From Acidiferrobacteraceae bacterium (GTDB taxonomy: Bacteria; Pseudomonadota; Gammaproteobacteria; Acidiferrobacterales; SZUA-150): DNA of 35,986 bases. Every line of letters starts with the position of its first letter. Position 1 is the stretch's first letter. The stretch spans positions 1 through 35,986 of the forward strand of contig QIGL01000106.1 of NCBI GenBank assembly GCA_003228915.1, given 5' to 3'. The notes under the pieces were generated by a model. It saw only the letters and a list, made by a program, of their open reading frames with translations, was not told the DNA's origin and searched no databases. The position numbers and the translations under genes were made by a program. This document shows, one piece after another, positions 1 to 35,986 of this stretch.

Positions 1-134
1 ACCGGGTCACCAAGGGCCAGCCCATCGGCAAGGTCGGCTCATCAGGCCGCTCCACCGGCCCGCACCTGCACTTCGAGGTTTATCGCCAGGGCCGAGCCGT
101 GGATCCCAGGGCTTATTTGGCGCGGCGAAGATAA
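1..134 (+). CDS. M23 family metallopeptidase, C-terminal fragment
   Basis: This is the 3' end of a gene that begins before the window; codons run from base 3 to the TAA at 132-134. The visible 43 residues include GPHLHFEV, the HxH zinc-binding motif near the end of LytM/M23 endopeptidase domains, preceded by a Gly/Ser-rich [11 protein letters not shown] stretch typical of the same fold. Family members are periplasmic or envelope-anchored peptidases that cut peptidoglycan cross-links, or inactive activators of amidases. In many gammaproteobacteria an M23 gene lies directly upstream of secA, which agrees with the order here. The N-terminus, any signal peptide and the first zinc ligand lie outside the window, so activity cannot be judged. 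Confidence 0.85.
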
Positions 135-306
135 CCAGGCGAGCCGGGAATTCTGTGCAGCTAAATAGGTCGAATATGTAGATTGGTAGAGTTAAACGGG
201 CGCGTTGTTTTGGGCCAAAAAGCCTCTGAAGAGACTTCAAGTATCACACTTTTTATTCCATAATCCCCGGCCGGTAGTGTCATCGGGAATTCGGTAATTT
301 TTACAC

Positions 307-3006
307 ATGATTAGCAATACACTTACAAAAATATTTGGCAGCCGCAACGCCAGGCTCATAAAACACATGCGCCTGACGGTTGCGCAAATTAATGACTTTG
401 AGCCTGTAATAAGCAAACTGACAGACGAGGCGTTGCAGGCCAAAACCGGGGAATTCAAAAAACGAATCGAGGATGGCCAGAAGCTCGATCAGCTTTTGCC
501 TGAAGTGTTTGCCGTTGTCAGGGAGGCCGGTAAACGCGTTTTGGGCATGCGCCATTTTGATATGCAGCTTGTTGGTGGCATGGTTTTGCACGAGGGTAAA
601 ATTGCCGAGATGCGAACCGGCGAAGGAAAAACGCTTGTGGCTACGCTGCCTGTTTATCTAAATGCATTGTCAGGAAAGGGCGTCCATGTCGTCACCGTGA
701 ATGATTACCTGGCACAACGTGACTCAGAGTGGATGGGTCAGTTATATAGTTTTCTCGGGCTAACAACAGGCGTGGTGATCTCGGATCAAAGCCCTGATAA
801 AAAACGAGAGGCTTACCAGGCTGATATTACCTATGGCACAAACAATGAATTCGGTTTTGATTTTTTACGGGACAATATGGCCTTTCGTAAAGATGAGCGA
901 TTTCAGCGAGACAGAAATTATGCCGTTATTGATGAAGTTGACTCAATATTAATCGATGAAGCCAGAACACCCCTGATTATTTCAGGCCCGGCAGAGGAAA
1001 GCGCTAACCTCTATCAAAAAATAAATGTCATTATTCCAAAATTAAAAAAACAGGAAACCGAAGATGGCCCTGGTGATTATACAGTTGATGAAAAAACAAA
1101 GCAGGCATTTTTAACCGAAGCAGGCCATGAAAATGTAGAAGAACTGCTGGTCCAGGAAGGTTTAATAGAAGCCGGGGGCAATCTATATGACCCGCACAAT
1201 ATTGCCCTGTTACATCATTTAACGGCCGCGATAAAGGCACATGCTTTATTTCAAAGGGAAGTCGATTACATTATCAAAGATGGCGAGGTAGTCATCATTG
1301 ATGAGTTCACCGGTAGAATGATGTCCGGTCGGCGTTGGTCAGATGGTTTGCATCAGGCGGTAGAGGCAAAGGAAAAAGTTAAGGTTCAAAGTGAAAACCA
1401 AACACTGGCATCGATCACTTTCCAGAATTATTTCAGGTTGTACAATAAGCTGTCTGGCATGACGGGAACGGCCGATACTGAAGCGTTTGAGTTTCAGCAA
1501 ACATACGGCCTCGAGGTGGTTGTAGTACCGACCAATATGGATATGGTGCGAGATGATATGGGCGACCAGATCTATCGAACAGCACATGAAAAACATCTGG
1601 CAATCATTAATGATATTAAAAATTGTTATGAAAATGGCCAACCGACACTGGTCGGGACGATTTCCATTGAAAGTTCAGAAGAACTTTCAGATTTACTAAA
1701 GAAAGAAAAAATTCCCCATGAAGTGCTGAATGCCAAGCAACATGGTCGTGAGGCGCATATTGTTGCCCAGGCTGGACGTCCCGGCGCAGTAACGATTGCC
1801 ACGAATATGGCGGGTCGTGGCACCGATATTGTGCTGGGCGGTAATCTTGATAACGAACTTGAGTCGGTAAGCAATAACGAGAGTAAACATGAATCGATCC
1901 GCCAGGCGTGGCAAGAACGCCATGATCAGGTAGTTGCTGCTGGCGGCCTTCATGTTATAGGTACTGAGAGGCATGAATCCAGAAGAATAGACAACCAGTT
2001 GCGCGGTCGTTCCGGTCGCCAGGGTGATCCCGGTTCATCCCGATTCTACCTGTCCCTGGAAGATAGTTTGATGAGGATATTTGGTTCCGAAAGAATCTCG
2101 AATCTAATGCTCAAACTGGGCATGGAAGAAGGTGAAGCCATTGAGCACAACCTTGTTTCGCGGGCAATTGAAAATGCACAACGTAAAGTAGAGGGGAGGA
2201 ACTTCGATATTCGCAAACAACTCCTCGAATACGATAATGTCGCCAATGATCAACGTAACGTGGTTTATGACCAGCGTAACTCTCTAATGGAGGCTGAAAA
2301 TATTTCAGTAAATATTGCCGCAATCAGAAAGGAGATTGTAAACGGCATAATAGATTATTCGGTACCGCCCGGCACCATGGAGGAGCAATGGGATATTAAT
2401 GCCCTGGAGCAGTCACTGGAAAATGACCTGGGCGTCAGTTTGCCCATAAGTAAATGGCTGGAACAGGACAATGAGTTGCATGAAGAAAAGCTGCGGAATA
2501 AAATAATTTCCGAGCTGGAAGACCTGTACCAGCAAAAATTTACTGAGTATGGCGAAGAACTTATGCAGGAAGCAGAAAAAGTAATTATGCTGCAAGTGGT
2601 CGACCGCGAATGGAAAGAACATCTTTCGGCCATGGATTATTTGCGACAAGGTATCCATCTGCGAGGATATGCGCAGAAAAATCCGAAAGATGAGTACAAG
2701 CGCGAAGCCTTTGAGCTGTTCACCTCACTGCTAACCCGAATAAAACATGAGGTGATACATATTTTAACAAGAATCCAGTTCCAGGAAGAGGAAAAAAAAG
2801 GCTCTCTTGGGCCAGCCGAAGCAAACTACGAGGCAATGGAATATTCGCACCCCGATCTGGATGCGCCAGAGCAGGCGGCCTTGCCTGAACAGGATGCTGA
2901 AGTGCATCATCAGCCTGTGGTGCGGGAAGGCAGGAAGATTGGCCGTAACGAAGCTTGCCCTTGTGGCTCGGGTAAAAAATACAAACATTGTCATGGCAAA
3001 CTTTGA
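307..3006 (+). CDS. secA: Preprotein translocase ATPase SecA
   Basis: SecA is the ATPase that pushes unfolded preproteins through SecYEG at the inner membrane. The 899-residue product matches the usual length (about 900). Walker A is MRTGEGKT at residues 102-109, the DEAD-like Walker B is VIDEVD at 207-212, and the helicase-like second domain carries [10 protein letters not shown] and the [11 protein letters not shown] arginine-finger region. The last 20 residues hold the [13 protein letters not shown] zinc site (C884, C886, C895, H896) that contacts SecB and phospholipid. The ATG at 307 gives the standard [14 protein letters not shown] start, although the ribosome-binding site is poor. A possible promoter lies in the 172-base gap upstream (TTCAAG at 236-241, 17 bases, CATAAT at 259-264), weak by sequence. 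No SecM-like arrest gene was seen. A terminator follows at 3049. Confidence 0.98.
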
Positions 3007-3048
3007 CAACTCAATCATATTCAGTCCAGAATAAGGGCAAGGTCAATT

Positions 3049-3076
3049 GGGGATAGAAATATCTCCTTTTTTTATT
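3049..3076 (+). terminator. Rho-independent terminator after secA
   Basis: GGGGATA (3049-3055) pairs with TATCTCC (3060-3066), with one G-U pair, around a GAAA tetraloop, and is followed at once by seven T residues and more T-rich sequence. It lies 43 bases after the secA stop and only 28 bases before the argJ ATG. Confidence 0.75.
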
Positions 3077-3103
3077 TATTTTATTATTTTCGGATGTAGT
3101 CAT

Positions 3104-4324
3104 ATGGCAGTAGGCCTGAAACATATTACCGTGCTTGAAAATGTTGCCGGCATTAAGCTTGGTTCAGCGGCTGCCGACATACGTTATCAAGATCGGGACG
3201 ATTTACTGGTCATTCTTGCAGATGAAGGATCACGTTTTGCCGGCGTGTTTACACAAAATAAATTCAGCGCGGCACCGGTTGTAATATCGAGAAGACATTT
3301 ACAGGGTTTTGAGCCGCGTGCCTGCCTTGTCAATGCCGGCAATGCCAATGCGGGAACCGGTCGCCAGGGAGAGCAGGATGCCCTTGATTGTTGTCAGGCC
3401 CTGGCACAAGACCTGGGTATTAGCGTGGAATCGGTATTACCCTTTTCAACCGGCGTTATTGGCGAAACTCTGCCTGTGGATAAAATATCAGGGGCTATTC
3501 CTGCTTGCCTGGCAAACATGAGCGCCGATGGTTGGGTTAGTGCTGCCCACACGATTATGACAACCGACACTGTTGCCAAGGGGATTACGAGCAAGGTGAA
3601 GCTGAATGGCGGCGAGGTCACGATAACTGGCATAACCAAGGGTTCGGGGATGATTTGTCCGGATATGGCGACCCTGCTGTCTTTTGTGGCTACTGATGCC
3701 TGCATAAAAAAAGCGTTACTACAGGAAGTGCTTGAAGAAGTGGTAGCGGAAAGTTTCAACAGGACGACTGTAGATGGCGACACCTCGACAAATGATTCAT
3801 GTATTCTGATTGCAACAGGAAAAAGCAATCATAAAGAAATCACAAATCGGGATAATGAAAATTATGCACTTTTTTACGAGGCATTAAAGAAAGTATTTAT
3901 TTATCTTGCCCAGGCAATTATTCGCGATGCCGAAGGGGTAACCAAATTTGTGACCATTAATGTTATTAATGCGGCCTCAGATAGTGATGCAACAGAAGCC
4001 GCTAAAACAATCGCCCATTCGCCTCTTGTTAAAACAGCCTTGTTTGCCAGCGATCCAAACTGGGGAAGAATTTTAGCAGCCCTGGGACGAGCACATTTAT
4101 CGGATATGGATATCGAAAAAGTAAATCTCAGCATCAATGGCGTGACAGTATTGAGTATGGGCCAGGTTGATAATGCCTATAGTGAGGAGCAAGGTCAGGC
4201 GGTTATGTCGCAACAAGAAATAAATATTGAGGTTGATCTGGCACTTGCTAGTGGCAAAGCCACGGTCTGGACCAGCGATCTTTCCCACGAATATATACGC
4301 ATAAATGCCGAATACCGAAGCTGA
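3104..4324 (+). CDS. argJ: Bifunctional glutamate N-acetyltransferase / amino-acid acetyltransferase ArgJ
   Basis: ArgJ moves the acetyl group from N-acetylornithine to glutamate (and in some species also uses acetyl-CoA), giving the cyclic arginine pathway. The ATG at 3104 yields 406 residues beginning MAVGLK, the conserved start in Pseudomonas. A longer frame from a TTG at 3047 would translate through the secA terminator and is not believed. The self-cleavage site is in KGSGMICPDMAT, with Thr190 as N-terminal nucleophile of the beta chain (codon 3671-3673). TVDGDTSTNDS near residue 226 is the other conserved active-site segment. The gene overlaps the following Nudix gene by 20 bases, suggesting translational coupling. 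Its own promoter cannot lie between the terminator and the start, so expression must depend on read-through or a promoter inside secA. Confidence 0.96.
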   Translation: MAVGLKHITVLENVAGIKLGSAAADIRYQDRDDLLVILADEGSRFAGVFTQNKFSAAPVVISRRHLQGFEPRACLVNAGNANAGTGRQGEQDALDCCQALAQDLGISVESVLPFSTGVIGETLPVDKISGAIPACLANMSADGWVSAAHTIMTTDTVAKGITSKVKLNGGEVTITGITKGSGMICPDMATLLSFVATDACIKKALLQEVLEEVVAESFNRTTVDGDTSTNDSCILIATGKSNHKEITNRDNENYALFYEALKKVFIYLAQAIIRDAEGVTKFVTINVINAASDSDATEAAKTIAHSPLVKTALFASDPNWGRILAALGRAHLSDMDIEKVNLSINGVTVLSMGQVDNAYSEEQGQAVMSQQEINIEVDLALASGKATVWTSDLSHEYIRINAEYRS

Positions 4325-5264
4325 GAATTTGGTTCACGTCGCTGTTGCCATTATTCAGAACAAGTCCGGCCAGGTATTGGTTGCACGACGTGCCGCTGAT
4401 GCAGACCAGGCTAATTGCTGGGAATACCCTGGCGGTAAGATTGAACCTGGAGAGTCTGTGTTTGATGCCCTGGTCCGTGAGATAAAAGAAGAGCTGGGGC
4501 TGGAGATAGGACAAGCTACACCAATTATGCGTGTACCTTACGAATATTCGGATGAGAAATCAGTCTTACTGGATATTTGGCGTGTTGAGGAATACACGGG
4601 AAGTCCGGTTGGCAGAGAAGGGCAACCAATCCAATGGTGTGGTATTAACAACCTGGGGGACTTGGCTTTTCCGCGGGCAAATAAAAAAATCACAACCATG
4701 CTGCAGTTGCCACCTATATACGGTATTACACCCAGCAAAAAGATCAATGCTAGCGAATTTATACCGAAGCTGGATTTAGCGCTGAATAACGGTCTTGAAT
4801 TAATTCAGATACGACAACCAGAAATGAGTCAGCCTGAACTGGAAAGTTTTACCGACCAGGTGCTGGCAAGATGTTCAAAATTTAATACCAGGGTTCTGGT
4901 AAACACAGATATTGATAACGCACGGCACATGGGCGCTCACGGTGCCCATATAAATTCCAGCATTTTAATGCAGCTACCTGATAAAATATTTGACAAGCAG
5001 TTAATGGTTGCTGCTTCTTGCCATAATAAAGAAGAATTATCTAAAGCAGAAAAAATTGGCGTAGATTTTGTCGTTTTATCACCAGTCCAAAAAACAAAAA
5101 GCCATCCAGGCGCCATCACACTCGGTTGGAAAAAATTCGGCAAACTAGCCAGAGTGTGTAACCTGCCAGTTTTTGCCCTTGGCGGCATGAGTCAGGAGAC
5201 CATCAAAGAAGCAAAACTTGCGGGGGCAGTGGGTGTGGCCATGTTAAGCGGTATATGGGGTTGA
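4305..5264 (+). CDS. Nudix hydrolase (MutT-like) fused to a ThiE/TenI-like domain
   Basis: This two-domain protein of 319 residues occurs in the same place in Pseudomonas and relatives. Residues 10-130 form a Nudix domain: the box is complete, G44-x5-E50-x7-R58-E59 and E62-E63-x-G65, so pyrophosphohydrolase activity is likely; by analogy with MutT it may clean 8-oxo-dGTP. Residues 137-319 form a TIM-barrel domain related to thiamine-phosphate synthase, ending in FALGG and VAMLSGIW. Several canonical ThiE residues are changed: the ND pair reads NT (200-201) and HLGQ reads HINS (215-218), so thiamine-phosphate synthesis is doubtful. The start overlaps argJ by 20 bases and lacks a clear Shine-Dalgarno, consistent with coupling. 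It converges on coaE across a 30-base gap without an obvious terminator. Confidence 0.92.
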   Translation: MPNTEAENLVHVAVAIIQNKSGQVLVARRAADADQANCWEYPGGKIEPGESVFDALVREIKEELGLEIGQATPIMRVPYEYSDEKSVLLDIWRVEEYTGSPVGREGQPIQWCGINNLGDLAFPRANKKITTMLQLPPIYGITPSKKINASEFIPKLDLALNNGLELIQIRQPEMSQPELESFTDQVLARCSKFNTRVLVNTDIDNARHMGAHGAHINSSILMQLPDKIFDKQLMVAASCHNKEELSKAEKIGVDFVVLSPVQKTKSHPGAITLGWKKFGKLARVCNLPVFALGGMSQETIKEAKLAGAVGVAMLSGIWG

Positions 5265-5294
5265 GCAAACCAGATCTGTATTGAGCAGTCTGTA

Positions 5295-5897
5295 TTATTT
5301 ATACCGAGACGCTATTTTAGTATATTTCTCGTGCAGTTCCTGAACCTGACTGGCAAGTAAATTTTTATCATAATTATTATTTATAATATCGTCAGCGACT
5401 TTCAGTTTTTCCTGGCGCGATGATTGAGACCTGATTATTTTATCAATATCCTGCTCACTCATACCGTTTCTTTCTGTAATACGTTTTATTCTCTCCGATT
5501 CATCAGCATCAATTACCAAGACCCTGTCTACGAGATCAAGAAAACCGGCTTCAACCAGCAAGGGTACAACTATAATACAGTAGCTTGTATGTAAACTAGT
5601 TACCCCGGTTACGATATTATTACGAACCTCAGGATGAATTATATGCTCAAGTTTTTTTCTATTTTCAATATCTGAAAATATTAGATCACGAAGTTTGTTT
5701 CGATTAATGGTTTTATTATCACCAAGGATATTTTCGCCAAATTTGTTCACCACATTTTTATAAACAGCATGGCCAGGCTCCAGTAATGTATGTGATATTT
5801 CATCTGCATCAATCACCGGTATACCATGATGTTCAAATAGCGCGGCAACAGTGGATTTTCCACTGCCGATACCACCCGTGAGTCCGATGCGAAGCAT
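5295..5897 (-). CDS. coaE: Dephospho-CoA kinase
   Basis: CoaE phosphorylates the 3'-hydroxyl of dephospho-CoA, the last step of coenzyme A synthesis, in the cytoplasm. The 200-residue product has the expected length. The P-loop GLTGGIGSGKST is at residues 6-17, followed by DADEISH, where the family has its conserved DAD substrate-binding segment. HPEVR near residue 88 and VPLLVEAG near 111 are further family signatures. The gene is last in the minus-strand run pilB-pilC-pilD-coaE, 23 bases after pilD, the classical gammaproteobacterial order. The usual downstream neighbours (yacG, zapD) are absent: the next gene is the convergent Nudix/ThiE fusion. Confidence 0.96.
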   Translation of the reverse strand: MLRIGLTGGIGSGKSTVAALFEHHGIPVIDADEISHTLLEPGHAVYKNVVNKFGENILGDNKTINRNKLRDLIFSDIENRKKLEHIIHPEVRNNIVTGVTSLHTSYCIIVVPLLVEAGFLDLVDRVLVIDADESERIKRITERNGMSEQDIDKIIRSQSSRQEKLKVADDIINNNYDKNLLASQVQELHEKYTKIASRYK

Positions 5898-5920
5898 GTG
5901 CTTGTCAATTTACCGGAAAA

Positions 5921-6808
5921 TTACTGGAAACCTGAAAATTGCAAGTAAGCTGCAATAATACTGCTTCCCCAGATCATGGCAATCCACCCTGCGATACACA
6001 AGTAGGGGCCAAAAGGGATGGGGTGGTCACGGGATTTATTTTTCAGGACTAATAAAGCGCCGCCAAGAATTGCGCCAGCAGCTGAGGATAAAATTATGAT
6101 TAACGGCAACATTTGCCAGCCAAACCAGGCGCCAAGCATGGACAGTAGTTTAAAATCGCCAAAGCCCATGCCTTCTTTGCCTGTAAGAAGACGGAATAAC
6201 TGGTAAACAATCCACAGCAAGAGATAGCCAAAAATTGCGCCGAGCACTGCGCTTTGCAAGTCTATACCAAAGAGATTATCCACGAAAATATGCGCGCCAA
6301 GTCCCAGCCACAGAAAAGTTAACGTAATATCATCTGGCAACAGGTAATGATCGATGTCTATAAAGGTTAAAGTAATAAGCGCCCAGGTCAAAAGTATTGC
6401 AAAAAAAGTTTCGTAAGATAATCCAAACTTCCAGACTGCTAACAGGGAGGTGACTGCGCTTAACAACTCAATTGCCGGGTATCTTAGAGAGATGGGGGTG
6501 CCGCAGTCTGAGCATTTTCCCCTTAGCAGCAGGTAACTGAGAATTGGGATATTCTCAAGTGCGCTAATATTATGTCCACATTTTGGACAATGGGAACCGG
6601 GCACAACAAGGTTAAAACGGGAAACTTTTTCTGTGCTGGTTTCTTCTTCAGCAGACTCTTTAATTTGTTGTTCCCAGTCACGCTTCATCATCAGGGGCAA
6701 ACGGTGAATGACAACATTGAGAAAGCTACCAACCAATAAACCGAGCAGGAAAATGGTTGTATAAAGCAGCAAGGGCGTATGCTCGAAAATAAGCAGGAGG
6801 TCATCCAT
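5921..6808 (-). CDS. pilD: Type IV prepilin peptidase / N-methyltransferase PilD
   Basis: PilD is an inner-membrane aspartyl protease that removes the leader of prepilins and type II secretion pseudopilins and methylates the new N-terminal residue. The 295-residue protein has a first membrane segment at about 13-33, then a cytoplasmic zinc-binding loop with two CxxC pairs (C74/C77 and C99/C102), then several membrane segments. The two catalytic aspartates are in FIDIDH (D151) and in GMGFGDFK (D218, the GxGD motif). Its place between pilC and coaE supports the assignment. The start at 6808 has no good Shine-Dalgarno and is the least certain part. It probably serves pilins encoded elsewhere, since none is in the window. 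Confidence 0.96.
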   Translation of the reverse strand: MDDLLLIFEHTPLLLYTTIFLLGLLVGSFLNVVIHRLPLMMKRDWEQQIKESAEEETSTEKVSRFNLVVPGSHCPKCGHNISALENIPILSYLLLRGKCSDCGTPISLRYPAIELLSAVTSLLAVWKFGLSYETFFAILLTWALITLTFIDIDHYLLPDDITLTFLWLGLGAHIFVDNLFGIDLQSAVLGAIFGYLLLWIVYQLFRLLTGKEGMGFGDFKLLSMLGAWFGWQMLPLIIILSSAAGAILGGALLVLKNKSRDHPIPFGPYLCIAGWIAMIWGSSIIAAYLQFSGFQ

Positions 6809-6883
6809 ATGGAAAAAGCAGCCTGTTACCCAAGTTTCGTTTGTTATTTGAGCCTGACAGAGTTTTACGCTTTATTTGGTTTA

Positions 6884-8107
6884 TTAAACTGTTGCAGCCA
6901 TCTTGAATATTGGTAAATACATGGCAATTACGAGGCCACCAATAAGCACACCTAACACAGCCATGATAATTGGTTCCAGCAACGAACTTAAACCGTCCAC
7001 GGCATCGTCAACTTCCGATTCATAAAAGTCGGCCACCTTGCCAAGCATGGTGTCAAGCTCACCAGATTCTTCGCCAATAGCTACCATCTGAACAACCATG
7101 TTGGGGAAAAGACCAGTCGTGTTCATGGAGCTTTGAAGTTGCATACCCGTGCTCACGTCAGCCTTGATATCCATCGTGCCCTCGTAGTACAGGCGGTTGC
7201 CACATGCGCCCGCTACAGAGTCGAGGGCTTCTACTAATGGTACGCCTGCCGCAAACATAGTTGCCAGGGTTCGACAAAAGCGGGCGATGGTTGCCTTTTT
7301 GATAATTTGTCCAATAATGGGTGCTTTTAATAATAACTTGTCCGCAGCGTGCTGCATTTTACTTGATCGTTTGTAGGTGTAAGCAAAAACGTAAATTCCA
7401 CCGCCAATACCGGCAAACATCATCCACCAGGTTTCCTGAAAAAATTCCGAGAGGTCTATTACAAATTGCGTCAGCGCGGGCAAGTCGGCACCAAAGCCCT
7501 TAAATAAAGATTCGAATTGAGGAATGACATAAACCAGTAATATGGTGGTAATAACGAAGGCAACGATGACGACTGCAGCCGGGTAAAACAGGGCGGCTTT
7601 AATTTTGCTTTTAATGCCTTCAATTTTTTCTTTGTAAACAGCAATTTTGTCAAGGATAGTATCCAGGATACCGGCCTGCTCACCTGCTTGTACCAAATTA
7701 CAATACAGCGCATCAAATTGAAGCGGGTGCTTGGAGAGTGCCGCTGTTAAATTTGTACCGGATTCGATGTCATTTTTTACAGTATTTATCAGTTCAGCCA
7801 TGGTTGGGTTTTCATGGCCCTTACCGACGATATCAAACGCCTGGGCAATCGGGATACCGGCAGCTAACATGGTTGCCAGCTGGCGGGTAAAAATTGCGAT
7901 ATCTTTTGCAGTGATTTTTTTCTTAAAAACTAAAAGTGGCTTGGCAGCTTTGCGTACCTTGGTCGGCTTGATTCCCTGGCGACGCAGCGAAGCATTCACA
8001 TAGGCGACACTTGCTCCCTCGAGCTCGCCCTTCATTTTCTTACCTTTACGGTCAACGCCTTCCCAGGTAAATTTATTCGGTGCCTTTTTTTTTGCTGCTT
8101 GTGCCAT
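6884..8107 (-). CDS. pilC: Type IV pilus inner-membrane platform protein PilC
   Basis: PilC is the polytopic platform on which the PilB and PilT ATPases act during pilus extension and retraction. The 407-residue product has two T2SF (GspF) domains, about residues 70-195 and 270-395; the repeats carry FTRQLATMLAAGIP and FCRTLATMFAAGVP, and each is followed by hydrophobic segments. The basic N-terminus (KKKAPNKFTWEG) is typical of PilC. The ATG is 7 bases after the pilB stop. The sequence AGGGA, overlapping that stop, is a well-placed Shine-Dalgarno, so pilB and pilC are almost certainly cotranscribed. Confidence 0.96.
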   Translation of the reverse strand: MAQAAKKKAPNKFTWEGVDRKGKKMKGELEGASVAYVNASLRRQGIKPTKVRKAAKPLLVFKKKITAKDIAIFTRQLATMLAAGIPIAQAFDIVGKGHENPTMAELINTVKNDIESGTNLTAALSKHPLQFDALYCNLVQAGEQAGILDTILDKIAVYKEKIEGIKSKIKAALFYPAAVVIVAFVITTILLVYVIPQFESLFKGFGADLPALTQFVIDLSEFFQETWWMMFAGIGGGIYVFAYTYKRSSKMQHAADKLLLKAPIIGQIIKKATIARFCRTLATMFAAGVPLVEALDSVAGACGNRLYYEGTMDIKADVSTGMQLQSSMNTTGLFPNMVVQMVAIGEESGELDTMLGKVADFYESEVDDAVDGLSSLLEPIIMAVLGVLIGGLVIAMYLPIFKMAATV

Positions 8108-8114
8108 AGTTTCC

Positions 8115-9830
8115 CTACTGGTTGGTTACACGTTCGACTTCTTCAAGTGTGGTTACACCGTCCCTGATTTTTTGCAGGCCGGCACTACGTAAGTCAATTA
8201 CGCCTTCTTTTTTCATTTGTGTTTCGACATCGAGTTCGTTACCGCCTCGCATAATAATTTCACCAATAGCCTCGGAAACAGGCATCACTTCATAGATGCC
8301 CACACGTCCCTTATAACCATCATTACATTGACTACAACCGTTAGCTGAAAATATCGTAAGTTTATCTACTTCGTTGGCCCTGAATCCTGCTTTTAGCAGC
8401 GCTTCTTTGGGTAGTTTCAGGGATTGTTTGCATGAGCTGCATAAACGCCTCGCCAGGCGTTGCGCGACAATGAGGTTAACAGCCGAGGCAATGTTAAATG
8501 GCGGTACACCCATGTTAACCAGGCGAGTCAGGGTCGCAGGTGCACTGTTAGTATGTAAAGTGGAGAGTACCATATGGCCGGTTTGAGCTGCCTTAATCGC
8601 AATTTCTGCAGTTTCCAGGTCACGAATTTCGCCTACAAGAATAACGTCAGGATCCTGACGCAAAAAAGCACGGAGCGCAGTGGAAAAATTCATGCCGGCC
8701 CTTTCATTTATCTGTACTTGATTAATGCCGGTCATATTGATTTCTACCGGGTCTTCGGCGGTAGAAATATTTCTGTCCTCGGTATTTAATATGTTTACTG
8801 CGGTATACAGGGAGACTGTTTTACCACTACCCGTAGGGCCCGTTACCAGTACCATGCCATACGGTCGTTTTACAGCATCAAGAAATAATTTTTTCTGTAC
8901 ATCTTCAAATCCAAGCTTCTCAACACCCAGTGTGGCAGAGGTTGGGTCAAGAATACGTAAAACAATCTTTTCGCCGTACATGGTGGGTAATGTGCTGACA
9001 CGAAAATCAATGGAGCGATTTTTTGACAGGCGCATTTTTATGCGACCATCCTGGGGGACACGTCGTTCAGCGATATCCAGGCGGGATAATATCTTTACGC
9101 GGGCCGCGATTCGATTGGCGAGCGCCGGTGGTGGCGTAGCAACCTCTTGCAGGATACCGTCCTGGCGATAGCGCACGCGGTATGTTTTTTCGTAGGGTTC
9201 AATATGGATATCAGATGCGCCACGGGTTATCCCATCCATTAATACCTTGTTCACAAATTTAACAATTGGCGTGTCATTGATGTCATCCTCTGTCATGCCG
9301 CCACTTTTGCCATCGTCTTCATCGGCAAAGTCTAGATCTTCCAGGCCGTCCTCGCCTGTGAGATCACTCAGGGTGGAATCATTGGCATGCAATGCATCTT
9401 CAATAATTTTGCCGAGCTTGTCGGCTTCAACCAGGATAGGCTCGCAACCCAAACCGGTATTAAACTTGATTTCATCCAACGCCTGCATATTGGTTGGATC
9501 TGAAATTGCGACAAACAAGCGCGCCCCCCTCTTGAACAAGGGCAACACATTATGTCGTTCTACAATTTTGGTATCGATGGCATCAGTGGGGAGTAGATCA
9601 AGATCAAAGGCCTCAATTTCCATCAGGGGCAGGCCAAATTCCTGGGATGCAATACGCGCAACAATGGCGCCATTGAGTTTTTTACTACCGACCAGGTGAC
9701 TGACAAAAGGGGTTTTTTTCTTATGCGCCTCAAGCTGCAAGGCATCCGCTTCATCGGCTGTCAGTAATTTCTCACGTACCAGCCTGAGAGCCAGTCCGCT
9801 GAGTGTATTTGCGGTTTTAGGTGTAGCCAT
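8115..9830 (-). CDS. pilB: Type IV pilus assembly ATPase PilB
   Basis: PilB is the hexameric cytoplasmic ATPase that powers pilus extension. From the ATG at 9830 it has 571 residues; an in-frame TTG two codons earlier is possible but unnecessary. An N-terminal T2SSE_N (MshEN-like) domain spans about 1-150, then an acidic linker (DLDFADEDDGK). The ATPase domain has Walker A GPTGSGKT (331-338), the Asp box, Walker B DVILVGEIRD (395-404) and the His box. A C-terminal zinc site has CSSC and CSQC pairs at about 464-467 and 499-502. It is first in the pilBCD-coaE run and divergent from the rubrerythrin gene. In Pseudomonas the pilin gene pilA is divergent here; in this window it is missing. Confidence 0.97.
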   Translation of the reverse strand: MATPKTANTLSGLALRLVREKLLTADEADALQLEAHKKKTPFVSHLVGSKKLNGAIVARIASQEFGLPLMEIEAFDLDLLPTDAIDTKIVERHNVLPLFKRGARLFVAISDPTNMQALDEIKFNTGLGCEPILVEADKLGKIIEDALHANDSTLSDLTGEDGLEDLDFADEDDGKSGGMTEDDINDTPIVKFVNKVLMDGITRGASDIHIEPYEKTYRVRYRQDGILQEVATPPPALANRIAARVKILSRLDIAERRVPQDGRIKMRLSKNRSIDFRVSTLPTMYGEKIVLRILDPTSATLGVEKLGFEDVQKKLFLDAVKRPYGMVLVTGPTGSGKTVSLYTAVNILNTEDRNISTAEDPVEINMTGINQVQINERAGMNFSTALRAFLRQDPDVILVGEIRDLETAEIAIKAAQTGHMVLSTLHTNSAPATLTRLVNMGVPPFNIASAVNLIVAQRLARRLCSSCKQSLKLPKEALLKAGFRANEVDKLTIFSANGCSQCNDGYKGRVGIYEVMPVSEAIGEIIMRGGNELDVETQMKKEGVIDLRSAGLQKIRDGVTTLEEVERVTNQ

Positions 9831-9870
9831 AAGCAATTGATTGTCAGGGGATTTTCGGTCTACCCAATGT

Positions 9871-9891
9871 TAAAAACCTTTTAAAAACCTT
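9871..9891. repeat. Two direct repeats in the pilB leader, one helical turn apart
   Basis: TAAAAACCTT occurs at 9871-9880 and again at 9882-9891, start-to-start spacing 11 bases, just downstream (in pilB direction) of the predicted pilB -10 box. The spacing would place both copies on one face of the helix. No known regulator site was recognised. Confidence 0.5.
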
Positions 9892-9899
9892 ATAGAACC

Positions 9900-9928
9900 A
9901 TAGTAGTTGAGTTTGTAGTTTAATCCAA
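9900..9928 (-). promoter_or_regulatory. Candidate sigma-70 promoter of pilBCD-coaE
   Basis: On the minus strand TTGGAT (9928-9923) is followed after exactly 17 bases by TACTAT (9905-9900), 70 bases before the pilB ATG. Each hexamer departs slightly from consensus. No other good promoter was seen in the divergent region. Confidence 0.45.
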
Positions 9929-10025
9929 ATTCTAGAAGATTTATATTCACAGGATGGTCACGAGACAGGCCAAAATATAAAGCGAAATTTACATCAAAAA
10001 TTAAGACCATTATGACATTTGAGTA

Positions 10026-10054
10026 TTGACTTCCCGGAAAATTCACTTTAGAAT
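10026..10054 (+). promoter_or_regulatory. Strong sigma-70 promoter of the rubrerythrin gene
   Basis: TTGACT (10026-10031), 17 bases, TAGAAT (10049-10054): five of six consensus bases in each hexamer with ideal spacing. It lies about 68 bases before the rubrerythrin ATG. Confidence 0.75.
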
Positions 10055-10063
10055 CATTCTAAA
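10047..10063. promoter_or_regulatory. Perfect palindrome over the -10 box, Fur/PerR/Irr-like operator
   Basis: TTTAGAAT-C-ATTCTAAA is a perfect inverted repeat with 8-base arms and a one-base centre. It covers the -10 hexamer and the probable transcription start. The inner 15 bases differ from the PerR box (TTATAATNATTATAA) by one symmetrical change, and it also fits the Irr ICE-box form TTTAGAA-N3-TTCTAAA. Placement predicts repression by a Fur-superfamily protein; the regulator is not in the window. Confidence 0.65.
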
Positions 10064-10121
10064 TCCTGATCAATACAGGATATTACTTAATATTCAATAA
10101 GTTAACACACTGGAGAAAAAA

Positions 10122-10541
10122 ATGGACCTGAAAGGGAGTAAAACCGAACAAAACTTGAAAGATGCCTTTGCTGGCGAATCCCAGGCTAACCGCAGATACC
10201 TGTATTTTGCTGCAAAAGCAGATGTCGAAGGCTATAACGATGTCGCGACCGTCTTTCGTAGCACGGCAGAAGGCGAAACTGGCCATGCCCACGGGCACCT
10301 GGAATATCTTGAGGAAACAGGTGATCCAGCAACGGGCATGCCGATTGGCAGTACCTCCGACAACTTAAAAGCGTCTGTGGCAGGCGAAACCCATGAATAC
10401 ACAGATATGTATCCGGGTATGGCCAAATCTGCCCGGGACGAAAGTTTTGACGAAATCGCTGACTGGTTTGAGACCCTGGCCAAGGCCGAACGATCTCATG
10501 CAAATCGATTCCAGAAAGCACTGGACAACCTGGACGACTAA
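10122..10541 (+). CDS. Rubrerythrin-type diiron protein without rubredoxin domain
   Basis: Rubrerythrins are cytoplasmic diiron proteins that reduce hydrogen peroxide. The 139-residue product is the four-helix diiron domain alone: ligand positions match E19 (AGES), E52 and H55 (EGETGH), E89 and E92 (GETHEYT), E123 and H126 (KAERSH). The C-terminal CxxCG rubredoxin domain that passes electrons to the diiron site in classical rubrerythrin is missing, so an external donor is needed. The Fe-S protein encoded next is the obvious candidate, by inference. It has a clear Shine-Dalgarno (TGGAG, 10111-10115), a strong promoter with a Fur/PerR-like operator, and its own terminator. Confidence 0.93.
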   Translation: MDLKGSKTEQNLKDAFAGESQANRRYLYFAAKADVEGYNDVATVFRSTAEGETGHAHGHLEYLEETGDPATGMPIGSTSDNLKASVAGETHEYTDMYPGMAKSARDESFDEIADWFETLAKAERSHANRFQKALDNLDD

Positions 10542-10566
10542 GTCAAAGTACCGGCAAGTCAGGAAG

Positions 10567-10598
10567 CAGGCCGGGTAGTTGTCCGGCCTGTTTTTTTT
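10567..10598 (+). terminator. Rho-independent terminator between the rubrerythrin and Fe-S genes
   Basis: CAGGCCGG (10567-10574) pairs perfectly with CCGGCCTG (10583-10590) around an 8-base loop, followed by eight T residues. Only 27 bases remain before the next ATG, too few for a promoter. Confidence 0.9.
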
Positions 10599-10625
10599 GT
10601 TTAAAACATATACAGAGGCTTAGTA

Positions 10626-11960
10626 ATGTCAACAAGTAACCGTGAAGGATCTCTGGAAGCGCCAACCCGGCATGCGCTCAACTGGCGGGATGCCGAATTT
10701 TATAATGAAGCTTCCCTTTTCCAGGAACTGGAACGGGTGTTCGATATTTGTCATGGCTGTCGCCGTTGTGTCAGTTTATGTCATTCTTTCCCGACATTAT
10801 TCGACCTTGTTGATGACTCCAAAACCATGGAAGTAGACGGGGTGGCCAAAGCTGATTACTGGCAAGTGGTTGACCACTGTTATTTGTGCGATTTGTGTTT
10901 TTTAACCAAATGCCCCTATGTCCCGCCTCATGAATGGAATCTGGACTTCCCTCACGTCATGTTACGTGCCAAGGCAATTAAATATAAACAGGGTAAAATA
11001 AGTATCCGCGATAAAATTCTCAGCAGTACTGATGCTGTCGGCAAACTGGCAGGCATACCAGTCGTGGTGCAGACAGTTAACGCGGTCAATCAGAATAAAC
11101 TTGGTCGTAAGTTACTGGAAAAAACATTGGGCGTGCATGCCGACGCGATCCTGCCAAAATACCACAGCAAAACCTTGCGCAAGAAACTAAAGAACCACAG
11201 GTCAGAATTAGTGGCCGACCCGACCGGTAAAACACAAGGAAAAGTTGCCCTGTTCGCTACTTGTTATGGTAATTATAACGAACCCCATCTGGGTGAGGAT
11301 CTGGTGGCGGTGTTTGAGCACAACGGCATTCCCGTTGCCCTGGCAAATAAAGAAACCTGTTGTGGCATGCCCAAACTTGAGCTCGGCGATCTGGAAGCCG
11401 TTGAAAAAGCCAAAAATATAAACATTCCCGAACTTGTCCGGCTGGTCGACGAAGGTTGGGACATTATTGCACCGGTCCCTTCATGCGCCTTGATGTTCAA
11501 GCAGGAATTACCGTTGATGTTCCCGGACGATGGTGATGTTCAGAAGGTTGCTGCTGCTATATTTGATCCATTCCAGTATTTAGCTTTGCGCCACAAGGCC
11601 GGTAAGCTCAACACTGAGTTCCCAAATTCCCTGGGTAAAGTCGCCTACCATGTGGCATGTCATCAGCGGGTCCAGAAAATTGGTCTCAAGACGCGGGACA
11701 TTTTAGCTCTGATTCCCGACACCGAAATAGAGGTGATTGAACGTTGTTCTGGCCATGACGGCACTTATGCGGTGAAGACCGAGTTTCATAAAATATCAAT
11801 GAAAATCGCCCGTCCCGTGGTCAATAAGGTGAAAAAATTCGAACCCGATCATTATGGCAGTGATTGCCCCATGGCGGGCCATCAAATTGAAAATGGTCTT
11901 GCAAATGGTAAAAAAACTGAACACCCAATCAGCCTGGTACGCCAAGCCTACGGTATTTAA
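10626..11960 (+). CDS. Heterodisulfide-reductase-related Fe-S oxidoreductase (two 4Fe-4S clusters, CCG domains)
   Basis: This 444-residue protein resembles GlpC and HdrD/LldE-type electron-transfer subunits. Two ferredoxin cluster motifs are visible: C42-x2-C45-x2-C48-x3-C52 and C85-x2-C88-x2-C91-x4-C96. Two CCG-type domains follow, one with ATCYGN...ETCCGMP (about 210-250) and one with HVACHQR...RCSGHDG (about 340-380), the regions that bind noncubane clusters or disulfide substrates in HdrB. No membrane segment is evident, so it is probably cytoplasmic or peripheral. It has a modest Shine-Dalgarno (AGAGGC) and lies between the rubrerythrin and the DUF3501 gene, a trio that I recall as recurrent in proteobacteria. 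The substrate is unknown; passing electrons to rubrerythrin is inferred from position. Confidence 0.9.
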   Translation: MSTSNREGSLEAPTRHALNWRDAEFYNEASLFQELERVFDICHGCRRCVSLCHSFPTLFDLVDDSKTMEVDGVAKADYWQVVDHCYLCDLCFLTKCPYVPPHEWNLDFPHVMLRAKAIKYKQGKISIRDKILSSTDAVGKLAGIPVVVQTVNAVNQNKLGRKLLEKTLGVHADAILPKYHSKTLRKKLKNHRSELVADPTGKTQGKVALFATCYGNYNEPHLGEDLVAVFEHNGIPVALANKETCCGMPKLELGDLEAVEKAKNINIPELVRLVDEGWDIIAPVPSCALMFKQELPLMFPDDGDVQKVAAAIFDPFQYLALRHKAGKLNTEFPNSLGKVAYHVACHQRVQKIGLKTRDILALIPDTEIEVIERCSGHDGTYAVKTEFHKISMKIARPVVNKVKKFEPDHYGSDCPMAGHQIENGLANGKKTEHPISLVRQAYGI

Positions 11961-11976
11961 ATTAAGGGATAGTGAT

Positions 11977-12564
11977 ATGAGTAAAAAATTAACACATGAT
12001 GATTTAATGAGTCTTGAAGACTATGCCAAGGCGCGCGACAATTTTCGTGCAGAGGTTATAATGCACAAAAAAAATCGCCAGGTAAGGCTGGGCGATAATG
12101 CGACGTTGTATTTTGAAGACAGGCTTACCATGCAATACCAGATCCAGGAAATGTTGCGTATTGAAAAAATTTTTGAGGCCGACGCGATCCAGGAAGAGCT
12201 GGACGCCTATAACCCGCTTGTTCCCGATGGCGATAATCTGAAGGCCACTTTTATGATTGAGTATTCGGAAGTAGCAGGCCGCAAAGAGGCGCTGGCCATG
12301 CTGGTGGGCATTGAGGACAAGGTTTGGGTAAGCGCTGAAGGTTGTGGCAAGGTATACGCCATTGCTGATGAGGATATGGACAGAGAGACGGAAGAAAAAA
12401 CCTCGGCCGTACATTTCATGCGCTTTCAGTTAACGGATGAAGTCATTAACGCCATCAATAATGGCGCCATGATTGCTATGGGCATTGATCATGATAATTA
12501 TTATGTTGAACTAAAGGCAATCCCGGCAGCCACAAGAGAGGCATTGGCAGGCGACCTGAATTAA
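11977..12564 (+). CDS. DUF3501 family protein
   Basis: A 195-residue soluble protein without cysteine motif, signal peptide or membrane segment beyond a short hydrophobic stretch. The N-terminal part (KLTHDDLMSLEDYAKARD, then RLGDNATLYFEDR and MQYQIQEMLRIE) matches the pattern of DUF3501 proteins, which are found next to rubrerythrin and CCG-type Fe-S proteins. The ATG at 11977 is chosen over an upstream in-frame ATG at 11854 that would run inside the Fe-S gene; it has AAGGGA eleven bases upstream and lies 16 bases after the preceding stop. Its role is unknown. From the context it should act with the two upstream proteins in peroxide or redox stress. Confidence 0.88.
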   Translation: MSKKLTHDDLMSLEDYAKARDNFRAEVIMHKKNRQVRLGDNATLYFEDRLTMQYQIQEMLRIEKIFEADAIQEELDAYNPLVPDGDNLKATFMIEYSEVAGRKEALAMLVGIEDKVWVSAEGCGKVYAIADEDMDRETEEKTSAVHFMRFQLTDEVINAINNGAMIAMGIDHDNYYVELKAIPAATREALAGDLN

Positions 12565-12592
12565 CGCGATCTAAATTAAACTATTCGTCTGG

Positions 12593-12805
12593 TTATTTTA
12601 TCCTGGCATTGACAACCCTTTTTTTTGCAGTTTTCTCCTGCCAGGGGTAGTTTTTGCTATCAAACTGACCGAGCAAGAGCATTAGCTCCTGGGTATTGCT
12701 GAATGAATTCTGAATCCTGTTTTTCATATCCTCGACAATCCCGCAGGGCTCAGACGATGCCCTAGCGCCCGGGTGCCGATCAAAATGAACAATGTAGCTA
12801 TCCAT
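12593..12805 (-). CDS. Small conserved-looking hypothetical protein (70 aa)
   Basis: The 70-residue product starts MDSYIVHFDRH and contains GIVEDMKNRIQNSFSNTQELMLLL. This resembles a family of very small proteobacterial proteins with an opening xYIVRIYRR-like strand, a GxVE turn and a closing F.s..EL..LL helix; I have no family name for it. A good Shine-Dalgarno (AGAGGAT) lies about nine bases upstream of the ATG at 12805, which argues for translation. It converges with the DUF3501 gene across 28 bases. The last 15 residues are basic (KKRVVNARIK), perhaps disordered. Function unknown. Confidence 0.55.
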   Translation of the reverse strand: MDSYIVHFDRHPGARASSEPCGIVEDMKNRIQNSFSNTQELMLLLGQFDSKNYPWQEKTAKKRVVNARIK

Positions 12806-13134
12806 TACCAGATCCTCTTTTTTATATGGTCAGCAAAGTATCGCCCGGCACAACTTACACCTGCCTTACATAGCAGAAATTATTAATATAATGATTCAAT
12901 ACAATAGGTTATAAACCTATAAACGTGTTTTATTCGTAGTTTATTCGACTACTATCATTATTTACTGTTAAGTAGTACGCCATGAAAAAAGCCAATGGTA
13001 ATTTAATTTGAGATTATCAGGTTGGTTCGGCCTGTCTGGAATCAAAAAATCAGGGCTGCGCAAGCAGGGCTTTTTATGATACAAAGCCCACGGGGATTTA
13101 TATAAGCAAGTTTTATTAATAATTTAAGCATCAG
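12806..13134. other. Gene-free AT-rich stretch upstream of parE
   Basis: No gene was found. The stretch holds an inverted repeat TAGGTT-ATA-AACCTA (12905-12919), a second one GTAGT/ACTAC (12936-12952), and a short CTGC-GCAA-GCAG hairpin (13056-13067) followed by GGC and five T residues. A weak parE promoter may be GATACA (13078-13083), 17 bases, TATAAG (13101-13106). Confidence 0.5.
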
Positions 13135-15030
13135 ATGTCATCAGCTTACGATTCATCGGCCATTGAAGTATTAACCGGACTGGAGCCGGTTCGTCGTCGT
13201 CCCGGGATGTATACCCAGACGGAGCGCCCCAACCACCTCGCCCAGGAAGTTATTGATAACAGTGTTGACGAAGCGATTGCCGGTCACGCCAGTGCCGTTG
13301 AGTTGATCTTGCATAAAGACGGTTCTGTTACGGTCACAGACGATGGTCGCGGTATGCCGGTAGACAAGCACAAGGGCGAAAAGGTATCAGGAGTAGAAGT
13401 GATTCTCACGCGCCTCCATGCTGGCGGTAAATTCTCCAATAAAAACTATACCTTTTCAGGTGGTCTCCATGGTGTCGGTGTTTCAGTTGTCAATGCGCTC
13501 TCGAAAAAACTGGAAGTCGAGATCAAGCGTGGTGGCAAGCTCCACAAAATGACCTTTGCCGATGGCCAGAAAACATCTAACTTGCGTGCTTCAGGAAAAG
13601 TTGGCGCCCGCACTACGGGCACGCGCATTCGTTTTTGGCCCGATGAAAAGTTTTTTGATTCCCCTAAATTTTCCATTCCCAGGTTGAAACATGTATTACA
13701 CGCCAAGGCTGTATTGTGTCCGGGGTTATATGTTTCATTTACCAATGAGGCCAACAAAAAGGATTTTGAAGAGTGGCAGTATGAAGATGGGCTGAAAGAC
13801 TATTTGTTATACGAACTGGAAGAATATGAACTGCTGCCGGAAGACCCCTTCATGGGCCACCAGAAAGGTGATGAAGAAGAAGTGCAATGGGCCATTGTCT
13901 GGATGCCCGAGGGTGGTGAGCCGGTCAGCGAGAGTTACGTAAATTTAATCCCGACGCCACAAGATGGCACCCATGTCGCCGGTTTTCGCCAGGGCATGAC
14001 GGAAGCTATGCGGGAATTTTGTGAGTATCGAAACCTGTTGCCTCGCGGCGTTAAACTGACTGCCGATGATATCTGGAATAAGGTTAGTTTTGTACTGGCA
14101 GTTAAAATGAAAGATCCGCAGTTTTCCGGCCAGACCAAAGATCGTTTATCTTCCCGTGAGGCGCAGACAATTACCTCCACTGCTGCCAAAGACGGGTTCA
14201 GTCTCTGGTTAAACCAGCACATAAGCGATGGTGAAGCCGTGGCCCAACTGGCGATTGATAATGCCCAGGCCAGGTTGCGTGCTGGCAAAGCCGTGGCCCG
14301 CAAGAAAATTGGTGCCGGCCCGGCCTTGCCAGGCAAGTTGGCGGATTGTTCCGGTGCCGACCTTGATAAGGCTGAGTTATTTTTAGTGGAAGGGGATTCA
14401 GCTGGGGGTTCTGCCAAGCAAGCTCGCGACCGTACCTTTCAGGCCATTATGCCTTTGCGCGGAAAAATTCTGAATACCTGGGAAGTGGATTCGCAACAGG
14501 TACTGGCCTCCCAGGAAGTACACGACATTGCCGTGGCCCTGGGTGTTGATCCTGGTTCACCTAATTTGTCTGGCCTGCGTTATGGCAAGGTCTGCATACT
14601 TGCTGACGCCGATTCTGATGGACTCCATATTGCCACATTGCTGTGTGCATTATTTATGAAACACTTTCGCGAACTGGTGTCGGCCGGCCATGTTCATGTG
14701 GCCATGCCGCCGTTGTTTCGTATTGATGTGGGCAAACATGTGTATTACGCGCTGGATGATAGCGAGCGCAAACAAATATTGAAAACTATTGAAGACGAAA
14801 AAATTCGTGGCAAGGTGAATGTGCAACGTTTTAAAGGTTTGGGAGAAATGAACCCGTCGCAGTTACGGGAAACTACCATGAACCCGGAAAGCAGGCGACT
14901 GGTACAGTTGACGCTTAATGCCCATCGTGACCCGGCTGACAAATCCATGGATATGTTACTGGCCAAGAAACGTTCGGCTGACCGCAAGAAATGGCTGGAA
15001 TCAAAGGGCGACAAGGCCAGGGTGTATTAA
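13135..15030 (+). CDS. parE: DNA topoisomerase IV subunit B (ParE)
   Basis: ParE is the ATPase subunit of topoisomerase IV, which separates linked daughter chromosomes. The 631 residues match E. coli ParE (630) almost throughout. The GHKL ATPase domain shows EVIDNSVDEA, DDGRGMPVD and GGLHGVGVSVVNALS; the transducer domain follows; the TOPRIM domain has LVEGDSAGGSA and LADADSDGLHI, whose acidic residues bind Mg2+; the end has QRFKGLGEMNP, a type IIA signature. The ATG at 13135 gives the normal N-terminus, although its Shine-Dalgarno is weak. It is cotranscribed with parC, 6 bases downstream. Confidence 0.98.
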   Translation: MSSAYDSSAIEVLTGLEPVRRRPGMYTQTERPNHLAQEVIDNSVDEAIAGHASAVELILHKDGSVTVTDDGRGMPVDKHKGEKVSGVEVILTRLHAGGKFSNKNYTFSGGLHGVGVSVVNALSKKLEVEIKRGGKLHKMTFADGQKTSNLRASGKVGARTTGTRIRFWPDEKFFDSPKFSIPRLKHVLHAKAVLCPGLYVSFTNEANKKDFEEWQYEDGLKDYLLYELEEYELLPEDPFMGHQKGDEEEVQWAIVWMPEGGEPVSESYVNLIPTPQDGTHVAGFRQGMTEAMREFCEYRNLLPRGVKLTADDIWNKVSFVLAVKMKDPQFSGQTKDRLSSREAQTITSTAAKDGFSLWLNQHISDGEAVAQLAIDNAQARLRAGKAVARKKIGAGPALPGKLADCSGADLDKAELFLVEGDSAGGSAKQARDRTFQAIMPLRGKILNTWEVDSQQVLASQEVHDIAVALGVDPGSPNLSGLRYGKVCILADADSDGLHIATLLCALFMKHFRELVSAGHVHVAMPPLFRIDVGKHVYYALDDSERKQILKTIEDEKIRGKVNVQRFKGLGEMNPSQLRETTMNPESRRLVQLTLNAHRDPADKSMDMLLAKKRSADRKKWLESKGDKARVY

Positions 15031-15036
15031 TATAGT

Positions 15037-17412
15037 ATGGCGAAAAAAACCAAAAAAAAATCTGCTAAAAAAACTGGCAAACGTTCGCCCGCCAAAAAAA
15101 CCCAAAAAGGCGGGAACAGCAAAAAAGCCGGCAGGACTAAAAAATCTACGAGTACTAAAAAGAAGCCTGATCTCAAGCTGGTTAAAAGCAGCAAAATAGA
15201 AAAAATACCCCTGGGCCAGTTTACCGAGCAGGCCTACCTGGACTATTCCATGTACGTGATTCTGGACCGGGCATTGCCTAATATTGGCGATGGCCTGAAA
15301 CCCGTGCAACGTCGTATTGTCTATGCCATGTCCGAGCTGGGCCTGAATGCGGCCGCCAAGTTTAAAAAATCTGCCCGCACCGTGGGTGATGTGCTGGGCA
15401 AGTTTCATCCCCATGGCGATACCGCCTGTTACGAAGCCATGGTCCTGATGGCGCAACCATTCAGTTATCGTTACCCGCTGGTTGATGGTCAGGGCAACTG
15501 GGGGTCGCCTGATGATCCCAAATCATTTGCCGCCATGCGTTATACCGAGTCGCGCCTGACCCGTTACGCGCAATCGCTTTTATCGGAATTAGGACAGGGT
15601 ACGGTCGACTGGGTGCCGAATTTTGATGGCACTTTGCACGAACCTAAAATCATGCCAGCTCGGTTACCGAATATTTTATTGAATGGCACCACCGGCATTG
15701 CCGTCGGCATGGCGACCGATATTCCGCCCCATAATATTCGCGAAGTAGTCGATGCCTGCGTCTATTTGCTTGATCAGCCCAACGCCACTTTCCCCAAGCT
15801 CATGAAGTTCATCAAAGGGCCGGATTACCCCACGGAAGCGGAAATTATTACGCCCAAGGAAGATATTAAAAAGATTTACGAAACCGGTATCGGCGGCATC
15901 CGCATGCGCGCCAAATGGGCCATGGAAGATGGCGAGATTATTATTTCGGCGTTACCACACCAGACCTCAGTGGCAAAAATACTGGAGCAAATCGCCGGCC
16001 AAATGAACAAGAAAAAATTACCCATGGTTGAGGACTTGCGTGATGAATCTGATCACGAAAATCCCATGCGCCTGGTGATTGCACCCCGTTCCAACCGGGT
16101 TAATGCTGATGAGTTAATGATGCATTTGTTCGCCACCACTGATCTTGAGCGCACTTATCGTGTAAATATGAACATGATTAACCTGAAAGGGCGACCCCAG
16201 GTTTTTAATATCAAAGAATTACTCAACCAGTGGCTGGTGTATCGTTTAATGACCGTGCGCCGACGCTTGCAACATCGCCTCGATCGGGTTGAGAAACGAC
16301 TGCATGTTTTAAAAGGCCTGTTAATTGTTTACCTGAACCTGGATGAAGTGATTCGCATTATCCGTCGGGAAGATCAGCCCAAGCCAAAACTAATGAAACG
16401 CTTCAAGCTCACTGATATGCAGGCCGAGGCAATTCTGGAAACCAAGTTACGGCATTTAGCGAAACTGGAAGAAATGAAAATCCGGGCCGAACAGGAAGAA
16501 CTGGCCAATGAGCGGGCTGAGCTTAGCAAAATACTCAAATCAAAAACCCGCCTGAAAAAATTGGTAAGGGAAGAATTAATCGAAGATGCTCACGAATTTG
16601 GTGACGAACGGCGCAGCCCGATTGTGGCAAGAGACGTGGCCGCGGCTATTGACCCGACCCAGCTGTTACCCACCGAGCCCATTACCGCTATTATTTCCGA
16701 GAAGGGCTGGGTTCGTGCGGCCAAGGGCCACGAAGTCGATCCTGAAACACTTAACTACAAAGGCAATGATAAATTCCTTGATAGTTCAAAAGGTCGCAGT
16801 AACCAGCAAGTGGTCGTGATCGATTCTACTGGGCGGACTTATTCCATGGCTTCCCATAAACTACCGTCAGCCAGGAGCCTCGGTGAACCGCTAACTGGCA
16901 CCTTTACGCCGCCGGTGGGCGCCACTTTTTGCGGTGTCATGCTTGGCATGCCCGACGATCTTTATTTGCTAGCCACCAGTTTTGGTTACGGTTTTGTGGC
17001 CAAGCTTTCTGATTTGTATGCGAAAAACAAGGCCGGTAAAGCTTTGTTAAAAGTCCCGCCCGGTGCCACGGTATTACCGCCGCAGCGGGTAGAGAATTTT
17101 GACGAAGACTGGATCGCCGCTGTTACCAGTGCCGGTCATTTGCTGACCTTCATGATTGGTGAGCTACCACAAATGGCTAAAGGTAAAGGCAATAAAATTA
17201 TTAATGTCCCTTCTGCCAAACTCAAGAAAGGTGACGAGCGCGTGGTCAAGATGTGTGTATTTAATGAAAACAAGGGACTAACCACCTTTGCCGGCTCCAA
17301 GAAACGTAATCTCACGGTTGATGATCTCAATCATCATATTGGTGAACGAGCTCAAAGGGGATCGAAATTGCCTCGTGGTTATCAAAAAGTGGATGGCATG
17401 GAGATATCATAA
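15037..17412 (+). CDS. parC: DNA topoisomerase IV subunit A (ParC) with lysine-rich N-terminal tail
   Basis: ParC is the DNA-cleaving subunit of topoisomerase IV. Residues from about 57 onwards align with E. coli ParC: the catalytic tyrosine is Y169 in [10 protein letters not shown], the quinolone-resistance region reads [11 protein letters not shown] (T129 where E. coli has S80, E133 for E84), and the C-terminal beta-pinwheel ends with a normal GxRGxxLPRG-like segment. The unusual part is residues 1-55, a Lys/Ala/Ser/Thr-rich tail ([18 protein letters not shown]) like histone H1-type tails. It makes the protein 791 residues against 752 in E. coli. The ATG at 15037 is the only Met before residue 72, so the tail appears genuine. 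The codons include runs of seven and nine A. Confidence 0.97.
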
Positions 17413-17484
17413 ATATCCAATGACTCATATAACTATTGTATTAATTAAAAAACAGGCCTGGTAATTTAGGAAAAAGAAAATTTT

Positions 17485-17850
17485 ATGTCAGACAATAGAG
17501 ATAATAAAATAAATTATATTGAAATTCCGGTTAACGATATTGCTGCGACCAAGGAATTTTTTAGTCAATTATTTGGCTGGAAATTTACAGATTATGGCCC
17601 AGAATATTGCAGCATCAATAATGCCGGTATCGATGGTGGTTTCTACAAATCAGGTGATGCGGGATTTTCCGCGGCGACCGGCCCATTAGTCGTTTTTTAT
17701 TATCACGAACTTGAAGAGATTAAGGAAAAAATTATTTCCTTATCAGGCGTTATCGTAAAAGATAGTTTCCCATTTCCCGGTGGTCAACGGTTTCATTTTA
17801 CCGATATAAACAAGAATGAATTTGCTGTCTGGAGTGACAAGTCTGAGTAA
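17485..17850 (+). CDS. VOC family protein (glyoxalase/bleomycin-resistance fold)
   Basis: A 121-residue single-module protein of the vicinal oxygen chelate superfamily. The first strand reads INYIEIPVNDIAATKEFFSQLFGW and the end reads FHFTDINKNEFAVWS, both standard for the VOC group that includes glyoxalase-like and antibiotic-binding proteins. The usual first metal-ligand histidine is Glu in the YIEIPV strand, common in this subgroup. The substrate cannot be told from sequence. The start has AGGAAA about 11 bases upstream. It stands alone between parC and a bidirectional terminator. Confidence 0.88.
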   Translation: MSDNRDNKINYIEIPVNDIAATKEFFSQLFGWKFTDYGPEYCSINNAGIDGGFYKSGDAGFSAATGPLVVFYYHELEEIKEKIISLSGVIVKDSFPFPGGQRFHFTDINKNEFAVWSDKSE

Positions 17851-17887
17851 CACGAATGGTTTATTAATATTAGCAACAATCAGCAAG

Positions 17888-17919
17888 AAAAAAGACAGGC
17901 CCAGGGTCCTGTCTTTTTT
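17888..17919. terminator. Bidirectional Rho-independent terminator
   Basis: A perfect 12-base stem AAAAAAGACAGG / CCTGTCTTTTTT with an 8-base loop, T-rich on the 3' side of either strand. It sits between the convergent VOC gene and the secreted-protein gene and can serve both. Confidence 0.9.
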
Positions 17920-17949
17920 TGCTAATTGTTTGTGTAAATTAAGTGGTGA

Positions 17950-18489
17950 TTATTTTAACTCACCAATCTTGGCATTTAAGGTTGGCTTTACGGCCCACTC
18001 AGTAATATCCCTGCCTAATCGTTTGACTGATCGACCCAGCAAACTACAGGTCCCCCTGTAACCAAAACCAAAACCCCCACCGGAACTACGGAAGGCCTCG
18101 AACGAACCAATCAGTTCACCATTTTTCTTTACCGTGCCTTTAATTGTGGCCCCTTTTCTGCCAGACATGGCACCACCAGGGCCGCCAATAGTACCGATTA
18201 TTTTCGCAGAAATATTATAGGCGCCTGCCACGGCTTTTTTATTTGACGTCACTGACGAAAAATTTTTCTTGCCAAAGTACACTAAGTACTTGTTGGTTTT
18301 TTCAAGTAATTTACATTCTGCCCTGACCTTGTAATTAACTGCCTCTTTGTCTTTTGTGAATGTGACGCTTTGAATATTAAGGGCTTGTTCAGCGGATGCA
18401 CTAAAAGGCAAAAAAGATAAAAATAGGGTGGATGCGGCAATAATTATTAATTTACTAAAATAGAAAGTATTTTTATCAATGGAAATCAT
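17950..18489 (-). CDS. Secreted hypothetical protein, glycine-rich
   Basis: A 179-residue protein with a clear Sec signal peptide: a hydrophobic stretch at about 14-30 followed by ASA-EQ, so cleavage is expected after residue 33. The mature part is basic, with two cysteines (C59 and C148) that could form a disulfide, and two glycine-rich segments (GTIGGPGGAMSG near 99-110 and SSGGGFGFGYRG near 136-146). It has a good Shine-Dalgarno (GCGAGGT) upstream of the ATG at 18489. I do not recognise a family. It should be periplasmic or exported, and is the first of several envelope or secreted proteins in this accessory stretch. Confidence 0.75.
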   Translation of the reverse strand: MISIDKNTFYFSKLIIIAASTLFLSFLPFSASAEQALNIQSVTFTKDKEAVNYKVRAECKLLEKTNKYLVYFGKKNFSSVTSNKKAVAGAYNISAKIIGTIGGPGGAMSGRKGATIKGTVKKNGELIGSFEAFRSSGGGFGFGYRGTCSLLGRSVKRLGRDITEWAVKPTLNAKIGELK

Positions 18490-18842
18490 GGGATTTTACC
18501 TCGCCATATAGATAAGGATATTGAGCATGTTCTGAGACTTTAAAGTATATCGCCAATTCTGTTTGCGTCAATTTAACTGCAGGTCCAGTTTTGACTAATA
18601 TCACAGAGTTTTTTTTGAGCTAATGTTTTCCCGGTAGCGCGGCAGCCGAATGACCCTAATTCCTGCCGGTTTTGCTGTTATAATTCTTTCATTATTCGAG
18701 ATTATCGGGATTACAGGCACAATGAGCAGACTCTGACAGTGTTTTATTGGGCTATTCTTAATTTAACTTTTTCCTGAAACTTGGCCAAATATCAGTACTG
18801 TTATATCGTTTATCAAGGAATAGCTGGTCAGGCACCTGGATA
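18490..18842. other. Gene-free stretch between divergent secreted-protein and lipase genes
   Basis: No open frame of interest was found. It contains an extended -10 promoter motif (listed separately) pointing towards the lipase gene. No repeat or RNA structure was recognised. Confidence 0.5.
18676..18684 (+). promoter_or_regulatory. Extended -10 promoter element for the lipase gene
   Basis: TGT-TATAAT (18676-18684) is a perfect extended -10 (TGnTATAAT). There is no good -35, which extended -10 promoters do not need. It would give an untranslated leader of about 150 bases. Confidence 0.5.
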
Positions 18843-20150
18843 ATGGGTCAAAATGAAAATATGTTATCTCTGAAAAACAATATATTTATCTGTAACTTTA
18901 GCCAGTGGCCCCGATACTTACTGCTAATAACAGTCCTGTCCTTAACGGCTTGCGGCAGTGACAGTAGTGACAATACAAGCAACCCTGACAGCCCGGACAA
19001 CCCTGGTCGGGGAGATTTAATCCAGGCCACGATTGTTTATAATGCTGGCGGCCCGACACTCGATACTATTCTTAATGCGGTAAAGACATTTTACGGTTTG
19101 GATTCAGGAATAACTCGACGATATAACGCCACATTCTACAAAATTATTTACGCAACCGTAGACACCAATGGTAATATTGTAAACGCATCGGGTCTTGTTT
19201 CTTACCCCACTAAAACAGTCGCTAATCCTGCCAGTCCTTTACTAAGTTACCAGCATGGCACCATTATAGGCGATGATGAAGCTCCATCAAACATGGCTGC
19301 CAAGCCGGAGCTGGGCGCATTAAATGCACTTTTTTCATCCCAGGGTTATGTGGTTGCAGCGCCAGACTATCTTGGTTATGGAGAATCTACCCGGTTATTG
19401 CATCCATATATTATCGCCGATGCTTCAGCTTCGGCCACGGTTGATCTTTTGCGAGCCGTACGAACACATGCAGCATCTATTTCCCATAACCTGGACAATA
19501 AATTATTTATTACCGGTTATTCCGAGGGTGGTTACGTAACACTTGCGACACAAAAAGAAATGGAAACAAATTTGAGTGCCGAGTTTACAATCACAAAATC
19601 CATCCCGGCAGCTGGACCTTACCATGTATCATGGACTGCGAATTATTTAATCAATCTTGTCACCTTGCCTTCGGCAGAGTTGTTATCTTTTGTTTTGAAA
19701 GCTTATGACACGGTTTATGGCAGCAACCGCATAAGCGAAATTTACCAGTCACCCTATGATGCCGAAGTTAACGGCGGTTATTTTTATGGGGATGCTCCCG
19801 GTATCACGTTGACAGATGTAACTATCAATTTATTGACGCCGATTTTTTTATATGGACCAGATGGGCTGCCAGGTGGTGATGGCCTGGGTTACCGGGAAGC
19901 AGGTGAGATGGTCTTAAAATCAGATTTTACGGCTAATAATCTGCACACTGCCTGGACTGTTACTACACCTACTATTTTATTTCACGGTGCCGATGATTTG
20001 ATTGTGCCTTATCAAAATAGTGTAGATGCCGTTGCTGGCCTGGGTGCCAATGTCAGCTTGAACACTTGCACCACAATACCCGCAGATCATGCCACTTGTG
20101 TCGCACCTTATATTAATTTGGTACTCAGCGAATTCGGTTGGCCGTACTAG
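18843..20150 (+). CDS. Lipoprotein alpha/beta-hydrolase, secretory-lipase type
   Basis: A 435-residue predicted outer-membrane or surface lipoprotein. After a hydrophobic segment (about 25-36) comes the lipobox LTAC with C37 as lipidated residue, then a Ser/Asp/Asn/Pro-rich linker. The hydrolase core has HGT (oxyanion region, 138-140), GYSEGG with nucleophile S227, an acid in HGADDLIVP (D384 or D385) and a histidine in PADHATC (H416). The layout resembles secretory lipases and polyester or triacylglycerol esterases. The ATG at 18861 would give six fewer residues and cannot be excluded; neither has a strong Shine-Dalgarno. Substrate unknown; esterase/lipase action is inferred from the triad. 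Confidence 0.85.
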   Translation: MGQNENMLSLKNNIFICNFSQWPRYLLLITVLSLTACGSDSSDNTSNPDSPDNPGRGDLIQATIVYNAGGPTLDTILNAVKTFYGLDSGITRRYNATFYKIIYATVDTNGNIVNASGLVSYPTKTVANPASPLLSYQHGTIIGDDEAPSNMAAKPELGALNALFSSQGYVVAAPDYLGYGESTRLLHPYIIADASASATVDLLRAVRTHAASISHNLDNKLFITGYSEGGYVTLATQKEMETNLSAEFTITKSIPAAGPYHVSWTANYLINLVTLPSAELLSFVLKAYDTVYGSNRISEIYQSPYDAEVNGGYFYGDAPGITLTDVTINLLTPIFLYGPDGLPGGDGLGYREAGEMVLKSDFTANNLHTAWTVTTPTILFHGADDLIVPYQNSVDAVAGLGANVSLNTCTTIPADHATCVAPYINLVLSEFGWPY

Positions 20151-20179
20151 GTATGAATAGACTTGTTTAAAATTATTTA

Positions 20180-20563
20180 ATGACAAAATCGCATAACTTG
20201 ATTGCTGTCGGGTTATTTATTCTACCCGCATTTTTTGTGTTCTCTGTAGAAGGTTATCTTAATCCATTTGCCTACTGGAATACTGCACCAATCCTGCTTG
20301 CCTGGTTTATTTTACGGGATACCGATAAAGGGGAATTTGAAATTCCACTGGCGGGCACCCTGACCTTCAGCGTGTTAACAGTTGGTTTTATTGTATTGAT
20401 CCATATGGCCTGGTTTTTTAACTGGGGGGACACGGCCACTGGCTCCTCGACATCCGGGTTGATTTTTATTTTTATCCCAATTTATGCACTAGCTGTGGGC
20501 GTGCTAGGGCTTTTATTGGGTTGGGGCGGCCAGAAGCTTGTCGAGACCATAAGAAAAAGATAA
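20180..20563 (+). CDS. Small multi-span membrane protein, unknown
   Basis: A 127-residue hydrophobic protein with four likely membrane segments at about 7-24, 34-47, 60-80 and 92-117, and a basic C-terminus (ETIRKR) expected to be cytoplasmic. A WFFNWGD loop lies between segments three and four. No family recognised. It starts 29 bases after the lipase gene and could be cotranscribed with it, but the ribosome-binding site is weak. Confidence 0.65.
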   Translation: MTKSHNLIAVGLFILPAFFVFSVEGYLNPFAYWNTAPILLAWFILRDTDKGEFEIPLAGTLTFSVLTVGFIVLIHMAWFFNWGDTATGSSTSGLIFIFIPIYALAVGVLGLLLGWGGQKLVETIRKR

Positions 20564-20580
20564 ACCACCGGGGTTCTGAC

Positions 20581-21345
20581 CTAAAAGGGACTATAATAAT
20601 TAAAAATTTCATTCTCTGAACGCACGATATCCGAGAGCCTGACCTCGTCAATCAGGCCATTGATTACACCTGCTGGTGCGCCAATGTTGTAATTTGTTGG
20701 GTTAGGCAGGGTAAGGGCGATGCTGGTATCCTGATTTTCCTGGCTTCCGTCTACGTACAGTGTGCCAGTTGCAGTGGATCCATCAAACACACCAGCGATG
20801 TAGTGCCAGTTGCCATCTGCAATATTGGATGTACCAATCACCTGGTATAGTGTGATGCCATCAGATAAACTAAAAACAGTTGCGTTGCTACTATTTATCT
20901 GAAAACTAAAAATAGAGTTATTCGTAGATAATATATCCTGATCAATACCAGACTGGCTGGTTTTTATCCAGAATTCAACAGTTAGCTGGTTGCCTGAAAG
21001 AGCATTTAAAATAGACTGGCGTGTAGCATATTGGCCGGCAGCATTAAATGAAAGTGCCTGGCTAAACTTCCCTGCACTGTCCCAGGTTGGGTCTGCAGCC
21101 TCTACTGCTGTGTTTATACCAAGCGTGAGGTCATAGCCATTACCGCTGGAATCACCCGCAGTTTGCCCCGTTCCTTCATCGAAATGCCATAGTGCCAGTG
21201 TGCCGGAGTCAGCATTAAACGGCATCGCATAATCCCGGTTAGGCTCACAACCACATACCGGGCAACCCGATATCAGCAGGGTCATACCGACCAGGGCCAG
21301 CAGTGCTGTAAATTTCAATCTTGATAAGTGCAGGAAATTATGCAT
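20581..21345 (-). CDS. LamG/concanavalin-like domain lipoprotein
   Basis: From the ATG at 21345 the product has 254 residues. This start is preferred because GAGG lies nine bases upstream; longer versions from ATG 21360 or GTG 21372 lack such a site. The signal peptide ends in the lipobox LISGC (C28 lipidated), and the mature protein begins CPVCGC, giving a CxxCxC cluster next to the lipid. The rest is a LamG-type jelly roll: ALWHFDEGTG at the start, LTVEFWIKT, NWHYIAGVFDG, YVDG and the closing GLIDEVRLSDIVRS. Such domains bind carbohydrate or protein at the cell surface. The ligand is unknown. It converges on the small membrane-protein gene. Confidence 0.82.
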   Translation of the reverse strand: MHNFLHLSRLKFTALLALVGMTLLISGCPVCGCEPNRDYAMPFNADSGTLALWHFDEGTGQTAGDSSGNGYDLTLGINTAVEAADPTWDSAGKFSQALSFNAAGQYATRQSILNALSGNQLTVEFWIKTSQSGIDQDILSTNNSIFSFQINSSNATVFSLSDGITLYQVIGTSNIADGNWHYIAGVFDGSTATGTLYVDGSQENQDTSIALTLPNPTNYNIGAPAGVINGLIDEVRLSDIVRSENEIFNYYSPF

Positions 21346-21507
21346 TTTAGGTTGCCTCATGTAAGGTTTCACGAATATATTGAAACTATATCAAGACTGA
21401 GGTTACAGATGAGTTACAAATTTTTAATAAATTAAAAATGACTGGATTAAGGTCAATTTTCACTATAAATTTACAGTTGAAGAATAATTGGATTTCAGGA
21501 GTTGTTT

Positions 21508-22527
21508 ATGCCGAAGAATATTTTAATTTTTTCAGATGGTACAGGCCAGGAAGGCGGCAAGGGTAATAATACCAATGTTTACAAGCTTTTTAACATGGTC
21601 GAGGATCGAACCTCCGACCAACTCGCATTTTATGACCGCGGCCTGGGTACGGGTTGGCGAAAAGTCAGCGGTAGTGTGAGCGGTGCAGGAATTTCTAAAA
21701 ATATTCTGGAATGTTACGAGTTTATTTTTAGCAATTATAATGCTGGCGATCAAATATATTTGTTTGGGTTTAGCCGGGGCGCAACAACGGTTCGCAGCTT
21801 ATCGGGATTTATACATATGTTTGGTGTCTTGCCTAAATCAAGACCAGAATTAATCAAGCAGGCTTTTAAAATATATAAAACAAAAAATAAAAAAAAGCGC
21901 AATAGAAAAGCAGCAAGCTTTGTTAGCAAGCACCATACCATGTGGACCAAGATCCAGTTTCTCGGGGTTTGGGATACGGTTGCAGCACTGGGCCTGCCGC
22001 TTAAACCGCTTGATGTGATCCTTGATAAAATTCCTGCCTTTCGCCATGATTTTCACGATTTAACATTAAGTAAGAGCGTTGTTCATGCCCGCCATGCACT
22101 GGCAATAGACGATGAACGACTTACATTTCACCCAACACTATGGGATGCAGAAATCAAACAGGGCCAGACTATCAAGCAGGTCTGGTTTTGCGGCATGCAC
22201 ACTGATGTTGGTGGCGGATATGCAGAGCAAGGGTTATCAGATGTTGCTTTGTTATGGATGGTAAAAGAGGCGACAGACAATGGCCTGTTAATTTTTGAGG
22301 GCAACTCGGTGGCGACTAAACCAGACCCGGACGGGTTGATGCATGATTCCCGTGGTGGATTTATTGGAAAACTATACAGAAAAAAGACCCGGTCATGGAA
22401 TGTACAAACACATGGCAAGCCCGTGGTTCATGAGAGTGTGCTTGAGCGTACGCTCAATAAAAATAACCGGGAAGACCCTCCTTATGCGCCCTGGATTTTG
22501 GTTCAGACCCATGATGTTGAGTCGTAA
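21508..22527 (+). CDS. DUF2235 alpha/beta-hydrolase (Tle1-like)
   Basis: A 339-residue DUF2235 protein, the domain found in Tle1 phospholipases of type VI secretion and in stand-alone proteins. The opening ILIFSDGTGQ and FYDRGLGTGW segments are typical. The catalytic triad can be placed: S89 in LFGFSRGA, D156 in FLGVWDTVA, H231 in GMHTDVGGGY. A basic insert KTKNKKKRNRK lies at about 124-134. The ATG at 21508 is preferred over a TTG at 21502 because AGGAG ends six bases before it. There is no signal peptide, and no T6SS, VgrG, PAAR or immunity gene is nearby, so a housekeeping or stress lipase-like role is as likely as an effector role. Confidence 0.87.
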   Translation: MPKNILIFSDGTGQEGGKGNNTNVYKLFNMVEDRTSDQLAFYDRGLGTGWRKVSGSVSGAGISKNILECYEFIFSNYNAGDQIYLFGFSRGATTVRSLSGFIHMFGVLPKSRPELIKQAFKIYKTKNKKKRNRKAASFVSKHHTMWTKIQFLGVWDTVAALGLPLKPLDVILDKIPAFRHDFHDLTLSKSVVHARHALAIDDERLTFHPTLWDAEIKQGQTIKQVWFCGMHTDVGGGYAEQGLSDVALLWMVKEATDNGLLIFEGNSVATKPDPDGLMHDSRGGFIGKLYRKKTRSWNVQTHGKPVVHESVLERTLNKNNREDPPYAPWILVQTHDVES

Positions 22528-22589
22528 TTTCGTTAAAATAATTTAAGGAAACTCTGGTTAATATATGTTTGTTATTCCGAATATGTTTA

Positions 22590-22726
22590 TCATTCCGACC
22601 GAAGTGGAGGAATCTTGTCACTTCCTGAGACTACTGAAGTTCCATGGGTTGAGATCTCTCGGCAACTGCTCCATGCGTTGCTCTAGCTCCTCCATCCATG
22701 GAGTCGTTCACTACGGTCGAGATGAC
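22590..22726. repeat. Palindromic intergenic repeat element
   Basis: The stretch begins TCATTCCGACCGAAGTGGA and ends with a sequence whose complement reads TCATCTCGACCGTAGTGAA, an imperfect terminal inverted repeat of about 19 bases. Inside are GAGGAATCTTGTC-like and GAGATCTCTCGGC-like segments typical of the widespread TCATTCCGA...GGAATCT family of mobile intergenic repeats. It fills most of the gap between the DUF2235 and DUF924 genes and has no coding frame. Confidence 0.6.
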
Positions 22727-22770
22727 AATTGATCAGAGCTTCCTTAGGCTAATTCAGTAGAGTTTAAAGT

Positions 22771-23310
22771 ATGGAACACACAGAAGTTATTCATTTTTGG
22801 TTTGATGAACTTGAAACCAAACAATGGTGGATTAAAGATACCAAACTAGACCAGACTATTCGTGACAGGTTTCTGGATATCCACGACCAGGCCATGAATG
22901 ATGCCTTAAGTCGCTGGTGGTCTGAGCCAGAAGGACGGCTGGCAGAGATTATTGTCCTCGACCAGTTTTCACGAAATATTTTTCGCGATAAACCCGAAGC
23001 ATTTGATGCCGACGAAAAAGCACTCAACCTGGCGCAAGCGGCTATAGATATGGGTGCCGATAAAGAACTGGAAACAAGTAAAAAACCGTTTTTGTATATG
23101 CCATTTATGCATAGTGAATCACCAGCGGTACATGAGCGGGCAGTAACAATTTTCAGTGAACCTGGGCTGGAAGGCACGCTTGAGTTTGAATTAAAGCACA
23201 AAAAAATTATTGATCGATTTGGCAGGTATCCACATCGCAATAAAATACTGGGTCGTGAATCAACTGCTGAGGAACTGGAATTCCTGGAATCACCTGGGTC
23301 ATCGTTCTAA
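22771..23310 (+). CDS. DUF924 family protein
   Basis: A 179-residue soluble protein of the DUF924 family, recognisable by IHFWFDEL at the start, the ILDQFSRNIFR-like motif (VLDQFSRNIFRDKPEAF, about 62-78), KPFLYMPFMHSE (about 104-115) and DRFGRYPHRNKILGRESTAEE near the end. The fold is all-helical (TPR-like); the biochemical role is not established. It stands alone, convergent with ettA, and has no clear Shine-Dalgarno. Confidence 0.93.
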   Translation: MEHTEVIHFWFDELETKQWWIKDTKLDQTIRDRFLDIHDQAMNDALSRWWSEPEGRLAEIIVLDQFSRNIFRDKPEAFDADEKALNLAQAAIDMGADKELETSKKPFLYMPFMHSESPAVHERAVTIFSEPGLEGTLEFELKHKKIIDRFGRYPHRNKILGRESTAEELEFLESPGSSF

Positions 23311-23330
23311 ACTATTAAAAAATTTATTAT

Positions 23331-25010
23331 TTAGCTGCGAATCAGTTTTTTGAATTTTATCCTGTGCGGCTGGTCGGCAGCAGACCCAAGTCGTTTTTTT
23401 CTGTCTGCCTCGTAGTCGGCATAATTTCCCTCGTACCAGACAATGTTGCCCTCATCTTCATAAGCAAGAATGTGCGTGGCAACACGATCAAGAAACCAGC
23501 GATCATGGGAAATAATAACCGCGCAACCGGCAAAATCCAGTATTGCCTCTTCGAGGGCGCGCAGGGTTTCAATATCCAGGTCATTGGTTGGTTCGTCCAA
23601 CAACAACACATTACCGCCACTGCGTAACAACTTGGCCAGGTGAACTCGATTGCGTTCACCACCTGATAGATTTTTGATAAATTTTTGTTGATCAGTTTTA
23701 CGAAAATTGAAGCGACCCACATAGGCGCGCGACTGGACCTCCTGGGTGCCCAGTAAAATCATATCCTGGCCGTCTGAAATTTCTTCCCAGACAGTCTTAT
23801 CGCCATCCAGGGTATCACGATCTTGATCTACGTAAGCCAGTTTTACTGAGTCGCCTATGTGTAACTCTCCCGAATCAGGCTGTTCCAGACCAGTGATCAT
23901 TTTAAATAATGTTGTTTTGCCGGCGCCGTTGGCACCAATAATCCCGACAATGCCACCACGGGGTAGATTGAAATTCAGGTTTTCTATCAGGATACGATCG
24001 TCGAAACGTTTACTGATCTCGCTACCATTTACCACCAGGTCACCAAGGCGGGGCCCCGGCGGGATAAAAATCTCTTTGGTTTCATTTCTTTTTTGAAATT
24101 CTTTCGAGGCCAGTTCTTCATAGGCAGAAATTCTGGCCTTGCTCTTGGCCTGCCTGCCTTTTGGATTTGCCCGCACCCATTCCAGTTCCCGTTTCATCGC
24201 TTTTTGACGGGAAGTTTCCTGTTTTTCTTCAGTGGCCAGTCGCTTGCCTTTTTGTTCCAGCCAGCTTGAATAATTTCCTTCCCAGGGGATGCCATGGCCG
24301 CGATCCAGTTCCAGGATCCAGCCAGCCACGTTATCAAGAAAGTAGCGATCATGGGTAATAGCGACCACGGTACCCGAATAATCGTGCAGGAACCGCTCAA
24401 GCCAGGCCACTGATTCTGCATCGAGGTGATTGGTGGGCTCATCAAGCAGCAACATGTCGGGTTTGGCCAGTAATAACCGGCACAGGGCAACGCGCCTGCG
24501 CTCGCCACCGGATAAATTACTGACATCGGCGTCCCAGGGCGGCAACCGCAACGCATCTGCAGCAATATCCAGCGTTCGTTCCAGCTCCCAGGCGCCCGCG
24601 GCATCAATTTTCTCCTGCAGAGTTGCCTGTTTGGCCAGCAGGCCATTCATTTGATCATCGTCCATGGGCTCGCCAAACTTCATGCTGATCTCATTAAATT
24701 GATCCAGCAGGGCTTTGGTTTCGGCAACCCCTTCTTCTACATTGCCTCGTACGTCTTTATCGGGATTAAGTCGTGGCTCCTGGGGCAGGTAACCAATATT
24801 GATATTGGATGCTGGCCGCGCCTCGCCATCAAATTCTGTGTCGACACCGGCCATAATGCGTAACAATGAGGATTTGCCGGAACCATTAAGTCCCAAAACA
24901 CCAATTTTGGCACCAGGAAAAAACGACAGGGAAATGTCCCTGAGAATTTCACGCTTGGGCGGGACAATCTTGCTCACGTCCTGCATGGTATAGATGAACT
25001 GGCCTGACAT
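23331..25010 (-). CDS. ettA: Energy-dependent translational throttle protein EttA (ABC-F)
   Basis: EttA is an ABC-F ATPase that binds the ribosomal E site and gates the first peptide bond according to energy charge. The 559 residues align with E. coli EttA (555) end to end: first P-loop GLNGSGKSS (K46), signature LSGGE (166-170), [11 protein letters not shown] (187-197), the arm/PtIM segment [14 protein letters not shown] (241-254), second P-loop GANGAGKTT (K365), and [13 protein letters not shown] with [11 protein letters not shown] in the second cassette. No membrane domain, as expected. The ATG at 25010 gives the normal N-terminus; the Shine-Dalgarno is weak. It follows the fimX-like gene on the same strand after 93 bases. 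Confidence 0.97.
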
Positions 25011-25103
25011 TAAATTAGGAGAATTATTTAAGGTTGTTATTAGATGATAATGAATTGCAGACGGTTATGCTAATCCTGCGGAAATAAAAGAATTAGCGAC
25101 AGG

Positions 25104-27419
25104 TCAGTTGCTCCAGCTTGCAGAAACATCATCAGAGGAAAGTGTTGTTTCGTCCTCACCTGAAAAATCATAATTTGTTTCTGTTTCTGCGCCCTGGAAG
25201 TAATTACCCTGCACATATTCAAAACCGCGGGTCCAGAGTATTGATAAAGAAGCAGCGTCTTCCACGCATTTCGCTACTTTTGATATTTCCAGTTTTTCAA
25301 TCATGGCGAGCGATGAATCCAGTTCTTCGTCTTCACTGGTTTCACCCATTTTTTCAATATCAGAACTATTCACCTTAACGTACCTGACGGTATGACGGGG
25401 CAGGTTCAGTAATACGCTAACATTCATACTGAAGTTATCGACAGAAATAGGACAACCAATATCTGACAAGTCACCAATGAGCTCGTTGGCAATTGCAAGA
25501 TTTTTAGAGATGACGTCTTCGTCCAGTTCAAACACACAATGTCGTGGGTTTATCCCGGAAGCATCAATATATTGTTTTACCAGTGGTGCCAGTTTTTCAT
25601 CTGCAAATGCGGTATGAGACAGGTTGATAAAAAATGTTGCTTCCCGGCCTTCTGAGTGCATTGCGCTCAGGGCTTCGATGGACCTGAGGATTACCCAACG
25701 ATCAATTTCCATGAGTTGGTTGGTTTGTTCGGCCTGGGGCATAAACTCACCAGGCAGCAACAAGCGGCCGGTCTCGTCCATCATCCTTACCAGCACTTCA
25801 TAATATTCTTCCGGTTCACCATGGAGATTAATCATGGGCTGGTAAGCAAGCCGGAAGCTATTATTGGTTAACGCGGTCGCGATTCGCGCCTGCCAGACGG
25901 GCTCACCTGAATGGGCGGCGACTTCCGGAGTTGGTTCGGGAGCGGTCTTGGGTGCCGGCGCTGGTTCAGGCGTTGCAACAGTTTTAGGTGCTGGAGTCGG
26001 TTTTTCTTTAGTTTGTTCAATGCTTAGATGTGCCGGTGCTTGCTCAAGCTCAATACGATCATCAGATTGCTCAGAAGTTTCGGTAAAGGGAACAACATTA
26101 TTATCTTGCACAGTTGGTGCAGCTGGTTGCGTAACTGGTTTCGGCTTAGGAATTGAAACTTCAGGCATATCCTGTTCACAGGCGGTTTGAGCCTGAGTCA
26201 ACAAGGCCAGTGCATTCTCGCCACCCGCAAGAGGGGTGATGCTGCTAATAAAATGACAGAAATAATTCTCGCCTTTTTCAGAAATAGGTGATTTGGTAAT
26301 TACTTTTTCCAGCTCCCGGGCAATTGACGTGCCATCTGCCTGGCTCTTGTCTTTATAAATGACTGCAAAATCATCAGAACCTAGTCGGGCTAGTTCGGTA
26401 TCACTGCCAAGCGTATCCCGCAACAGTTTCGTGATTTTGAGTAACATACGATCGCCCGCGGTATAACCCAGGGATTGGATAATGTTCTTCAAATCGTACA
26501 GGTTGATATAGAGCAATACACCCTTGGTCTTTTTCGCCGAGTGTATCGCCTCATCAAGCAGGCGAACAAAATGATGGCGATTGTAGAGGCCGGTTAGCGG
26601 GTCTCGCTGGCTTAAATACTGGAGACGATTTTCCGCGGCTTTACGTTTCGATACGTCCGAGACAGTAATCTGGATACACTTTTCACCTTTCAGGTCTACC
26701 GGTGCAAGTGTGGCTTCCAGATTAATAATTGAATCATCTTTTTTGCGAGCCGCCAGCTCTATCGGGCCATCCAGTTTGATATTCTTGTTTGTTTTACGCA
26801 GTGCACTTTTAAAATCTGCCTGGCTGGCCTTGTCAATCAGGTCAAGCACGGGCAGGATTTCAAGTTCGGCAAATTTTTCATAACCAAACAGGCTCAGGTA
26901 GGCGTGGTTGACTTCAACGTGTAATCCATCGAGCATGTAAGCGACGGCCTCGTGGGAACCTTCAACCATAGTGCGATGCTTTTCTTCAATTTCCTTGGTA
27001 GCACGCAAGGCGCGGAGATGTTCTTTCTTTTCTTCTAAAACGCGCAGCTCCCGGGAGATGGCGGGTACTATCCTGGCGTTCCTGGACTTGTGAATGACAT
27101 CGCGGACACCACTGTTCATGAGGTCTATGGTCTCCTCATCACTAATGTCGCTGGTGTAGATAATAAACGGCAGATCCGGGTGATTGCCGCGCACAAGGTC
27201 AAAGGCATTGCGGCTTTTCAGACCGTGTAGTTTGTGTTCAGCAATGACCACGTCCCACTTGCTGTTAGTGAGGGCACCTTGCAGGCCAGCGGCATCATTA
27301 ACCCGTTTTGTTTTGAGCATAAAACGGGCAATACGCAGGCTCTTGGCCAGGGCATCTGCGTCATCGGGTGAGTCGTCTATCACCAGTAAACGCAGGATTC
27401 GTTTAGTCTTGGTTACCAT
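25104..27419 (-). CDS. FimX-like REC-PAS-GGDEF-EAL protein, all output motifs degenerate
   Basis: This 771-residue protein has the domain order and local sequence of Pseudomonas FimX, a c-di-GMP receptor that controls type IV pilus assembly with PilZ and PilB. Residues 8-130 are a receiver domain with Glu61 in place of the phosphorylated Asp. Residues 145-258 are a PAS domain (AYMLDGLHVEVNHAYLSLFGY). Residues 270-415 are a GGDEF domain whose motif reads GSDDF (347-351). A Pro/Ala/Glu-rich linker fills 420-505. Residues 507-745 are an EAL domain with EVL (541-543) and DN (661-662) instead of the metal-binding DD pair; NLSH and VQGNYF are kept. It probably binds but does not make or cut c-di-GMP. 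The pilBCD genes lie about 15 kb away. Confidence 0.88.
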   Translation of the reverse strand: MVTKTKRILRLLVIDDSPDDADALAKSLRIARFMLKTKRVNDAAGLQGALTNSKWDVVIAEHKLHGLKSRNAFDLVRGNHPDLPFIIYTSDISDEETIDLMNSGVRDVIHKSRNARIVPAISRELRVLEEKKEHLRALRATKEIEEKHRTMVEGSHEAVAYMLDGLHVEVNHAYLSLFGYEKFAELEILPVLDLIDKASQADFKSALRKTNKNIKLDGPIELAARKKDDSIINLEATLAPVDLKGEKCIQITVSDVSKRKAAENRLQYLSQRDPLTGLYNRHHFVRLLDEAIHSAKKTKGVLLYINLYDLKNIIQSLGYTAGDRMLLKITKLLRDTLGSDTELARLGSDDFAVIYKDKSQADGTSIARELEKVITKSPISEKGENYFCHFISSITPLAGGENALALLTQAQTACEQDMPEVSIPKPKPVTQPAAPTVQDNNVVPFTETSEQSDDRIELEQAPAHLSIEQTKEKPTPAPKTVATPEPAPAPKTAPEPTPEVAAHSGEPVWQARIATALTNNSFRLAYQPMINLHGEPEEYYEVLVRMMDETGRLLLPGEFMPQAEQTNQLMEIDRWVILRSIEALSAMHSEGREATFFINLSHTAFADEKLAPLVKQYIDASGINPRHCVFELDEDVISKNLAIANELIGDLSDIGCPISVDNFSMNVSVLLNLPRHTVRYVKVNSSDIEKMGETSEDEELDSSLAMIEKLEISKVAKCVEDAASLSILWTRGFEYVQGNYFQGAETETNYDFSGEDETTLSSDDVSASWSN

Positions 27420-27478
27420 GTATATACTTTAGTCTTGCCTACAGTTTAGGGCAACTATTACCCTTCGGGTACTTTTGC

Positions 27479-28528
27479 TTAGCGGGTTTCAGCAAAGGCC
27501 ACCAGGTGATCGGCCTCAATCCGAATGCCCACTTCTTCCCCCAGGCCATGATCAAGATGGCTGGGAAACAGGGATAAAACCTCGTGTCCCGTGGGCAGTC
27601 GCAAGGTGTAGAGTATTTCCGCACCTTTAAAGGCCTTTTTAATAATCTTGCCTTTTAAATCGCTACTGCTATCAGGAACAATGTCATCGGGCCTGAAAAG
27701 TACACCCACATCGGCACCTTTTCCCCAACTATAAGCCCGGTTGCCCTGGTAGGTGCCAATGGCCGTTGCTACTGTATCAGGTGCAAGGAGCGTGCCGGGT
27801 AAGAAAACCCCCTGACCGATGAAGTCGGCCACGAAACGACAGTTGGGTTCGTGGTAAAGATTGTAAGGGGTATCCCACTGTAATAACCGGCCGTCGTGCA
27901 TGACCCCGATTTGCTCACCGAGGGCAAAGGCCTCGTGTTGGTCATGGGTGACCAGGATGGCCGTGGCCCCCTGGTGCTCCAGGATGTCGCGAACTTCCTC
28001 ACTCAGACGTTCACGCATATCCACATCCAGGTTCGAGAAGGGTTCGTCCATTAACACCAGGTCGGGCTTGGGGGCCAGTGCCCGCGCCAGGGCGACCCGT
28101 TGCTGCTGGCCGCCAGAAATTTCATGGGGAAAACGTTTTTCCAGTCCTTGCAGGCCCACCAGTTCCAGCATTTCACCGACAATACGCTGGCTTTCGACCC
28201 GGGTTTTGCTATCCAGGCCAAAGGCAATATTGTCTTTTAGATTGAGATGGGGGAATAACGCGTAATCCTGAAAAACCATGCCCAAATGTCGTTTCTCAGG
28301 CGGTAAAAATCGGCTGGTTGATGAAACAAGCTGCTCGCGAATGCGAATTTCACCGGCATTTAAGGCATGAAAGCCGGCAATAGCCCGTAAAACCGTGGTT
28401 TTACCGCAACCACTGGGGCCCAGCAGGCACACCAGGTTGCCTTCATTAATATGCAGGGACAGGTTATCAATGACAATACGGTCATCGAACTGGCACTGGA
28501 TATTTTTGAGAGAAAGTAATGTCTGCAC
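27479..28528 (-). CDS. ABC transporter ATP-binding protein, Fe3+/FbpC-type
   Basis: A 349-residue ATPase of the FbpC/PotA/CysA group: Walker A GPSGCGKTT (K43), Q-loop VFQDYALFPH (85-94), signature ISGGQQQRVALARAL (137-151), Walker B LVLMDEPFSNLD (157-168), switch THDQHEAF, then a TOBE-like regulatory domain from about 240 to the end. The closest resemblance is to iron(III) uptake ATPases. No permease or periplasmic binding protein gene is adjacent, so partners must be elsewhere. The start is GTG (28528) with a poor Shine-Dalgarno. Assignment of iron as substrate is only a similarity-based suggestion. Confidence 0.85.
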   Translation of the reverse strand: MQTLLSLKNIQCQFDDRIVIDNLSLHINEGNLVCLLGPSGCGKTTVLRAIAGFHALNAGEIRIREQLVSSTSRFLPPEKRHLGMVFQDYALFPHLNLKDNIAFGLDSKTRVESQRIVGEMLELVGLQGLEKRFPHEISGGQQQRVALARALAPKPDLVLMDEPFSNLDVDMRERLSEEVRDILEHQGATAILVTHDQHEAFALGEQIGVMHDGRLLQWDTPYNLYHEPNCRFVADFIGQGVFLPGTLLAPDTVATAIGTYQGNRAYSWGKGADVGVLFRPDDIVPDSSSDLKGKIIKKAFKGAEILYTLRLPTGHEVLSLFPSHLDHGLGEEVGIRIEADHLVAFAETR

Positions 28529-28719
28529 AATGGCTTACCGGCTGAACTAAACCCAGATGATAACAAATCTCAATAAGAAATGGCTAATGATTACCACTAA
28601 GACAGGCCAAATGGGCTTAAGTTGCCTTAATTTGTACTGAGGCAGGTTGAGACCGTGCTGAACCAGTGAGTTATTTCCTGTCAGGCTTGGAGGATTATGG
28701 TTGGTCAGGTGGCTCGTAG

Positions 28720-28812
28720 CTCGTAAGTTGGGGTAGGCGTTTTTTGCAAAGCCCAGCACGCCAGACTCGCATCTCGTAGGGTTCATAAAAAGCTCTCACC
28801 CCAGCCTACGGG
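28720..28812. repeat. Inverted-repeat intergenic element between the ABC ATPase and argF genes
   Basis: The left arm CGTAAGTTGGGGTAGGCG (28722-28739) and the complement of the right arm, CGTAGGCTGGGGTGAGAG, are imperfect copies facing each other, each followed by CTTTTT/GTTTTT and AACCC/AAGCCC-like bases. It resembles the common GTAGGNTGGGGTGAG-type intergenic repeats of proteobacteria and may act as a transcript-end hairpin for argF. Open frames across it are chance. Confidence 0.5.
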
Positions 28813-28841
28813 CTTATGGAAATGTCCTGGCTTGCAGTAGC

Positions 28842-29747
28842 TTACCGCGCGAGCAGCAATTCCAGCAGCGCTTTTTGGGCATGGAGGCGGTTTTCGGCTT
28901 CATCCCAGACCACGCTTTGCGGGCCTTCAAGGACATCGGCAGAAACTTCATAACCGCGATAAGCGGGCAGGCAATGCATGAACAGGGCATCTGTTTTTGC
29001 GCCGGCCATTAATTGTTCATCGACACAAAAACCGGAAAAGGCCTGCTCTCTCGCTTTTTTCTCATCTTCCTGGCCCATACTGGCCCAGGTATCAGTCACC
29101 ACCAAATCAGCATCGGTAACCGCTTCGGCTGGTGTGGCAAATATTTTTACATTGCTTTTACATTTTTCCAATACGGTTGCATCTGGCTCATAACCGGCGG
29201 GTGTCGAAATATGTAATGTAAAATTAAAAAGTTTGGCGGCATTCATCCAGGAATGACAAACATTATTACCGTCACCAATCCAGACGGCTATTTTGTTCGT
29301 GATGTCGCCACGATGTTCTACCCAGGTCTGGATGTCTGCCAGTAATTGGCAGGGATGAAACATGTCTGTCAGGGCATTGATCACGGGCACTTGCGAATAG
29401 CTGGCAAATTTTTCTATATCCTCGTGTTTGTGGGTGCGAATAATAATCGCATCGACCATGCGCGAAATAACCCGGGCAGTATCTTCAGGCGGTTCGCCCC
29501 GCCCCAGCTGGGTATCACCGGGAGACAAGAACATGCTGTTGCCGCCCAGTTGCGTCATGCCGGTCTCAAATGAAACCCGGGTTCGCGTAGAGGACTTGTC
29601 AAACATCAAGGCCAGCATTTTATTCTGGAGCGGTGTGTGTTGTTTGCCAGCAGCGTGCATTTTTTTTAATTCGATTGCGCGCGTGATGAGTGCAGTCAAC
29701 TCATCAACAGAAAGATCAAACAAGGTCAAAAAATGACGTGTCGCCAT
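28842..29747 (-). CDS. argF: Ornithine carbamoyltransferase
   Basis: ArgF makes citrulline from ornithine and carbamoyl phosphate. The 301-residue product has the carbamoyl-phosphate site KSSTRTR (51-57), the FHPCQLLAD segment that binds the second part of the pocket, ornithine-binding residues in DTWASMGQE, and the C-terminal catalytic HCLPAYRG. Length is normal for the anabolic trimeric enzyme. It starts 21 bases after the argD stop and is very probably cotranscribed with it. No ArgR box was identified with confidence. Confidence 0.97.
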
Positions 29748-29768
29748 AGACAGGTACCGTTCCCGAAA

Positions 29769-30944
29769 TCAGGAACCAACGTATTCCTTGATGAGTGAAG
29801 TGAGACGTTCAACCAGTATGTCGATATCTTCGTCACTGAGAATGAGCGGAGGTAGTAAACGAATGGTTTGGCCCGCCGTGACATTAATCAGCAGACCTTT
29901 GGCCAGGGCTTTTTCCATGAGATCGGTACATGGCCCATCCAGGTCAAAGGCAATGAGCAATCCGAGACCACGTATGTTGCTGACCTGGGGTGTGTCAGAA
30001 AATTCCGCACTGAGTTTTGCCAGTAATAATTTACCCAGGTCGCTGGCTTTTTTATCCAGCTGTTCGGATTCCATGGTATCGATTACCGCCAGGGCAGCGC
30101 GGCAGGCCAGTGGATTACCGCCGTAAGTGGAAGCATGGTTGCCCGGCTGCATCAGGTTGGCGGCTTTGCCACTGGCCAGGCAAGCACCGATGGGCACGCC
30201 ATTACCCAGGGCCTTGGCCACGGTGCAGACATCGGGCAGGATATTTTCGTGCTGGTAGGCAAACCACTTGCCACTGCGACACATGCCGGTTTGAATTTCG
30301 TCGATCATTAATAACCAGCCACGCTGATCACAGATTTTCCTTAATGCCTTCAGGTAACCGGCATCTGGAATAATAATGCCACCTTCACCCTCGACCGGTT
30401 CAACCAGGATCGCAACAATTTCATTGTTGTTTTCAGCGGCATGATTGATTGCCTCGATATCATTAAAGGGTACCCGGACAAAACCGGAAACCAGGGGTTC
30501 AAAACCCGCCTGCACCTTGCGACTGCCAGTGGCGCTCAAGGTGGCCAGGGTGCGACCGTGAAAACTGCCCTCGGTCACAATAATATGGGGGTTCTTGATT
30601 TTTTGCTGGTGGCCATACAAGCGGGCAAGTTTGATCGCGGCCTCATTGGCCTCGGCACCCGAGTTACAGAAAAATACTTCGTCCATACCCGCGTGTTGAC
30701 ACAATTTGTCGGCCAGTTGTTCCTGGGCACCAATGCGATACCAGTTCGAGGTGTGGATGAGCTGGCCTGCCTGGTCACGCAAGGCCTCGGTCACGGCAGC
30801 ATGACAATGGCCAAGACTGCAGACCGCAACCCCAGCCATGGCATCGAAATATTTATTATTTTCCGTGTCCCACAACCAGACCCCTTCACCACGGGCGAAG
30901 GTAACGGGCAGGCGTCCATAGGTATTCATTAAATGTTCTGACAC
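29769..30944 (-). CDS. argD: Acetylornithine aminotransferase
   Basis: ArgD is the PLP enzyme that converts N-acetylglutamate semialdehyde to N-acetylornithine, and also acts in lysine synthesis in many bacteria. The 391-residue product has the class-III aminotransferase marks: NSGAEANEAAIKLAR (94-108), FHGRTLATLSATG, the PLP-contacting DEIQTG (D215) and the Schiff-base lysine K244 in VAKALGNG. The start is GTG at 30944 with AGGAT twelve bases upstream; an internal ATG at codon 6 lacks any ribosome site. The leader holds a terminator-like hairpin and a short arginine-rich frame, described separately. It forms an operon with argF. Confidence 0.96.
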   Translation of the reverse strand: MSEHLMNTYGRLPVTFARGEGVWLWDTENNKYFDAMAGVAVCSLGHCHAAVTEALRDQAGQLIHTSNWYRIGAQEQLADKLCQHAGMDEVFFCNSGAEANEAAIKLARLYGHQQKIKNPHIIVTEGSFHGRTLATLSATGSRKVQAGFEPLVSGFVRVPFNDIEAINHAAENNNEIVAILVEPVEGEGGIIIPDAGYLKALRKICDQRGWLLMIDEIQTGMCRSGKWFAYQHENILPDVCTVAKALGNGVPIGACLASGKAANLMQPGNHASTYGGNPLACRAALAVIDTMESEQLDKKASDLGKLLLAKLSAEFSDTPQVSNIRGLGLLIAFDLDGPCTDLMEKALAKGLLINVTAGQTIRLLPPLILSDEDIDILVERLTSLIKEYVGS

Positions 30945-30993
30945 GTTTTAACAATATCCTGAAAATAGAAAAGCGCCCCTTTCGGGGCGCCAT
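30886..30993 (-). CDS. Possible arginine-rich leader peptide overlapping argD (uORF)
   Basis: An ATG at 30993 with a well-placed Shine-Dalgarno (GGAG, five bases upstream) opens a 35-codon frame that overlaps the argD start out of frame. The peptide begins MAPRKGRFSIFRILLKRVR and has seven Arg and three Lys. Codons 2-7 lie in the stem of the terminator-like hairpin. It may be chance, since the hairpin sequence itself encodes A-P-R-K-G-R, but position and composition suit a translation-sensitive leader of an arginine gene. Confidence 0.3.
   Translation of the reverse strand: MAPRKGRFSIFRILLKRVRTFNEYLWTPARYLRPW
30961..30990 (-). terminator. Terminator-like hairpin in the argD leader
   Basis: On the minus strand GCGCCCC-GAAA-GGGGCGC forms a perfect 7-base stem with a GNRA tetraloop (30990-30973), followed by TTTTCTATTTTC. 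It lies 16 bases before the argD GTG and downstream of a TATAAT box (31073-31068), so it looks like an attenuator or the end of a short RNA of about 100 bases. Confidence 0.6.
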
Positions 30994-31181
30994 GGGCTCT
31001 CCAAACAGCAATTCTAGACACTTGGGGTCAGGTTGCCAAGGGTTTTTTAGGTACAAAAGAGGTGTAAATTATAGAAACAGACGGGAATACCAGGGTTTCA
31101 GGGGCAATTTCTGACTACAGTACAGGCTTTTTGACGAAGGTTTCTGTGGCTCAAGAATATTGATGTTATTTAGATTTTAAT

Positions 31182-31212
31182 AAAAAAAGGCCCGGCAGAA
31201 CCGGGCTTTTTT
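31182..31212. terminator. Rho-independent terminator after the PuuD-like gene
   Basis: GCCCGG (31190-31195) and CCGGGC (31201-31206) pair around a 5-base loop, flanked by an A run before and a T run after, so it is usable on both strands. It closes the minus-strand unit of the PuuD-like protein. Confidence 0.85.
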
Positions 31213-31249
31213 ATTTATTACTTATTGCTTTCAGCGCTTAGTTGAACAT

Positions 31250-31753
31250 CTAGCCCCAGAAAGCCGCGCCATGAGCAGCCGTACCGGTGACCATGAAAAA
31301 CAACATAGGAATGGACAGCATGGTATTGGTGCGTGATGCCAGCATGGCAATACGGGCGGCCTTGGCTTTTTCGTCAGCACTGGCTTCGACCATGCCCAGT
31401 ACTTTTTTCTGGTTTGGCCAGATCAGTACCCAGACATTAAACAACATGATGGTGCCTAACCAGGCGCCCATGCCGATGGCGGCAGACGATCCCTGGAGCA
31501 TGAAAGCCGCACCAAAGATGCCCAGTTTGCCCAGGTAATATGAGCCACTTAACCAGGTAACCAATGCAGCCCAGCGAAACCAGAGTAATGCCTTCGGTGC
31601 GATAATTTTGGGGACAATGTCGGCGGCAATGCCATCTGCCTTGGCCTTGCCCATGGCCGGGATCTGGACAAAGTTAAAGTAATAAAGCAGGCCGATCCAG
31701 GTAATACCGGCCAGGATATGAATATAACGATCCAGGATTAGTGCTAATTCCAT
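31250..31753 (-). CDS. Urate hydroxylase PuuD-like membrane domain protein
   Basis: A 167-residue integral membrane protein with about four membrane spans (roughly 5-28, 57-80, 85-110 and 140-165). The opening DRYIHILAGITWIGLLYYFNFVQIP and FNVWVLIWPNQKKVL near 104-118 match the membrane domain of PuuD-type urate hydroxylase. Full-length PuuD proteins have in addition a periplasmic cytochrome-c domain with a CxxCH motif, which is absent here, so this is a stand-alone membrane-domain version and urate oxidation is uncertain. H12 and nearby Trp/Phe residues could be part of a cofactor site. The ATG has TAAGG nine bases upstream. A single-span microprotein precedes it on the same strand. Confidence 0.78.
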   Translation of the reverse strand: MELALILDRYIHILAGITWIGLLYYFNFVQIPAMGKAKADGIAADIVPKIIAPKALLWFRWAALVTWLSGSYYLGKLGIFGAAFMLQGSSAAIGMGAWLGTIMLFNVWVLIWPNQKKVLGMVEASADEKAKAARIAMLASRTNTMLSIPMLFFMVTGTAAHGAAFWG

Positions 31754-31832
31754 GATTATTTACCTTAAATTATGTAGTTTAATTTTTAATTTTATTGTCA
31801 GTGATTGTTATCGTCCTGATGGGTAAAGTAGC

Positions 31833-31934
31833 TCACATACCAATCAGGAAATTTTTAACAATCACGTAAAGGATCACAGTCAATACTGCGCCGGAGACGA
31901 GGGTTCCAATGATGGAGTCCAGCGGATTTTTCAT
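31833..31934 (-). CDS. Single-span membrane microprotein (33 aa) upstream of the PuuD-like gene
   Basis: A 34-codon frame encodes 33 residues: a short start MKNPLDSIIG, a hydrophobic span of about residues 8-26 (TLVSGAVLTVILYVIV), then KNFLIGM. The ATG at 31934 follows TTAGGGAG with a six-base spacer, an excellent ribosome site, which is the main reason to believe it. It ends 79 bases before the PuuD-like ATG on the same strand, and no terminator separates them. Small single-span subunits of this kind accompany respiratory or haem-containing membrane complexes (CydX, CcoQ types); a partner role with the PuuD-like protein is inferred. No family recognised. Confidence 0.6.
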   Translation of the reverse strand: MKNPLDSIIGTLVSGAVLTVILYVIVKNFLIGM

Positions 31935-32349
31935 TTTATTCTCCCTAACTAATTGAATTTATTAATAAATAATTAAAATAATAGTTGACTGTTTTAGTCG
32001 GGCGCAAGCGTATGTCAGAATCTTCTGGAATACAAGTCAAACTCATTGAGGGTATTACGGATAGTGCTGCAATATTGGCCTGAGTATGAGCGGGGTAAAT
32101 AATATTACATGTGAGAGCGTTGATTAAAACTGTAGCAATATCAATGTATTAGAGTGAAAATACGTGTAATCTGACAATACGTAATGGACAGGAAGGCAGT
32201 GGCTCATGGTTTATAGTACGCCGTCATTTTTTAATCACCGACTTGCCTTGACCTTCAGCACTAAAAAAACGATTATACCGGCGCTTTTGAGCCGGTAGAA
32301 TCAATACCGACTCACTATAAATAATAACGAACCTCGATAAAGGAGATCC
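31935..32349. other. Gene-free divergent region between the microprotein and pdhA
   Basis: No gene was found. On the minus strand TTGACT (32040-32035) with a 17-base spacer to TGACAT is a possible, imperfect promoter for the microprotein. On the plus strand there is a candidate pdhA promoter (listed separately), a direct repeat AATACGT at 32159-32165 and 32176-32182, and a perfect hairpin TACCGGC/GCCGGTA (32276-32297) near the expected pdhA transcript start. Confidence 0.5.
32248..32276 (+). promoter_or_regulatory. Candidate pdhABC promoter
   Basis: TTGACC (32248-32253), 17 bases, GATTAT (32271-32276): a good -35 and a moderate -10, about 70 bases before the pdhA ATG. No PdhR-like ATTGGTnnnACCAAT site was seen. 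Confidence 0.4.
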
Positions 32350-33348
32350 ATGAAAGCATCAGACCAAAAGCGCTTGTTGCGCGAAATGATTTTTTATCGT
32401 CGTTTTGAGGATCGTACCTTCGAGGCTTACATGGAGCGCAAGGTTGGCGGTTTTTTGCACTTGTATTCCGGCCAGGAAGCGGTGGCCACAGGCGTTTTGG
32501 AAATGGCCCGGCCCGGTAGTGATTACGTGATTACCGGTTATCGCGATCATGTCCATGCCCTCAAGGCGGGTGCACCGGCCAAAGAAATTATGGCCGAGCT
32601 CTACGGTAAAGAAACCGGCAGCTCCAAGGGTCGCGGCGGCTCCATGCATATTTTTGATCCCACGGTTAATTTCATGGGTGGTTACGCCCTGGTGGGTCAG
32701 CCTTTTCCCCTGGCCGCAGGTCTGGCCAAGGGCATTAAAATGAAGGGCACGGACCAGATCGCCATATGTTTTCTTGGTGATGGCGCCAATAATCAGGGCA
32801 CATTTCACGAAACCCTGAACATGGCATCCGTATGGAAATTACCGGTTTTGTTTGTTTGCGAAAATAACCTTTATGCCATCGGTACCGCGATAGATCGTTC
32901 CACCGCCGTGCGTGATCAGTACAAACGCGTGGCTGCCTATAATATTCCTGCAAGCCAGCATGATGGTCAGGATATTGATATTGTCATGGAAGCCGCCAAA
33001 AAAGCGGTTGATCATGTGCGCAACGGCAACGGCCCATACTTTCTTGAGTTGATGACTTATCGTAACCGCGGTCATTCCATGTCTGATGCCAAGGGTTATC
33101 GCACCAGGGAAGAAGAGGCCGAATGGGCCAAGCGCGACCCGATACTTATATATAGTGAACGCCTTAAAAAGGCAGGTACTATTTCTGATGAAGATATTAA
33201 AACCTGGGAAAAAGAAATCGATAAGGAAATCGAAGATGATATCGTCAAATTTGCGGAAGAAAGTCCAGAGCCCAAGGTAGAAGACCTCGGGAAATACGTA
33301 CTGGATGACAACCCTGATCCTCGCTGGATCGGGCCGCTGCAATCATAA
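32350..33348 (+). CDS. pdhA: Pyruvate dehydrogenase E1 component, alpha subunit
   Basis: The alpha subunit of the heterotetrameric, thiamine-diphosphate-dependent E1 enzyme that decarboxylates pyruvate and acetylates the E2 lipoyl arm. The 332 residues contain the ThDP/Mg motif GDGANNQG (143-150) continuing to ENN (171-173), GGFLHLYSGQEA at the N-terminal active-site region, SKGRGGSMH (92-100) and the phosphorylation-loop-like YRNRGHSMSDA. It has an ideal ribosome site (AAGGAG). Many gammaproteobacteria use the unrelated single-chain AceE instead, so this alpha/beta type is a useful lineage marker. 2-oxo-acids other than pyruvate cannot be ruled out, but the neighbours support pyruvate. Confidence 0.93.
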   Translation: MKASDQKRLLREMIFYRRFEDRTFEAYMERKVGGFLHLYSGQEAVATGVLEMARPGSDYVITGYRDHVHALKAGAPAKEIMAELYGKETGSSKGRGGSMHIFDPTVNFMGGYALVGQPFPLAAGLAKGIKMKGTDQIAICFLGDGANNQGTFHETLNMASVWKLPVLFVCENNLYAIGTAIDRSTAVRDQYKRVAAYNIPASQHDGQDIDIVMEAAKKAVDHVRNGNGPYFLELMTYRNRGHSMSDAKGYRTREEEAEWAKRDPILIYSERLKKAGTISDEDIKTWEKEIDKEIEDDIVKFAEESPEPKVEDLGKYVLDDNPDPRWIGPLQS

Positions 33349-33359
33349 CGAGGCAAAAC

Positions 33360-34340
33360 ATGGCAGAGACTGCATATTGGGAAGCGATTCAGCGGGCCCA
33401 TGATGAAGAAATGGCGAATGATCCCATGGTGATTGCCATGGGTGAAGACATTGGCGTCGTCGGAGGCACTTATAAAGCAACCTTTGGTTTATACGAAAAA
33501 TATGGCGAAGAACGTGTGATCGATACGCCTATTTCAGAAAACTCCTATACCGGTATTGGCATTGGCGCTTCCATGATTGGTGTGCGTCCCATTATTGAGA
33601 TCATGTCTATCAATTTTGCTTTGTTGGCACTGGATACCCTGATAAATGCTGCCGCTAAAATCCGTTACATGTCTGGTGGCCGCGTACACTGCCCGATTGT
33701 CATGCGCACACCGGGCGGCACGGCCCACCAGCTGGCGGCACAACATTCGGCGCGTCTGGCGCGTATGTTTATGAGTACATCGGGCCTGCGCGTGGTCACG
33801 CCCCGCAGTCCACTGGATGCCTACGGTATGTTGAAATCTGCAGTCCGTTGCAATGATCCCGTTATCATTATTGAACATGAACGCATGTACAACATGAAGG
33901 AAGATATTCCTGACAAAGAATTTTTTCGTCCCCTGGAAGGTGCCGAAATAGTACGTAAAGGCACCGATATTACCTTGATCGGATATAACTATAGTGTCCA
34001 CTTGTGTCTTGAGGCTGCAAAAAGACTGGAGTCCGACGGCGTCAGCGCCGAGGTCCTGGATTTGCGTTCCCTGAAACCGCTGGACCGGGAATCTATTCGT
34101 CGTTCAGTGGAAAAAACCCATCGTTTTCTTATCGCAGAAGAAGACGAGGCAGCAGTTGGCGTCGGTTCGGAAATTATGGCCGTGGTAACGGAAGATTGTT
34201 TTTATGCGCTTGATGCCCAACCGGTGCGCATTCATGCAGCTGATGTACCGGTACCCTTTAATCGAGAGCTTGAAAAGGCCGCGATTCCTGATGTAGACGA
34301 TGTTTACCAGGGCGCACTTAAGGTAATGGGCAAGATTTAG
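33360..34340 (+). CDS. pdhB: Pyruvate dehydrogenase E1 component, beta subunit
   Basis: The beta subunit completes the E1 active site and contacts E2. The 326-residue protein has MGEDIG near 27-32, the ThDP-proton-acceptor segment DTPISENSYTGIGIGASM (with the catalytic Glu), IEIMSINFALLALDTLIN, and RTPGGTAHQLAAQHSA. The C-terminal transketolase domain has EVLDLRSLKPLD and the closing DVPVPFNRELEKAAIPD. It starts 11 bases after the pdhA stop with a short Shine-Dalgarno (CGAGGC), clearly in one operon. Confidence 0.95.
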   Translation: MAETAYWEAIQRAHDEEMANDPMVIAMGEDIGVVGGTYKATFGLYEKYGEERVIDTPISENSYTGIGIGASMIGVRPIIEIMSINFALLALDTLINAAAKIRYMSGGRVHCPIVMRTPGGTAHQLAAQHSARLARMFMSTSGLRVVTPRSPLDAYGMLKSAVRCNDPVIIIEHERMYNMKEDIPDKEFFRPLEGAEIVRKGTDITLIGYNYSVHLCLEAAKRLESDGVSAEVLDLRSLKPLDRESIRRSVEKTHRFLIAEEDEAAVGVGSEIMAVVTEDCFYALDAQPVRIHAADVPVPFNRELEKAAIPDVDDVYQGALKVMGKI

Positions 34341-34442
34341 ACTTACAATTATTCTATTTTGGTAAAACCAGAATTTTTTAGTTGAGCTGAAATTGTAGGT
34401 AGCTCCTGAAATAGTAACCAACATTTATATTAATAAATAAAA

Positions 34443-35986
34443 ATGGCTGAACCTTATACGATTAAAATGCCCCAGCTCTCTGACACCATGACAGAGGGCA
34501 CGGTAGTGTCATGGGAAAAAAAGGTTGGTGATAAGATTGCGCGCGGCACCGTGGTCGCGACCGTCGAAACCGACAAAGCAATTATGGACGTTGAGGTTTT
34601 TCGTGATGGTTACTTATCGGGCCCGTTGACGGCAGAAGATAGTGTCGTGGCAGTGGGCGATGCCATCGCCTATCTCGTTGAAGAAAAAATCCAGGTCAAT
34701 GATTCGGCAGGTGGTGCTGCCGGTACACCGGGCGAGCAACCAGGTGAAGCGGACAAACAAGTTGTTGATGAGTCAGTTATTGCCGAAGTACCTGTGACAG
34801 CTGACACCGTGCCTGAAGATTCCAGGCCCATCTCCATGCCACAATTATCAGATACCATGACCGAAGGTACGCTGGTCACCTGGGAAAAAACAATAGGCGA
34901 GAAAGTCCTGCGCGGTGAAGTCGTGGCCACGGTTGAAACCGACAAGGCGGTAATGGATGTAGAAGTTTTTCATGATGGTTATCTCTCAGGCCCGGCCGCC
35001 GAAGAAGATTCAGTCATACCCGTGGGTGAGCCTATCGCTTTTCTGGTGCAATCAGCTGACCAGGTGCTTGATAGTAAAAAATCAGCCTCTGTTGCAGCAG
35101 CAACACCAGTGCCAGCCACGCAACCCAGGGCGCAACCCTCGGGGACTGCCATGCCCAAAACCCATGTGCCCGCCATGCCCCACGGCGCAACACCGGCGCC
35201 ACGGCCAAAAACCGGTAGCGCCACTCCTTATGCCCGCCAGTTGGCAGGCGCCCACGGTATTGATCTTAATAGTGTAAAGGGTAGTGGTGCCGATGGTTTG
35301 ATTGTTGCCGCTGATATTCTCAACAGCGATGTCCAGAAAACGTCAACCAAACGAATTTACCAGGTGCCAGGCCAGGGCCGTCCCATGAATGGGATGGAAA
35401 AAGCCGTGGCCCACAATATGGAATATTCTCTGTCCATGCCGCTGTTTCGAGTGACGGTAAATATCCAGCCACAGCTTTTGCAAAAGACTTCCAAGTCCAA
35501 AGGTTATTCGTTAACTGTTGCCCTGGCCAAGGCCGCGGCTCTGGCGATTGAAAAACACCCTGTTGTTAATGCCGTTTATCAACATGAAGATCGTATTGTC
35601 GAGCGCGACCAGATCGATGTGGGCCTGGCAGTAGAAACCGATGGCATGGGGCTTGTGGTCCCTGTTTTGCGCGATGTGATTGGCAACAACATGGATGCCC
35701 TGAATACAACCTGGAAAGACCTGGTGAGCCGCGCCCGGGCCCGGCGCCTGAAGCCTGATGAGTATTCCAACCCTACCTTCACCATTTCCAACATGGGCAT
35801 GCTGGGAGTGGCCAATTTTGACGCCATCCCGACGCCTGGTACTTCAGCAATTTTTGCCATTTCGACGACTGGCGATCAAGGTATGCCAGTGACAGTCACG
35901 GCAGATCATCGAATTGTTAATGGTGCTGATGCCGCCAAATTTTTAAATACGTTTAAAGGCCTGGTTGAGAACCCGGACTGGCTTGA
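34443..35986 (+). CDS. pdhC: Pyruvate dehydrogenase E2, dihydrolipoamide acetyltransferase (partial)
   Basis: The E2 core enzyme carries acetyl groups on lipoyl-lysine from E1 to CoA. The frame runs from ATG 34443 to the window end (514 complete codons), so the last residues are missing. It has two lipoyl domains with lipoylated K45 and K168, both in ETDKA, and nearly identical to each other; Ala/Pro-rich linkers; a peripheral-subunit-binding domain at about 260-293 (ATPYARQLAGAHGIDL); and the acetyltransferase domain from about 315. The catalytic motif reads ADHRIVNG, H489 with N493 where most E2 proteins have HRxxDG; plastid and cyanobacterial E2 also deviate here. The 102-base gap after pdhB shows no strong promoter or Shine-Dalgarno. 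Confidence 0.94.
   Translation, partial: MAEPYTIKMPQLSDTMTEGTVVSWEKKVGDKIARGTVVATVETDKAIMDVEVFRDGYLSGPLTAEDSVVAVGDAIAYLVEEKIQVNDSAGGAAGTPGEQPGEADKQVVDESVIAEVPVTADTVPEDSRPISMPQLSDTMTEGTLVTWEKTIGEKVLRGEVVATVETDKAVMDVEVFHDGYLSGPAAEEDSVIPVGEPIAFLVQSADQVLDSKKSASVAAATPVPATQPRAQPSGTAMPKTHVPAMPHGATPAPRPKTGSATPYARQLAGAHGIDLNSVKGSGADGLIVAADILNSDVQKTSTKRIYQVPGQGRPMNGMEKAVAHNMEYSLSMPLFRVTVNIQPQLLQKTSKSKGYSLTVALAKAAALAIEKHPVVNAVYQHEDRIVERDQIDVGLAVETDGMGLVVPVLRDVIGNNMDALNTTWKDLVSRARARRLKPDEYSNPTFTISNMGMLGVANFDAIPTPGTSAIFAISTTGDQGMPVTVTADHRIVNGADAAKFLNTFKGLVENPDWL

Follow-up and report, generated by a model that had tools for sequence, protein, structure and literature searches.

Small membrane subunits that share an operon with a larger protein are exemplified by CydX, the 37-aa small subunit of cytochrome bd (available part of PMC4325964). 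The urate oxidase PuuD is built of eight helices and a cytochrome c, and its topology is reported as N-out/C-out. The same report, in the part available, also deals with short DUF989 proteins, whose four helices are equated with helices I, II, V and VI of PuuD, and which have no cytochrome c and stand in another gene context (PMC4562309). Gene clusters of the pqqA-pqqD-pqqE-puuD-serC type that also hold pyrD have been described for Hyphomicrobium and others, and a role in late PQQ synthesis was speculated there (available part of PMC12423496). As for regulation, type-1 sites of E. coli are described as bound by [2Fe-2S]-IscR, which represses (available part of PMC12594620).

The window, by which we mean the whole stretch of DNA analysed here, is one entire contig (C14; 35,986 bases) of a 2.66-Mb assembly. 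It holds a pair of genes, one for a 33-aa membrane microprotein and the other for a 167-aa protein of the short DUF989 kind. We consider it very probable that the microprotein is the separately encoded fifth helix, called TM0, of a five-helix membrane protein which has the 167-aa DUF989/PuuD-like protein as its core and which is probably controlled by IscR.

A conserved small gene ahead of a short PuuD-like gene

The gene of the single-span microprotein is located at 31833..31934 on the minus strand, exactly at the positions given by the first-pass annotation, which had named no strand. It starts with ATG and its translation is MKNPLDSIIGTLVSGAVLTVILYVIVKNFLIGM (33 aa). The ribosome-binding site TTAGGGAG (31941..31948, minus strand) leaves six bases between GGGAG and the ATG, just as that annotation had described, and GAGG/GGAG-like sites precede most of the microprotein relatives. 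A membrane-protein gene had also been placed 79 bases downstream, and it was found at this distance on the same strand (31250..31753, minus strand). Its 167-aa product, a predicted four-helix membrane protein, contains no cysteine and matches Urate_ox_N (PF06181, DUF989) with an E-value of 5.5e-20 over part of the profile.

There are 78 ORFs of at least 30 aa that overlap the final 7 kb of the window, so the bare presence of the microprotein ORF is no evidence, and we take it as a genuine gene because of its conservation. In all of the order-level loci that were fetched (30 of 30), a small ORF of 31-60 aa starting with MK[N/T]PLDS is located immediately upstream of the PuuD-like gene on the same strand. 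The alignment of these microproteins (A1) leaves out L011, whose peptide is the same as that of L009. M1, K2, P4, L5, D6, S7, G10, T11, G15 and L22 are invariant in 29 N-terminal sequences, while the C-terminal tail is free to vary. One version, at L008 (391-573), has 60 aa and a long charged C-terminal tail.

Compared with the nearest relative (L002), the microprotein codons have three synonymous and no non-synonymous changes, plus a TGA/TAA swap of the stop codon, and the coding part is 96% identical versus 86% for the 160 bases upstream. The pN/pS pooled over pairs is 0.30, which is a rough value because synonymous sites are nearly saturated. The synonymous/non-synonymous check proposed in the first-pass annotation thus came out on the side of a gene. 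It turned out that the 33-aa peptide has no family match in Pfam, NCBIfam and PHROGs. For 29 microprotein relatives compared with Pfam, any one family was matched by at most two of them, with a best E-value of 0.013, and no mention of the MKNPLDS motif was found in the open-access papers searched. In common with small subunits of the CydX kind, the microprotein has fewer than 50 aa, one hydrophobic span, a place in the operon of its partner and conservation. Together with the fused forms described below, these results show that the microprotein is a real gene under purifying selection, genetically linked to its partner and homologous to a fused N-terminal helix.

Split and fused forms of the gene pair

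We searched 60 relative genomes with the 167-aa protein, which was found in 39 (30 loci fetched), and the microprotein profile gave strong matches (E <1e-4) in 38 of the same 60. Both genes occur in 37 genomes and neither occurs in 20. The only genome with the microprotein alone (G028) is cut by a contig end, and the two with the PuuD-like gene alone are G040 (truncated) and G059 (divergent).

A scan of GTDB genomes provided 80 named loci from Gammaproteobacteria, Betaproteobacteria and records labelled Nitrospirota. In one of them (L062), from a contig titled Nitrospira sp., the core is identical to that of the order-level relative L005, and title and genome placement disagree. Together with the 30 order-level loci this makes 110 loci, in which the peptide profile was run on the 450 bases preceding the PuuD-like core. 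Immediately ahead of the short PuuD-like (DUF989) gene there is a microprotein relative in 109 of the 110 loci; in the remaining one, L140, these bases are masked. A refined profile matched at the expected place in all 109 readable loci and nowhere else in the 721 kb of the same loci. Six of the genomes came in through both collections and give two loci each, with identical rows, which leaves about 103 distinct loci among the 109. The first-pass annotation had called for a search upstream of PuuD-like genes in related genomes and had named a broken frame in close relatives as a sign against the gene; the search succeeded in every readable locus, and the broken frame did not occur.

In 85 loci the relative is a separate ORF, with a gap of 1-165 bases to the partner. 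In the remaining 24 it is fused in frame, forming an extra N-terminal transmembrane helix of a PuuD-like protein of about 192-207 aa, for example in Thiohalobacter thiocyanaticus (L089). Among the fused loci, L120 is cut at the contig start, and L104 and L133 contain unread bases; these three and L084 were dropped from alignment A2, along with 50 of the 86 other loci. L068, which has no ATG start and whose reference held a stop, was dropped from A2 and A3. On the maximum-likelihood tree of the core, which is unrooted, there are seven changes between split and fused forms when the masked L140 is counted as split, and six without L140. The two forms are thus interchanged at least six times on the tree, and either fission or fusion may have come first. 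Fused forms are also found inside a split family (L135/L139 in Methylophilaceae).

The strongest evidence for the partnership is that one and the same helix is joined to the core in some loci and separate from this core in others. The microprotein behaves as a separately encoded piece of its neighbour, since the two are one protein in many other bacteria, and peptide and partner presumably associate physically. A stabilising subunit of a PuuD-like membrane enzyme had been proposed at first; the subunit part is upheld by the fusions in frame, by a co-occurrence with very few exceptions and by a gene order that does not change, and the enzyme status and the stabilising role go beyond this evidence.

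Of 299 genomes drawn from the whole phylum, 140 have a match to the core profile, and these matches comprise both long PuuD proteins and short forms (frames of about 190-235 aa). We fetched 30 of these loci, among which L165 is the window, and the short forms that could be read by script carry a more divergent N-terminal helix in the same pattern. The wider tree has nine split/fused changes, which is a rough count with L176 left out and L187 15% filled. The microprotein profile matched 8 of the 299 genomes at E 0.01, strongly in its own genome only, as it is too narrow for the divergent fused helices. The 29 loci outside Beta- and Gammaproteobacteria (L166-L194) gave no consistent gene-neighbour clue.

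Short PuuD-like genes annotated as urate hydroxylase PuuD also exist in pqqA-pqqD-pqqE-puuD-serC clusters on plasmids of two Alphaproteobacteria. In Acidibrevibacterium (L199:2838-2951), an unannotated frame between pqqE and puuD that contains MLPHDSLVGTLLAGVVLTMVLAVVAHVLASSSGL, and whose start codon is unsettled, matches the profile with an E-value of 3.3e-9. A similar frame (E 0.0036) lies between the pqqE-like and PuuD-like frames of a gammaproteobacterium (L201, about 1385-1480). In Methylovirgula (L200), the PuuD-like gene has no detectable microprotein, and some branches may therefore do without the helix. With two of three PQQ-like clusters, a small sample, these loci suggest that the peptide follows the core rather than any particular gene neighbourhood. 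The PQQ-cluster type of core was found in 1 of 398 genomes in a phylum-wide search at E 1e-30.

The AlphaFold2 model of the fused protein L089 (mean pLDDT 89.5, pTM 0.83) has a helix at 7-25, which is the microprotein part, followed by four long helices; the pLDDT per ten-residue block from the N-terminus is 87, 90 and then 70. The 167-aa protein of the window modelled alone has the same four helices (pLDDT 90.3). No sequence relative was found among solved structures, and Foldseek on the fused model returned no match at E 0.001 or better. Generic four-helix bundles were among those listed in a looser fold comparison of the fused model, such as cytochrome b6f (Z 11.7), designed di-heme bundles (Z 11.4), cytochrome b561 (Z 11.2) and the NOX5 membrane domain (Z 10.7), and as such values may mean only a common arrangement, we do not claim heme binding. 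Judging from the charged loops and the topology reported for PuuD, the core would be N-out/C-out and the peptide N-in/C-out. The two would then insert side by side, and the microprotein and its four-helix partner would assemble into one complex.

Transcription unit and a putative IscR operator

Upstream of the microprotein gene there are a -35-like hexamer TTGTAT (32030..32035, minus strand) and, 17 bases from it, a -10-like hexamer TACGCT (32007..32012, minus strand). The former, which a strict consensus scan did not find, reads TTGAAA or TTGAAT in most relatives. As a regular expression, the promoter-like TTGaAa - 17 - TAnnnT is present in 27 of the 30 order-level loci, two of which (L009 and L011) are out of register. 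In the aligned upstream DNA of these loci, a dyad comes right after the promoter-like element; its form in the window is CCCGACTAAAACAGTCAACTAT (31981..32002, minus strand), which resembles an IscR type-1 operator. A second 33-aa ORF (31945-32046) overlaps the promoter-like element and the operator, and a similar frame exists only as a fragment in the nearest relative.

About 44 bases past the stop codon of the PuuD-like gene, a hairpin resembling an intrinsic terminator (31190..31206, minus strand) would close the two-gene unit. Because this hairpin comes after the PuuD-like stop, the pair is probably a transcription unit of its own in the window. Another terminator-like hairpin with a T-rich tail (30972-30991, minus strand) is located about 28 bases before the argD-like start and could be a leader or attenuator of the arginine genes.

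The iscR promoters of the relatives carry sites like ATAGTTGACTAAA..GTCAGGTAT. We drew a search pattern from the iscR site of the same genome and the microprotein operator, and it turned out that these are the only two places in this genome matched with zero mismatches. With at most one mismatch, four matches were listed, which are the microprotein operator, the iscR promoter (both strands) and a site at C4:42216 that was dismissed, as it straddles the end of an unrelated coding region. With the pattern reversed as a control, the 60 genomes gave no match. Since both zero-mismatch sites had served to build the pattern, what is informative is how rarely it matches, together with the reversed control. 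Among the 38 microprotein-bearing relatives, only four have the operon site within one mismatch.

An independent matrix was made from 27 iscR promoters, after three of the 30 without a clear site were dropped, and was used to score the 30 order-level loci and 77 named loci of the 110, with short or masked upstream regions left out. The 30 order-level upstream regions have a mean score of 5.8, and their shuffles one of -10.2. In 19 of these 30 regions the score is higher than that of every one of the 40 shuffles, and in the other 11 it is not, which means that part of the order has a degenerate operator or none at all. Among the named loci, 21 of 77 score above their own shuffles, including several of the Thiobacillus type; five of the 21 repeat order-level genomes. 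Most Methylophilaceae have no clear IscR-like site by this matrix, and only L106 beats its shuffles.

Besides the type-1-like operator at the promoter, there is an iscR gene in the genome itself, in a cysE-iscR-iscS-like locus at G000:C23 whose flanking genes are presumably cysE and iscS. The sites strongly suggest that [2Fe-2S]-IscR would repress the unit of microprotein and PuuD-like gene, which would then be made when Fe-S clusters are short or oxidised, and the pair would probably be produced together from one IscR-controlled mRNA. Since the genome also has two weaker IscR-like Rrf2 proteins, an IscR paralogue may be the binder. Nothing relevant on IscR together with urate was found in the open-access papers searched, and a word search found neither PuuD nor urate in the main text of the Caulobacter IscR regulon paper (PMC11475020).

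Possible functions and comparison with known systems

If names in public records were followed, the pair would be a PuuD-type urate oxidase in which the microprotein serves as accessory subunit, and in fact all 56 members of A2 match PF06181 and plasmid records label such short proteins urate hydroxylase PuuD, a phrase not found in the open-access papers searched. We regard this as highly unlikely. The partner has four helices, 167 aa and no cysteine in contrast to the eight helices and cytochrome c of PuuD, and the genetic context of short forms differs from that of puuD (available part of PMC4562309). Moreover, OHCU decarboxylase and the HIU hydrolase family were found in 0 of 60 relatives (own genome included), with control genomes positive. 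PuuD urate oxidase identity was rejected, as the protein lacks the eight-helix part with a C-terminal CXXCH cytochrome c and the downstream enzymes are absent; the label PuuD is not to be read as urate oxidase in this genome. In the plasmid records (H1-H10), long and short DUF989 proteins are both called urate hydroxylase PuuD, although urate is probably not a substrate of the short ones. It is scarcely credible that the partner is a HemJ-type protoporphyrinogen oxidase with the microprotein as its subunit, in spite of the comparable length, the number of four helices and a first helix that looks much the same (HxxxxxTW...LYY, 17 columns). True HemJ (PF03653) occurs in this genome and in 48 of 60 relatives, many of which also hold the pair, the profile comparison by hhalign is not significant (probability 1.6), and the 167-aa protein has no match to PF03653 at E up to 1. 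Since HemJ is present beside the pair, replacement of this enzyme was rejected. HemY (TIGR00562) is above cut-off in 8 of 60 relatives.

Other readings turn to translation or to the neighbouring genes. The small ORF is always just upstream, and the gaps fall to 1-15 bases in many Betaproteobacteria, so translational coupling would be possible and the ORF might be a leader that controls translation of the PuuD-like gene, with no role for the peptide itself. Ten invariant residues, the synonymous-biased change, the fusion as a protein segment in 24 loci and gaps that span 1 to 165 bases make such a leader very unlikely. A place in arginine biosynthesis has an equally small chance. Among the 80 named loci, an argD-like gene comes after the pair in 47 and an argF-like gene in 44, with few exceptions on the same strand, and the window has both in this place (names read from sequence, argD also by Pfam). 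A terminator-like hairpin stands between pair and argD in the window, the neighbours differ elsewhere, and we are aware of no mechanism by which ArgD or ArgF would be connected with a bundle of membrane helices. On the upstream side in the named loci (L061-L140), we noted divergent glutaredoxin-like (12 of 80) and Rieske-oxygenase-like (11 of 80) genes, whose names are also read from sequence.

We therefore keep to the microprotein as a separately encoded helix of the PuuD-like core. From family resemblance and regulation, the most likely guess for this core would be a membrane redox role. It is conceivable, and on balance doubtful, that the short DUF989 core is a portable two-subunit membrane oxidoreductase which needs a fifth helix, in trans or fused. 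In that case, an IscR-controlled branch would replace or protect a redox step when Fe-S clusters fail, and another branch would perform an oxidation in the pathway to a PQQ-like cofactor derived from a peptide (pqqADE-micro-puuD-serC-pyrD), in which the gene of the microprotein would have been overlooked.

The analysis identifies a gene that had been missed next to the members of a membrane protein family which is widespread and which public records label as urate hydroxylase. In split lineages, work that expresses or knocks out the four-helix protein alone may deal with only part of a complex. Split and fused forms both exist in nature, so that the shedding and regaining of a helix by a bacterial membrane protein can readily be studied with them, and the IscR-like site suggests iron or Fe-S stress as the condition in which to look for the function.

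Compared with the type-1 regulon of E. coli IscR, the operator resembles the type-1-like sites at the iscR promoters of relatives; it is putative here, and the pair is not among the targets described in the available part of PMC12594620. The pqqAED-puuD-serC-pyrD clusters have the same four-helix PuuD-like core, with a microprotein relative in two of three loci (L199 and L201). They differ in gene context and in a divergent core (39-43% identity to that of the window), and the small ORF is not mentioned in the available part of PMC12423496. The 167-aa partner is itself one of the short DUF989 proteins, for which the available part of PMC4562309 describes four helices and mentions neither an extra N-terminal helix nor its gene. 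CydX sits with cydAB and is an established subunit, whereas the microprotein, a putative subunit, precedes its partner and is often fused to it in frame. The likeness drawn here between the two is one of size and arrangement. Both are single-span proteins of fewer than 40 aa that share an operon with a larger membrane protein, and CydX, like the microprotein, is conserved across proteobacteria and hard for usual gene finding (available part of PMC4325964).
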